NCBI GenBank assembly: GCA_902587515.1
Contig: CACILM010000003.1
Location: 1 to 64,000, forward strand
DNA: 64,000 bases
Reading direction: 5' to 3'
Source: an uncultured Pelagibacteraceae bacterium
GTDB lineage: Bacteria > Pseudomonadota > Alphaproteobacteria > Pelagibacterales > Pelagibacteraceae
In this document: piece by piece, positions 1 through 64,000 of the stretch
Numbering within the stretch: the stretch's first letter is position 1
How the letters are laid out: each line of letters starts with the position of its first letter
Made by a program: the position numbers and the translations under genes
Notes under the pieces: generated by a model
Databases searched by the model: none
Seen by the model: the letters and a program-made list of their open reading frames with translations, nothing else
Told to the model about the DNA's origin: nothing

Positions 1-199
1 CTTTTATATTTAAATTATAATTTTGTAATAAATGCTCTTTTATAAAAATTTGCTTATCTTCATAATTATAAAACTTTGGTATCAACAGATATACTAATGT
101 AGTAATAAAAAATATTAGAAATAGATACTTTAAATAAAATAAAAATTTGAAAATATTAGAATATCTATTGAATATTCTTTTAAGGTTTTTATTTATCAT
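1..199 (-). CDS. N-terminal fragment of a membrane-anchored protein, possibly AsmA-like; runs off the left edge
   Basis: Own reading of the minus strand: ATG at 199 opens an uninterrupted frame to base 1, MINKNLKRIFNRYSNIFKFLFYLKYLFLIFFITTLVYLLIPKFYNYEDKQIFIKEHLLQNYNLNIK, with one N-terminal TM segment. Not in the ORF track because it is truncated. The AsmA assignment is tentative. Confidence 0.6.
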   Translation of the reverse strand, partial: MINKNLKRIFNRYSNIFKFLFYLKYLFLIFFITTLVYLLIPKFYNYEDKQIFIKEHLLQNYNLNIK

Positions 200-241
200 T
201 TTTTATTTTTATAATAAGTATATAAATGGAAAATCCTATTT

Positions 242-2277
242 ATGAATAACATAGATAAATTAATTGAAAACCTAAATAAGGAACAAAAAGAAGCAGTTCT
301 TAGCACAGAGGGGCCAAACTTAATTGTGGCCGGAGCAGGCTCAGGTAAAACAAGAGTTTTGACAACTAGACTAATTCATATAATTGATCAAAAAAAAGCT
401 TGGGCAAATCAAATTTTATGCGTGACATTTACAAACAAAGCTGCAAAAGAAATGCAAAATAGAGTTTTAAAATATCTCAGAGGAAGTTCAAATGCAATTC
501 CTTGGCTAGGCACTTTTCATTCTATAAGTGTTAAAATTTTAAGAAGGCACGCAGAAGCTTTGGGATATAAAAGTAACTTTACAATTTTAGACACTGATGA
601 TCAAAAAAAACTTATTAGAAATATAGTTAAAGCAGAGGATCTGGACGCTAAGAAATTTTCTCCTCAATTGATAATGTATCATATTGATCAATGGAAAAAT
701 AAAGGTCTTTTACCAGAAGATATCAAAGTTGAGAAAACAGGGTTGATTCTAAAATCTATACTCAAAGTATATGAAATTTATCAACGTAAAACTAAAGATT
801 TAAATGCCTTTGACTTCGGAGACTTAATTTTATTCTGTGTAAGTCTCTTTGAAAAGCACAAAGATATAAGAGAAATATATCATAATAATTTTAAATATGT
901 TTTAGTAGATGAATTTCAAGATACAAATTTTATTCAAAATAAATGGTTGAATTTATTAGTTAACAATAAACAAAATATTTGTTGTGTTGGTGATGATGAT
1001 CAATCAATATATAGCTGGAGAGGGGCTGAAATAAAAAATTTTCTTACTTTTGATAAAATTTATAAGAATTGTAAGGTGTTTAAGTTAGAGCAAAACTATA
1101 GATCTACGAAAAATATACTTGATACGGCTTATAATTTAATTTCTAATAATTCAAACAGAGTAGATAAAAAATTGTGGTCATCTGCAAATCAAGGTGAGCT
1201 AGTAAAATTAAACTGTTATAGAACAGGCAAAGAAGAGGCTCAAGGAGTCAGTGATATTATAGAGAAAAAAATAAAAAAAAAATATTCTTTGAATGAGGTA
1301 TCGATATTGGTAAGAGCAATTTATCAAACTAGAGAATTTGAAGAAAGATTTCTTCAAGTAGGAATTGGTTATAGAGTTCTTGGAGGAATTAAATTTTATG
1401 AAAGAGCAGAAATTAAAGACGCTGTTTCATATTTGAGAATCATAAATCAAAAATTTGACGACCTTGCTCTAGAAAGAATAATTGGATCCCCAAAAAGAGG
1501 AGTTGGTGAAAGCACTCTCAACCAAGCTTACACTTTTGGTAAAAATAATAAATTGTGTTTAGAGGACTCAATTATTAAAAATATTGAGAATGATAATTTC
1601 AAACCAAAAATAAAAAAAACGCTTCAGGATTTAATAAGAATGATTCATAAATGGAGACAAGACTCTTTAAAAATGAAACATTTTGATCTCTTAAAATTAG
1701 TATTGGATGAGTCAGGATATTCTTCAATGCTAAAAAATAAAAAAGATTTAGAAAATGAAAATAGATTAGAAAATTTAAAAGAATTGTTAAGAGCGATGCA
1801 GGATTACGATAACTTGCAAAGTTTTCTTGAGCACGTTGCATTAGCAACATCAATAGATCAAGAATGGGAAGGCGCTAAAGTAAATTTAATGACAATGCAT
1901 GCAGCAAAAGGTTTGGAATTTGATGTAGTTTTTTTACCAGGTTGGGAGGAAGGATTATTTCCACATCAAAAATCTTTAGAGGAGAAAGGAGATTTTGCAT
2001 TAGAGGAAGAAAGAAGATTGGCATACGTTGGGATAACAAGAGCAAAAAAGGAGGCTTATTTATCTTTTGCGATGAAAAGAGCTTTTCATGGAGATTGGAT
2101 GGATGCGCTTCCCTCAAGATTTATTAACGAAATACCTGATGACAATGTAGAAAAAAATGAAATTGAAACTAGAGAAGAAATTGAGGATTTTGAATTTAAT
2201 CAAGATAATTCAATAGAATATGATGAAGAGTATAGAAGTCCTGGCTGGGATAGATATAAAAAGAATAAATTACTTAA

Positions 2278-2290
<13 letters not shown>
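242..2290 (+). CDS. uvrD: UvrD/Rep/PcrA-type superfamily 1 DNA helicase
   Basis: Walker A AGAGSGKT, DEFQDTN, GDDDQSIYSWRGA, QNYRST, TMHAAKGLEFDVVF and VGITRAKK motifs. Confidence 0.95.
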
Positions 2291-6847
<4,557 letters not shown>

Positions 6848-6900
6848 TCAATAGATTAATACCAGATTAGACAAAAAATAATAAGATTTATATTTGTGTC

Positions 6901-7827
6901 TTAAGCGTTAACAGCAATTCTTGTTGATGGAATAAACTTAATTTTTTCTGAAATAACCGATTCTTTGACTTCAACATGTTCAAACGCTGATTTTATATTC
7001 AACAATTTTCTTAGAAATTTATTAGTTAATTCATGGCCACCTTGATAACATTTTACATTTCCAAGAATTCTATGTCCTGATAATAAAAAGTCTCCAGCTA
7101 AATCTAAAATTTTATGATTTACAAATTCTTTTTCATTTCTTAAACCACCTTTGTTTAAAATTTTGTCCTGATCTACTACTAAGGCATTTTCTAAGGATCC
7201 GCCTTTAGCTAAACCAAGTTTTCTTATTTTCTCTATATCTTCAAATAAACAAAATGTTCTTGAGCATATAACTTTGTCTAAATCATCATTTTGGAAATTT
7301 ATTTTATTTTTTTGTTTACCTATAATTTTATTTTTATAATTTAGATTAAAATGTACATCTAAAGAGGAATTCCCTTTTTCAATAGAGATTTTTCTTTCAT
7401 CATCAACTAATTCAATTTTTCTTAAAATTCTCAGATACTTCCTTTTATTAGATAGCTCTTTTAAGTTTTGTTTTTTTATCTCTTTTATAAAAATGATTGC
7501 TGAACCGTCCAATATAGGAACTTCCTCGTTATCTATATGTATTATTGCGTTGTCTATTCCGGAAATATATAAAGCAGCTAATAAATGTTCAACTGTTGAA
7601 ACTTTTGCTCCAAATTGATTTTCTAGTGTTGTACAAAGTTTAGCTGAGGAGACGTTTCTATAATCTGCCTTAATCGTATTATTTTTATTCAAATCTATTC
7701 TTTTGAAAACAATACCTTGATCGGCTTCTGCAGGTAAAATTTTGATTGAAGATATTTTTCCAGTATGAAGACCGTTGCCTCTAATTTCAATTGGTTTAGA
7801 AAGAGTTTTTTGATATTTTTCAAGCAT
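6901..7827 (-). CDS. lpxC: UDP-3-O-acyl-N-acetylglucosamine deacetylase
   Basis: TVEHLLAAL, NEEVPILDGSA, FVNHKILDLAGDF.L.GH. Confidence 0.97.
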   Translation of the reverse strand: MLEKYQKTLSKPIEIRGNGLHTGKISSIKILPAEADQGIVFKRIDLNKNNTIKADYRNVSSAKLCTTLENQFGAKVSTVEHLLAALYISGIDNAIIHIDNEEVPILDGSAIIFIKEIKKQNLKELSNKRKYLRILRKIELVDDERKISIEKGNSSLDVHFNLNYKNKIIGKQKNKINFQNDDLDKVICSRTFCLFEDIEKIRKLGLAKGGSLENALVVDQDKILNKGGLRNEKEFVNHKILDLAGDFLLSGHRILGNVKCYQGGHELTNKFLRKLLNIKSAFEHVEVKESVISEKIKFIPSTRIAVNA

Positions 7828-7891
7828 TAAATTTTTATATCTGATTATTTAAAAGTGTTTAAAACAACTAATGTTTCTAAAAATAACAAGT

Positions 7892-9085
7892 TTAGTTAAA
7901 TAATAGGTCAAAAAAACGAGAAATAAGTGATTTTTTTTCTTGAACAATCGGTACAGCCTCTTTTTTCCACCCATATTGAACTAAATTTAAAGCATCTTCA
8001 TAAATTTCTTCATCAGTGAAGTTTTTCATAAAATTCAAATCATATTCATTATGATTAGAAAAAGTATTTTTATAAATATTTTTGAAACATTTTTGATTTG
8101 GCTCATCATTAATTTTTAAAAAAATTTTGAGATTTCTTTTAAGAAAACTTTTTAAATTGATATTTTTATTGATAGCTATTTCTGCAATTTCTTGGATTCT
8201 AGCGCTTGCTATATCACAAACTAATTGTTTTTTAATTTTTCTAAAGGTCTGTTTATCAAATAATTCCTCTTCGATAAAATTATTCATATCCTCTTTTGAA
8301 AAGCTTGAGTTATTTAAGATGTTTCTTACAGTCTGATTTTTTAAAGCTATAACTTTTGAAATATCATTTATAATTAAATTTGTTCCAAAATCAAATTTTT
8401 GAAAATACCTAAAAGCTGAGTTTTCAAAAAAATTTATATTTATGTTGTTATCGCTAATTTCTATATTTAAAAATGTTTCTAAGTTTGTATTTTCATTAAT
8501 TATCTTAGTTCCTAAAATAAAATTTTTTGAAATAATTTTTTTGATTCTTAAATTACATTTATCAAATATGTACTTTAAATTTTTATGATCATTATTATTA
8601 ATTAAAAAAAAAGATAACTCATGTGAATAGAAATTTCCAAATAATCCAATTGGTAGATTGCTAATTTTTTTCTTATCTAACAAATAATTTGAATTAAAAA
8701 TATGTAGGATTTTTTTTTCTTCTTCGGTTTCTAGTAATTTTGATTTCAGGTCATTTAAAATATAAGTAACATTATCTTTTGCTAATTGTGAACCATTCAA
8801 TTTTTTAAATCCAGTAAAATTGATCAATGAACAATTAAAATTATCAATTACTAGAATTAACTCTTTAAATGTATAATTTATTTTTTGCTCAATGAGATAT
8901 ATATTTTCACTAATTATCTTTGAAACTAAATTTAAATCACATACTCTTTGATTGCTTATTCCTTGCAGCGGAACTTTTTTGTGATTAATTATAGTAAAAT
9001 TGTTATGATCATTTGTTCGACCAGCTATAAAGATATAATTAAAATCGTTGATTTCGATTAAAAGAATTGGAGAATTGTTTTCCAT
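7892..9085 (-). CDS. ftsA: FtsA-like cell division protein, highly divergent
   Basis: Position after ftsQ; weak FtsA-like segment LPIGLFGNFYSHELSFFL...NLKYIFDKCNL; C-terminal amphipathic tail KSLISRFFDLLFN; canonical actin-fold nucleotide motifs not recognisable. Confidence 0.7.
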   Translation of the reverse strand: MENNSPILLIEINDFNYIFIAGRTNDHNNFTIINHKKVPLQGISNQRVCDLNLVSKIISENIYLIEQKINYTFKELILVIDNFNCSLINFTGFKKLNGSQLAKDNVTYILNDLKSKLLETEEEKKILHIFNSNYLLDKKKISNLPIGLFGNFYSHELSFFLINNNDHKNLKYIFDKCNLRIKKIISKNFILGTKIINENTNLETFLNIEISDNNININFFENSAFRYFQKFDFGTNLIINDISKVIALKNQTVRNILNNSSFSKEDMNNFIEEELFDKQTFRKIKKQLVCDIASARIQEIAEIAINKNINLKSFLKRNLKIFLKINDEPNQKCFKNIYKNTFSNHNEYDLNFMKNFTDEEIYEDALNLVQYGWKKEAVPIVQEKKSLISRFFDLLFN

Positions 9086-9088
9086 TTT

Positions 9089-9748
9089 TTATTTTAAAAT
9101 AAGTTGATCTTTAATTCTATAATCAAAAATTTTATATTTAGTAAAATTATCTTGATCTTTTAAATCCATAAAGTTTTTGAGACTTTTAACGTAATTATTT
9201 GTTGGTAACTTTATAAGTTGGTTATCTTGAGTTAGTAAGTCCCACCTTTTAGTCTCAAATAAATAAAATTTTTGTATGTTATCTAATGGAAAGTTGATTT
9301 CCTTTAAATTTTCATAAATAATTAAAAAACTTTTTTTATCGCCAAAAACAAAGGGTAATTCTTCAAACTTTCTAAGATCAATAAAATCAATTAAATCGCC
9401 TTGAGTGCTAAAGTATTTTTTTTCCTTATTATGTTGAATTATTGCTATTGGTTTTTTTTCGGCTATTTTAATAATTATTTTATTTGGATAAACTTTTTTA
9501 ATTTGGAAACTATCAATAAATTGAATTTCTTTAAGTTTTTTTTCTATTTTTTTTTTATCTAATAAGAATATATTTGATTGTTTTAAAAAAGATAATTTAT
9601 TATTTATATTTTCTTCTTTTATGATTTTATTGTTTTCTATTGCAATTTCTTGAATATAAAATTTTGAAAAAAAATTACTGTTGAATTGAATATTATAAGT
9701 ACTAAACAAAATTAGTAATAGTAAAGCGATTAAAAATCGTTTTTTCAT
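9089..9748 (-). CDS. ftsQ: Cell division protein FtsQ (POTRA domain)
   Basis: Single N-terminal TM, POTRA-like IKKVYPNKIIIKIAEKKPIAIIQ; between ddl and ftsA. Confidence 0.88.
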   Translation of the reverse strand: MKKRFLIALLLLILFSTYNIQFNSNFFSKFYIQEIAIENNKIIKEENINNKLSFLKQSNIFLLDKKKIEKKLKEIQFIDSFQIKKVYPNKIIIKIAEKKPIAIIQHNKEKKYFSTQGDLIDFIDLRKFEELPFVFGDKKSFLIIYENLKEINFPLDNIQKFYLFETKRWDLLTQDNQLIKLPTNNYVKSLKNFMDLKDQDNFTKYKIFDYRIKDQLILK

Positions 9749-10683
9749 CTATTGATACTTGCATCTAACAATATTTTTTCTATTAAATTTGGAAAAGAAA
9801 TACCACAATAACTAGCTATTTCGGGTACAAGAGAAAGATTTGTCATGCCTGGCTGAGTGTTAATTTCCAATAAGTAGAATTTATTTTTAAAAAATTTGAA
9901 ATCTGCTCTTGTCACACCTTTGCAGTTTAAAACTTTGTGTGCTTTATTAGCAATATTTAAAACTTTTTTATAATTTTTTTTAGTTATTCTTGCTGGCATG
10001 ACATGCTTAGTTTTTGCTGAACTATAATATTTAGCCTTATAATCGTAAAAAGATCTTTTTGGAATTAATTCGATAGCTCCTAAAGATTTATTATTTAATA
10101 CAGCTGCTTGGATTTCTTGTCCACCGATATATTCTTCTAATAAAATTTCATTATATTTTCTTAACAATAATTGAGCTGACTTAGATAAATCTTTAAATTT
10201 ATTTACAATTTTTACTCCCAGACTTGATCCTTCGTCAACTGGTTTGAGCACAACAGGAAGTTTAATTTTTTTTTTTATTAGGAATTTTCTTAACAGGTTA
10301 TTTCTTAAATTATCTTTATTTATTAAATAATACTTTGGCGTTAAAATTTTGTGTTTCTTAAATATTTTTTTTGAGACCACTTTATTCATACAGTTATAAG
10401 AACTTATAACTCCTGAGTGTGTATAAGGAATGCCCATATACTCAAAGTAGCTTTGAGCTACTCCGTCTTCACCATCCTTACCATGGAGAGCGTTAAATAT
10501 AACGTCAATACTGAGTTTGTTAATCAAATTCAAATTCTTATATTTTGGATCAAGTTCTGAAACAATATACTTTTTTTTTCTCAAAGCTCTAATGCATGCT
10601 TTACCACTATTGAGACTAACAGCTCTTTCTCCTGAATCTCCTCCAAGAACAACTACTACTCGTTTATATTTTTTCTTTTTCAC
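9745..10683 (-). CDS. ddl: D-alanine--D-alanine ligase
   Basis: ATP-grasp: LGGDSGERAVSLNSG, ALHGKDGEDG, PVVLKPVDEGSSLGV, LEINTQPGMT. Confidence 0.96.
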   Translation of the reverse strand: MKKKKYKRVVVVLGGDSGERAVSLNSGKACIRALRKKKYIVSELDPKYKNLNLINKLSIDVIFNALHGKDGEDGVAQSYFEYMGIPYTHSGVISSYNCMNKVVSKKIFKKHKILTPKYYLINKDNLRNNLLRKFLIKKKIKLPVVLKPVDEGSSLGVKIVNKFKDLSKSAQLLLRKYNEILLEEYIGGQEIQAAVLNNKSLGAIELIPKRSFYDYKAKYYSSAKTKHVMPARITKKNYKKVLNIANKAHKVLNCKGVTRADFKFFKNKFYLLEINTQPGMTNLSLVPEIASYCGISFPNLIEKILLDASINR

Positions 10684-11575
10684 CTACTATTTTAATCTCT
10701 AGCTCAAGATTAACTCCGGTTTTTTCGATTACAGTTTGTTTTACTTTATTTATTAATTTTTCAATGTCTGATGATTTCGCATTTCCATTATTAACAAAAA
10801 AATTACAATGTTTTTTTGATATAACAGCATCTCCCACAAAAAAATTATCACAGCCTGTCTCCTTAATTAATTGCCATGCTTTTTTTTCATTATTGTAATT
10901 TTTAAAAGTGCTTCCACAAGTTTTGATTTGACTAGGTTGAGATAGTTTTTTCTTTTCTATCATTTTAAATTGTTTTTCTTCAATTATTTTTTTATCTGCT
11001 ATCTCACCTTTTAACTTTACTGATGTTATTATTAAGTCACTTGGTAAATTAGTTCCTCTGTAAATAAATTTTATTTCCTCCCGGCTAATATTTTTTTCTT
11101 TACATTCTTTTATATCTATTGCTTTTATTGAAAGTAAAACTTTTGATATATCGTTATTATAACATCCACTATTCATTATTACTGCACCACCTATAGATCC
11201 AGGAATACAGGATAAAAATTCTAAATTTCCAATTCCATTTTCTTTTGCGAAATTCGAAATTTTACGATCTAATGTTGCTGCTCCTACTTCTATAATATCT
11301 TTCTTAATTAATTTAATTTTAGAAAAGTTAGTACCTAATTTTATCACCACTCCTTTTATACCCTCGTCTCTGATAAGTGTGTTTGAGCCAGCACCAAGTA
11401 TTGTAATTTTTAGATTATTATTTTTTATATTTTTTAAAAATTCAATTAATTCATCTTCATTATCAGGTTTGAAAAATAACTCAGCTGGTCCACCTAAATT
11501 AAACCAACTATATTTTGAAAGTTTTATATTTGGTGAGATACTTCCGCTAAATTTTTTAATTAAATTCTGTTTCAT
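10664..11575 (-). CDS. murB: UDP-N-acetylenolpyruvoylglucosamine reductase
   Basis: LGAGSNTLIRDEGIKGVVIKLG, IPGSIGGAVIMNSGCY, CGSTFKN. Confidence 0.96.
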   Translation of the reverse strand: MKQNLIKKFSGSISPNIKLSKYSWFNLGGPAELFFKPDNEDELIEFLKNIKNNNLKITILGAGSNTLIRDEGIKGVVIKLGTNFSKIKLIKKDIIEVGAATLDRKISNFAKENGIGNLEFLSCIPGSIGGAVIMNSGCYNNDISKVLLSIKAIDIKECKEKNISREEIKFIYRGTNLPSDLIITSVKLKGEIADKKIIEEKQFKMIEKKKLSQPSQIKTCGSTFKNYNNEKKAWQLIKETGCDNFFVGDAVISKKHCNFFVNNGNAKSSDIEKLINKVKQTVIEKTGVNLELEIKIVGEKEKI

Positions 11576-11577
11576 TT

Positions 11578-12981
11578 TTAAATAAAAGTTTTAAGCTCCC
11601 TCATATATTTCGAAATTAATCCTGCTCCCATACCTATAATAATTTTGTTGTTAGTTAAATTTTTTTTAAGATATTTTTGTATATCGCTATAATTTTGAAT
11701 AATAATAACTTGAGTTTTTGAAAGTTTTGCAATTAGTTTTGCAAATTCGAAATTATTGTATTTTAATTTAGGCCTTTCGCCTGCTGCATATATAGGACAA
11801 AGGAGAACATAATTTGAATTTAAAAAAGATTTTGCAAATTCTTTTTTCAAAGAGAGGACTCTTGAATAGCGATGAGGTTCAAAAACTGAAATAATTTCTT
11901 TATCTTTGTAAACATTTTTAACTCCTTCTAAAATGGATCGAATTTCAGTGGGGTGATGAGCATAATCATCATAAAAATCATTATTATTTTTGCTGAAAAT
12001 TTTTGTCATTCTTCTCTGAACACCAGAAAATTTACTTAATGATTTTTTAATTATATTTTGACTTACACCTAGATTTAAACAAACTGCTATGGCTGCTACA
12101 GCATTCAATACATTATGTTTTCCTAATAACTTGAGTTGAATATTTCGTATTTTTCTATTTTTCTTTTTAATATCTTTATATTTTAAATCAAAAATAGAGT
12201 AATCAATTTTGTATCTTATATTTGAAATATGATAATCAGATTTTTTATTTTCACCATATGTAATTATGTTTTTGTTTTTAATTTTGTTTAATATTTTTTT
12301 TATATTTGAATTGTCTTTACAAAGTATTGATTTACCAGTTGGCGGTGTTTTCTCAATAAATTTTACAAAAGAATTTTCTAAATTTTTGTAATTTTTATAA
12401 AAGTCAATATGCTCATGATCAATATTTGTAACAACTGAATAATTTATAGGTAGCTTAAGAAAACTACCGTCAGATTCGTCAGCCTCTAAAATTGACCACT
12501 CTCCTTTACCAAGTTTAGCGTTGCTATTAAGTGAATTTATTACGCCTCCATTAACTATAGTAGGATCAAGTTTTTGGTCGGACAAAATTTTTGCGATTAA
12601 TGATGTTGTAGTAGTTTTTCCATGGGATCCTGTGATTATAATATTTTTTTTTAATGTGACAACATCTGCTAATACATCTGCCCTTGAATAAATTGGAATT
12701 TTTTTTAATCTAGCAAATTTAATTTCACTATTATTATTTTTAATTGCTGATGATCTAACTAATATTGTAGAATTTCTAACATTTTTTTTCGAGTGACCGA
12801 TAAAAACTTTTATTCCGGCTTTTATACATGTGATTGTATTTTTATTTTTATTTTGATCACTTCCTTGAACTTTAAAACCCATATTTTTCATAATTTGAGC
12901 TAATCCGCTCATTCCAATTCCACCTATACCTACAAAATGGATTACTTCTTTTTGTCCTAAATTAATTTTTTGCATCAACAA
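11578..12981 (-). CDS. murC: UDP-N-acetylmuramate--L-alanine ligase
   Basis: HFVGIGGIGMSGLA, GSHGKTTTTS, DDYAHHPTEI, FEPHRYSR. Confidence 0.97.
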   Translation of the reverse strand: MLMQKINLGQKEVIHFVGIGGIGMSGLAQIMKNMGFKVQGSDQNKNKNTITCIKAGIKVFIGHSKKNVRNSTILVRSSAIKNNNSEIKFARLKKIPIYSRADVLADVVTLKKNIIITGSHGKTTTTSLIAKILSDQKLDPTIVNGGVINSLNSNAKLGKGEWSILEADESDGSFLKLPINYSVVTNIDHEHIDFYKNYKNLENSFVKFIEKTPPTGKSILCKDNSNIKKILNKIKNKNIITYGENKKSDYHISNIRYKIDYSIFDLKYKDIKKKNRKIRNIQLKLLGKHNVLNAVAAIAVCLNLGVSQNIIKKSLSKFSGVQRRMTKIFSKNNNDFYDDYAHHPTEIRSILEGVKNVYKDKEIISVFEPHRYSRVLSLKKEFAKSFLNSNYVLLCPIYAAGERPKLKYNNFEFAKLIAKLSKTQVIIIQNYSDIQKYLKKNLTNNKIIIGMGAGLISKYMRELKTFI

Positions 12982-14059
12982 TTTTTTCTAGTTCTTGATT
13001 TATATTTTCATAGACTTTTATGTCAGAATATTGACTTAGGTTTTTTATTATTTTTTCTAATTTTGAACTATCCTCATAAATTTCTTTAATAAGGTATAAA
13101 AGTTTGTCATTCAAATCTTTTTCTTCAATCAAAAAAGCAAAATTTTTCTTTTGATAGTATAAAGCGTTTTTTAGCTGATGATTATCAGCTGAAGACGGGA
13201 GAGGCACAGATACGAAAGGAATATTGCAGTTACTAAGCTCTGCCAACATACTTGAGCCAGATCTTGTAATAGCAAAATTTACTTTTGAAAAAAAGTGTAA
13301 AAGGTTATTACTAAAATTAAAAATTTCAAATTCAATACCATTTTTTTCATAAAATAATTTAAGATTGTCATTTTGACTTTCTAAACAGTGTTGGTAAATT
13401 TTAAGCGGTATTCCAAAACTTGAGCATTTTTTAAAAATAATAGGAAGAGTTTCAGCAAATACTTTAGCAGCTTGGCTTCCCCCTAAGACTAGAACGCTTA
13501 ATTTCTTTATCTTATTTCTCTCAATATTTTTTTTTGAAAACTCAATAATTTCTTTTTTTATAATATTTCCAATTTCAACAATTTTTTTATTATATTTTTC
13601 ATTTATTCCCTCGATCTCTTTTCTAGAAACAAACATTTTTTCACAAAATGGTAATAAATATTTATTAGCTTTTCCAATAATTAAATTATTTTCATATGTT
13701 ATAAATTTAATTTTTAAGATACTTGCGGCAATACAAATTGGAAAAGATGCATATCCTCCCATGCCAAAAATTATTTTAGGTCTTTTTGAAATCAAAAGTA
13801 TTATTGATTTGACAATAGAGTAGAAAATGAGAATTAAAGACAAAAATTTAGTTAATATATTTTTATTTTTTAATGGAGATGAAGGTATAATATTTATTGT
13901 AAAATTATTTATGTTTTTTAAATATTTGGATCCCCTTTGATCTGAAATCAATTCCACGTCATAATTTTTTTCGACTAAGTGTAGAGCCAAATTATATCCA
14001 GGAAATACATGTCCCCCGGTACCTCCAATTGCAATAAAAGCTTTTATTTTTTTATTCAT
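12962..14059 (-). CDS. murG: UDP-GlcNAc:undecaprenyl-PP-MurNAc-pentapeptide GlcNAc transferase
   Basis: GGTGGHVFPG, VLGGSQAAK, ITRSGSSMLAELSNCNIPFVSVPLPSSADNHQ. Confidence 0.96.
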   Translation of the reverse strand: MNKKIKAFIAIGGTGGHVFPGYNLALHLVEKNYDVELISDQRGSKYLKNINNFTINIIPSSPLKNKNILTKFLSLILIFYSIVKSIILLISKRPKIIFGMGGYASFPICIAASILKIKFITYENNLIIGKANKYLLPFCEKMFVSRKEIEGINEKYNKKIVEIGNIIKKEIIEFSKKNIERNKIKKLSVLVLGGSQAAKVFAETLPIIFKKCSSFGIPLKIYQHCLESQNDNLKLFYEKNGIEFEIFNFSNNLLHFFSKVNFAITRSGSSMLAELSNCNIPFVSVPLPSSADNHQLKNALYYQKKNFAFLIEEKDLNDKLLYLIKEIYEDSSKLEKIIKNLSQYSDIKVYENINQELEKIVDAKN

Positions 14060-15179
14060 AAAGATAAGTTTTATTTTTAGTATAGTTTAAAATGACTCCA
14101 GCAAGTATCGAACTGCCGATTAAGGAGGAACCACCATAACTTAAAAAAGGTAGGGTCATACCTGTAGATGGAAGTAAATTAGTATTTACTCCTACGTGGA
14201 TAAATGTTTGAAATACTAAAAGTGAAGCGAGACCGCATAATGAAATTTTAATTAATTTATCTTCTTGATTAATGCAATTTTTAATAATTCTGAAGGAAAT
14301 ATATAAAAAAACTAGAATGATTATGACTGAAATAATTGAACCATATTCTTCAGAAATAATTGCAATTATATAATCAGTGTGAGCTTCCGGAACCCTATCT
14401 TTTAAAATTCCTTCACCCATTCCTTGACCCTTTAAACCACCTAATTTAATTGAGTCTAATGCTGAAGAAGACTGAAATTTATCACCCTTAGAAGGATCTA
14501 TAAAAGATATTAAACGATTAGTTATATAGCCAAATTTTTCTGGCATTAACAAAAGTAAAGAACTTAATGAAATCAAAAAAACAGAGAAAAAACTAAAAAC
14601 AAAAAGTAAACCTACTCCTGATATAAATACTATTGCTCCCCAACTTAAAACTAACAAAATTGATTGTCCAAGATCTGGTTGATTGACTAACAAAATTATC
14701 ACTAACGAGAGTAATAAAAAACTCAATAAATATTTAATTTGGGAGTTCTGGAATTTTTCCAAAGTCAAAATGTTTACTGAGGCCAGAATGAAAAAGGGCT
14801 TTAATACTTCAATTGGTTGTAATCTAAAAAAATATAAATCTAACCATCGTTTGGCTCCTTTAACTTCAACACCAACAATCGGAACTAATGCTAAGAGAAT
14901 AAAAGTAGTTACAAATAAAGGAAGTATAAATTTTTTTAAAACTGAAGTTTCAATTATTGAAATTGTAATCATTATGGTTAATGCTATTATTGTAAAAATT
15001 AAATGTTTTGAAAAAAAGAAATAATAATCTTTATTTAATCTCTCGCCAGCTAATGAAGAGGTAGATGAAAAAGAAAAAAATAATCCTAGAGAGAATAAAA
15101 CAATAAAACTAAAAAAAATTTTTTTATCAATATTTCTCCAATAATTTGTTAATTTAAGCTTATAAATATTTTCTAACAT
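14052..15179 (-). CDS. ftsW: SEDS-family lipid II polymerase/division protein FtsW
   Basis: Polytopic; KGAKRWLDL, QPDLGQS, GGLKGQGMGEG, VPEAHTDYI, LPFLSYGGSS. Confidence 0.95.
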   Translation of the reverse strand: MLENIYKLKLTNYWRNIDKKIFFSFIVLFSLGLFFSFSSTSSLAGERLNKDYYFFFSKHLIFTIIALTIMITISIIETSVLKKFILPLFVTTFILLALVPIVGVEVKGAKRWLDLYFFRLQPIEVLKPFFILASVNILTLEKFQNSQIKYLLSFLLLSLVIILLVNQPDLGQSILLVLSWGAIVFISGVGLLFVFSFFSVFLISLSSLLLLMPEKFGYITNRLISFIDPSKGDKFQSSSALDSIKLGGLKGQGMGEGILKDRVPEAHTDYIIAIISEEYGSIISVIIILVFLYISFRIIKNCINQEDKLIKISLCGLASLLVFQTFIHVGVNTNLLPSTGMTLPFLSYGGSSLIGSSILAGVILNYTKNKTYLYE

Positions 15180-16437
15180 ATAGTTTACTCAATTTTTTAA
15201 ATTCATTGCCTCTATGTTCAAAATTTAAATATTGATCATAAGATGCAGATGCTGGGCTCAGTAAAATTGTATTATTTTTTTTATTAAATGTTTTAATATC
15301 CTTTAGGATTTGATTGATAGAATTTCTGAGATTTTTACCTACAAAAAAAGGTAAATTATTTTTTATCTTTTTTTTAAAAAAATTTACGTTTTTTCCAATT
15401 ATATAAGATTTAACTATATTTTTTTTTAAACTTTTTAAAATAATCTTATCATTTTTTTTTGGAAGTCCCCCAACTATCCAATATATATTTTTTGTATTTT
15501 CTAATGCAAATTTAGTTGACTGAAATGTTGTTGACTTTGAGTCGTTAATAAAAATACAATTTTTTTTTTTTAGAAAAATTTCATACCTATGAGGCAGACC
15601 TTTAAATGAAGCTAAACAAGTAATTAAAGATTTTTGACTAATTTTAAAGAGTTTCGATAGTTCATACACAAAAGACATATTTTCATCATTTATTTTCAAG
15701 TTTAGATATTTGTTTTCAATCTTCGACTTAAATTCTTTATACTGATAGGATTTTGGAATAATTAGTTTGCCTAATAATTTTCTTTTTTTATACTCAAATT
15801 TTAAGTCTTTATTCAAAAGTGAAAAATGATTTTGTTTTTGATTTCTGAAAATTTTGAATTTTGAATCTGTATAATTTTTCATGCTTCCATGCCAATCAAT
15901 ATGGTCATTAGTTATGTTTAATAATAAAGCATAATCAGGTTTAATAAATTTAGAGTAAGCTAGTTGAAAAGAAGATGCCTCAATAATTAAATACGTATTT
16001 TTTTTGGGATTTAAACTCAAAATTGGAGTACCAATATTTCCTCCTAATAATGTTTTTATCTTATTTTTTTTTAAGATATGGTTTATAATTTTACAAGTCG
16101 TCGATTTACCATTTGTTCCAGTTACAAATATGCTTTTAAAATCTTTATGAAATAAATAAAATAAGTCGATATCTGTAATAATCTTATTTCTAAATCGAAT
16201 TAATTGTTTTTTATTTTTAGATTGATTTAAACTTACACCAGGACTTAAAATTATATAGTTTGCTTCTTTAAGTGCTTTGTTCAAGTTTAATGGTCTTTTT
16301 TTATCATAAAAAGATTTATTTGTGTCGTCCCACACTTTATAATTTTTAAACCGATTTTTATTAAAGAACTTCACTACTGATTTACCAGTTAGTCCTAAAC
16401 CGTAAATCAAAAAAGATAAATCTTTTAAATCATTCAT
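15160..16437 (-). CDS. murD: UDP-N-acetylmuramoylalanine--D-glutamate ligase
   Basis: FVTGTNGKSTTCKI, INDSKSTTFQST, LLSPASASYDQYLNFEHRGNEF. Confidence 0.95.
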   Translation of the reverse strand: MNDLKDLSFLIYGLGLTGKSVVKFFNKNRFKNYKVWDDTNKSFYDKKRPLNLNKALKEANYIILSPGVSLNQSKNKKQLIRFRNKIITDIDLFYLFHKDFKSIFVTGTNGKSTTCKIINHILKKNKIKTLLGGNIGTPILSLNPKKNTYLIIEASSFQLAYSKFIKPDYALLLNITNDHIDWHGSMKNYTDSKFKIFRNQKQNHFSLLNKDLKFEYKKRKLLGKLIIPKSYQYKEFKSKIENKYLNLKINDENMSFVYELSKLFKISQKSLITCLASFKGLPHRYEIFLKKKNCIFINDSKSTTFQSTKFALENTKNIYWIVGGLPKKNDKIILKSLKKNIVKSYIIGKNVNFFKKKIKNNLPFFVGKNLRNSINQILKDIKTFNKKNNTILLSPASASYDQYLNFEHRGNEFKKLSKLYVRKYL

Positions 16438-16449
16438 TGAGATATTTAA

Positions 16450-17535
16450 TTATCTTAGTTTTAATGTAGCTAATCCAACTAATGCCAAAATTATGGCTAT
16501 TATCCAAAAACGAATAACAATTGTTGACTCGGCCCAACCTTTTTTTTCAAAGTGATGGTGAATAGGAGCCATTTTGAAAATTCTTTTTCCAGTCAATTTA
16601 AATGATATAACCTGTATAATTACTGATACAGTCTCCAAGACAAATAAGCCTCCAATAATTGCCAGTACAATTTCGTGCTTTACAATAATAGCAATTGCAG
16701 CCAATGATCCTCCTAAAGAAAGTGAACCTGTGTCCCCCATGAAAATTTTTGCTGGTGGGGCGTTGTACCAAAGAAAGCCAAGACAAGATCCAACTACTGA
16801 ACCACAAAATATTGATAATTCTCCAGTGTCAGGTATGTATTGTATTTGAAGGTACTCAGAAAAAATTGTGTTGCCTACCACGTAAGAAATAAGTGTAAAT
16901 GATAAAGCAACCAACATAACTGGAACTGTAGCTAACCCATCTAATCCATCCGTTAGATTAACTGCATTCGATGCTCCAATAATGACAAATAAGCCAAATG
17001 GTATAAAGAATAAGCCCATATTCCAAATTAAATTTTTAAAAAAAGGAAAATAAAGATCAAATAAATATTGATGGTTTGTAAATTTTATTAATATAAAAAG
17101 AGCTAAAGAACTAATAATAAGTTGTCCAAAAAATTTATATCTAGATTTTAATCCACTTGAATTTTTATATTTTATTTTCAAAATATCATCTAAAAGACCC
17201 AGGCTACCGAGACTTATAGATACAAAAATCAATGTCCAAACATAAATATTTTTTAAATCAGCCCAAAGAAGCGTGCTAGAAATAATTCCGATTATGATTA
17301 TTACTCCACCCATTGTAGGAGTGCCAGATTTTTTCACTATGTGATCTATTGGACCATCTTGTCTAATTGGACCAGTAATCATTTTTTCGGAAAATATTTT
17401 TATTAATGGTGCTCCAATTATAAAAACTACTACTAATGAGGTAATAACTGAGAGACCTGTTCTAAAAGTCAAATACTTAAAAACGTTTAAAAAAGAATAT
17501 TGATCTATTAGCGATGTTAAAAAATGAAATAACAT
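16450..17535 (-). CDS. mraY: Phospho-N-acetylmuramoyl-pentapeptide transferase
   Basis: GTPTMGGVIII, NAVNLTDGLDGLA, FMGDTGSLSLGG, APIHHHFEKKGWAE. Confidence 0.97.
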   Translation of the reverse strand: MLFHFLTSLIDQYSFLNVFKYLTFRTGLSVITSLVVVFIIGAPLIKIFSEKMITGPIRQDGPIDHIVKKSGTPTMGGVIIIIGIISSTLLWADLKNIYVWTLIFVSISLGSLGLLDDILKIKYKNSSGLKSRYKFFGQLIISSLALFILIKFTNHQYLFDLYFPFFKNLIWNMGLFFIPFGLFVIIGASNAVNLTDGLDGLATVPVMLVALSFTLISYVVGNTIFSEYLQIQYIPDTGELSIFCGSVVGSCLGFLWYNAPPAKIFMGDTGSLSLGGSLAAIAIIVKHEIVLAIIGGLFVLETVSVIIQVISFKLTGKRIFKMAPIHHHFEKKGWAESTIVIRFWIIAIILALVGLATLKLR

Positions 17536-20298
17536 TTAATAGCCTTTTATAATTTTTTTACTCAAATTATTTAAACCAGTTGCGTTAGAGCCTTTAATCA
17601 TTAGATAATCATTATTAGCTAAAATGTTTTTTAAAGTAAAATCTACATCTGACTCTTGTTGTAAGATATTTCCTCGCTTATTTTTATTTATATTCTTATA
17701 AGTATTAAGAGTTTTGATGCCTTTAATAAACACTTTGTCTATATCTGAATTGTTAATAACTTTTGATATACTTTTATGCAATTCAACTGATTTATGACCT
17801 AACTCTAGCATGTCCCCAAGTAACAAATACTTTTTAAAATTTTCTTTTTTTATAGAATTAAAATTTAGGATTGCATTTTTTACAGAAAGTGGATTAGCAT
17901 TATAACTTTCATCAATAAAATTGAATTTTTTTTTATATCTGTAAATTTTGTGTATTTTTCCCCGACCCTCAGTTGGCTCAATGTTTTTATAGAAATTAAG
18001 AATTTGAGAAAATTCTAGATTTAATACTTTCAATAAGGCTAATGAAGATAGAACATTGTAATAATTAATGTTTTTAATTGTTATTTTGAAGGTTTGATTA
18101 ATAATTTTGATAGTTAAAACTTTATTTTTTTTCTTAGTAATAACCTTTTTTAAGCAAACATCTGAATTTTTGTTAACTCCAAAAGTTACAACTTTAAGAT
18201 TTTTATTCTTTGCTTTTTTTTCTAAATAATTAAAAAATTTATCATCTCTATTTAAAATTATTGTACCATTTTTTTGAATGTTTTTTATTATTTCACTTTT
18301 TGCGTCTGCAATTCCCATTACATTTTTAAAATTTTCAATATGAGCTTCACCAATATTCGTAATAACTCCAATGTGTGGTCTTATTAATTTTGTCAAATCA
18401 TCTATCTCCCCTTTTTTACTCATTCCAACTTCAAAAACTCCAAACCTATGATTTGTTTTCAGTTGAGAGAGACTAATTGGTACACCGTATTCATTGTTGT
18501 ATGATTTAGGGGAACAATAGGTACTACCAAATTTTTGTAATAAATCTTTAATTAAATTTTTTAAAGATGTCTTTCCTGCACTTCCAGTAATTGCAATTAT
18601 TTTAGCTGTTGTTTTATCTCTTTTTAGAGAGGCAAATCTTTTAAGAAATTTTATCTCATTTTTTGTTTTTAGAACTTTTTTTCTATTATTATTAATCTGT
18701 TTTGAGGATATTATATATTTAGCCCCTCTTTTAAATGCTTCTTGAATAAATTTGACACCATCATTATTTTTTCCTTTTAATGTTAAAAAAATATTACCTT
18801 TATTTACTTCTCTAGAGTCTATGGCTAAACCGTGGAAATTGCCAACTTTTGTATTTGTTAAAATACTTTCTAAAATTTTTTTGTTTTGTAAAAAAGTAAA
18901 ATTTATATTTGATAGTTTTTTTGTTTTTATTTTGAGTTTTTTTATTATTTGGCTATCTGAGATAGAAATAATTTTATTTTTATAAATTTGTTCTTTTTCA
19001 TGACCTTTTCCTGCTACAAGTATGATTTCGCCAGGTTCTGCTTTCATGATTGCTGTTTTAATAGCTTGAGTTCTATTTCCAATATTAAAGTAATTTGTAA
19101 ATTTGATATTTTTTATTATTTCATTTCTGATTTTTTTGGGATCTTCATTTCTTGGATTGTCATCAGTTACGTATATTTTTTTGCAGTTGATACTAGCTAT
19201 CTTAGCCATGATTGGTCTTTTTTTAAGATCTCTATCTCCTCCACACCCAAATACTAAAGTTATCTCTCTACCATGATAATTTTTCAAAGATTTAATAGCT
19301 TTCTCTAAAGCATCTGGAGTATGTGCAAAATCTACGTATGCTTTTACCTTGTTTGAAAACGTTCGAATTAGTTCTAATCTTCCATTTACATCCTTTATTT
19401 TTTTTAATGAACTAAAAATTTTATTTTCTCTGAGCCCATTTAATTTTGCTGCTTCTATTGCCATTGAAAGATTTTTTAATTGGAATTCATTTAGATTAAG
19501 TTGAGCATTCTTTTTTAATTTTGCTGCTATTCTATCGCTGTCTATTAATTTAAGCTTTCTTTTTTTTGAAATTTTTTTTAACAAGGGAAATTCTTTTATA
19601 TTTCTTTCACAAATCATTACCTTTCTTTTTTTAATTACATTTCTAAACAAATGTAATTTGGCATTAAGATATTTAGCCATCGTTTTATGATAATCTAAGT
19701 GGTCTTGGCTAAAATTTGTAAATATGCCAGCTTTAAAGTCAAGGTGATCCAGTCTTCTTTGATGCAATCCATGACTTGAAGTTTCAACAATTACATTATT
19801 AATATTATTTTTTTTTATCTTTTGGAGTGATCTGTGAAGATTAAGCGTGTCAGGTGTTGTGAGATCTGACTTATCTACTTTTTTTTTATATTTTATACCT
19901 AAAGTACCAATTGATGCTGCAGGTATTTTATTGAGATTTAAAATCTGAAAATATAAATCTGCCACTGAAGTTTTCCCATTTGTTCCTGTTACAGCTATTA
20001 AATTTTTTGGCTTTAATTTATAGAATTTTGATGCAATCTCACTAAGGAGGTATCTTACATTTTTGGTCTTAATAACAACTAAATTTTTATTTTTATAATT
20101 ACAGTTTTTTGAGCAAATGACTACTTTTGCTCCATTTTTTACTGATTCAGAAATATATTTCTCTCCATTAATTTTTTGTCCTTTTATAGCAAAAAAAATG
20201 AAACCTTTTTTTACATTTTTACTATTTATTTCTAAACCCTTTATATCGATATTTTTTTTTTCTTTAGGGAGATTGTTAATTAATTGTTTCAGCAACAT
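17536..20298 (-). CDS. murE-murF: Bifunctional MurE-MurF fusion (UDP-MurNAc-tripeptide synthetase / D-Ala-D-Ala-adding enzyme)
   Basis: One 920-aa ORF. N-half MurE: AVTGTNGKTS, DNPRNEDP (meso-DAP motif), VAGKGHE. C-half MurF: LAIDSREVNKGNIFLTLKG, ITGSAGKTS, FEVGMSKKGEI, DESYNANPLSV, LLGDMLELG. Confidence 0.93.
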   Translation of the reverse strand: MLLKQLINNLPKEKKNIDIKGLEINSKNVKKGFIFFAIKGQKINGEKYISESVKNGAKVVICSKNCNYKNKNLVVIKTKNVRYLLSEIASKFYKLKPKNLIAVTGTNGKTSVADLYFQILNLNKIPAASIGTLGIKYKKKVDKSDLTTPDTLNLHRSLQKIKKNNINNVIVETSSHGLHQRRLDHLDFKAGIFTNFSQDHLDYHKTMAKYLNAKLHLFRNVIKKRKVMICERNIKEFPLLKKISKKRKLKLIDSDRIAAKLKKNAQLNLNEFQLKNLSMAIEAAKLNGLRENKIFSSLKKIKDVNGRLELIRTFSNKVKAYVDFAHTPDALEKAIKSLKNYHGREITLVFGCGGDRDLKKRPIMAKIASINCKKIYVTDDNPRNEDPKKIRNEIIKNIKFTNYFNIGNRTQAIKTAIMKAEPGEIILVAGKGHEKEQIYKNKIISISDSQIIKKLKIKTKKLSNINFTFLQNKKILESILTNTKVGNFHGLAIDSREVNKGNIFLTLKGKNNDGVKFIQEAFKRGAKYIISSKQINNNRKKVLKTKNEIKFLKRFASLKRDKTTAKIIAITGSAGKTSLKNLIKDLLQKFGSTYCSPKSYNNEYGVPISLSQLKTNHRFGVFEVGMSKKGEIDDLTKLIRPHIGVITNIGEAHIENFKNVMGIADAKSEIIKNIQKNGTIILNRDDKFFNYLEKKAKNKNLKVVTFGVNKNSDVCLKKVITKKKNKVLTIKIINQTFKITIKNINYYNVLSSLALLKVLNLEFSQILNFYKNIEPTEGRGKIHKIYRYKKKFNFIDESYNANPLSVKNAILNFNSIKKENFKKYLLLGDMLELGHKSVELHKSISKVINNSDIDKVFIKGIKTLNTYKNINKNKRGNILQQESDVDFTLKNILANNDYLMIKGSNATGLNNLSKKIIKGY

Positions 20299-22003
20299 AT
20301 CTATTATTAAATTCTCTACTATTTATGGCTAAAATTGGTCCGATTTTTTCTATTATTTTGCCAGCTACGTATACTGAATTCCACCCAGCTTCATTTCTAA
20401 ATCCCCTAATTTTTACTCCTCTATAATCATAAATTAAATCTTTGGCTATTTGAGGATTTTCCAACATTACTAATAAAGCATATCTAGGCCTCTGAAATGG
20501 AAAAATAGATACAAAAGTGTTTAAATTTTCATTTTTGAATTTATAGTTTTGAGATGTTCCAGTTTTCCCTCCTACATAATATCCATGTATATCTGCTAGA
20601 CTAGCGGTGCCCTCTTTTTCGGTCACAACTTTTCTTAAAATATTATTTATTTGCTTGCTAGTTTTTTTTGAAACTAAAGCAGAATTTTTTTCCTCTTTAC
20701 TCTCTTTAATTAAACTTGGCTTAATTATTTTACCTCCATTAACTAAAGCTGCATAAACAGAAACAGCTTGTAAAGGCGTTGTGGTTATTCCGTGTCCATA
20801 GGAAACTGTCTCTAATTTGCATTTATTCCACTCAAAACCAATTGGATTTCCTATTTCTTCTAATTGAATCTCAGAAGTTTTTAGTAATTTTGTATCATCA
20901 ATAAACTTCTTAAATTTTTCCTCACCGACTTTTTTTGCAATCATTAATGTTCCAATATTAGATGATCTTATTAAAATATCTTCTACTGATAAATTCTTTG
21001 GAAATTCTTTAATATCTGAAATTTCGTATTTAGAACATTTAACTGTGCGAGGAATATTTTCAATAATTGTCTCTGGTTCAACAAGTTCGTTATCTAATGC
21101 AAGAGCAACAGTAAAAGTTTTAAAAATTGAGCCAAGCTCGTAAACCCCTTTAGTAATTTTATTCAAATATTTTTTATCATTAAGATTTACCCTAGAGTTA
21201 ATGTCAAAATTGGGCAAAGAAACTAAGGATAATATTTCTCCATTTTCAACATCCATCAATAAAGCTCCACCTCCTGAGGCTTTAAATGTATTTAAAGAGG
21301 AATTAAGTTCCTTAGAGATTAAATGCTGGATGTTAGTGTCTAAAGTTAATTGAAGAGGCTCATCAGATAAGTTTTTATTTTTTAATTCTTTATCAAAATA
21401 TTTTTCAACACCCGAAACACCATAGTTATCGTAATCTACCTGACCAACTATATGGCTAAATAAATTTCCATGAGTATAAATTCTTGATTGAAATGGTTCA
21501 AATATTATTGCTTTTTCACCCAAGCCCCATAATTTCTTTTTTTCATTTTGATTAATACGTTTTTTTAAATAGAAATATTTTCCTTTTATTAACTTTTTTT
21601 CTATTTGTTTAATCGGAAGTTCTGGAAAATTTATCCTTAGTCTAAGCAAAAAATTATCTTTATTTGTTACGTAAGAGGGATTAATAGCTGCATGAAATGA
21701 TTTAACATTTCTTGATATTAACTCTCCATTTCGGTCAACGATATCTCTTCGTAATAATGTAAATTTGTTAGGAGTTTTTTCTGTATTATATATTTCAAAA
21801 TTATTTAAAGAAACATGTATTATTCTTATACTGAAAATTAAAATTAAAGAAAAAAAAAGAAAAAATAACAAATAAATTCTATCTTGAAAAAGATTATTTT
21901 TTTTTAAAAACTTGTTTTTTTTATTTGTTTCTAAATAATCTTCAAAATAAAAACTTTTTTGATTAGAGTTATATTCTTTTATTTTTTTATTTTTTTTTCT
22001 CAT
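20276..22003 (-). CDS. ftsI: Septal peptidoglycan transpeptidase FtsI/PBP3
   Basis: Transpeptidase motifs GSIFKTFT (SxxK), RSSNIGT (SxN), GGKTGTSQN (KTG); N-terminal TM anchor. Confidence 0.93.
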   Translation of the reverse strand: MRKKNKKIKEYNSNQKSFYFEDYLETNKKNKFLKKNNLFQDRIYLLFFLFFSLILIFSIRIIHVSLNNFEIYNTEKTPNKFTLLRRDIVDRNGELISRNVKSFHAAINPSYVTNKDNFLLRLRINFPELPIKQIEKKLIKGKYFYLKKRINQNEKKKLWGLGEKAIIFEPFQSRIYTHGNLFSHIVGQVDYDNYGVSGVEKYFDKELKNKNLSDEPLQLTLDTNIQHLISKELNSSLNTFKASGGGALLMDVENGEILSLVSLPNFDINSRVNLNDKKYLNKITKGVYELGSIFKTFTVALALDNELVEPETIIENIPRTVKCSKYEISDIKEFPKNLSVEDILIRSSNIGTLMIAKKVGEEKFKKFIDDTKLLKTSEIQLEEIGNPIGFEWNKCKLETVSYGHGITTTPLQAVSVYAALVNGGKIIKPSLIKESKEEKNSALVSKKTSKQINNILRKVVTEKEGTASLADIHGYYVGGKTGTSQNYKFKNENLNTFVSIFPFQRPRYALLVMLENPQIAKDLIYDYRGVKIRGFRNEAGWNSVYVAGKIIEKIGPILAINSREFNNRYVAETIN

Positions 22004-22313
22004 GATCTTTTTTAATAGCTAATTTATTCTGTAAATCAGTAAAACTTGTAATGCTTAAAAATATTTTTGAATTTTGAATAGGAAAATATTGATTATAATC
22101 TAAATTTTCAATTTTCATTTCAATCATTGCCGGAGAAGATAAATAAGAAAAATCTAATTGTAATTCACTTAAATTTTTTTCTTGATTAATTACAAGGTTG
22201 CTTAAGCTAAATATTTTTTTTTCTATTTGTCTTGTTTGATTTTTAACAAAGGAGGTTCCAATTAACAAGAATGAGAGAATAGAAATTGAAAAAATTATTT
22301 TAAATCTTAACAT
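21987..22313 (-). CDS. ftsL: Small bitopic protein in the FtsL position (FtsL-like)
   Basis: 108 aa, N-terminal TM followed by coiled-coil-like segment, between rsmH and ftsI; assignment mainly positional. Confidence 0.6.
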   Translation of the reverse strand: MLRFKIIFSISILSFLLIGTSFVKNQTRQIEKKIFSLSNLVINQEKNLSELQLDFSYLSSPAMIEMKIENLDYNQYFPIQNSKIFLSITSFTDLQNKLAIKKDHEKKK

Positions 22314-23319
22314 TTGTAGACTCCAAATTTAAATATTTTTTAAATTTCTCAAAAATATTTATTGGTAGAAAAAATTTGTCTTTACTCCTTACTGCAAATC
22401 TTAATTTAGCTGAACGAGATGCATTATTTTTTCTTACTTCTTGAATAGAAGGTTTAATAATTTTTTTGTTATAATTTTCAAAAAGATGGGATTCATTTGA
22501 ATTTTCCTCAGGTAAATACCTTGAAGGTTTTGATTTATTTTTAGCATAATTAGTAAAAAAATATTTTACAATTTTATCTTCAATAGAATGAAAGCTTACA
22601 ATTAAAATTTTACCTCCAGGACGCAATAGTTTTGTAGCGTAAATAATACCATTTATAAGTTCAGTTATTTCTTTATTTACGAATATCCTTAAAGCCTGAA
22701 ATGTTTTTGTGCATGGGTTGATTTTACTTGAAAAAATTTTTTTTTTGCTTTGCTCAATAATTTTTACTAATTCACTTACTTTAGTAATCTTCCTCTCGGC
22801 TCTAGCTTTAACTATATTTTTAGCTATTTTGGATGCTTCTTTTTCTTCACCTAAAATTTTAATTATTAGTTTTAGCTTTGCTTCACTTAAATTATTTATT
22901 ACTTCTTTGGCTGAAAAACTTGAAAGACCCATTTTCATATCTAATGTTTCATTTGATCTAAAAGAAAAACCTCTTGATAAGTTTTTTATTTGGATCGAAG
23001 AAATACCCAAGTCAAAAATTGCCACGTCTACCTGCTCTTCAATTACTTTATTTATCTGACTAAATTTTAAATGATAAAATTTAAATCTATTTTGGTATTT
23101 TTTTTCTAATTTTTCTGCGATTATTTTAACTGCACTATCTCGATCTAAACTAACAACCTTTGTTTTTGTATATTCAAGTAAGGCTTTGGAATATCCCCCT
23201 CCACCAAAAGTACAATCCAGAAAAATTCCTCCTTTTGATGGGGAGGACTCTTTTATGATCTCACTCAACATCACTGGAAAATGTGAAAATTCCAGTGGTG
23301 ATTTTTGAGTATTCATCAA
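22300..23319 (-). CDS. rsmH: 16S rRNA (cytosine1402-N4)-methyltransferase RsmH/MraW
   Basis: HFPVMLSEII, DCTFGGGGYSKALL, FDLGISSIQ, FQALRIFVNKE, VSFHSIEDKIVK. Confidence 0.97.
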   Translation of the reverse strand: MMNTQKSPLEFSHFPVMLSEIIKESSPSKGGIFLDCTFGGGGYSKALLEYTKTKVVSLDRDSAVKIIAEKLEKKYQNRFKFYHLKFSQINKVIEEQVDVAIFDLGISSIQIKNLSRGFSFRSNETLDMKMGLSSFSAKEVINNLSEAKLKLIIKILGEEKEASKIAKNIVKARAERKITKVSELVKIIEQSKKKIFSSKINPCTKTFQALRIFVNKEITELINGIIYATKLLRPGGKILIVSFHSIEDKIVKYFFTNYAKNKSKPSRYLPEENSNESHLFENYNKKIIKPSIQEVRKNNASRSAKLRFAVRSKDKFFLPINIFEKFKKYLNLESTNVKI

Positions 23320-23334
23320 AATAGATTTTAATCA

Positions 23335-24852
23335 TTAAAATTTTTGTCTTCTTAAAAATGCAGGTATTTCAAAATCCTCATCCTCATTTACATCCTGATC
23401 AAAAAGCTCACTCATATTTTGGTTTTCTGATAATTTTTTTTGTTCAGAATTTTCTTGGTTATTTTCCTCTGAAAATAGCTTTGGAGTATACTCGTCTTCA
23501 ATCTCCTCTTTTTTTAATTCATTTGTGTCTTGAGAAAATGTTTCTGCAACATTGATATTGTCATTTTTTTCAATGTAGGAAGCGCTTTCAATTGAAACTC
23601 CTGAGGGAATTTCATCATACAGGTTTTTTTGCTCTATTCGATCGTTCGATATTTTATTTTCCTCATTGTTTTCAAAATCATCAATAAGAGTATTTTGTTC
23701 CTCACTGCTCTTTATTTCATAATTTTCGTCAAGTTTTAAAGCTGTTGCACCATCTATAGAATTAACGATATTTTTATCTATATGATGACTGTTGCTGAAT
23801 AAATTATCTCCATGATTAAAACTTTTATTAATGGAAGATGTGTTTCTATGATTATTATCAACTAAGTTCAAATATGGTTTAGTTTCAGAACCATGCAGAG
23901 CAGTTGCAACGATGGATACCCTAATTTTTCCATTCATATTTTCATCCTTGATTGCTCCAAAAATCAATTCTGCCTCAGGATCAACCTCAGCCCTAATTTT
24001 GTTTACTGCAGCGTCTACTTCAAAAAGTTTTATATCACTTCCTCCAGTAATATTTACTAGTAGTCCTTTTGCACCTTGTAAAGTATATTCATCAATTAAT
24101 GGATTGTTCAAAGCCAGCTCTGTTGCAGCCATCGCTCTATTTTCTCCTTCAGCTTCACCTGTACCCATCATTGCTTTTCCACTTGAATTCATAACAGTTT
24201 CAACATCTGCAAAATCTAAATTTATCATGCCTGGTCTAACCATTAGGTCTGTGATGCTTTGAACGCCATGTTTTAATACATCATTAGACAAACTAAAAGA
24301 CTCCTCAAATCCAGTTGTCTCATTAGCTATTTTAAACAGATTTTGATTTGGAACCACAATAGTAGTATCTAAATGTTTTCTTAATTCCTCTAAACCCACT
24401 ATAGCTCTTCGCATTCTCTTAGGTCCTTCATAAGCAAACGGTAATGTTGTTACACCAACAGTTAAAATGTTCATCTCTCTTGCAGCTTTTGCTATTACAT
24501 GTGAAGCACCAGTTCCAGTACCTCCTCCCATGCCAGAAGCTATAAAAACCATATTGCTACCTTGAATATAATTTACTATTTCATTTATCGACTCATCAGC
24601 TGCTGCTTGACCAATATCATGCTTTGCACCAGCTCCTAATCCTTTAGTTAAATTCATGCCAATTTGTATTTTTGCATCTGCTTTACTCATTTTTAAGTCT
24701 TGAGCATCAGTATTCACAGCAACAAATTCTACTCCTTGCATACCTGAGTCTATCATTGCATTTATTGCATTTCCGCCAGCTCCACCTACTCCAATAACAA
24801 GTATTCTAGGTTTTAATTCTCTTAACTCTCCACCTCCAACATTTATTGTCAT
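23335..24852 (-). CDS. ftsZ: Tubulin-like cell division GTPase FtsZ
   Basis: GGAGGNAINAM, GMGGGTGTGA tubulin signature, C-terminal peptide DFEIPAFLRRQ. ORF track starts at 24879 but the ATG at 24852 (MTINVGG...) gives an ATGA overlap with the mraZ stop. Confidence 0.97.
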   Translation of the reverse strand: MTINVGGGELRELKPRILVIGVGGAGGNAINAMIDSGMQGVEFVAVNTDAQDLKMSKADAKIQIGMNLTKGLGAGAKHDIGQAAADESINEIVNYIQGSNMVFIASGMGGGTGTGASHVIAKAAREMNILTVGVTTLPFAYEGPKRMRRAIVGLEELRKHLDTTIVVPNQNLFKIANETTGFEESFSLSNDVLKHGVQSITDLMVRPGMINLDFADVETVMNSSGKAMMGTGEAEGENRAMAATELALNNPLIDEYTLQGAKGLLVNITGGSDIKLFEVDAAVNKIRAEVDPEAELIFGAIKDENMNGKIRVSIVATALHGSETKPYLNLVDNNHRNTSSINKSFNHGDNLFSNSHHIDKNIVNSIDGATALKLDENYEIKSSEEQNTLIDDFENNEENKISNDRIEQKNLYDEIPSGVSIESASYIEKNDNINVAETFSQDTNELKKEEIEDEYTPKLFSEENNQENSEQKKLSENQNMSELFDQDVNEDEDFEIPAFLRRQKF

Positions 24853-25310
24853 GCTTCTCCTTTTTGTTTGTTGTCCCATTTTAAATTTGATCTATTTTGA
24901 TAAGCTTTTTTTCTTGCAAGAGTTTTAAATTTTTCAAAATTTTTAGGCTCCCAAATTTGAAATGTCTTGCCTAATCCAACGAATAAAACGTTATTTTTAA
25001 TTTGTGCATGATTTAGTAATTTACTTGATAATGAAATTCTTCCTTCTGTATCAAATTGCACGTTTTCACTTTCAGATAAAATAGAAGTTGCAAAATAATC
25101 TCTTTTTTCTTCAAAAGGATTTAAAGAGTCAATGCTGTTTGAAATTTTTTCGATTCTATCTTGAGAACAAGCCTCTAGTGCTAAATGATTAAAAGATGGA
25201 TAGCTTATAAAACCATTATACCCCATAGAGCTTAGGTGTGATCTAAAACTAGCCGGCACTGAAACCCGACCTTTCTTGTCTATTTTGTTCTCGTAATTCG
25301 ATAAAAACAT
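24849..25310 (-). CDS. mraZ: Transcriptional regulator MraZ
   Basis: FLSNYENKIDKKGRVSVPASFR (SpoVT/AbrB-like), second repeat FDTEGRISLSSKLL. Confidence 0.95.
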   Translation of the reverse strand: MFLSNYENKIDKKGRVSVPASFRSHLSSMGYNGFISYPSFNHLALEACSQDRIEKISNSIDSLNPFEEKRDYFATSILSESENVQFDTEGRISLSSKLLNHAQIKNNVLFVGLGKTFQIWEPKNFEKFKTLARKKAYQNRSNLKWDNKQKGEA

Positions 25311-25361
25311 AGTTGCTCAAAAACTCTATTATTGTTGTTGTTTTCAAATTACCCTCCATAG

Positions 25362-25386
25362 TGGGAATAATTGGGATACTATGGGT
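25362..25386 (+). promoter_or_regulatory. Predicted MraZ operator: three TGGGN direct repeats at exact 10-bp pitch
   Basis: TGGGA-ATAAT-TGGGA-TACTA-TGGGT with TGGG beginning at 25362, 25372 and 25382, i.e. 52-76 bp upstream of the mraZ ATG; matches the published TGGGN-N5 MraZ box architecture. Confidence 0.75.
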
Positions 25387-25403
25387 TTTTATGAATTAGT
25401 CAA
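25376..25403 (-). promoter_or_regulatory. Predicted sigma70-type promoter of the mraZ-ftsZ-dcw operon
   Basis: Minus strand TTGACT (25403-25398), 16-bp spacer, TAGTAT (25381-25376); the -10 lies between TGGGN repeats 2 and 3. Confidence 0.6.
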
Positions 25404-25452
25404 TAAATTAATAATTTCGTATTAAGTACAAAAAGGGAACATAAATGAGATT

Positions 25453-25810
25453 AGCCAGATGATTTATAAGCCGGGTTCTGTCATTTAAGATGTCATTTAT
25501 CTAGGCTCAAATTTACATTTAAGCTCAAGCGGTTAACCCAGAAGACTAACTTAAGACGGTTTTTAGCATATAATGCAATGTCTTCTCTATTTAACCTTGC
25601 TCCCAGTGGGGTTTGCCTTGCGTTTTTTGTTACCAAAAAACCGGTGAGCTCTTACCTCACCGTTTCACCCTTGCCTTGATAAGGCGGTTTATTTTCTGTG
25701 GCACTGTCCCTAAAGTCACCCTTGCCAGTCGTTAACTGGCACTGTGTCTTAGTGGAGCCCGGACTTTCCTCTGTAAAACAAGTTTACAGCGACAATCCAA
25801 TCATCTGGCA
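25453..25810 (-). ncRNA. rnpB: RNase P RNA (bacterial class A type)
   Basis: Minus strand contains GAGGAAAGTCCGGGCTCCAC, AGGGTGAAACGGTGAGGTAAGAGCTCACCG, and pairing termini GCCAGATGATT...AATCATCTGGC. Confidence 0.93.
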
Positions 25811-25840
25811 ATGTGCTTGTAATTAAAAAAAAGATAATTA

Positions 25841-26584
25841 TCAAGACTTAATCTGCTTATTAGCTAAAAAACAGCTGATTTTAAGGGTTTTTTTATCAAT
25901 TATTCCGTTTACATTTGTAGGACAAAATCTTCGCTGAAAAGCTTTGATTACTTTTTTGTCTGTTCCACTTCTTTTATACAAATGAAAATATCTATAACCT
26001 ATTTTGTATAAATTCTTAAAAAAAATAATGTTATATTTTCTTTTGTTATTTAAATTAATCTTTAAATTATGACTTTGATACCATAGACCCAAATTGAATT
26101 TACTTAACCTTTTCCAAGGAAATTTTTCACCAGGATCAATTTTTCTATTAGGGGCAATATCAGAGTGACCTAAAAAATTTGAACTATTTATATTATATTT
26201 CTTTTTTAGTTTTTTACATAGGTTTATTAGGCTTTTTATTTGAGAATCAGTAAAGTTTTGATATCCAAATTTATGTCCTTTGTTTACTAACTCTATACCT
26301 AATGAGTTTTCGTTTAAATTTTTAAATTTTTTCCATTTTGATTTTCCAGCATGCCAAGCGATTTTAGTTTCTGAAACTATTTTCAAAATTTTTCCTTTTC
26401 TATTGATCACATAATGGCAGCTTACTTTTGATCTCTTATCAGTTAACCATTTAATAGATTCAATTTCAGATTGCATTCCAGTATAATGAATTATTATGAA
26501 TTTAATTTTGTTGTTGGAGCGATTTTTTTTTGAAAAATTTGGTGATAAATATAGGTTTTTATTCATTATTGACAATTTGCTCAA
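25841..26584 (-). CDS. N-acetylmuramoyl-L-alanine amidase (Amidase_2, AmpD/AmiD-like)
   Basis: FIIIHYTGMQS, VSCHYVINRKGKI, WHAGKS, NSLGIELVN, GHSDIAPNRKIDPGEKFPW; C-terminal peptidoglycan-binding-like region; no obvious signal peptide. Confidence 0.88.
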   Translation of the reverse strand: MSKLSIMNKNLYLSPNFSKKNRSNNKIKFIIIHYTGMQSEIESIKWLTDKRSKVSCHYVINRKGKILKIVSETKIAWHAGKSKWKKFKNLNENSLGIELVNKGHKFGYQNFTDSQIKSLINLCKKLKKKYNINSSNFLGHSDIAPNRKIDPGEKFPWKRLSKFNLGLWYQSHNLKINLNNKRKYNIIFFKNLYKIGYRYFHLYKRSGTDKKVIKAFQRRFCPTNVNGIIDKKTLKISCFLANKQIKS

Positions 26585-26664
26585 AATCCAAACAAAATAT
26601 AAACTACAATAGGCCTAAAAATGTATGGCATATTAGCTAAATTTATATATATAGCATATTTACT

Positions 26665-27399
26665 ATGTACTCAAAAAAATTAATTACTGTCTTATACTTA
26701 AGTGTGTTTCTCTGCTTAACAACTGTTGTAAAAGCAACCGATGAGTGCTTTGAAGGGGTGAGTAGAGCAGTATTTAAGTTTAACATGGTCTTCGACGATG
26801 TTATCCTAGAACCGATTGCAAAGGGATATAGTAAATTACCCAATCCAGTAAAGACTGGAACAAGTAATTTTACATCTAACATTGCTACACTTTTATCTAT
26901 TCCAAACAACTTACTTCAAGGAAATATCAAGCAACTTGGTCATGCTACAGGAAGTTTTATTGTGAACACTTCAGTCGGAATTTTAGGCTTTTTAAATCCA
27001 GCTGAGAAAATTGGATTAAAACCCCATAAAGAGGACGTTGGTCAAACTTTAGGTAGTTATGGAATTGGACCAGGATGTTACTTTGTGCTTCCGATATTAG
27101 GGCCTACAACTGTAAGGGATTCTATTGGATTAGTAGCTGACTCATTTATTGATCCGTTTGCTCAAATTACTATAAGAGAAAAAGAATTACTAAGTGTTTC
27201 GGGCAATGAACTTGACTACTTTTCTGTAAAAGGTGTTGCTGCAGTTGATTTTAGATCTGATAACATAACCAACTTCAATAGTTTGGAGAAAAACTCTATA
27301 GATTTATATTCGTCTCTAAAAAGCGTTTACCTACAAGATAGAGAAAGAAAAATAAAAAACTCAGATAGTGATCAAGATGATTGGGATCTAGATAATTAG
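26665..27399 (+). CDS. mlaA: MlaA/VacJ-family phospholipid transport protein
   Basis: FEGVSRAVFKFN, NNLLQGNIKQLGHATGSFIVNTSVGILGFLNPAEKIGL, EDVGQTLGSYGIGPGCYFVLPILGPTTVRDSIG. Confidence 0.93.
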   Translation: MYSKKLITVLYLSVFLCLTTVVKATDECFEGVSRAVFKFNMVFDDVILEPIAKGYSKLPNPVKTGTSNFTSNIATLLSIPNNLLQGNIKQLGHATGSFIVNTSVGILGFLNPAEKIGLKPHKEDVGQTLGSYGIGPGCYFVLPILGPTTVRDSIGLVADSFIDPFAQITIREKELLSVSGNELDYFSVKGVAAVDFRSDNITNFNSLEKNSIDLYSSLKSVYLQDRERKIKNSDSDQDDWDLDN

Positions 27400-27409
27400 T
27401 TTTCGTTAA

Positions 27410-28009
27410 ATGAAAAAATTAATTAATTTTTTTTTAATCCTTATTTTCTTATTCAAATTTAGCTCACTCGCAGCATATAGCTCTGACCCAAAAAATTTTG
27501 TGTATGAACTTGTAAGTGAAGCAATTGAAAAATTATCAAGCACGAGTTTAAGTAAAGAAGAAAAGGTACAATTTATTGAGGAAGTGGCATTAGGCAATGT
27601 AGATATTAAAGCTCTTGGTTTATATACTTTAGGAGAATTACGTAAATCTTCTGGTAAGCAAGAAGTTAAAAATTATCAGCAAGCTTTTGAGAAATATTTT
27701 TTAAAAAGTTTAACATCCAGACTGACTGATTATTCTTCAAGTAAATTTGAGGTAATCGAGGCTGAGCAAAAAAGCTCGAATTATACGATAATCAAAACAA
27801 AAATCTTACCTGATGATGGTGGTCCAGAGATAAAGATTGATTGGAGAGTTTATACGAAAAATCCTGATAAACCCTTAATTAGAGATTTAATTGTAGAGGG
27901 TTTAAGCTTAGCTAGGACTCAAAAAGAAGAATTTGCTTCAATTTTAAATTCTAACAATAACGATATAAAAATTTTAACAAAAAAGTTAGAGGATTTTGCA
28001 AATAATTAG
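27410..28009 (+). CDS. mlaC: MlaC/Ttg2D-family periplasmic phospholipid-binding protein
   Basis: Signal peptide; LGLYTLGELRKSS...YQQAFEKYFLKSLTSRL, DWRVYTKN...IRDLIVEGLSLARTQKEEF; follows mlaA. Confidence 0.85.
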   Translation: MKKLINFFLILIFLFKFSSLAAYSSDPKNFVYELVSEAIEKLSSTSLSKEEKVQFIEEVALGNVDIKALGLYTLGELRKSSGKQEVKNYQQAFEKYFLKSLTSRLTDYSSSKFEVIEAEQKSSNYTIIKTKILPDDGGPEIKIDWRVYTKNPDKPLIRDLIVEGLSLARTQKEEFASILNSNNNDIKILTKKLEDFANN

Positions 28010-28010
28010 T

Positions 28011-28087
28011 TGGTGGGCCCGCCAGGACTCGAACCTGGGACCAATACATTATGAGTGTACTGCTCTAACCAACTGAGCTACAGGCCC
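28011..28087 (-). tRNA. tRNA with CAT anticodon, most likely tRNA-Ile2 (k2C-modified CAU); elongator tRNA-Met is the alternative
   Basis: Minus strand GGGCCTGTAGCTCAGTTGGTTAGAGCAGTACACTCATAATGTATTGGTCCCAGGTTCGAGTCCTGGCGGGCCCACCA: full cloverleaf, CCA encoded, anticodon CAT; C4-G69 and C5-G68 fit TilS determinants known from E. coli. Confidence 0.93.
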
Positions 28088-28114
28088 AAAATTAACCTCT
28101 TATATCACAAAAAA

Positions 28115-29980
28115 CTATTTTTCTAGGAAACTTTTTAGCTGTTTAGATCTGCTTGGGTGCTTTAATTTTCTTAAAGCTTTTGCCTCTATTTGACGAATTC
28201 TTTCTCTAGTGACCGAGAATTGGAGACCTACTTCTTCTAAAGTATGATCTGTATTCATTCCAATTCCAAATCGCATTCTTAAAACTCTTTCTTCTCTTGG
28301 GGTAAGTGATGCAAGAATTTTTGTAGTTGACTCACTTAAATTTGATTGTATTGCTGTGTCTAATGGTTGAAGAGCATTTTTATCCTCAATAAAATCTCCT
28401 AAACTACTGTCTTCCTCATCACCAACAGGAGTTTCAAGGGAGACAGGTTCTTTTGCTATTTTTAATACTTTTCTTACTTTCTCTAAAGGCATTGCTAATT
28501 TTTTTGCCAATTCTTCAGGTGTTGGTTCACGGCCAAACTCACTCATTATTTGTCTTTGCGTCCTCACAATTTTATTTATAGTTTCAATCATGTGAACTGG
28601 AATTCTTATTGTTCTTGCTTGGTCAGCTATCGATCTTGTTATAGCTTGTCTAATCCACCAAGTAGCATATGTAGAAAATTTATATCCTCTTCTATATTCA
28701 AACTTATCTACTGCTTTCATTAACCCTATGTTCCCTTCTTGGATAAGATCTAAAAACTGTAAGCCCCGATTAGTATATTTTTTAGCAATTGAAATTACCA
28801 ATCTTAAATTGGCTTCTACCATTTCCTTCTTAGCAATTCTTGACTCCCTTTCACCTTTTTGGATTCTACTTACTAATTTTTTAAATTCGCCAACTGATAA
28901 ACCAATTTTTTTACTAAATTCAACTAATCTATCTCTAATTTCAGAAAAATCTTTTTTGTATTTTTTAAAGAAAGATTTCCAAGTTGGATTTTCCTTTAAA
29001 AAAGACTCAAATTTTGGATTTATTTCATTGCCTACATAATATTTTAAAAATTCTTCTCTAGAAATCTTATTATCCATTGCTAATCTTAACAAAACACCCT
29101 CGAGTGATACTATTTTTTTATTTTCTTTATAATGAGATTGAACTAGCTCCTCAACAACATGGGGAGCTAATTGTAAGTTTTTAAAATTATCGACTAATAT
29201 TTCCTGAATTCTTTTAAAGTTTTTGTTTTTTGAAACAGATAATTCTCTAGAGTCTAATAAGCATTCTAATTTTTCAGTTTGATACTTTTTAAGTTTTGAA
29301 TAATTCTTATTTAAAGATTCTAAGATATTAAGAATTTTAGGTTTTATTTCCTCTTCCATTTTAGCAAGAGAAACATTAAATTCGTCATCTTCGTTTCCTG
29401 CTACTTCATCTTTCTTATCTGCATTTTCTTCTTTATTATTTTCTTTATTAGATTTTGTTTTTTTACTAATCTTTACTTCATCGTCATCATCTTGTGCCTC
29501 AAAATCTTCGTATGTTGAGTCGATATCAATAATATCCCTTACCAATAATTCTTGAGACTCTATTTGTTGCCTCCATTCAAATATTTTTTTTCCTACTATT
29601 GGACTTTGGGTTAGAGCGTTTATCATTACATCTTTACCAGCCTCAATTCTTTTTGCTATTGCAATCTCACCTTCACGGGAAAGAAGTTCTACACCTCCCA
29701 TCTCTCTTAAATACATTCTAATTGGATCATCACTTTTATCTGATGTTTTTTCCTCATTAGAACTTTGTGGTTCTTTCTTTTTGTTTGATTGATATTGAGA
29801 TTTCTTTTCAACAAATGTAATTTTTTCGTCTACAAGTATAATTAGTGCTTTTTCGATATTTTCGTTATTGCTGTTTCTTTTTCCTAAAGACTTACCTAAC
29901 TCTTCATAAGTGATAAATCCTCTATGCTTACCTTTATCTAAAAGTCTTTCAAAAGATTTTGTAATAAGTTTTTCAGCCAT
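28115..29980 (-). CDS. rpoD: RNA polymerase primary sigma factor RpoD
   Basis: [71 protein letters not shown]-terminal [22 protein letters not shown]. Confidence 0.98.
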
Positions 29981-30033
29981 AATAGAAGCGAGGAATATAT
30001 ATAATGTTTAAGCTAAAAAAATCCACTCTTAAT

Positions 30034-31821
30034 TTAATCCCTATTTAATTGGTTTTTAAGCTTAATTAATTCTGAATACGAGTTTTCGTCTAAGTTGTTG
30101 ATTAGCTTTTTTTCAAGAGATTCCATTTTTTTAAGATATTCTTGTTCTTTGTGGTCTTGTAATAATTCATCTATTAACTCTAAAATATCTTGGTGAGTTT
30201 TATTTTGAACTATAATTTGAATATTTGAATTTTCGTTTATTTCTTCAATAATTTTTTTAAAAGAGGAGTTAATTCTTAAAAAAATTGTATCTTTATTTGA
30301 GCCATCTGAAATTGATGTGATCAGGGCGTTTTTTAAACTTTCATTTTTTTCAGATATAAACTCTATTTTTGACAAATCTTCTAGTTTTTCAGATGCAATT
30401 TCTAAATGATTCAAAATTATGAATAATATAGAAAATTCAATTATTTGAATTTTTGATAAGTCTTTCTTTTTTTGGTGTAAGATTTTTGTTTCATTTAGAA
30501 TTTTATAATCTTTTCTTTTCTTAAATGTAGAATAGTTGTAATTCTTGTTTGATGTTTGAATTGGAGTTAGTTTTTTTATTTTTTCAAGAAAATCTTCAAG
30601 CACATATTTTTTAAGTGTGTCATCTTGAATTGTATAAGATAATTTTTTTATTTCTTTTTCGAATTTAGATATTTCGTAAGGATCATATTTATTAATTTTA
30701 TTTAAATGACAATTCCATATAAAAGATTGAATAATTTCTTTCTGTTCAAGTAGTTTTAACATTCCATCTTTTCCATTTTGTTTTATATAGTCATCGGGGT
30801 CTTTACCATCTGGCATAATTGAAAAATAAATCTTATTTTTTTCATTAATTAAGGAAAATAATCTTTCCGCTATTCTTAATGCAGCTTTCTGACCACTTTC
30901 ATCTCCGTCTAAACAAATAGTTGGGTTAGAAAAAAATTTCCAAATTAAAGAAATTTGTTTTTCAGTAAGCGCAGTGCCTGAATTAGCAATAACATTTTTT
31001 ATCCCTGAAGCGTAAACACTTACTACATCCATGTAACCCTCTACTATTAAAACATCGTTAGTTTCTGATCTTAACTCTTTAGCTTTATCAAGATTAAAAA
31101 TCATATTTCCTTTTTTATAAAATTCTGTTTCCGGTGAATTAATATATTTTGATAATTTGCTCTCTCGAATTATTCTACCTCCAAATGCAATAGTTTCACT
31201 TGATATATTATTTACTGGAAAAATTATTCTGGAATTGAAACGATCAATATATTTATTTGTTTTATCACTTTTGTAGTACAAGCCTGTTGCGTTGATTTCT
31301 TCCTCAGAATATTTTTTCAATAATTCTTCATAAAAATTATTTTTCCAAGGCACATATCCTAATTTAAATTCTTCAATTATATTTTTTTTTAACCCTCTTT
31401 TAATTAAATAATCAAATGCTTCTTTATTTTGTTCACTGTGTAATTGCTTATAAAAATTGTTTTTGTATTCTTTAAATATGTTTTTATAAGTCTTAAATCT
31501 TAATTCTTTTTTTTGATCTAAATTTGTAAATCTATAGGGTTGCATCCCAGCTTCAGCAGCTAGAATTTTTACTGCTTCTCCAAAACCAACTGATTTAGTT
31601 TTCATGAGGAAATCAAAAATATTTCCATGTTCTCCGGTGCTAAAACAATGATAAAATTCTTTTTCATCATTTACGGTAAAAGAAGGTGTTTTCTCATTTT
31701 TAAAAGGAGATAAGCCTATAAACTCTTTACCCCTTTTTTTTAACTGAACAGTTTTTCCAACCACATGAGAAACCTTAAGTCTTAATTTAATTTCATTTAA
31801 ATATTCTTTAGGATATTTCAT
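30034..31821 (-). CDS. dnaG: DNA primase DnaG with degenerate zinc-binding domain
   Basis: SPFKNEKTPSFTVNDEKEFYHCFSTGEHGNIFDF; TOPRIM EGYMDVV, NSGTALTEKQ, CLDGDESGQKAALR, PDGKDPDDYI. Confidence 0.95.
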   Translation of the reverse strand: MKYPKEYLNEIKLRLKVSHVVGKTVQLKKRGKEFIGLSPFKNEKTPSFTVNDEKEFYHCFSTGEHGNIFDFLMKTKSVGFGEAVKILAAEAGMQPYRFTNLDQKKELRFKTYKNIFKEYKNNFYKQLHSEQNKEAFDYLIKRGLKKNIIEEFKLGYVPWKNNFYEELLKKYSEEEINATGLYYKSDKTNKYIDRFNSRIIFPVNNISSETIAFGGRIIRESKLSKYINSPETEFYKKGNMIFNLDKAKELRSETNDVLIVEGYMDVVSVYASGIKNVIANSGTALTEKQISLIWKFFSNPTICLDGDESGQKAALRIAERLFSLINEKNKIYFSIMPDGKDPDDYIKQNGKDGMLKLLEQKEIIQSFIWNCHLNKINKYDPYEISKFEKEIKKLSYTIQDDTLKKYVLEDFLEKIKKLTPIQTSNKNYNYSTFKKRKDYKILNETKILHQKKKDLSKIQIIEFSILFIILNHLEIASEKLEDLSKIEFISEKNESLKNALITSISDGSNKDTIFLRINSSFKKIIEEINENSNIQIIVQNKTHQDILELIDELLQDHKEQEYLKKMESLEKKLINNLDENSYSELIKLKNQLNRD

Positions 31822-31823
31822 AT

Positions 31824-32279
31824 TTATTTCAGAAGTCCTCTCAAAATTAAACTTACTTTTGAAAAATCTAAGGAGTCAGAATGTTTTGATTTTAAGGCTC
31901 CCATAATCTTTCCCATATCTTTCAAAGAAGAAGCACCGACGGACTTGATCGTTTCCTCGCAAATCTTTTTTGTTTCCTCATCACTAAGTTGTTTTGGTAA
32001 GAAAGAATTAATTACCGTTATCTCTTTTTTTTCATTTTCTAAAAGTTCTTTACGACCAGCTTTTTCATAAACCTCGCAAGATTCGTTTCTCTGTTTAACC
32101 ATTTTTTTAAGCAGTGAAATAATGTCACTATCCTTTAGTTCTTTTTGACCTTTTGACCTACCAGCTATTTCAGCATCTTTAATAGCTGAAACAACTAGTC
32201 TTAGTGTAGGATAGGTGTTTTTATCTTTCGCTTTTAGGGCTTGATTTAGCTTATCGTCTATTTGCTTTTTTAGAGACAT
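31824..32279 (-). CDS. GatB/YqeY domain-containing protein
   Basis: TYPTLRLVVSAIKDAEI, DSDIISLLKKMVKQRNES, INSFLPKQLS, KDMGKIMGALK. Confidence 0.92.
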   Translation of the reverse strand: MSLKKQIDDKLNQALKAKDKNTYPTLRLVVSAIKDAEIAGRSKGQKELKDSDIISLLKKMVKQRNESCEVYEKAGRKELLENEKKEITVINSFLPKQLSDEETKKICEETIKSVGASSLKDMGKIMGALKSKHSDSLDFSKVSLILRGLLK

Positions 32280-32330
32280 AATTAAAATTTATTTTAATCA
32301 CAATTCTAAAAGAAAATAAAAAGAACTTTC

Positions 32331-32359
32331 TTGACGATTTTGTTTCTATTTCATATGTT
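32331..32359 (+). promoter_or_regulatory. Predicted sigma70-type promoter for carAB
   Basis: TTGACG (32331-32336), 17-bp spacer, TATGTT (32354-32359), 42 bp before the carA start. Confidence 0.5.
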
Positions 32360-32401
32360 GCGCAAAATCATGTTTATAAGTTTTTTACTTTAACTCATGA
32401 G

Positions 32402-33610
32402 TTGTATTTGAAGAAGATTGGTCAAAATATAAACTCAACAAAAAATCTTAAAAAGATCAATTCCACAGCTATTCTAGTTCTTGAAAACGGTAAATTCTTT
32501 AAAGGCGTAGGTTTAGGTTACAAAGGCACCGCAACTGGTGAAGTATGTTTTAATACTTCTATTACTGGTTACCAAGAAATTATATCTGACCCCTCCTATG
32601 CTGATCAGATTATAAATTTTACCTTTCCGCATGTTGGAAATGTTGGAACTAATAAAGAAGATCACGAGTCAGATAAGATTTGGACTAAAGGAGTAATAAT
32701 AAATACAGAGATAACTAATCCATCAAATTACAGATCTTTAAAACATTTAGATCAATGGTTAAAAAAAAATAAGATTGTTGGAATAACTGGAATTGATACT
32801 AGAAATTTAACAAATTTAATAAGAGATAAAGGTGCTCCTAAGGGGACAATATCTTTTTATAACAAAAATAAATTAAATATAAAAAAACTAATTAAAATAA
32901 CTAATAAATGGAGCGGCCTTAAAAACTTAGATTTGGCAAAAATGGTTACTACTAAGAAAAATTATTTGTGGCAAGATTATAAAACGTGGGAAAAGGGAAA
33001 TGGATATTTAAAAAATAAGAAAAAAATATTGCATGTTGTAGCCATAGATTACGGAATTAAGAAAAATATTTTAAGATATTTTTCAGATTTTAATTGTAAA
33101 GTTACAATCGTACCATGCAAAACAGCTGCAAAAGATATTCTAAAACTCAAACCTAGTGGAATATTTTTATCAAATGGACCCGGAGATCCTGCGGCGACAG
33201 GGAAATATGCAATACCAACAATCCAAGAATTAATAAAAAAAAAGTTACCATTATTTGGAATCTGTTTGGGCCATCAAATCCTAGCTTTAGCACTCGGTGC
33301 TAAGACAGAAAAAATGAAATTAGGGCATAGAGGAGCTAACCATCCTGTTAAAAATTTGATTGAGGGAAATGTTGAAATTACAAGTCAGAATCATGGATTT
33401 GAAGTAGTAAAAAAAGGTATGCCTAAAAATATAAGAGTCACTCACCAGTCTTTATTTGACAACAGCATTGAAGGTATCGAGCTAAAAAATAAACCTGTTT
33501 TCTCAGTTCAATATCATCCAGAGTCTAACCCTGGTCCTCAAGATAGTGTTTATTTATTTGATAAATTTGTAAAGAGTATGAAAAAAAATGCCAAAAAGAA
33601 AAGATATTAA
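32402..33610 (+). CDS. carA: Carbamoyl-phosphate synthase small subunit
   Basis: [48 protein letters not shown]. Start is a TTG in the ORF track; exact start uncertain. Confidence 0.96.
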
Positions 33611-36600
33611 AAAAATTTTAGTTGTAGGTGCGGGGCCAATTATTATTGGGCAAGCTTGTGAATTTGATTATTCAGGAACTCAAGCCTGTAAAGCTTTAAA
33701 AGATGAAGGTTTCAAAGTAATTCTCATAAATTCAAATCCAGCAACAATCATGACAGATCCAAACATCGCTGATAAAACTTATATTGAGCCAATTACAATA
33801 GAAGTTCTTGAAAAAATTCTAAAAAAAGAAAAACCTGATGCAATCTTGCCAACCATGGGTGGTCAAACCGCGTTGAATTTAGCAATGGAGGCAGAAAAAA
33901 AAGGTATTCTTAAAAAATATAAAATTGAACTTATAGGCGCTAATTCAAAAGCTATATCCAATGCAGAAGATAGAAAAAAGTTCAGAAAAAATATGATAGA
34001 GATTGGTTTAGATCTTCCCAAATCAAAAATAGTAAACAATTTTAAACAATCTTCAAAAGCATATAAACAAATCGGATTACCAGCAATTATAAGACCGGCT
34101 TTTACTCTAGGTGGTTTGGGAGGTGGTATAGCAAAAAATAAAAAAGATTTTTTTAAGATAATAAAAAATGGGCTTCACGAGTCACCTGTAAATCAAGTCT
34201 TAGTTGAGGAGTGTTTAGAGGGTTGGAAAGAATTTGAGATGGAAGTTGTCAGAGATAAAAATGACAATTGTATTATTATTTGCTCAATAGAAAATTTAGA
34301 TCCCATGGGAATACATACTGGGGACTCTGTTACTATTGCTCCAGCATTAACTTTGACCGACAAAGAGTATCAAGTAATGAGAAATGCCTCTATAGCTTGC
34401 CTGAGAAAAATTGGTGTGGAAACAGGAGGGTCAAATGTTCAATTCGCAATAAATCCAAAAAATGGAAGAATGGTAATCATTGAGATGAACCCTAGGGTTT
34501 CAAGATCATCAGCGCTAGCTTCTAAGGCCACTGGGTTTCCAATAGCAAAGGTAGCGGCAAAGTTAGCTGTTGGTTACACTTTAGACGAATTAAAAAATGA
34601 AATTACGAAAGTTACACCTGCATCTTTTGAGCCCACAATAGACTATGTGGTCACTAAAATCCCAAGATTTACTTTTGAAAAATTCTCCTCCTCAGCTGCA
34701 GTTTTAGGAACATCAATGAAATCGGTGGGGGAAGCAATGGCTATTGGTAGAAATTTTAAAGAGTCTCTTCAAAAAGCTTTGGTTTCTCTAGAGACAGGTT
34801 TCTCAGGATTAGACCAAATATTTTATCTAAACACGAAACAAATTAGAAAAAAACTAAAAGAAAATATTCCAAATAAGATTTTACTTGTTGGAGAGGCTAT
34901 AAGAAAAAAAATAAATTTAAAAGATATAAATAAACTTTCAAAAATTGACCCTTGGTTTTTAAATCAAATAAAAGAAATTATAGATAATGAGTTTAAAATA
35001 AAGAAAAAAGGTCTTCCTAAAAATTTCAATGAATTTAATTATATAAAGTCGATTGGGTTTTCTGACAAAAAATTATCTGAACTTACCAATACTTCAGAGT
35101 CTTTAATTAGAAAGAAAAGAACTGCTTTAAAAGTTTTACCAGTTTATAAAAAGGTCGATACTTGTGCTGCAGAATTTAAGTCTTTCACTCCGTATATGTA
35201 TTCTACTTATCAAAGAAATTTCTCTTATAATTCAGAATGTGAAGCCGATCCATCAAATAAAAATAAAATTATAATACTTGGAGGAGGCCCTAATAGAATA
35301 GGTCAAGGAATAGAATTTGATTATTGCTGTTGCCAAGCTAGTTTTGCTCTTAAAGAAGCTAAATATGAAACAATCATGATTAATTGTAATCCTGAAACTG
35401 TGTCAACAGATTACGATACAAGTGACAGACTTTATTTTGAACCTTTAATAGATGAATATGTTTTCAATATAATAAAGAGAGAAAAATCAAAAGGTAATGT
35501 AAAAGGTGTCATTACTCAATTTGGAGGACAAACTCCAATTAAACTGGCAAAATTTTTATATGAAAATCAGCTTCCAATTTTAGGAACTCAATATTCATCA
35601 ATCGATCTTGCTGAAGACAGAGATAGATTTAGGAGTCTTTTAAACAAACTTAATTTAAAACAAGCTGAAAGTGGTATCGCTAGAACTTTTCCTCAAGCAA
35701 TAAAAATTGCTGATAAAATTGGCTTGCCTCTCATAGTAAGGCCATCTTACGTTTTAGGTGGAAGAGCAATGGAGATTGTTCATGAAAAAAGGCAACTCAA
35801 AGACTTTGTAAGAGAAGCATTTAAAGTTGCTGAAAAAAATCCAATTTTGATTGATAAGTTTATTGATAATGCTATGGAGGTTGATGTTGACGCAATATCG
35901 GATGGTAAAAATGTTTTCGTAGCCGGTATTATGCAACACATTGAAGAGGCAGGAATACACTCAGGTGACTCAGCATGTAGTTTACCTCCGGTATCAATAA
36001 AACCTTTTTTAATTAAAGAAATTGAAAATCAAACAAAAAAATTAGCCTTAGCTCTTAAAGTTAAAGGTTTCATGAATGTTCAATATGCAATTAAAAAAGA
36101 TCAGATTTATGTGATAGAAGTTAATCCAAGAGCTAGTAGAACCGTTCCATTTGTTTCAAAGGCGAAAAATTTACCTCTTGCTAAAATAGCCTCTAGAGTG
36201 ATGGCAGGAGAAAAATTATCAAATTTCAGTTTAAAAAGTAAAACAAAAAATATGTTTGCAGTAAAAGAGGCGGTCTTTCCATTTAACAAATTTCCAAACA
36301 GCGATCTTTTACTTGGGCCAGAAATGAAATCAACAGGTGAAGTTATGGGTTTTGATAAAAATTTCGGGATGGCTTTTGCTAAAAGTCAAATTGCAGCCTC
36401 AAACTCTCTTCCTAAAAAAGGCTTAGCTTTTATCTCTTTAAAAAATAGTCATAAAGAAGAGGGGGTGCAATTAGCAAAACAATTAATTAAATTAAATTTC
36501 ACACTTTGTGGAACCGGAGGTACTGCCGATTATATTAGCAAACACGGGATTAAGTGCAAAAAAATTAATAAAGTAAATCAGGGATCTCCTCATATTGTTG

Positions 36601-36812
36601 ATATTCTAAATACTAAAAAAATCGCATTAGTAATTAATACAGGTGGCGGAAATAGTGAAGCTCAGTTGAGCGATGCGGTAGCTTTAAGAAGGGCTACGTT
36701 AGCTAACAAAGTTCCATATTGCACGAATATGTCGACAGCCAAGGTTTGTTTGGAGGGTATTAAATCTCTCAAATTGAAAGATATCAGCGTTACTTCTTTA
36801 CAAGATCTTTAA
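33588..36812 (+). CDS. carB: Carbamoyl-phosphate synthase large subunit
   Basis: Duplicated ATP-grasp halves: [71 protein letters not shown]-like C-terminus. Confidence 0.98.
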
Positions 36813-37474
36813 CTTTTAACTTTCCAATCAGTTTCAAATGTAACATAATTTAGTTGAATACATCTTCTCTCTTTTTTAATCTCTTTTTTTTCCATTCCAT
36901 GCCAAGTGTTTGGTCCGCTGGTAAAGAAGTATCCATAATTATGTTTATAGGGAACTGTTTTAACTTTGTTTAATTTTGCGTCATAAAAATCAGTACCTAA
37001 ATTCTCCGATTCATTATGTAAATTAACAAAAACTATTGATGACATTAATTTTTCCTCAATATCGCAATGAGGCTTTAACCAAAAACCTTCTCTATCACAA
37101 ATTACCTCTAGCCTTACATAAGAATTACTCAAATCTTTTCCAATTAATGATCCAATCTTTTTATAAACATCAGGTGATCTCAATTCTTCTATAAATTTTG
37201 TTAAATTTGGAAATTGATTAGAGTTTTCTTTAGTAACATAACATCGAAGTTTTTTTGCTTTACCACCATCTTTAATTCCAGCTCGAAAGGCTCCCTCTCC
37301 TCCATCAAGAGCTCTTGTTCCATCATAATTTAAATTTTGTTTTCTAGGATCGGCTATCTCTGCACTACAGATCTCATCAATAGCATTTTGAGTCAGCGGC
37401 TGGTTGATTTCAAAATGTTTAAAAGGATCACTAAATAGTTTAGTTCTTTTTTCTAATGATTTAAATAATTCCAT
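36809..37474 (-). CDS. 2-oxoglutarate/Fe(II)-dependent oxygenase-like protein, substrate unknown
   Basis: HxD in KPHCDIEEK, distal H in NTWHGMEKK followed by RRCIQLNYV: jelly-roll 2OG oxygenase facial-triad pattern. Confidence 0.65.
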
Positions 37475-38414
37475 GTTTTTTCATTTTTGCTTTTACAATT
37501 GGAGCAATTCTGTTTACCTCATTTAAACTATTGTAGCTCCAACTTTCAACCCTATCTTCTAATTCTCTTGTTATACCTAAATCTTTCAATTGTGAATAAA
37601 ATTTTTTAAATCTTCCAGTTGGCTTAAAAGACTTCATCATGGCAATATAAACAGGTTTTCCAGTCATCGCAGCCTCTGAAATCATTGACGTGGAGTCGCA
37701 CGTTACAACTATATAATTTGAGATTGCTAGTGCGGAAAGATAAGCTTTTTTATCAATATTTTTTACAACATGATGATTAATGCTAAAGGTATTAAATGCT
37801 ATTTTTAAAATATTTTCAGGTGTTCTGTAGGAGGGAATTACAATAATTTTAAATTTATCTGGAGTAAATAATGTTTTAACTTTATTAAAAAGTTCATGAA
37901 TTTGTTTTTCTGAATAATTATAATATTTGTTTGGTCCTCCGATTATAAATGCTACTAATTCTTTTCTTTTATCTTTTTCAATTCCTAAATACTTTGAATT
38001 ATCGTTAATCTCTTTTTTTGTAAGGTAGTGAATAGCACCAGTTGTGTTAATTATATTTTCACCTCTCAAACGATCATGCTCAGGACTCACTATAAGGTCA
38101 AAGTGTTCAAAAGAAACTTTAGGATCTTGTATATGAATATTGAAAATTTGATTACCTAATCTTTTTTTTAAAGCTATTGATGGTATTACACTTTTTCTTC
38201 CACAAGATATAATGATTTTACAATCACATACGAATTTATTTTTTACCAAATTTTCTGATATTGGGCTTATTTTAGGAGGAATTAAATTCCAAAAAGATTT
38301 TAATTCAATTTTTTGGTGTTTATAACTTAGGCCTAAAGCTTTAGCTAATCCCTCTACTTGACTAACCATGCCGTGCATACCTTGCGTTAAAAGAAGTGCT
38401 TTTAATTCTAACAT
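37461..38414 (-). CDS. ELM1/DUF1022-like protein (mitochondrial-fission-ELM1 family; GT-B-like fold inferred)
   Basis: GMHGMVSQVEGLAKALG, KIIISCGRKSVIPSIALKK, VTCDSTSMISEAAMTGKPVYI, KFYSQLKDLGITR. Confidence 0.8.
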   Translation of the reverse strand: MLELKALLLTQGMHGMVSQVEGLAKALGLSYKHQKIELKSFWNLIPPKISPISENLVKNKFVCDCKIIISCGRKSVIPSIALKKRLGNQIFNIHIQDPKVSFEHFDLIVSPEHDRLRGENIINTTGAIHYLTKKEINDNSKYLGIEKDKRKELVAFIIGGPNKYYNYSEKQIHELFNKVKTLFTPDKFKIIVIPSYRTPENILKIAFNTFSINHHVVKNIDKKAYLSALAISNYIVVTCDSTSMISEAAMTGKPVYIAMMKSFKPTGRFKKFYSQLKDLGITRELEDRVESWSYNSLNEVNRIAPIVKAKMKKHGII

Positions 38415-38421
38415 TAGTTAC

Positions 38422-38427
38422 TATATA
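38422..38427. promoter_or_regulatory. Candidate shared bidirectional -10 (palindromic TATATA) between the ELM1-like gene and trxB
   Basis: Only 23 bp separate the two divergent ATGs (38414 minus, 38438 plus); the self-complementary TATATA lies 7 nt and 10 nt from them. Confidence 0.35.
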
Positions 38428-38437
38428 CCCTTACATA

Positions 38438-39388
38438 ATGAATAATAAATCAACAAAACATACAAAAGTGTTAATTCTTGGATCAGGTCCTGCTGGCTAT
38501 ACAGCAGCTATTTATGCGGCTAGAGCTATGCTTAAACCAATACTTGTTCATGGTTCTCAACCCGGAGGACAATTAACTACCACCACAGATGTTGAAAATT
38601 ATCCTGGATACTCAAAAGTGATTCAGGGGCCATGGCTAATGGATGAAATGAAAGGTCAGGCTGAAGCAGTGGGCACAGAGATGATACAAGATCATATAAG
38701 TAAAGTTGACTTAACAAAAAAACCTTTTACAGCAACAGGTGATAGTGGTCAGGTTTACACTGCAGATAGTTTTATAATTTCAACAGGAGCACAAGCAAGA
38801 TGGTTAAATTTAAAATCTGAACAAGAATTTAGAGGATTTGGAGTTTCAGCATGTGCTACTTGTGACGGATTTTTCTTTAAAGAAAAAGAAGTGGCTGTAG
38901 TTGGTGGGGGAAATGCCGCCGTTGAAGAAGCAATGTTTCTAACTAAATTTGCTTCAAAGGTTTATTTAATACATAGGAGAAACGAACTTAGGGCAGAAAA
39001 AATGCTTCAAGCAAAATTAAAATCTAATAAGAAAATAGAAATTATTTGGGACACTGTAGTTGAGGATGTTATTGGCACTAAAGAGCCGAAAACTGTTAAT
39101 GCATTAAAAATTAAAAATGTAAAAGATAATAAAGTTAAAGAGCTTAAAGTTGATGGTTTATTTATTGCCATAGGTCATGATCCAGCAACATCTTTGTTTA
39201 AAGATCAACTTAATATGGACAAAGAAGGATATTTAATTACAAAACCTGACTCTACTGAAACAAATATTCCAGGAGTTTTTGCTGCAGGAGATGTAAAGGA
39301 TAAAATTTTTAGACAAGCTGTTACCGCTGCTGGAATGGGTTGTATGTCAGCACTTGAAGCTGAAAAATATCTATCTGAGTCTAGTTAA
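38438..39388 (+). CDS. trxB: Thioredoxin reductase (NADPH)
   Basis: ILGSGPAGYTAAIYAARA, CATCDGFF redox motif, VVGGGNAAVEEA, GVFAAGDVKDK. ORF-track start at 38396 is a GTG; the ATG at 38438 is more plausible. Confidence 0.96.
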   Translation: MNNKSTKHTKVLILGSGPAGYTAAIYAARAMLKPILVHGSQPGGQLTTTTDVENYPGYSKVIQGPWLMDEMKGQAEAVGTEMIQDHISKVDLTKKPFTATGDSGQVYTADSFIISTGAQARWLNLKSEQEFRGFGVSACATCDGFFFKEKEVAVVGGGNAAVEEAMFLTKFASKVYLIHRRNELRAEKMLQAKLKSNKKIEIIWDTVVEDVIGTKEPKTVNALKIKNVKDNKVKELKVDGLFIAIGHDPATSLFKDQLNMDKEGYLITKPDSTETNIPGVFAAGDVKDKIFRQAVTAAGMGCMSALEAEKYLSESS

Positions 39389-40568
39389 GGCTATCACAAA
39401 AAGTTTTAATTCTTTGCATTGCTTTTTTCAAATTTTCCATTGAAGTAGCGTAAGATATTCTAAAGTAACCGTCTAAACCAAAGGCAGAACCTTGAACCAC
39501 AGCTACCTCAGCTTTTTCTAAAAGTTTCTCTACAAAATCTTTATCGGTTTTCAGTTTTGTTTTCTTGTTTAGTAGCTTTTTACAGTTTGGAAAAACATAA
39601 AAAGCTCCTTCAGGGCTTAAGCAGCTTATACCTTTTATATTATTTAAACTCTCAACAACGAAGTTTCTTCTCTCTTTAAAAGAATTTGATCTTTCTGAAA
39701 TAAAATCTTGTGTTCCGTTTAAAGCCTCGACTGCAGCTGCTTGGCTTATGGATGTAGGATTACTGGTTGATTGGGATTGAATTTTAGCCATCGCTTTAAT
39801 TATTTCCTTGGGACCTGCAGCATAACCTATTCTCCAGCCAGTCATTGAGTAAGATTTACTCACTCCATTCATAGTTAAAGTTCTACTTTTTAATTTTTCA
39901 ATTTGAGCAATTGTAAAAAATTTAAAACCGTCATAAGTAATATGTTCGTAAATATCATCGCTTAAAATATATAAATTTTTATATTTCATTAAAATCTTCG
40001 ATAAAGCTATTATCTCATCTTTGGTATAACCAGAGCCTGTAGGGTTAGATGGCGAGTTTATAATTATCCACTTTGTTTTCTTTGAAACTGCTTTTTTTAA
40101 TTTTTCTGGTGTTAATTTAAAATTATTTTTTTCATCACACTTTATTATTTTAGGTTTTCCCCCAGCTAACAAAACAATGTCAGGGTAAGAAACCCAATAA
40201 GGTGCTGGAATAATGACCTCATCACCTTTATTAATGGTTGCCATAAAAGCATTATATAAAACTTGCTTTCCACCAGTTCCAACGGAAATTTGATCAAGCT
40301 CATATGATAAATGATTTTCTCTAGAAAATTTTGCTTGGATAGCTTTTTTTAAAGCTGGAGTTCCATCCACTGCTGTATATTTTGTATCCCCTTTTTTTAT
40401 CGCCTCTATTGCCGCTTCTTTAATATTGTCTGGAGTATCAAAATCGGGCTCCCCAGCCCCTAAACCAATAACATCCTTTCCAGCAGCTCTCATTTCCCTA
40501 GCTTTTGAGGTAACTGCTATTGTAGGCGACGGTTTTATACGTTTTAAACTATTGGAAACTATGCTCAT
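39381..40568 (-). CDS. aspC: Aspartate aminotransferase (class I PLP aminotransferase)
   Basis: GLGAGEPDFDTPDNI, NSPSNPTGSGY, SDDIYEHITYDG, GVSKSYSMTGWRIGYAAGP (PLP lysine). Confidence 0.93.
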   Translation of the reverse strand: MSIVSNSLKRIKPSPTIAVTSKAREMRAAGKDVIGLGAGEPDFDTPDNIKEAAIEAIKKGDTKYTAVDGTPALKKAIQAKFSRENHLSYELDQISVGTGGKQVLYNAFMATINKGDEVIIPAPYWVSYPDIVLLAGGKPKIIKCDEKNNFKLTPEKLKKAVSKKTKWIIINSPSNPTGSGYTKDEIIALSKILMKYKNLYILSDDIYEHITYDGFKFFTIAQIEKLKSRTLTMNGVSKSYSMTGWRIGYAAGPKEIIKAMAKIQSQSTSNPTSISQAAAVEALNGTQDFISERSNSFKERRNFVVESLNNIKGISCLSPEGAFYVFPNCKKLLNKKTKLKTDKDFVEKLLEKAEVAVVQGSAFGLDGYFRISYATSMENLKKAMQRIKTFCDSLN

Positions 40569-40606
40569 TGAAATTTATAATATAATTAATTTATTATTAA
40601 CACAAA

Positions 40607-42778
40607 ATGCAAAATACTTATCAAGAAAAATTAGCTGATCTAGAAGTTAATAACTCAAAAAAAATTAAGAAGTTAGAGGGAGGTATTAACTTTAAAATCA
40701 AAAGTGATTTTCAACCTAGCGGTGACCAACCAGAGGCCATAAAGCAAATATTAAAAAACTTAAAAGATAATAAACAGGAACAAGTGCTTTTAGGGGTCAC
40801 AGGATCAGGTAAAACATTTACAATGGCAAAGGTTATCGAAAAGGCTAATAGACCAGCTCTAATTCTAGCACCAAACAAAACTTTAGCTGCTCAATTGTAC
40901 GGAGAATTTAAAAGTTTTTTTCCAGATAATGCTGTAGAATATTTTGTATCATATTACGATTACTACACTCCAGAAGCATACGTTCCTAGATCTGATACTT
41001 ACATAGAAAAAGAGGCCTCAATAAATGAGCAAATTGATCGTATGAGACACTCGGCAACAAGATCTTTGTTGGAAAGAGATGATGTAATTATTGTTGCAAG
41101 CGTATCATGTATTTATGGTTTAGGTTCTGTAGAGGCGTACTCAAAAATGACTATTACTTTAAAAAAAAATTATGAGTACGAGCGAGACGATTTAATTAGA
41201 GCATTTATAAACTTACAGTACAAAAGAAATGATCAAAATTTTTTTAGAGGGACCTTTAGGGTAAGAGGAGAAAATTTAGAGATCTTTCCATCACACTTAG
41301 AAGATAGAGCTTGGAGAATAAGTTTTAATCTAAATAAATTGGAAAAAATTGAGGAATTTGACCCACTTACTGGAGATAAGACAAATGATTACTCAATAAT
41401 AAAAATTTACGCTAATAGTCATTATATAACTCCTAAGCCTACTATCGAACAAGCAATCAGACAAATAAAATCTGAGTTAGCTGAGACTTTAAAAAGACAC
41501 AGAGAAAATAATAAACTTTTAGAGGAGCAGAGATTAAGAGAACGAACTAAGTTTGATTTAGAAATGATTGAAGCCACCGGAACTTGTGCAGGGATAGAAA
41601 ATTATTCAAGATTTTTATCAGGAAGAAAAGCTGGAGAACCACCTCCTACTCTGTTTGAGTATTTTCCAGATAATGCAATTATATTTGTAGACGAAAGTCA
41701 CGTAACAGTCCCTCAATTAAATGGAATGTATAAAGGGGACCGTACAAGAAAAAGTACGTTAGCCGAATACGGGTTTAGACTCCCTTCATGTATGGATAAT
41801 AGACCTTTGAAATTTGAAGAGTGGGATTTAATGAGAACACAAACTGTTTTTGTTTCTGCTACCCCAGGACCTTGGGAGCTAAAACAAACAAGCAATAAAT
41901 ATATTGACCAAATCATTAGGCCAACGGGTTTAATAGACCCACCGGTTGAAATAAGGCCAGCCAAAACTCAAGTTGATGATCTTATGCACGAGGCAAAAGA
42001 GATTGTAAAAAAAGGATATAGAGTTCTTGCTACAACGCTGACAAAAAAAATGGCTGAAGATCTTACTGAGTACCTCCACGAAAATGGTCTTAAAGTAAGA
42101 TATATGCACTCTGACATTGATACTCTTGAAAGAATTGAGATCATAAGAGATTTGAGGATGGGAGTGTTTGATATTCTTGTAGGAATTAATTTGTTGAGAG
42201 AGGGATTAGATATTCCCGAATGTGCTTTGGTAGCAATTTTAGATGCTGATAAAGAGGGATTTTTAAGATCTGAAACTTCTTTAATTCAAACAATTGGAAG
42301 AGCAGCGCGAAATGTTGATGGTAAAGTAATTTTATATGCTGATAAAGTCACGAAGAGCATTGAAAAGGCAATTGAGGAAACAGACAGAAGGAGAAATAAA
42401 CAATTAGAATATAATAAGAAAAATGGAATAACTGCTGAGTCAGTAAAAAAAGAGATAAGTGATATTTTAGAGTCTGTTTATGAAAAAGATTACGTTAAAA
42501 TTAGTGAAGGTTCAAACGTAGGTGGTAACTTAAAAAAACATCTTAAAGCTTTAAACAGAAAAATGAAGGAAGCTGCATCTAATTTAGAATTTGAAGAAGC
42601 TGCTAAACTAAGAGATGAAATGAGAAAACTAGAAGCCAGTGAACTTGAAATAACTTTAAATCCTAAAATATCTCAATATAATTTGAAAAGTAAGGTTTAT
42701 CCAAAAGGAAGATCAACTATGGGTATGCCTGGCACAAAACCAAGAAAAGCGATAAAAAAATGGAAGCCAAAAAAATAA
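40607..42778 (+). CDS. uvrB: Excinuclease ABC subunit B
   Basis: [56 protein letters not shown]-terminal UVR motif. Confidence 0.98.
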
Positions 42779-43515
42779 TTATCACTGGCGGAGCTACTAG
42801 AATAGGATCTGCAATCGCTAAAAGTTTAGTTAGCTTTGAAACAAAAATAGGTATCCACTTTAACAAATCTAAAAGTAGCGCTTTAAAATTAAAAAAAGAA
42901 TTAGAGGAACTTGGAGCTGAAGCATACTTATTTAAAGCTGATTTAAATAATTTAAAACAAACCGAAACTTTAATAAAAAAAGCCTATAAAACTCTTAAAG
43001 GATTAGATTGTTTAATTAATAATGCATCTATTTTTGAAAACGATAATCTTGAAAATTTTTCCGAAAAATCCTTTACAAAACATATGAATATCAACTTAAA
43101 AGCACCGGCAATCATTACGCAAAATTTTAAAAGATTAATTAAAAATAAAGAGGGATGTATCATCAATATTATTGATCAAAGAGTTGAAAAATTAACTCCT
43201 TTTTTTTTCTCTTACACTTTAAGTAAGTCTTCATTGGCCACTCTTACAAAAACATCAGCCATGAAATTAGCGCCTAATATAAGAGTGAATGGTATTTCAC
43301 CTGGACCAACATTAAAAAACAAAAGACAATCAGAAAGACATTTCAAAAAGCAATGGAAATCTACGCTCTTAAAAAAAAAAGTAGATTTAGAAAACATATG
43401 TAATGGAGTAAAGTTTCTTATTGAAAATAAAAATATAACTGGAGAAATTATTAATATTGATAGCGGGCAAAGACTTGCATGGCAAACACCAGATATTATT
43501 AATACAAAAGAATGA
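42760..43515 (+). CDS. folM: SDR-family reductase, probable pteridine/dihydromonapterin reductase (FolM-like)
   Basis: [15 protein letters not shown] (TGxxxRxG typical of pteridine reductases), [31 protein letters not shown]; overlaps folB. Confidence 0.75.
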
Positions 43516-43907
43516 AGATAATAAAATTTAAGAAAAAAGAAAAATTCAAATATAAAAGAAAAGTAATTATAAAAGATTTAATCTTAAATATTTTTATAGG
43601 AATACACAACTTTGAGAAAAAAAAGAGACAAAGAGTAAAATTTAATATTGAAATTTTAACAAATCCATATGTGACACCAAATAGTAAAGATTTGAATTCA
43701 ATACTTAATTATGAGGAAATTGTTAGTAAAATTGAGAAAATTGCTTATCTAAAACATCACGAGTTACTTGAAGACTTAGCGGAAAATATTTTTAATATGA
43801 TATTTAGAAATAAACTTGTTAAAAAGATTAATCTTAAGATAGAAAAGTTAGATATCTTAAAGAAAACCAAATCTGTTGGTATCGAAGTATCAAAATCAAA
43901 AGTATGA
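43512..43907 (+). CDS. folB: Dihydroneopterin aldolase
   Basis: [45 protein letters not shown]...[12 protein letters not shown]. Confidence 0.88.
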
Positions 43908-45742
43908 TTAATAGTTTAGAGTTAGGAAAAAAAGTAATAAAAGAAAAAATACCGCTGATACCAAAAAATCCCGGTGTTTACAAAATGATTAGTTCCACTG
44001 GTGAAATTCTATATATTGGTAAAGCTAAAAATATACCAAATAGACTCAAAAGTTATGTCACTGAGTCTAATCTTCCTATTAGAACTGAGAGAATGCTCTC
44101 ACTTACGCATAATCTTGAAACTACTACTACAAGTAATGAAAGTGAGGCTCTTCTATTGGAAGCAAATTTAATAAAAAAACATAAACCTCGTTACAACATA
44201 CTTTTGCGTGATGACAAATCTTTTCCCTATATTTATATTGGTAATAAAGATAAGTGGCCACAACTTACAAAGTTAAGAGGGAAAAAATCAAAAACAGGAT
44301 ATTATTTTGGTCCATTTGCATCGATTGGTTCTGCTAATTGGACAATAAAAATTTTACAAAAGATTTTTCTTTTGAGAGTCTGTGATGACACTGTTTTCAA
44401 AAATAGAGAAAGACCGTGCATCTTATACCAAATTAAAAGATGCTCTGCTCCATGTGTTGGACACATAAATGAAAAAGATTACGAATCTACAGTTGCAGAC
44501 GCTATTGACTTTATTTCGGGTAAATCTAGAAGAATTCAAAAAAACTTGTCAAAAGAAATGGAAAAAGCTAGTAAAGAATTGGATTACGAGAAAGCAGCTA
44601 TAGCTAGAGATAGAATAAAAGCATTAACTCAAATACAAACCTCTCAAAAAATAAATCAAACAAATTTAACAGAAGCTGATGTTATCAGTATTTATAAAGA
44701 GACAGGAAAAACATGTGTACAAGTGTTTTTTTTTAGGTCAAAACAAAACTGGGGTAATCAGGCTTTTTATCCAAAACATGATCCAGACGACAATGTAGAA
44801 GATATAATAAGCTCTTTTATATCGCAATTTTATGAAAACAAAACTATTCCAAGGCTGATATTAACTAACTGTGAAGTCAAAGACAAAAAACTTATTGAAA
44901 AAACATTCTCCGAGAAAGATAAAAAAGATATTATTATTAAGCTAGCAAAAAGTAAAAATGAGATAAGTATTTCTAGTCTTGCAGAGAAAAATGCAAAACA
45001 ATCTTTAAAACAAAAACTCGTTCAATCTGATACTAACAATAATCTTATCGAAGAATTAGCATCAAAATTTAATATTAATAACAATATAGAGTTGATTGAA
45101 GTTTACGATAATAGCCACATTCAGGGCACTGACTCTGTTGGATCATTAATTTGTTTCAGTAATGAGGGTTTTGTTAAGAAAAGATACAGGAAATTCAATA
45201 TTAAAGATGAAAAAGTAAAAAATGATGACTATGGGATGATGAAAGAGGTTTTATTTAGAAGATTTTCTAAAGCTATTAAGGAAAAATCTGGTTCTTTGTC
45301 ATTACCAGATTTAATAATGATAGACGGTGGAAAAGGACAATATTCTGTATCTAGAGAAGTTCTTAATGAATTAGGATTGCATGACTTACCGATTTTAGCC
45401 GTGGCTAAGGGTAAAAGAAGAAATGCTGGGGAGGAAAAAATCTATTACAAAAGTAAAGAATATATTTTAGAAAGGAATGATCCATTATTATTTTTTATAC
45501 AAAGACTTCGAGATGAAGCTCATAGATTTGCTATAAGCACTCATAGAGCTAAAAGAAAGAAAAACCTTAACAAATCTTTATTAGATCAAATCCAAGGGAT
45601 TGGGAAACAAAGGAAAAGAGCTTTATTAAATCATTTTGGATCTGCGCGTGCTGTTGAATCTGCAAGCTTTGATGATTTAAAATCAGTGGAAGGAATAGAA
45701 GACAACATTGCAAAGAAAATATATGATTATTTTCACGAATAA
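43904..45742 (+). CDS. uvrC: Excinuclease ABC subunit C
   Basis: [39 protein letters not shown] motif; [17 protein letters not shown]; HhH C-terminus. Confidence 0.97.
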
Positions 45743-46327
45743 ATGAAATTAAAAATTCCAAACATACTGACAATTGGTCGAATAATTATTGTGCCGATTT
45801 TTGTTATAACTTTTTTTATTCCAGGATTCTTTGGGGATTTAATACCCTTTTTTTTATTTGTGCTAGCTAGTTTTACTGATTACCTTGATGGATTATTAGC
45901 CAGACTATTTAAAGAGGAGTCAAAATTAGGTGAATTGTTAGATCCTATAGCTGATAAAATTTTAGTTTCTGCTGCTCTTATTTTGCTTGTAATGAATGGG
46001 ACAATTAAAAACTATGAAGTTATCGCAGCAGTTATAATTTTAACCAGAGAGATTTTAGTTTCAGGTCTGCGTGAATTTTTAGCTAAAGGTAAGATAACAA
46101 TGGAAGTAACAAGCCTCTCAAAATTAAAAACTTTCATTCAAATGGCTGCAATAGCTATATTATTGACTGGAGATATTGGAAATAAAATTGTAAATTTTCA
46201 AGATTATAATGCCCAAACAATTGGTATAATTCTTTTATGGTTATCGGCATTTTTAACTTTATATACTGGTTATGATTATCTGAGAAAAGGTATCGATCAC
46301 GCTATAAATGAAGATAGCAAAGATTAA
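45743..46327 (+). CDS. pgsA: CDP-diacylglycerol--glycerol-3-phosphate 3-phosphatidyltransferase
   Basis: IPNILTIGRIIIVP and CDP-alcohol phosphatidyltransferase motif DYLDGLLAR...GELLDPIADK. Confidence 0.94.
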   Translation: MKLKIPNILTIGRIIIVPIFVITFFIPGFFGDLIPFFLFVLASFTDYLDGLLARLFKEESKLGELLDPIADKILVSAALILLVMNGTIKNYEVIAAVIILTREILVSGLREFLAKGKITMEVTSLSKLKTFIQMAAIAILLTGDIGNKIVNFQDYNAQTIGIILLWLSAFLTLYTGYDYLRKGIDHAINEDSKD

Positions 46328-47211
46328 GCTGCTGAATCTTTTCTTACTAAATTTTGATATGCGTCATTCAAATCTGAAATAGTATCACATACCTCAAAAT
46401 TATAATTACTTATTTGTGATACGGGTGTAATTTCAGCCGCTGTACCAGTTAAAAAACATCCTATAAATTCGTTCATCTCTTCTGGTTTAATTTTTCTTTC
46501 AATAACTTTAATTCCTTTTGATTTGGCAATTTTTATTACCTCTCGTCTAGTAATTCCGTCTAAAAAAGAGTCTGGTACAGGCGTGTGTAATTCTCCATTT
46601 TTATTTTTAAAAAAAACATTAGCTCCTGTTGCCTCGGCTACATTTCCTTCATGGTCAAGCATTAATGAATCTGTAAATCCTTCTGCCTCAGCCTCATGCT
46701 TTGATAAAGTGCAAATCATATATAGCCCAGCTGCTTTTGTATCCCAAGGGATTGTATTAGGCGCTGGTCTTCTCCAGTTAGATATATTTAACTTAATACC
46801 TTTTAGCTTTAGTTTTGGATCAAAATAAGAACCCCATTCCCATGTAGCTATAGCAACATGAATTTTATTTTTTTGAGCAGAGATTGCCATCATTTCACTC
46901 CCTCTCCAAATTAATGGTCTAACATAACCATTTTGAACTTTTTGGATATTAACAATCACTTTGCAAGCATCGTTTATTTCTTTTTGAGAATAAGGAACTT
47001 CAATTCCCATTCTTTTTGCAGAATAAAATAATCTTTCAGTATGCTCCTCTAATCTAAAGATTTCTCCATCGTAAACTCTTTCACCCTCAAACACACAGCT
47101 AGCATAATGAAGTCCATGATTTAAAATATGTATATTTGCGTCTTTCCATTCAACTGTTTTACCATTGAACCAAATTTTACCTGATCTTTTGTCGTATGGT
47201 ATGCTTTCCAT
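46324..47211 (-). CDS. ilvE: Branched-chain amino acid aminotransferase (class IV PLP)
   Basis: IWFNGKTVEWKDANIHILNHGLHYASCVFEGERVY, DTKAAGLYMICTLSKHEA, EATGANVFF, FLTGTAAEITPV. Confidence 0.92.
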   Translation of the reverse strand: MESIPYDKRSGKIWFNGKTVEWKDANIHILNHGLHYASCVFEGERVYDGEIFRLEEHTERLFYSAKRMGIEVPYSQKEINDACKVIVNIQKVQNGYVRPLIWRGSEMMAISAQKNKIHVAIATWEWGSYFDPKLKLKGIKLNISNWRRPAPNTIPWDTKAAGLYMICTLSKHEAEAEGFTDSLMLDHEGNVAEATGANVFFKNKNGELHTPVPDSFLDGITRREVIKIAKSKGIKVIERKIKPEEMNEFIGCFLTGTAAEITPVSQISNYNFEVCDTISDLNDAYQNLVRKDSAA

Positions 47212-47286
47212 GTTAGTAAATATATAGATTTTATTTTTAATAAAAAGTATATTCCAAAATTAGATAAGTCAATATAACTTACCGAT

Positions 47287-47727
47287 ATGAAAGATTTACT
47301 TTATTTAAAAGATGATCAAATTAAGGAGTTTATACAGCTTCTATATTATGCATATAGAGAAACATTTTCTGATCCTAGAGAAATTCTATCAAAAAAATTT
47401 TTTGGCCCAGCTCATCTAAGGGCTTTACATCTTATCGAAAGCAACCCTGGAATTAACTTGGGAGAATTGATATTTAAACTAAAAGTGACAAAACAAAGCC
47501 TTAATAGGGTTTTAAGAGATCTAATCAAGACAAAAATGATTAGGCAAGTACAAGATGAGAATGATACAAGAAAAAAAAATTTATTTTTAGATAAAGAGGG
47601 AAAAATATTTTTTGAAACAGTTTATAATTCACAAAAAAAAAGAATTTTTAATGCACTAAAAAATTCAAGCTCTGACTCGGTAATAAAATTTAAGAATGTT
47701 TTAAAGAAAATTATTAATGGAAAATAA
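47287..47727 (+). CDS. petP: MarR-family regulator, PetP-like
   Basis: wHTH: HLRALHLIESNPGINLGELIFKLKVTKQSLNRVLRDLIKTKMIRQVQDENDTRKKNLFLDKEG; directly before an OmpR-type regulator as in alphaproteobacterial petP-petR. Confidence 0.75.
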   Translation: MKDLLYLKDDQIKEFIQLLYYAYRETFSDPREILSKKFFGPAHLRALHLIESNPGINLGELIFKLKVTKQSLNRVLRDLIKTKMIRQVQDENDTRKKNLFLDKEGKIFFETVYNSQKKRIFNALKNSSSDSVIKFKNVLKKIINGK

Positions 47728-48394
47728 AAAATTACACATTTTAGTAGTAGATGATGATGATAGAATTAGAACTCTATTAAAAGAATATTTAAATGAAAAT
47801 AATTTTATAGTCTCAACTGCTGATAATGCAGAAGATGCAAAAAAAAAACTAAGTTACCTAAAATTTGATACTATCATTCTTGATGTAATGATGCCCGGTC
47901 AAAGTGGATATGAACTTACTAAAGAGGTAAAAAAAAGAATAAAAGTTCCAATAATATTGCTTACAGCTAAAGGTGAGGTTGAAAATAGAATTAAAGGACT
48001 TGAAATAGGTGCTGACGATTACATTGGTAAACCTTTTGAACCAAAAGAACTTTTATTGAGGATAAGAAATATAATTAAGAATACTAATAAAATTAATTTA
48101 GATACAAAATACTTTGTAGGTCAGGCAAAAATAGACTTAAATAAAATGAACGTAACTTTAAAAAATAATCTAAAAAAAATTAATAATTCTGAAAAAAAAG
48201 TTCTTATTGAAATGTTGGCCAATCCAGGAAAAACTTACTCAAGAGAAGAAATTGGAAAAATATCGGGAATTACTCAAGAACGATCTATAGATGTGATGAT
48301 TACTCGTCTTAGACAAAAATTAGAGATAAATCCTAAAAATCCAAAATATTTACAAACAATTAGGGGCTCAGGTTATGTTCTCTGGATTGAATAA
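47717..48394 (+). CDS. petR: OmpR-family response regulator, PetR-like
   Basis: Receiver VVDDDDRIR, LDVMMPGQSGYEL, LLTAKGE; C-terminal winged helix SIDVMITRLRQKLEINPKNPKYLQTIRGSGYVL. Confidence 0.85.
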   Translation: MENKKLHILVVDDDDRIRTLLKEYLNENNFIVSTADNAEDAKKKLSYLKFDTIILDVMMPGQSGYELTKEVKKRIKVPIILLTAKGEVENRIKGLEIGADDYIGKPFEPKELLLRIRNIIKNTNKINLDTKYFVGQAKIDLNKMNVTLKNNLKKINNSEKKVLIEMLANPGKTYSREEIGKISGITQERSIDVMITRLRQKLEINPKNPKYLQTIRGSGYVLWIE

Positions 48395-49691
48395 TTTTAT
48401 TAAAATAATTCTTCCAAAAAGATTATTTTATAGAGCGCTTATAATAGTGGCAGCTCCAACAATAATCCTTCAACTTATTATTACCATTGTTTTTTATGAT
48501 AGTATTTGGATCAAGGCTAATAAAAATTCTACAAGAGCATTAGCAGCACAACTTAAAACTATTCAAGAAGTTTATCTAAATGATAAAAAAAATTTAGATT
48601 TTTTTACTGACAGTTATAAAAATAATTTTAATTTTGAAATTGGTATTAGCAAAGAAGAATTTCCTAAAATTTCTGGTGAGAGAAAGTTTAGTCCTATGGA
48701 TAGATCTTTACGTAGAGAACTAAAATCAACCTTTGGAAATAATAACTATTGGTTTAATACATCTAAATTTAAAAATGCAGTTGAAATAAAAATTAGATCT
48801 GAAAATGAAGTCATCGATTTTATTGTTCCTAAAGAATTAGTTTCTGCTTCTTCAGTAAGATTATTTGTTTTATGGACAACTCTTCCATCAATAGCGCTTA
48901 TAATTATAGCTTTAATTTTTTTAAAAAATCAAACTAGACCCTTGGTAAAACTCGCGAAAGCAGCTGAAAGATTTGGTAAAGGTGATTATGTTAATGACTT
49001 TAGACCCTCTGGGGCTCAAGAAATAAGAAAAGCAGCTTATGAATTTGATAGAATGGCTAAAAGAATAAACCGTCACTTAAATCAAAGGTCAGAAATGTTA
49101 TCTGGAATTAGTCATGACTTAAGAACTCCACTCACAAGATTAAAATTACAACTAGCAATGCTAAATCAAAAAGAACTTTCTAATAAAATGTCAAAGGATA
49201 TTGATGAAATGGAAAAAATGTTAAATGATTATCTTCAATTTGCAAAAACACAGTCACAAGAGGAGACAAAGGAAATTAACTTAAGAGAATTATTTGATAC
49301 TATAAGAGAGGGTTTTAGTAATTACGACTTAGAAGTTTTAGTTGATGGAAATATAAGCTTTAACGGTAGACCTTTGGCTTTAAAAAGATCGTTTGAAAAT
49401 ATTATTCATAATGCTCTTACATACGGAAAAAAAGCTTCTGTTAATGTTCAAAAGAGTTCAAATCGAGTAATAATTACAGTTGAAGATGACGGCCCTGGAG
49501 TACCCGAAGATCAGTATAAGAATATTTTTAAACCTTTTTTTAGACTAGATAAAAGTAGAAGTTTAAATCAATCAGGTGTTGGATTAGGATTGGCAATTGT
49601 TGAGGATGTTATTAATTCTCATGGAGGGAATTTATTTTTAGGTAAAAGTAAATTAAATGGACTGCAAGTAAAGATTTCTTTACCTTTTTAA
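48375..49691 (+). CDS. EnvZ-like sensor histidine kinase
   Basis: Two TM segments, HAMP, H-box GISHDLRTPLTRLKLQ, N-box NIIHNALTYG, GPGVPEDQ, GVGLGLAIV. Confidence 0.93.
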   Translation: MFSGLNNFIKIILPKRLFYRALIIVAAPTIILQLIITIVFYDSIWIKANKNSTRALAAQLKTIQEVYLNDKKNLDFFTDSYKNNFNFEIGISKEEFPKISGERKFSPMDRSLRRELKSTFGNNNYWFNTSKFKNAVEIKIRSENEVIDFIVPKELVSASSVRLFVLWTTLPSIALIIIALIFLKNQTRPLVKLAKAAERFGKGDYVNDFRPSGAQEIRKAAYEFDRMAKRINRHLNQRSEMLSGISHDLRTPLTRLKLQLAMLNQKELSNKMSKDIDEMEKMLNDYLQFAKTQSQEETKEINLRELFDTIREGFSNYDLEVLVDGNISFNGRPLALKRSFENIIHNALTYGKKASVNVQKSSNRVIITVEDDGPGVPEDQYKNIFKPFFRLDKSRSLNQSGVGLGLAIVEDVINSHGGNLFLGKSKLNGLQVKISLPF

Positions 49692-49916
49692 TTTTTTTCT
49701 TTTCTGTAATCTTCTAATTTGAATTTCTTGCTTTTCAACTATTTTTTTTAAAATTTCAAACTCTTTTCTAGAAACTAATTCGAGTTTATTAAAAATCTTG
49801 TCTTTTTTAAATTTTAGATCGGTTGATAATTCTTTTCTAATATCTTTTGATGTTAAAATACCCGTTTCAATCAAAGTTGATATAGTTTTTAAAATTTTTT
49901 CTGAATTGCTCATCAC
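49680..49916 (-). CDS. ubiK: BMFP-domain / UbiK-like accessory protein
   Basis: 78 aa, coiled-coil with ...LVSRKEFEILKKIVEKQEIQIRRLQKR (BMFP domain signature). Confidence 0.75.
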   Translation of the reverse strand: MMSNSEKILKTISTLIETGILTSKDIRKELSTDLKFKKDKIFNKLELVSRKEFEILKKIVEKQEIQIRRLQKRKKLKR

Positions 49917-49964
49917 TTATCTTATTTGATAGGCATCTTAATTTCAAATGTGATATAAGGAAAC

Positions 49965-50759
49965 ATGTTTACTCATAATTTTAGCCCAATAATATTAGAT
50001 ATAGGGTTTTTTTCAATTAGATGGTATTCCTTGGCATACATAATTGGAATATTAATTGGTTGGTGGTTTGGAAAAAATGTTATTATAAAAAAGTTCCAAA
50101 CTAAATTTCCAGAAGTAAATAAGCAATTTGATGACCTCATTACATATTTAATTATTGCAATAATTCTTGGGGGAAGACTTGGTTATGTAATTTTCTATAA
50201 TTTAAATTATTATTTTTTAAATCCAATAGAAATTTTTAAAATTTGGGAGGGTGGAATGTCTTTCCATGGTGCCTTGATTGGAATAATTATTGCAACTTTT
50301 ATATTTGCTTATAAAAGGAAGTTAGAGACTTTTTTTTTATTAGATATCATTGCATGCGTTGCTCCCATAGGTATTTTTTTTGGTCGTATCGCAAACTTTA
50401 TTAATGGAGAATTAGTAGGTAAAGTAAGCGATGTTTATTGGTCTGTCATATTTCCCAAAATAGACCCAAATCCTAGGCATCCCTCACAGATTTATGAAGC
50501 AATACTTGAGGGATTATTTTTGTTTATAATACTTAATATAATAATTAACAAAAAAAATTATTTAATAGGCACTTGCTCTTTTTGTTTTTTAATTTTTTAT
50601 GGATTTTTCCGAATATTTTCAGAATTATTTAGAGAACCGGATACACATATAGGCTTCGTTTTTGAACATATTAGCCTGGGTATGATTTTAAGCTTTGTAA
50701 TGATTTTAGCTGGATTTTTCATTTACTATTTCCTAAAAAAAAAAAATGAGATCAGATAA
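49965..50759 (+). CDS. lgt: Prolipoprotein diacylglyceryl transferase
   Basis: IRWYSLAYIIGI, GGRLGYVIFYN, EGGMSFHGALIG, GRIANFINGELVG, RHPSQIYEAILEG, REPDTHIG. Confidence 0.97.
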   Translation: MFTHNFSPIILDIGFFSIRWYSLAYIIGILIGWWFGKNVIIKKFQTKFPEVNKQFDDLITYLIIAIILGGRLGYVIFYNLNYYFLNPIEIFKIWEGGMSFHGALIGIIIATFIFAYKRKLETFFLLDIIACVAPIGIFFGRIANFINGELVGKVSDVYWSVIFPKIDPNPRHPSQIYEAILEGLFLFIILNIIINKKNYLIGTCSFCFLIFYGFFRIFSELFREPDTHIGFVFEHISLGMILSFVMILAGFFIYYFLKKKNEIR

Positions 50760-51810
50760 AAAATTTTTCGGAAAATCTAGTTCTCTTCCAGTGGACAAAT
50801 TTTTTCTTAATGTACTGTATGACAAAGAATATGGATATTACAATAAAAAAGAACCATTTAGTTCGAATGGAGATTATATTACAGCGCCTAAAATTTCTTT
50901 TTTATTTAGTGATATTATTGCTATTTGGTTAATTTCAACATGGGAAAATTTTGGCAAACCAAAACATTTTAATATAGTTGAGTTGGGACCTGGGGATGGA
51001 AGTCTGACAAAAAATATTCTTAAAGTTTTTAAAAATTTTCCAAATTTTAATAATTCTAAAAAAATCTTTTTGTACGAAATAAGTAGTTTTTTGACAAAAG
51101 TACAAAAAAAAAAATTAAAAAATAATAAAGTAAAATGGATTAAAGATTTTAATGAGATAAAAAAGGGACCTGTTATTTTTTTTGGAAATGAATTTTTTGA
51201 TGCTATTCCTATAAAACAATTTAAACGTGAAAATGGATTATTATTAGAAAAATATTTCTTTTTTGATAAAAATTTTAGGATTTATGAAAAATTCAAAAAA
51301 GCTAATAAAAGAGATGCTCAAAATATCAAAAATTTTAAATCACTAAATAATTTAAAATTTATTGAGTATCCAAAACTTGGACTGAAAGAATTAAAGAAAA
51401 TTGTGAAGAAAGTTTCAATTTTAAAGGGAGGTATTTTGTTAATAGATTATGGGTACTTAAAACCAAATAATCAAAACACATTACAGTCTGTTTTCAAACA
51501 TAAAAAAAATAATATATTTAAAAATTTAGGTGATGCAGATATTACTTCTCATGTTAATTTTAGATTAATTGAAGAATTTTTAAAAAATAATAAATTTTAT
51601 GTAAAAAATATCATAACTCAAAAGGAATTTTTAGAAAGAATGGGTATACTACATAGAGCTGAAATTCTCTCAAAAAAAATGAAGTTTATTGAACAATCAG
51701 ATCTTTATTTAAGATTGAAAAGATTATTAAGCCCTAATCTTATGGGTAGATTATTTAAAGTAATTCTGGCATTTAATCACAAAACTAAAGATTATTTCGG
51801 ATTTAAATAA
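50746..51810 (+). CDS. SAM-dependent methyltransferase, MidA/NDUFAF7 (DUF185) family
   Basis: GDYITAPKISFLFSDIIAIWL, VELGPGDGSLTKNIL, FFGNEFFDAIPIKQF, LLIDYGY. Confidence 0.9.
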   Translation: MRSDKKFFGKSSSLPVDKFFLNVLYDKEYGYYNKKEPFSSNGDYITAPKISFLFSDIIAIWLISTWENFGKPKHFNIVELGPGDGSLTKNILKVFKNFPNFNNSKKIFLYEISSFLTKVQKKKLKNNKVKWIKDFNEIKKGPVIFFGNEFFDAIPIKQFKRENGLLLEKYFFFDKNFRIYEKFKKANKRDAQNIKNFKSLNNLKFIEYPKLGLKELKKIVKKVSILKGGILLIDYGYLKPNNQNTLQSVFKHKKNNIFKNLGDADITSHVNFRLIEEFLKNNKFYVKNIITQKEFLERMGILHRAEILSKKMKFIEQSDLYLRLKRLLSPNLMGRLFKVILAFNHKTKDYFGFK

Positions 51811-52562
51811 TGTTTTTTTCAAAGAAAATAAAAAAATTTAAAAAAATAAGGCATTGCTTCTTTTCTAAAAATGGCGGTTTTTCTAATGGGGTTTATAAAA
51901 GTCTTAATTGCGGTGAAGGATCTATGGATAAAAAAAAGAATGTAAGAAAAAACTTAACTTTTGTATCAAAAAAAATGGGAGTAAAAAGAAATAATCTTAT
52001 TCTAATGTTTCAAACACACAGCAACAAGGTGATAGAGGTTAAAAAAAATAAATTAAAAAGTAAAATAATGGCTGACGCTATTATTACTAGGGACAAAAAC
52101 ATAGCTTTAGGAGTAGTAACTGCTGATTGTGTTCCTGTACTTTTATGTGATGCAAAAAATGAGATAGTTGGTTGTATTCATGCAGGATGGAAAGGAGCGT
52201 TAAAAGGAATAATTAAAAATACAGTTTCTAAGATTAGAAAAAATAATAAACGTGGAAAAATTTTTGCTTGCATTGGGCCGTGTATTGGAAGGAAGAATTA
52301 TGAGGTAGGACTAGAATTTTATAGAAGGTTTATATCTAAATCAAAGAAAAATAGATTGTACTTTTCTTTTAAGAATAAAAAAAAAAAATTATTTGATTTG
52401 AGAAAATTTGTAAAAGATAAGCTAGAAGAACTAAATATATCAGTAGATCATATAAATCTTGATACTTATAGAGAAAGAAACACTTTTTTTAGCTATAGAA
52501 GATCGGTGATTTTAAAAGAGAAAGACTACGGGAGGTGTATTTCAGTAATAAGATTAGCATAG
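51810..52562 (+). CDS. pgeF: Laccase-domain protein PgeF/YfiH (peptidoglycan editing factor family)
   Basis: QTHSNKVIEV, ADAIITRDKNIALGVVTADCVPVLLCD, GCIHAGWKGAL, IGPCIGRKNYEVG. Confidence 0.93.
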   Translation: MFFSKKIKKFKKIRHCFFSKNGGFSNGVYKSLNCGEGSMDKKKNVRKNLTFVSKKMGVKRNNLILMFQTHSNKVIEVKKNKLKSKIMADAIITRDKNIALGVVTADCVPVLLCDAKNEIVGCIHAGWKGALKGIIKNTVSKIRKNNKRGKIFACIGPCIGRKNYEVGLEFYRRFISKSKKNRLYFSFKNKKKKLFDLRKFVKDKLEELNISVDHINLDTYRERNTFFSYRRSVILKEKDYGRCISVIRLA

Positions 52563-52609
52563 AATAAAATTGAAAACTTCAAAAAAAAATTGTATAAATA
52601 ATTACTTTC

Positions 52610-53542
52610 ATGAAAATTTTATCTGGAACAAGCAATTTTAAGCTTAGCAAGGATATCTCTAAAAACCTTAAACTCAAATTAATCAACACTAATATTAGAA
52701 GATTCGCTGATGGAGAAATTTATATTGAAATTAACGAAAATATCAGAGGTAATAGCGTTTTTGTAATTCAATCTACTTCCAATCCAGCGAATGACAATAT
52801 TATGGAGCTTCTTTTGGTTATAGATGCTTTAAAAAGATCATCTGCAAAAACAATAACAGCTGTAATTCCTTATTTTGGATATGCAAGACAAGATAGAAAA
52901 GTCGCTCCAAGAACTTCTATTTCTGCTAAAGTTGTAGCTAACTTAATTTCAAATGCAGGTGCCACAAGAGTTGTAACTGTTGATTTACATGCAGGACAGA
53001 TACAAGGGTTCTTCGATATGCCAGTTGATAATTTATACACTGCTCCTCTATTTGCTAAGTATATTAAAAAAAAATTAAATAATAAGAAATTAATATGTGT
53101 TTCCCCAGATGTTGGTGGAGTGGCAAGAACAAGAGCTCTAGCCACTAGGATTAAAGCTGACCTTGCAATTATTGATAAAAGAAGACCTACGCCAGGAAAA
53201 TCTGAGGTGATGAATATAATTGGAAATGTAAAAAGTAAAACTTGTATAATAGTTGATGATATAATTGACAGTGGTGGAACAATAGTAAATGCAGTGGATG
53301 CATTAAAAAAAAGTGGGGCAAATGAAGTTTATGTCTTCATTACTCACGCTGTACTAAGTGGAGATGCTGTCAAAAAAATCAAAAATTCAAAAATTAAGAA
53401 ATTAATAATTACTGATACGATAGATAACGTTCAAAAAATTAAGAATAATAATAAAATTGAGGTGTTATCTATTGCCTCATTAATGTCAGAAGCTATCAAA
53501 AGAATAGCCAATTCAAATTCGGTATCAGATTTGTTCAATTAA
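52610..53542 (+). CDS. prs: Ribose-phosphate pyrophosphokinase
   Basis: FADGEIYIEINENIRG, VIPYFGYARQDRK, VDLHAGQIQGFFDMPVDNLY, IVDDIIDSGGTI. Confidence 0.97.
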   Translation: MKILSGTSNFKLSKDISKNLKLKLINTNIRRFADGEIYIEINENIRGNSVFVIQSTSNPANDNIMELLLVIDALKRSSAKTITAVIPYFGYARQDRKVAPRTSISAKVVANLISNAGATRVVTVDLHAGQIQGFFDMPVDNLYTAPLFAKYIKKKLNNKKLICVSPDVGGVARTRALATRIKADLAIIDKRRPTPGKSEVMNIIGNVKSKTCIIVDDIIDSGGTIVNAVDALKKSGANEVYVFITHAVLSGDAVKKIKNSKIKKLIITDTIDNVQKIKNNNKIEVLSIASLMSEAIKRIANSNSVSDLFN

Positions 53543-53545
53543 TAC

Positions 53546-53574
53546 TTGTTTTGATCCAGATCTTGCGTTATATA
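53546..53574 (+). promoter_or_regulatory. Predicted promoter for rplY-pth-ychF
   Basis: TTGTTT (53546-53551), 17-bp spacer, TATATA (53569-53574), 17 nt before the rplY ATG. Confidence 0.4.
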
Positions 53575-53591
53575 CCCTTTTCAATATTTTT

Positions 53592-54344
53592 ATGAATAAC
53601 CTTAAAGCATTAAAAAGAGAGAAATTAACATCAGGCTCAAATAATAAGTTAAGGGCAGATGGCCTTATACCCGCAATTTTATATGGGGGCAAAGATCCTA
53701 ATCAAAATATATCTATTAGTAAAAAAGAAATTTCAAACATAATCAATTCAGATACATTTTTATCAAAAGTACTTGAGATAGAAATAGAGGGTAAAAAAGA
53801 AAAGGTCATACCAAGGGATGTGTCTTATAATGTAATTTCAGAAGAGCCTATTCATATTGATTTTATGAGAATATTGTCAGGTAAAAAAATAATTTTAGAA
53901 ATTCCTGTAAAATTTATAAATCATCCAGACTCTCCTGGACTTAAAAGGGGAGGTGTTTTGAATATTGTTAGAAGAAAGGTTGAATTAAGATGTCCGGCTG
54001 AAAATATTCCTGATGAAATTATAGTTGATCTCACAGGTACTGATATTGGAACAAGTATAAAAATTTCTTCTGTAAAGTTGCCCGAAAATGTAGTCCCAAC
54101 TATTACGGATCGTGACTTTGTGGTTGCGACTGTTGCGGCTCCAACAATAATGAAAGAACCAGAAAAACCTGCCGAAGAAACTCCAGCTGATGGTACAGAG
54201 GGTGAAGCACCAGCTGAGGGCGCAGAGGCAGCAGCGAAAGATGGTGACCCAGCCAAAAAAGATGAAAAAGGTAAAGACGCTACAGGTGATAAAAAAACTG
54301 AAGATAAAAAACCTGCTGAGAAAAAAACTGCTGAGAAAAAATAA
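53592..54344 (+). CDS. rplY: 50S ribosomal protein L25/general stress protein Ctc with long low-complexity tail
   Basis: NKLRADGLIPAILYGG, VIPRDVSYNVISEEPIHIDFMRI, GGVLNIVRRKVELRCPAENIPDEI; followed by A/E/P/K-rich tail. Confidence 0.95.
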   Translation: MNNLKALKREKLTSGSNNKLRADGLIPAILYGGKDPNQNISISKKEISNIINSDTFLSKVLEIEIEGKKEKVIPRDVSYNVISEEPIHIDFMRILSGKKIILEIPVKFINHPDSPGLKRGGVLNIVRRKVELRCPAENIPDEIIVDLTGTDIGTSIKISSVKLPENVVPTITDRDFVVATVAAPTIMKEPEKPAEETPADGTEGEAPAEGAEAAAKDGDPAKKDEKGKDATGDKKTEDKKPAEKKTAEKK

Positions 54345-54349
54345 TTGAT

Positions 54350-54922
54350 ATGCTTCTATTAGTTGGATTAGGAAATCCAGGATCAAATTACTCTAACACG
54401 AGACATAACATAGGCTTTAAGATAATTGATGCTATTAACACTCATTTTAAACTTTCTAAACAAAAACCAAAGTTTAAAGGATTGTTAACAACAGGTAACA
54501 TTGATGAAAAAAAAATCTATGCAATAAAACCTCTAACTTTTATGAATAATTCTGGAACAGCAATAAAAGAGTTAATAGATTATTTTAAAATTGATGCAAA
54601 AGATGTAATTGTATTTCATGATGACATGGATATTGATTTTGGAAAAATAAAGGCAAAGTTCGGTGGTAGTAGTGCTGGTCATAACGGAATAGAGTCAATT
54701 GATAAATTTATTGGTAAAGATTACTCAAGAGTAAGAATAGGAATTGGTCATCCAAAACAAAAAAAGAAAGTAAACAACCATGTGCTTGAAGACTTTAAAG
54801 AAGATGAGGAAGATAAAATTAAAGAAATCACAGAAAACATCGTTAAACAAATACCAACTCTTATTGATAAAAAAATAGACCTGTTTTCAAGTAAAGTTAA
54901 TCAAAATCTGAATGGGATTTAA
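54350..54922 (+). CDS. pth: Peptidyl-tRNA hydrolase
   Basis: VGLGNPGSNYSNTRHNIGF, KPLTFMNNSG, FHDDMDIDFGKIKAKFGGSSAGHNGIESI. Confidence 0.97.
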   Translation: MLLLVGLGNPGSNYSNTRHNIGFKIIDAINTHFKLSKQKPKFKGLLTTGNIDEKKIYAIKPLTFMNNSGTAIKELIDYFKIDAKDVIVFHDDMDIDFGKIKAKFGGSSAGHNGIESIDKFIGKDYSRVRIGIGHPKQKKKVNNHVLEDFKEDEEDKIKEITENIVKQIPTLIDKKIDLFSSKVNQNLNGI

Positions 54923-55982
54923 ATGTGGAATAGTTGGATTACCTAATGTTGGTAAATCAACTTTATTCAATGCTTTGACGGCTTCCAAAAACGCAGAAGC
55001 TGCAAACTTTCCCTTTTGTACCATTGATCCAAACATAGGCGTTGTAGATGTTGTTGATGTAAGACTTGATCAATTAGCTAAATTGTCGAATTCTAAGAAA
55101 AAAATGTATACTAATATTACTTTTGTTGACATTGCAGGTTTAGTAAAAGGGGCTTCAAAAGGTGAAGGATTAGGTAACAAGTTCCTTTCCCATATTAGAG
55201 AGGTCGATGCAATTATTCATCTAGTAAGATGTTTTGACTCTGAAAAAATTACTCATGTGAACTCAAAAATCAATCCAGCTGATGATCTTGAAACTATAAA
55301 AACTGAGATAATTCTCTCAGATTTAGACATAGTCCAAAAAAAACTTGAAAAAAGTAAAAAAAAATTACTCGATGAAAAAGAAATAAAAATTTTAAATGAG
55401 AAATTAAACAGTTTAAACAAAGGCGAAGAAGCCAAAATCAATAATCCAGAAGAGGAAAAGTTTCTTCATAGTCTTGGATTATTAAGTATCAAGCCGAAGA
55501 TTATAGTTTGTAATGTACCTGAGGAAAACTTATCTAAAGGAAATAAATATACTGAGATGATTAAAATCAAATATCCAAATGAAAAAATAATTCACATTTG
55601 TGCAGATATTGAAGATCAACTTTCTGGCCTTGAAAAAAATGAAAAAGAAACTTTTATGAAAGATATTGGTTTAGATAAAACGGGTTTAAATCAACTCATT
55701 AAAGAAGGCTACGATCTTCTAAAACTGGATACTTTTTTCACATCTGGGCCGGAAGAAAGCAGAGCATGGACAGTAAGAAAAAACACTCCAGCTCCAAAAG
55801 CAGCTAGTGTCATTCATACAGATTTTGAAAAAAATTTTATTAGAGCAGAAGCTGTATCATGTGAAGATTTTATTAAATACGGGAGTGCTGAAAAATGTAA
55901 AGAAAGTGGAAAATTAAGAATAGAGGGAAAAGATTATATTGTTAAAGATGGAGACGTTTTACACTTCAGAGTCAACCCTTGA
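54912..55982 (+). CDS. ychF: Redox-regulated ATPase/GTPase YchF
   Basis: GIVGLPNVGKSTLFNALT, NFPFCTIDPNIGVV, DIAGLVKGASKGEGLGNKFL, C-terminal TGS domain. Confidence 0.97.
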   Translation: MGFKCGIVGLPNVGKSTLFNALTASKNAEAANFPFCTIDPNIGVVDVVDVRLDQLAKLSNSKKKMYTNITFVDIAGLVKGASKGEGLGNKFLSHIREVDAIIHLVRCFDSEKITHVNSKINPADDLETIKTEIILSDLDIVQKKLEKSKKKLLDEKEIKILNEKLNSLNKGEEAKINNPEEEKFLHSLGLLSIKPKIIVCNVPEENLSKGNKYTEMIKIKYPNEKIIHICADIEDQLSGLEKNEKETFMKDIGLDKTGLNQLIKEGYDLLKLDTFFTSGPEESRAWTVRKNTPAPKAASVIHTDFEKNFIRAEAVSCEDFIKYGSAEKCKESGKLRIEGKDYIVKDGDVLHFRVNP

Positions 55983-56741
55983 CCAAATCTTTTTCATGCT
56001 TAAATAAACAAGAATGGTTAAAAGCACTAAATAGATAATGACCTTTACACCAGTTTTATGTCTTTCTTCAAGCTCTGGCTCGGCAGCCCAAGCTAAAAAA
56101 GTTGTCACATCTTTAGCCATTTGATCAACAGTAGACTCGGTTCCATCTGCGTACTCAACTAGACCATCCATTAAATTATTTGGCATTTTAATCTTATTAC
56201 CAGCCATGTATTTATTATAATAAACGCCGTCATCAAGAGTTACACCTGGAGGAGGGTCTTCATAACCTACAAGCACTGAATAAATATAATTAGCTCCTCC
56301 TTTTCTAGCTTTTACTAAAACTGACATATCAGGCGGGTATGCTCCACCATTAGCAGCTGTTGCTGCCTGAACATTAGGGTATGGACTTTTAAATTTATCT
56401 GAAGGTTTTCCTGGTCGAGTAAACATTTCTCCCTGGGAGTCTGGACCATCTTCTATTTCGAAACTAGCAGCAATAGCTTTTACCTCTTGTTCTGAAAATT
56501 CAGGTCCTCCAGGTTCTCCAAGGTTTCTATAGCTAAGATATTGCATTGAGTGGCAAGAAGCGCAGACTTCTTTGTAAACTTGAAAACCTCTTTGTAGTGA
56601 TGCTCTATCAAAAGTTCCTGTTAAACCTTTAAAACTCCAATCCACTTTTATTGGATCAACCATTTCAGCACTTTGCAGTGGTCTTAGTGATATGAGTAAA
56701 AAAAAAGATAAAATGAGTAGTTTTATATTAAACTTTATCAT
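55959..56741 (-). CDS. petC: Cytochrome c1 of the cytochrome bc1 complex
   Basis: Heme motif [21 protein letters not shown]-terminal TM anchor; operon with petA and petB. Confidence 0.96.
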
Positions 56742-58002
56742 TAATCTTCCTGGCTAAAGATGGTTCTGCTCCTCCGGTTAATACTGGTTCGGAGATACTC
56801 ATAGGAATTGGATCTGTTTTTTCCAAATAACCAACAACAGGCATAACTACTATAAAATGTAAGAAGTAATAAATAGTTCCGACTCTAGCTAATACTAAGT
56901 AAATTCCTTCAGCTGGCATCGCACCAACATAACCGAGCATTAGAACATCAATTACTAATATCCAAAAGAACTGTCTATAAATCGGTCTAAAAACAGCCGA
57001 TCTAACTTTTGATGTGTCTAACCAAGGTAAAACAAATAAAATAAAAATTGCGCTGAACATTAAAATTACCCCACCTAATTTATCAGGAACAGATCTTAAG
57101 ATTGCGTAAAATGGTAACAAATACCATTCAGGTACAATGTGAGCAGGTGTGACTAACGGATTAGCAGGTATATAATTATCTGAGTGACCCAAAACATTAG
57201 GAGTGAAGAATACAAATCCAGCGAATATAATCATAAAAACTAAAAGCGCGAAAGCATCTTTAATTGTAATATAAGGATGGAAAGGTACTGTGTCTTTAGA
57301 TGGTTTTTTTATATCAATTCCTACGGGATTATTATTTCCTGGAACATGTAAAGCCCAAATGTGTAAAACTACTAATCCTAGAATTAGAAAAGGGATTAAA
57401 TAATGTAAACTAAAAAATCTGTTTAGTGTTGGATTATCCACTGAGTATGCTCCCCATAACCAAGTTGTTATACTGTCTCCAACTAAAGGAATGGCACTAA
57501 ATAAGTTGGTTATTACTGTCGCGCCCCAAAAGCTCATTTGACCCCAAGGCAAGACATAACCCATGAAAGCAGCGGCCATCATCAATAAATAAATCATTAA
57601 ACCAATTATCCAAATTACTTCTCTTGGTGATTTATATGATCCATAAAATAGGGACCTAAAAATGTGAATGTAAACTGCAAGGAAAAACATGGATGCACCA
57701 TTGCTATGAATATATCTTATCAACCAGCCATAATTTACATCTCTCATTATATGTTCTACGCTTGCAAAAGCTAAATCAGCGTGAGCGACGTAATGCATTG
57801 CTAAAACAATTCCTGTAACTATTTGAGTGATTAAACAAAAAGTTAAAATTCCACCAAAGGTCCACCAGTAATTAAGATTTTTAGGTGTTGGGTAATCTGT
57901 AAGGTGTGCTCCAAGCGTAAGCAGTGGTAAACGATCGTTAAACCATTTTCCTGCTTTAGATTTCGGTGTGTATTCTTGCTCACTCATAATTTTTTTAACC
58001 AA
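56728..58002 (-). CDS. petB: Cytochrome b of the cytochrome bc1 complex
   Basis: [81 protein letters not shown]. Confidence 0.97.
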
Positions 58003-58516
58003 TTTTAATCGTATTACTATTTACAAATTCAAACTTTGGTATCTCCATATTTGTTGGTGCAGGTCCTTTTCTAATTCTGCCTGATACATCATAATGTGAA
58101 CCATGACAAGGACAGAACCAACCATTGAAGTCTCCTTTATCTTTTAAAGGTACACATCCAAGGTGTGTGCAGACTCCTAACATGACTAACCACTCGTCTT
58201 TACCCTCTTTTACCCTGTCTTCATCCTTTTGAGGATCAGGCAAATCGTCCATATTTACAGCCCTAGCTTCTGCGATTTCCTCAGGAGTTCTTCTTTTTAA
58301 AAAGACTGGCTTACCTCTCCATAAAACTGTAATCGATTTGCCAGGCTCAATATTACTAATATCAACTTCAGTAGTGGCAAGAGCTTGTTGGGCTTTGTCT
58401 GGATTCATTTGGTCAATCATCGGCCAAATAACAGCTCCAACACCTACTGCCCCAACGGTATAACTAGCTGTAAATAAAAAATCTCTTCTATTAACTTTTT
58501 TTTCTTCTTTGCTCAT
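57995..58516 (-). CDS. petA: Ubiquinol-cytochrome c reductase Rieske iron-sulfur subunit
   Basis: Tat-like NRRDFLF N-terminus, CTHLGCVP and CPCHGSHYD cluster-binding motifs. Confidence 0.97.
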
Positions 58517-58605
58517 TAATGTAAGTGCTTATAATGTAATTATTAAATAAAACCATATTATAAAAATTTCTAGGGTCAGAATGACACATAAATTAAGCTT
58601 AAATA

Positions 58606-59055
58606 ATGCACATAGTTCTTTACAAACCTGATATCCCGCAAAATACGGCGGCAATAATAAGATTAGGTGCCTGCCTAAATTTGAAAATTCATTTAATTGA
58701 GCCTTGCGGGTTTGATTTAAACGATAAAAGGTTTGAAAGAGTCGTTATGGACTATTTGGGCCTATGTGATGTCATAAGACATACTGACTTTAAAACATTT
58801 TTAAAAAAATATAAAAAATCTAGAATAGTTTTAATGACAACTAAAGCAAAAAAAATATATCATAAGTTTAAATTTAAAAAAAACGATATGCTTTTATTTG
58901 GAAGAGAAAGTGCAGGAGTTCCCCAAGAATTACATGAATTATTGAAAAATAAAATCAAAATACCCATGAGCAAAAAAACTAGATCGCTTAATGTAGCAAT
59001 GAGCGCTGCTATAGTTACTGCTGAAGCTTTAAGACAGAATAAATTATTGAAATGA
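58606..59055 (+). CDS. trmL: tRNA (cytidine(34)-2'-O)-methyltransferase (SPOUT family)
   Basis: VLYKPDIPQNTAAIIRLGACL, LLFGRESAGVPQE, RSLNVAMSAAIVTAEALRQ. Confidence 0.95.
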   Translation: MHIVLYKPDIPQNTAAIIRLGACLNLKIHLIEPCGFDLNDKRFERVVMDYLGLCDVIRHTDFKTFLKKYKKSRIVLMTTKAKKIYHKFKFKKNDMLLFGRESAGVPQELHELLKNKIKIPMSKKTRSLNVAMSAAIVTAEALRQNKLLK

Positions 59056-59876
59056 TTACATCCGATTTTAAAAAAAAAATGACTGATAGCTGGTTTTCGT
59101 ATTTACAAAGTCAAATTTGTAAAGAATTTGAATATCTTGAAGATAATAAAGTAAAATTTACAAAAAGAGATTGGAATAAAAATAAAAAAAATGAGGGAGG
59201 TGGATCTTCGTATTTATTATTAGGAGGAAAAATCTTTGATAAAGTTGGGGTAAACAAATCAACAGTTTCAGGAATTTTCCCAAAAAAATTTAGGTCAAAG
59301 ATACTAGGAGCGGAAAGGAAAGGAAGGTATTGGGCATCAGGGGTGTCCGTTGTTGCTCACATGAGAAATCCAAAGATACCTGCGATACATTTTAATACAA
59401 GATTTATAGTTACCACTAAAGAGTGGTTTGGTGGAGGAATGGACGTGACTCCAAGTTTTAAAGATAATAAAGAAAAAAAAATGATACATGAAGATTTAAA
59501 AAAATTATGTTCTCTAAACAAAAAGAACTATAAAAAATATAAAAGATGGTGTGATGAATATTTTTTTTTACCGCATAGAGGAGAGACCAGAGGGATAGGA
59601 GGTATTTTCTTTGATTACGAAACTCAAGATTGGGTTAAAAACTTTAAATTTGTGAGAGAACTTGGACTTTCTTTTATTGATATTTCAAAAAAAATTGTTA
59701 AGAGAAAAAAAAATATTAAATGGTCAAAGAAAGATAAAGAAAAACAATTATTAAAACGTGGTAGATATGTAGAGTTCAATCTTTTATATGATAGAGGTAC
59801 AAGATTTGGATTAAACTCAGGTGGAAACATTGACTCGATACTAATGTCACTTCCACCTGAAGCAAAGTGGAAATAG
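59052..59876 (+). CDS. hemF: Oxygen-dependent coproporphyrinogen III oxidase
   Basis: NPKIPAIHFNTRFI, WFGGGMDVTPS, FFLPHRGETRGIGGIFFD, YVEFNLLYDRGTRFGLNSGGNIDSILMSLPPEAKW. Confidence 0.97.
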   Translation: MITSDFKKKMTDSWFSYLQSQICKEFEYLEDNKVKFTKRDWNKNKKNEGGGSSYLLLGGKIFDKVGVNKSTVSGIFPKKFRSKILGAERKGRYWASGVSVVAHMRNPKIPAIHFNTRFIVTTKEWFGGGMDVTPSFKDNKEKKMIHEDLKKLCSLNKKNYKKYKRWCDEYFFLPHRGETRGIGGIFFDYETQDWVKNFKFVRELGLSFIDISKKIVKRKKNIKWSKKDKEKQLLKRGRYVEFNLLYDRGTRFGLNSGGNIDSILMSLPPEAKWK

Positions 59877-59878
59877 TT

Positions 59879-60355
59879 ATGGAAAAAGAACCAATTACAG
59901 TTAGCGGACTTCAAAATTTGAAATCAGAATTAGAGGATTTGAAAAATGTACAGAGACCAAAAATAGTTGAGGCAATTGCTGAGGCCAGATCGCATGGAGA
60001 TTTAAAAGAAAATGCTGAATATCATGCTGCAAAAGAGCAACAAGCTTTAATTGAAAGCCGCGTAATTGCTATCAACGATATGATTGCCAGAGCAAATGTA
60101 ATTGACGTGACTAAAATAGAAAATAATGGAAAAGTTGTTTTTGGATCTACGGTTAAAGTCCAAGATCTTGAAACAGATAAAAAAATTTCTTATAGATTAG
60201 TGGGTCAGGATGAAGCTGATATCAAAAAAAATTTAATCTTTTTTAAAAGTCCTATCGGAAAAGCTTTGATAGGAAAAAACAAAGGTGAAATGATAGCCGT
60301 AAATACTCCTTCTGGTGAGCGAAATTTTGAGATTTTAGAAGTTGAGTACATCTAA
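59879..60355 (+). CDS. greA: Transcription elongation factor GreA
   Basis: ITVSGLQNLKSELEDLK, ARSHGDLKENAEYHAAKEQQ, SPIGKALIGKNKGE; ATG at 59879 preferred over ORF-track start 59867. Confidence 0.95.
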   Translation: MEKEPITVSGLQNLKSELEDLKNVQRPKIVEAIAEARSHGDLKENAEYHAAKEQQALIESRVIAINDMIARANVIDVTKIENNGKVVFGSTVKVQDLETDKKISYRLVGQDEADIKKNLIFFKSPIGKALIGKNKGEMIAVNTPSGERNFEILEVEYI

Positions 60356-61614
60356 TTTAAATTAATTTTAATTATTTCATCAATTTTACTATTTGAAATT
60401 TTGAAATTATTATTTACCCACTCTTTTTCTAATTCTTTCAAAACATTTCCTAAAGTTTGTCCTTCTTTCATACCTTTTTTCTTTAATAATTCACCATCAA
60501 TGGGAAATATGGGCACTTTAGTTTTCATAATTTTCTTTAAAGTTTTAGAAAAATCATAAGATTTTACTTTAGCATTTATTGAAAAATTGACTAAATTCAA
60601 TGCAATAAGGTGCTTTTTTCCTTGAAAGTAAACATTTTTAATTAAATCTTTTTCAAAATAATCTTTATTATTATTAAGTTCTATTAAATTTTTATTAAAT
60701 TTTTTAAGTGTCTCTATAATTTTATTAGAGGCATTATACTTATGTAAAAAATATTCATGATTATCTTTTTCATCAATTAACAGTACAGCAAGTAAAATAT
60801 CTCTATTAAGTTCTGATTGCATATATACTTTTTTAAGTCTATCTAATCTCTTCAAATATAAAAATTCGGGAAAAATCATTGAAAATATCTCTTTTAAATT
60901 ACTGCTCTCATTAATCTTCAAAAAATTTTGAAGATCTAAAATTTTCAGTAGTTCAATAAGAATTCTCTCCTTAGAAATTTTTTTAATTCCATCTAAATTT
61001 TGTTTAATTGCGGTACTTGTCGTCTGCTCAACAGCAATATCATACATAATTTTAAATCTGATAAATCTTATTATACGTAAATAATCTTCTTCAATTCTTT
61101 TTTGTGGATCGCCTATGAATTTAACAATATTATTTTTAAGATCCACTTTGCCCATTTGCGGATCAAAAATTTTTCCATTAATATCTAGATAGATTGCATT
61201 TATAGTGAAGTCTCTTCTTTCAGAGTCTTGTTCCCAATCATCTATATATTCTACTTCGGCATGTCTTCCGTCGGTTTTGATATCTTTTCTTAAAGTAGTT
61301 AATTCAATCTTATGCTTATCTGATATTAAGGTTACTGTTCCATGTTTAATACCTGTATCAATTATTTTTACACTAGTGTCTCTAAATTTTTCTCTAATCT
61401 GATCTGTTGATAAAATTGTTGCAATATCAATATCGTCAATTTTCTCATTCGAGAGATGTTTCCTAACACAACCCCCGACAAATCTAGCAGCCACTCTTTC
61501 CTTTGGGATGCCATCTTGCAATTTTTTGAATATAAATTTTAAATCTTCATTTTTATAAAAAGGGAAAAAAGTTCTTTTTAGTTTTTTTAAAAAATTAAGA
61601 CTTTGACTAAACAT
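60352..61614 (-). CDS. CCA-adding tRNA nucleotidyltransferase / poly(A) polymerase family
   Basis: RFVGGCVRKHLSNEKIDDIDIAT, RRDFTINAIYLD, GDPQKRIEEDYLRIIRFIRF. Confidence 0.93.
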   Translation of the reverse strand: MFSQSLNFLKKLKRTFFPFYKNEDLKFIFKKLQDGIPKERVAARFVGGCVRKHLSNEKIDDIDIATILSTDQIREKFRDTSVKIIDTGIKHGTVTLISDKHKIELTTLRKDIKTDGRHAEVEYIDDWEQDSERRDFTINAIYLDINGKIFDPQMGKVDLKNNIVKFIGDPQKRIEEDYLRIIRFIRFKIMYDIAVEQTTSTAIKQNLDGIKKISKERILIELLKILDLQNFLKINESSNLKEIFSMIFPEFLYLKRLDRLKKVYMQSELNRDILLAVLLIDEKDNHEYFLHKYNASNKIIETLKKFNKNLIELNNNKDYFEKDLIKNVYFQGKKHLIALNLVNFSINAKVKSYDFSKTLKKIMKTKVPIFPIDGELLKKKGMKEGQTLGNVLKELEKEWVNNNFKISNSKIDEIIKINLN

Positions 61615-61621
61615 AAAGCTT

Positions 61622-61695
61622 TGGCTGGGGCACTAGGATTCGAACCTAGGATGGCGGTATCAAAAACCGCTGCCTTACCGCTTGGCTATGCCCCA
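61622..61695 (-). tRNA. tRNA-Gln (anticodon TTG)
   Basis: Minus strand TGGGGCATAGCCAAGCGGTAAGGCAGCGGTTTTTGATACCGCCATCCTAGGTTCGAATCCTAGTGCCCCAGCCA: cloverleaf, loop TTTGATA, CCA encoded. Confidence 0.95.
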
Positions 61696-61730
61696 AATAC
61701 AACTGACTGATATATCATAAATAAATAAAT

Positions 61731-62570
61731 TTAAATAGTTTTTGCAATTGAAAACCAAAATTTAGGGTATTTTTTTCTAAGTCTTTTAAGTGCGACTTTT
61801 GAACAGCGCTTATCTCTAAACAAACCGTAACACGCTGAACCCGAGCCTGTCATTCTTGAAAAATAACAACCTTTTTCCTTGCTTATGTTAGATATTAACT
61901 TTTTCAAATCTGGATATTTTTTTTCAACAATTGATTGTAAATCATTATTTGATTTGGTGATTTCATTTATAAAAGCATAAACACCTTTGTTTAATTTTTT
62001 TTTGTTGGTTTTTCTATTTCTATGATTTTTCACTTTTGAATATATTTGTTTTGTAGAACATTTAATATAAGGATAAACAATTAAAAAAAAAAGATTGTGC
62101 TTTTTTTTAAATTTAATTACCTTTTTCAAATTATATAAAAAACCCTGATCATAGAAAAATAGCCTTAAATCAGATCCTACTTCATCAATTATTTTATTGA
62201 GTATTTCGTCTTTAATTATTTTTGGATGTAAAAACTTTAAAACTGCAGCTGCATTACTTGATCCGCCTCCAAGACCAGCAAAAACTGGAATTTTTTTATT
62301 GACTCTTATTGTATAAAAACTTGAAATAAGTTTCAATTTCCTCATCATTTGTAGGACTTTTTGAATAGTGTTATTATTTTTAATTAAGTTTTGTGAAAAC
62401 GGGCCGCTAAAAGATATTGTATCAAAACTTTTTTTGTTTTTTTTAATAGAAATTTTATCAAATAAATCTATTAAACAAAAATTTGATTGAATATTGTGTA
62501 GACCTGTTTTTTTAATTTTTTTATTGACTATTAAGGATAAATTAATTTTTGCATAGGACTTAATAATCAT
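61731..62570 (-). CDS. ispE: 4-diphosphocytidyl-2-C-methyl-D-erythritol kinase
   Basis: GHMP kinase: YAKINLSLIVNKK, PVFAGLGGGSSNAAAVLKFL, MTGSGSACYGLF. Confidence 0.92.
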   Translation of the reverse strand: MIIKSYAKINLSLIVNKKIKKTGLHNIQSNFCLIDLFDKISIKKNKKSFDTISFSGPFSQNLIKNNNTIQKVLQMMRKLKLISSFYTIRVNKKIPVFAGLGGGSSNAAAVLKFLHPKIIKDEILNKIIDEVGSDLRLFFYDQGFLYNLKKVIKFKKKHNLFFLIVYPYIKCSTKQIYSKVKNHRNRKTNKKKLNKGVYAFINEITKSNNDLQSIVEKKYPDLKKLISNISKEKGCYFSRMTGSGSACYGLFRDKRCSKVALKRLRKKYPKFWFSIAKTI

Positions 62571-62573
62571 ATT

Positions 62574-64000
62574 CTAAAGACCTTTCGTAAGCTTTTCTTT
62601 TACTTTTTCCTTAAGGTCTTTCTCTGTTTTTTTGAGGTTTAGAACATAATTCCAATAATATCTTGCTTGAATTTCATTTCCATTTCTCCAAAGAACATCT
62701 CCATAGTGATCATTAACTATCGGATCAGCTGGCATTAATTGTAATGCGAGTTGTAAATATTTTTTAGACTCTTTGTATCTTTTAAGTTTAAACAAAGCCC
62801 ATCCTAAAGAATCAATAATGTATGGATCGTTAGATTTAAGTTTATTTGCTTTTTCCAACATGCTTAATGATTGTTTAATCTTGACACCTTGTTCTATCCA
62901 AGAATACGCAAGGTAGTTTATTACGTATGCTTGATTAGGATTTACATCAAGAGAGGAAAGTAAATCTTTTTCTGCTTTGTTCCACTTACCTACTCTTTCA
63001 TATGAAACTCCTCGTCCATCAGTTACCTCAGGATAAAGTGGGTGATCATCTTCAATTTTATTTAAAATGTAAGTGTAATATTTTATTGAGTCTTCAAACT
63101 CTTCATTGTTTTTTAAAAATTCAGCATAGTCAAACGTTTCATAAACTTCTTTAAAAGGTAATTTATTGTAAGTTGTTTTCAATAATTTTATAGCTTCATC
63201 CTTTTTTTCCTCTTTTACTAAAATTCTTGATATTTGTTTATTAGAATACCATTTAAATGCGTTTCCATAATCCTCAAGACTTCTATAAATTTTTTTGGCA
63301 TTAGAAAAATCATCAATATTGTAAAAATTCTCTGCCATTAGCGTATCATAAGCATGAAAGTCTTTATTGAGATATTTAGATAAATTTAAATAAAAATTAG
63401 AAATAGAGTAAATTGATTGAGATGAAAAAGCGTTAGCTACAATATAGAGAATTTCAGCAATAATATGTGTTTCTTTTTTAAAATCAAAAAGAAAATTATT
63501 TTCTGAATTTTTAAGATCAAGTTTGTACTGATTTAATAACAAATTTCTGGGATATTTTTTCAAAGAATTATCAATTATATTTTTTGCTTTTTTAAATTTA
63601 CCTATACTTTGCATATATTTAGCATAGAAATAATTATACCTAGAAAAGTCAGTATTTTTATCAGATGTAAGTTCTTTAAAAAATATTTCAGACTCGTCCT
63701 TGCCAAAAAATGAGCTTAAAAAAACATTTTGTATTTTATTTAAATTTGCAAATCTTGAGTCTAATTTATTAAATTCAAAAATTGTCTCTTCATAATTTTT
63801 TTCCTCTAAATTTGTCCAGTTACTCAAAGAGTTTATAAGATAACTATCTAAAATTGTATTAGGACTATTCTCTTTTGCTTTTAAAAAATATTTGTTTGCT
63901 AATTTAGGTTTATTATTTTTGATATGATAAATACCTATTATAAGATTTGTTTCAAAGCTTCCTTGACTTTCTTTCTCAAGTTTTTTTGAAAATATAAAAG
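62574..64000 (-). CDS. TPR-repeat protein, 5' end beyond the right window edge
   Basis: TPR units such as NPNQAYVINYLAYSWIEQG, DPYIIDSLGWALFKLKRYKESKKYLQLALQLMPADPIVNDHYGDVLWRNG. The ORF-track start at 63827 is an internal TTG; the frame stays open upstream to the edge (...LEKESQGSFETNLIIGIYHIKNNKPKLANKYFLKAKENSPNTILDSYLINSLSNWTN). Confidence 0.85.
   Translation of the reverse strand, partial: FIFSKKLEKESQGSFETNLIIGIYHIKNNKPKLANKYFLKAKENSPNTILDSYLINSLSNWTNLEEKNYEETIFEFNKLDSRFANLNKIQNVFLSSFFGKDESEIFFKELTSDKNTDFSRYNYFYAKYMQSIGKFKKAKNIIDNSLKKYPRNLLLNQYKLDLKNSENNFLFDFKKETHIIAEILYIVANAFSSQSIYSISNFYLNLSKYLNKDFHAYDTLMAENFYNIDDFSNAKKIYRSLEDYGNAFKWYSNKQISRILVKEEKKDEAIKLLKTTYNKLPFKEVYETFDYAEFLKNNEEFEDSIKYYTYILNKIEDDHPLYPEVTDGRGVSYERVGKWNKAEKDLLSSLDVNPNQAYVINYLAYSWIEQGVKIKQSLSMLEKANKLKSNDPYIIDSLGWALFKLKRYKESKKYLQLALQLMPADPIVNDHYGDVLWRNGNEIQARYYWNYVLNLKKTEKDLKEKVKEKLTKGL

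Follow-up and report, generated by a model that had tools for sequence, protein, structure and literature searches.

A diverged SAR11 FtsA without ATP-site motifs, and its half-length relatives

Results

The gene between ftsQ and lpxC reads as a diverged FtsA

A protein of 397 aa is encoded between ftsQ and lpxC on the minus strand of the window, the 64,000-nucleotide stretch of DNA analysed here, which belongs to a 1.05 Mb assembly in 18 contigs. The first-pass annotation had proposed an FtsA-position protein at this place, and the reading frame and both flanking genes were located as it described. Translating the plus strand over these coordinates gives numerous stop codons. The ftsQ-ftsA-lpxC order also occurs in congeners. 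Named relatives found were 'Candidatus Pelagibacter ubique HIMB058' and two uncultured Pelagibacteraceae genomes. The genes of the locus are as follows.

6901–7827, minus strand: lpxC, named from its translation and the conserved order in congeners
7892–9085, minus strand: ftsA-position coding sequence, 397 aa, a nucleotide-motif-less FtsA (open reading frame list; TIGR01174; PDB FtsA 7q6d, E=1e-16 with the genus profile)
9089–9748, minus strand: ftsQ (PF08478 and PF03799)

The NCBIfam ftsA model TIGR01174 matched the 397-aa protein with E=1.3e-27 and 96.9 bits, short of the equivalog cut-off of 175.85 bits, and the Pfam SHS2_FTSA model (PF02491) matched residues 88–151 at the correct position with E=0.0015, below its curated cut-off. 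When a profile of 31 genus sequences was compared with solved structures, FtsA ranked first (hmmsearch against PDB FtsA, E=1e-16), and hhalign of the genus profile against an alphaproteobacterial FtsA profile gave a probability of 97% (E=2.8e-11, 374 columns). The profile matches to FtsA run from about residue 10 to 315, and in the profile alignment identity to alphaproteobacterial FtsA is ~15%. In a check for a second, intact ftsA in its own genome, TIGR01174 produced three matches (the 397-aa gene, MreB and one weaker third), and the sole match to the Pfam FtsA model PF14450 was MreB. Searches of viral contigs for further relatives found none.

Structure prediction followed by Foldseek had been suggested as a check. 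An AlphaFold model built from four input sequences reached a pLDDT of 50, with an unreliable 1C region, and the top 15 Foldseek hits obtained with this low-confidence model were all FtsA, at TM-scores of ~0.3. Because these values are low, no conclusion was built on model geometry. The family model, the hhalign comparison, the search against solved structures and Foldseek all point to an FtsA-like fold. Judged by its sequence, the 397-aa protein is a diverged FtsA by descent; because that descent is clear, though the motifs that define the ATPase were tested for and are missing, we class it as a variant of FtsA rather than a new family. Subdomain names (1A, 1C, 2A, 2B) were assigned via alignment to FtsA of known structure.

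The nucleotide motifs are missing throughout the genus

To place the former motifs, three alignments were used: MAFFT with 30 alphaproteobacterial FtsA, hhalign, and hmmsearch against PDB FtsA.

9020–9064, minus strand: former phosphate-1 loop LLIEINDFNYIFIAG, residues 8–22 (MAFFT, hhalign and hmmsearch alignments)
8435–8470, minus strand: former phosphate-2 loop LNIEISDNNINI, residues 206–217 (MAFFT, hhalign and hmmsearch alignments)
8096–8128, minus strand: former adenosine motif KIFLKINDEPN, residues 320–330, replacing LTGGxxxL (MAFFT and hhalign)

The two stretches quoted in the first-pass annotation as degenerate phosphate loops were recovered at these residues, and all three methods placed them alike, on phosphate-1 and phosphate-2. 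K320–N330, the adenosine stretch, was placed by MAFFT and hhalign, with KIFLKIND set against VVLTGGAS. Where 30 intact alphaproteobacterial FtsA read LDIGTTKV, IDMGGGTT and LTGGASQL, the corresponding stretches of the window protein are IEINDFNY, IEISDNNI and LKINDEPN, respectively.

In the phosphate-1 loop both the glycine and the Thr/Ser of DxGT/S are gone, and the glycine occurs in 3% of 36 genus sequences. E11 aligns with E. coli E14, and a glutamate is found at this position in 30 of 36 congeners, so the first phosphate-1 acid is not lost. In the phosphate-2 loop the DxGGGT motif is absent: E209 stands at the position of E. coli D210 and the GGG positions hold no glycine, while among the 36 genus sequences D occurs in 3%, the first G in 14% and the third G in 0%. 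Congeners mostly have K, E or Q at the acid position. The beta-hairpin pattern of this loop is retained. The paired glycine of the adenosine motif is replaced by KIND in the window, and GG was found in 0% of the 36 genus sequences.

The motif loss goes beyond chance, being common to every aligned congener, with MreB of the same genome retaining its motifs. Pocket residues at shifted positions were also considered and ruled out, none being found by the three alignment methods. Neither of the two outcomes that the first-pass annotation had named as refuting, intact pocket residues elsewhere or the lack of an FtsA-like fold, was thus encountered. The loss of phosphate-1 and phosphate-2 claimed beforehand thus held in three agreeing alignments and across the genus, with the glycines and the phosphate-2 Asp gone and E11 kept, and loss of the ATP site in the window FtsA is well supported at the level of sequence. 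Near-invariant reference columns outside the nucleotide motifs were also strongly eroded, indicating that the motif loss is one part of a very fast divergence and that 'retention' statistics alone fail to single out the nucleotide motifs.

The putative FtsZ-contact residues, 1C and the C-terminal tail are conserved

Three regions of the protein stood out for their conservation.

8189–8200, minus strand: R296-x-x-E299 in the 2B helix, aligned to E. coli R300/E303 (PDB alignment and genus conservation)
8609–8812, minus strand: 1C (SHS2) core, residues 92–159, GFKKLNGSQ...LPIGLFGNFYSHELSF (genus alignment; PF02491)
7895–7933, minus strand: C-terminal amphipathic tail KSLISRFFDLLFN, residues 385–397, a putative membrane-targeting helix (hydrophobic moment)

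Counting along the hmmsearch alignment to PDB FtsA, R296 and E299 correspond to E. coli R300 and E303, which we take to be residues that contact FtsZ, a role that Pichoff and Lutkenhaus in 2007 and Szwedziak in 2012 are said to have described. No long SAR11 FtsA in the alignments departs from either residue, and both are among the positions unchanged in 36/36 genus sequences, together with E66, H128, D137, P145, G234 and D241, among others. The listed 1C stretch is the best-conserved part of FtsA within the genus. The tail, which had been called amphipathic-looking, has a hydrophobic moment of 0.41 over its last 12 residues (shuffle p 0.01; genus median p 0.011) and is conserved in the genus.

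Canonical FtsA (E. coli 7Q6D, V. maritimus 7Q6F, T. maritima 1E4F/4A2A) and the window protein have in common ftsQ adjacency, length, the order 1A-1C-2A/2B, the residues equivalent to R300/E303, an amphipathic C-terminal helix and an FtsZ partner with a standard tail. Unlike canonical FtsA, the window protein lacks the phosphate-1, phosphate-2 and adenosine motifs. The cytoplasmic domain of GspL/EpsL and PilM also have FtsA-related folds, and in GspL a fold of this kind already occurs with no nucleotide site; GspL/EpsL belongs to type II secretion and PilM to type IV pili, with no dcw-cluster location and no FtsZ partner.

FtsZ keeps its C-terminal peptide at a distant locus

The partner gene lies elsewhere in the window.

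23335–24879, minus strand: ftsZ, between mraZ and rsmH (PF00091 and PF12327)
23344–23370, minus strand: FtsZ C-terminal peptide EIPAFLRRQ (translation)

The window FtsZ ends in EIPAFLRRQKF, bearing out the canonical FtsA-binding peptide read in the first pass. Below, g1 to g9, f1 and f2 are group codes, g1 standing for the window's genus and f2 for a second family of the order. Nearly every SAR11 genome read retains the FtsZ tail, with minor variation; the two f2 genomes that form the exception have ftsZ at a contig end. The separation of ftsZ from ftsA, noted at first in this cluster, proved to be order-wide rather than local: the mraZ-ftsZ-rsmH arrangement recurs in almost every SAR11 genome read, and in the two contig-end f2 genomes ftsZ lies beside mraZ. 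The relocation is therefore old and, since it is seen in f1 and, contig permitting, in f2, the parting of ftsZ and ftsA preceded the complete loss of the motifs. At 23335–25310 of the window, ftsZ overlaps the end of mraZ by ~31 bases.

Because its own tail is amphipathic, R296 and E299 are invariant and FtsZ has an intact tail, we infer that the protein acts as a membrane tether for FtsZ, as had been proposed; it would bind the membrane and would not bind ATP, and FtsZ binding is probably retained in the window's genus.

ATP-site erosion extends through the SAR11 order

The ftsA model had matches in 196/198 genomes of the order, some of the weaker ones being MreB, and only 8/198 were above the cut-off. 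Long FtsA of g5–g8 and f2 share the locus, the tail and the 2B residues with the window protein. These proteins are also eroded at phosphate-2 (DFGxxKTS, DIGFERTS and DIQKNKT, compared with DMGGGTTS), and they keep part of phosphate-1 (DIGS and DFGSSK; DIR in f2) and the adenosine G. In order of phosphate-1, phosphate-2 and adenosine, the motifs read DIRADK, IDIQKNKT and LTGYG in f2, DIGSYK-type, DFGxxKTS and GxGS in g5, g7 and g8, and DFGSSK, DIGFERTS and GGGSK in the long FtsA of g6. Unlike these other SAR11 proteins, the FtsA of g9 and of the window's genus have lost all three motifs and keep no remnant. As read from these motifs, ATP-site erosion is a trend through the whole SAR11 order. 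Outside SAR11, some alphaproteobacteria of other families that gave weak ftsA matches (L111, L113 and L114) have eroded phosphate motifs as well.

Many g6 genomes encode half of FtsA

In g6, the largest genus of the family in the genome collection, which judging from this size would be Pelagibacter proper, two complete genomes were found to have an open reading frame of 233–242 aa between ftsQ and lpxC. Searching with one short protein revealed intact open frames of 220–245 aa in about 80 g6 genomes; roughly twelve further copies were partial or frameshifted. The same query also matched long FtsA in other genomes, again across this N-terminal part. Examples at the ftsQ-lpxC position are the following.

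L178, 5950–6675, plus strand: half-FtsA
L179, 7560–8258, minus strand: half-FtsA
Further loci: L182–L211, L214 and L215

Compared with the long g6 form, the short form is missing one continuous block of ~155 aa that comprises the whole of 2A and 2B together with the adenosine strand; a protein of ~233 aa retains 1A, 1C and a tail, GFFEKFFxFF. A half-FtsA profile matched the profile of long g6 FtsA (99.8%, E=1.4e-27) and that of the window's genus (98.8%, E=1.2e-16), the ftsA model matched 16/23 short proteins (best 6.8e-9), and SHS2_FTSA matched 12/23. A profile of the missing block was found in 4/4 long-form control genomes. Searched against 10 short-form genomes, it found nothing in eight and gave marginal matches in the other two (E 0.003 and 0.01), to open reading frames outside the ftsA locus that are 238 and 695 aa long. 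The short genes have dN/dS values of 0.11–0.36, which places them under purifying selection. Half-FtsA and the window FtsA share the locus, homologous 1A and 1C, a similar tail and the absence of the phosphate-1 motif. Unlike the window FtsA, half-FtsA has 2A, 2B (including the FtsZ-contact helix) and the adenosine strand deleted.

Since half-FtsA is without 2B, there is no 2B contact with FtsZ in those genomes. Both of the complete genomes with half-FtsA that were read, G082 and G083, nonetheless keep the FtsZ tail, indicating that the tail alone is no proof of a 2B contact. The absence of domain 2 further indicates that this lineage can dispense with a complete ATP pocket. On a uvrB tree of g6, long and short FtsA were intermixed, with at least 4 changes between them; the mixture of forms may therefore reflect either repeated deletion or recombination and exchange of the cluster.

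In the complete genome G093 (L212, 760–1459) an apparent frameshift close to an A-rich run interrupts half-ftsA and may be a sequencing error or a real inactivation; a similar split was seen in L213 (G175).

Discussion

We consider it quite likely that the window protein works as a nucleotide-independent membrane adaptor with a dismantled ATP site, holding the FtsZ tail via 2B and connecting through 1C to the divisome. In this proposal a normal actin-fold FtsA would have had its nucleotide site dismantled, and the amphipathic C-terminal helix, inserted in the membrane, would fix the protein in the membrane-bound state. The 2B helix would grip the FtsZ tail EIPAFLRRQ with R296 and E299, and the conserved face of 1C would touch downstream divisome proteins. 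E. coli and S. pneumoniae FtsA have an ATP-driven switch that governs membrane release, polymerisation and lipid remodelling; here this switch would be missing, or assembly would instead be constitutive or driven by partners. The loss read from sequence may nonetheless be compatible with weak or unusual ligand binding, which counts against the proposal.

ATP has been treated as central to FtsA, as E. coli variants of the ATP site (E14R, S84L, A188V and D210A) abolish complementation and fail to support division, and E14R and S84L bound lipid with or without ATP (PMC10213515). The failure of these variants likewise counts against a nucleotide-independent FtsA. A review links the nucleotide to membrane binding and polymerisation of FtsA, reports that S. 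pneumoniae FtsA requires ATP binding for both membrane attachment and polymerisation, and notes that inactivating substitutions in E. coli FtsA fall mostly at the ATP site (PMC5832921). The 1C subdomain of E. coli FtsA is where FtsN acts (PMC7613929).

The emphasis could also lie on 1C, with FtsA serving mainly as a membrane-bound 1C scaffold that recruits the divisome and another protein anchoring FtsZ. This would fit the conservation of 1C within the genus, the survival of 1C and the tail in the ~233-aa half-FtsA, and the persistence of the FtsZ tail where 2B has been deleted. We regard it as unlikely for the window's genus, since all 36 genus sequences have R296 and E299 despite the general divergence, and since SepF (PF04472), an alternative FtsZ anchor, was found in 0/37 genus genomes and 0/13 of a mixed genome set.

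It is harder still to maintain that the protein is an ordinary though diverged ATP-binding FtsA with a pocket built from other residues. The fold is apparently kept, as the phosphate-2 beta-hairpin and the extent of the profile matches suggest, and E11 occupies the position of E. coli E14. However, none of the three loops has a glycine, K, E or Q usually stands in place of the phosphate-2 acid in congeners, and in some relatives 2A and the adenosine strand are missing altogether, making this reading highly improbable.

That the gene is non-functional and decaying in a shrinking genome is scarcely credible. Its rate of change might suggest so: the window FtsA is 51% identical to two congeners, compared with 56–91% for most genes of the cluster, FtsW being 73–80% and MraY 91% identical to the same congeners; comparable divergence was confined to ftsQ and, in one of the congeners, lpxC. 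However, when 49 genus genomes were searched, most had a match, and these were mostly open frames of 396–405 aa; the few fragments lay at contig ends, and genomes without a match were mostly incomplete. The dN/dS of ftsA in the closest genus pairs was 0.11–0.26, a value that shows purifying selection and with the open frames rules against a pseudogene, and the invariant residues and conserved tail likewise argue for a working gene. An equally implausible proposal, that AT-rich mutational pressure alone stripped the glycines and left function unchanged, draws on the AT-richness of SAR11 genomes and their proteins rich in I, K, N and F, but general AT-driven drift is insufficient as an explanation, because MreB of the same genome (L001), a separate gene with an actin-like fold and no 1C, keeps all its motifs (DLGTANT, DIGGGTTE and LTGGGAL), and the glycine loops kept in MreB and FtsZ indicate that such loops persist where they are selected for.

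With a nucleotide-independent adaptor as the preferred reading for the window's genus, we lean towards a broader one for the order, in which the adaptor of the SAR11 division ring would no longer be an actin. It would be a nucleotide-free FtsA, reduced in many g6 species to a half-fold without the FtsZ-contact subdomain, where the FtsZ tail would be held by a relocated site or another anchor; the window protein would represent a living intermediate that has lost the ATP site and kept the FtsZ contact. Very abundant ocean bacteria appear to divide with an FtsA that has no ATP site and, in many species, without half of the fold. These would be natural proteins with which to ask what ATP does in FtsA, whether division needs polymerisation and what a minimal FtsA is, and half-FtsA raises the question of what anchors FtsZ to the membrane once the known contact is gone. 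A full-text search limited to open-licence literature found no publication on SAR11 FtsA, which is no proof of novelty.

Three other genes in the window were of note. LpxC (6901–7827) is 49% identical to that of the congener G006 over 279 aa, unusually fast divergence. A single open reading frame of 920 aa at 17536–20298 contains two sets of Mur-ligase domains, a MurE-MurF fusion. At 33588–36812, carB of the window's genus is 80–88% identical to carB of g6 and its branch falls within g6 on the tree, against the expected placement, which points to gene transfer; carB was therefore rejected as a species marker. One g9 genome has a carB placement like that of the window's genus, within g6.
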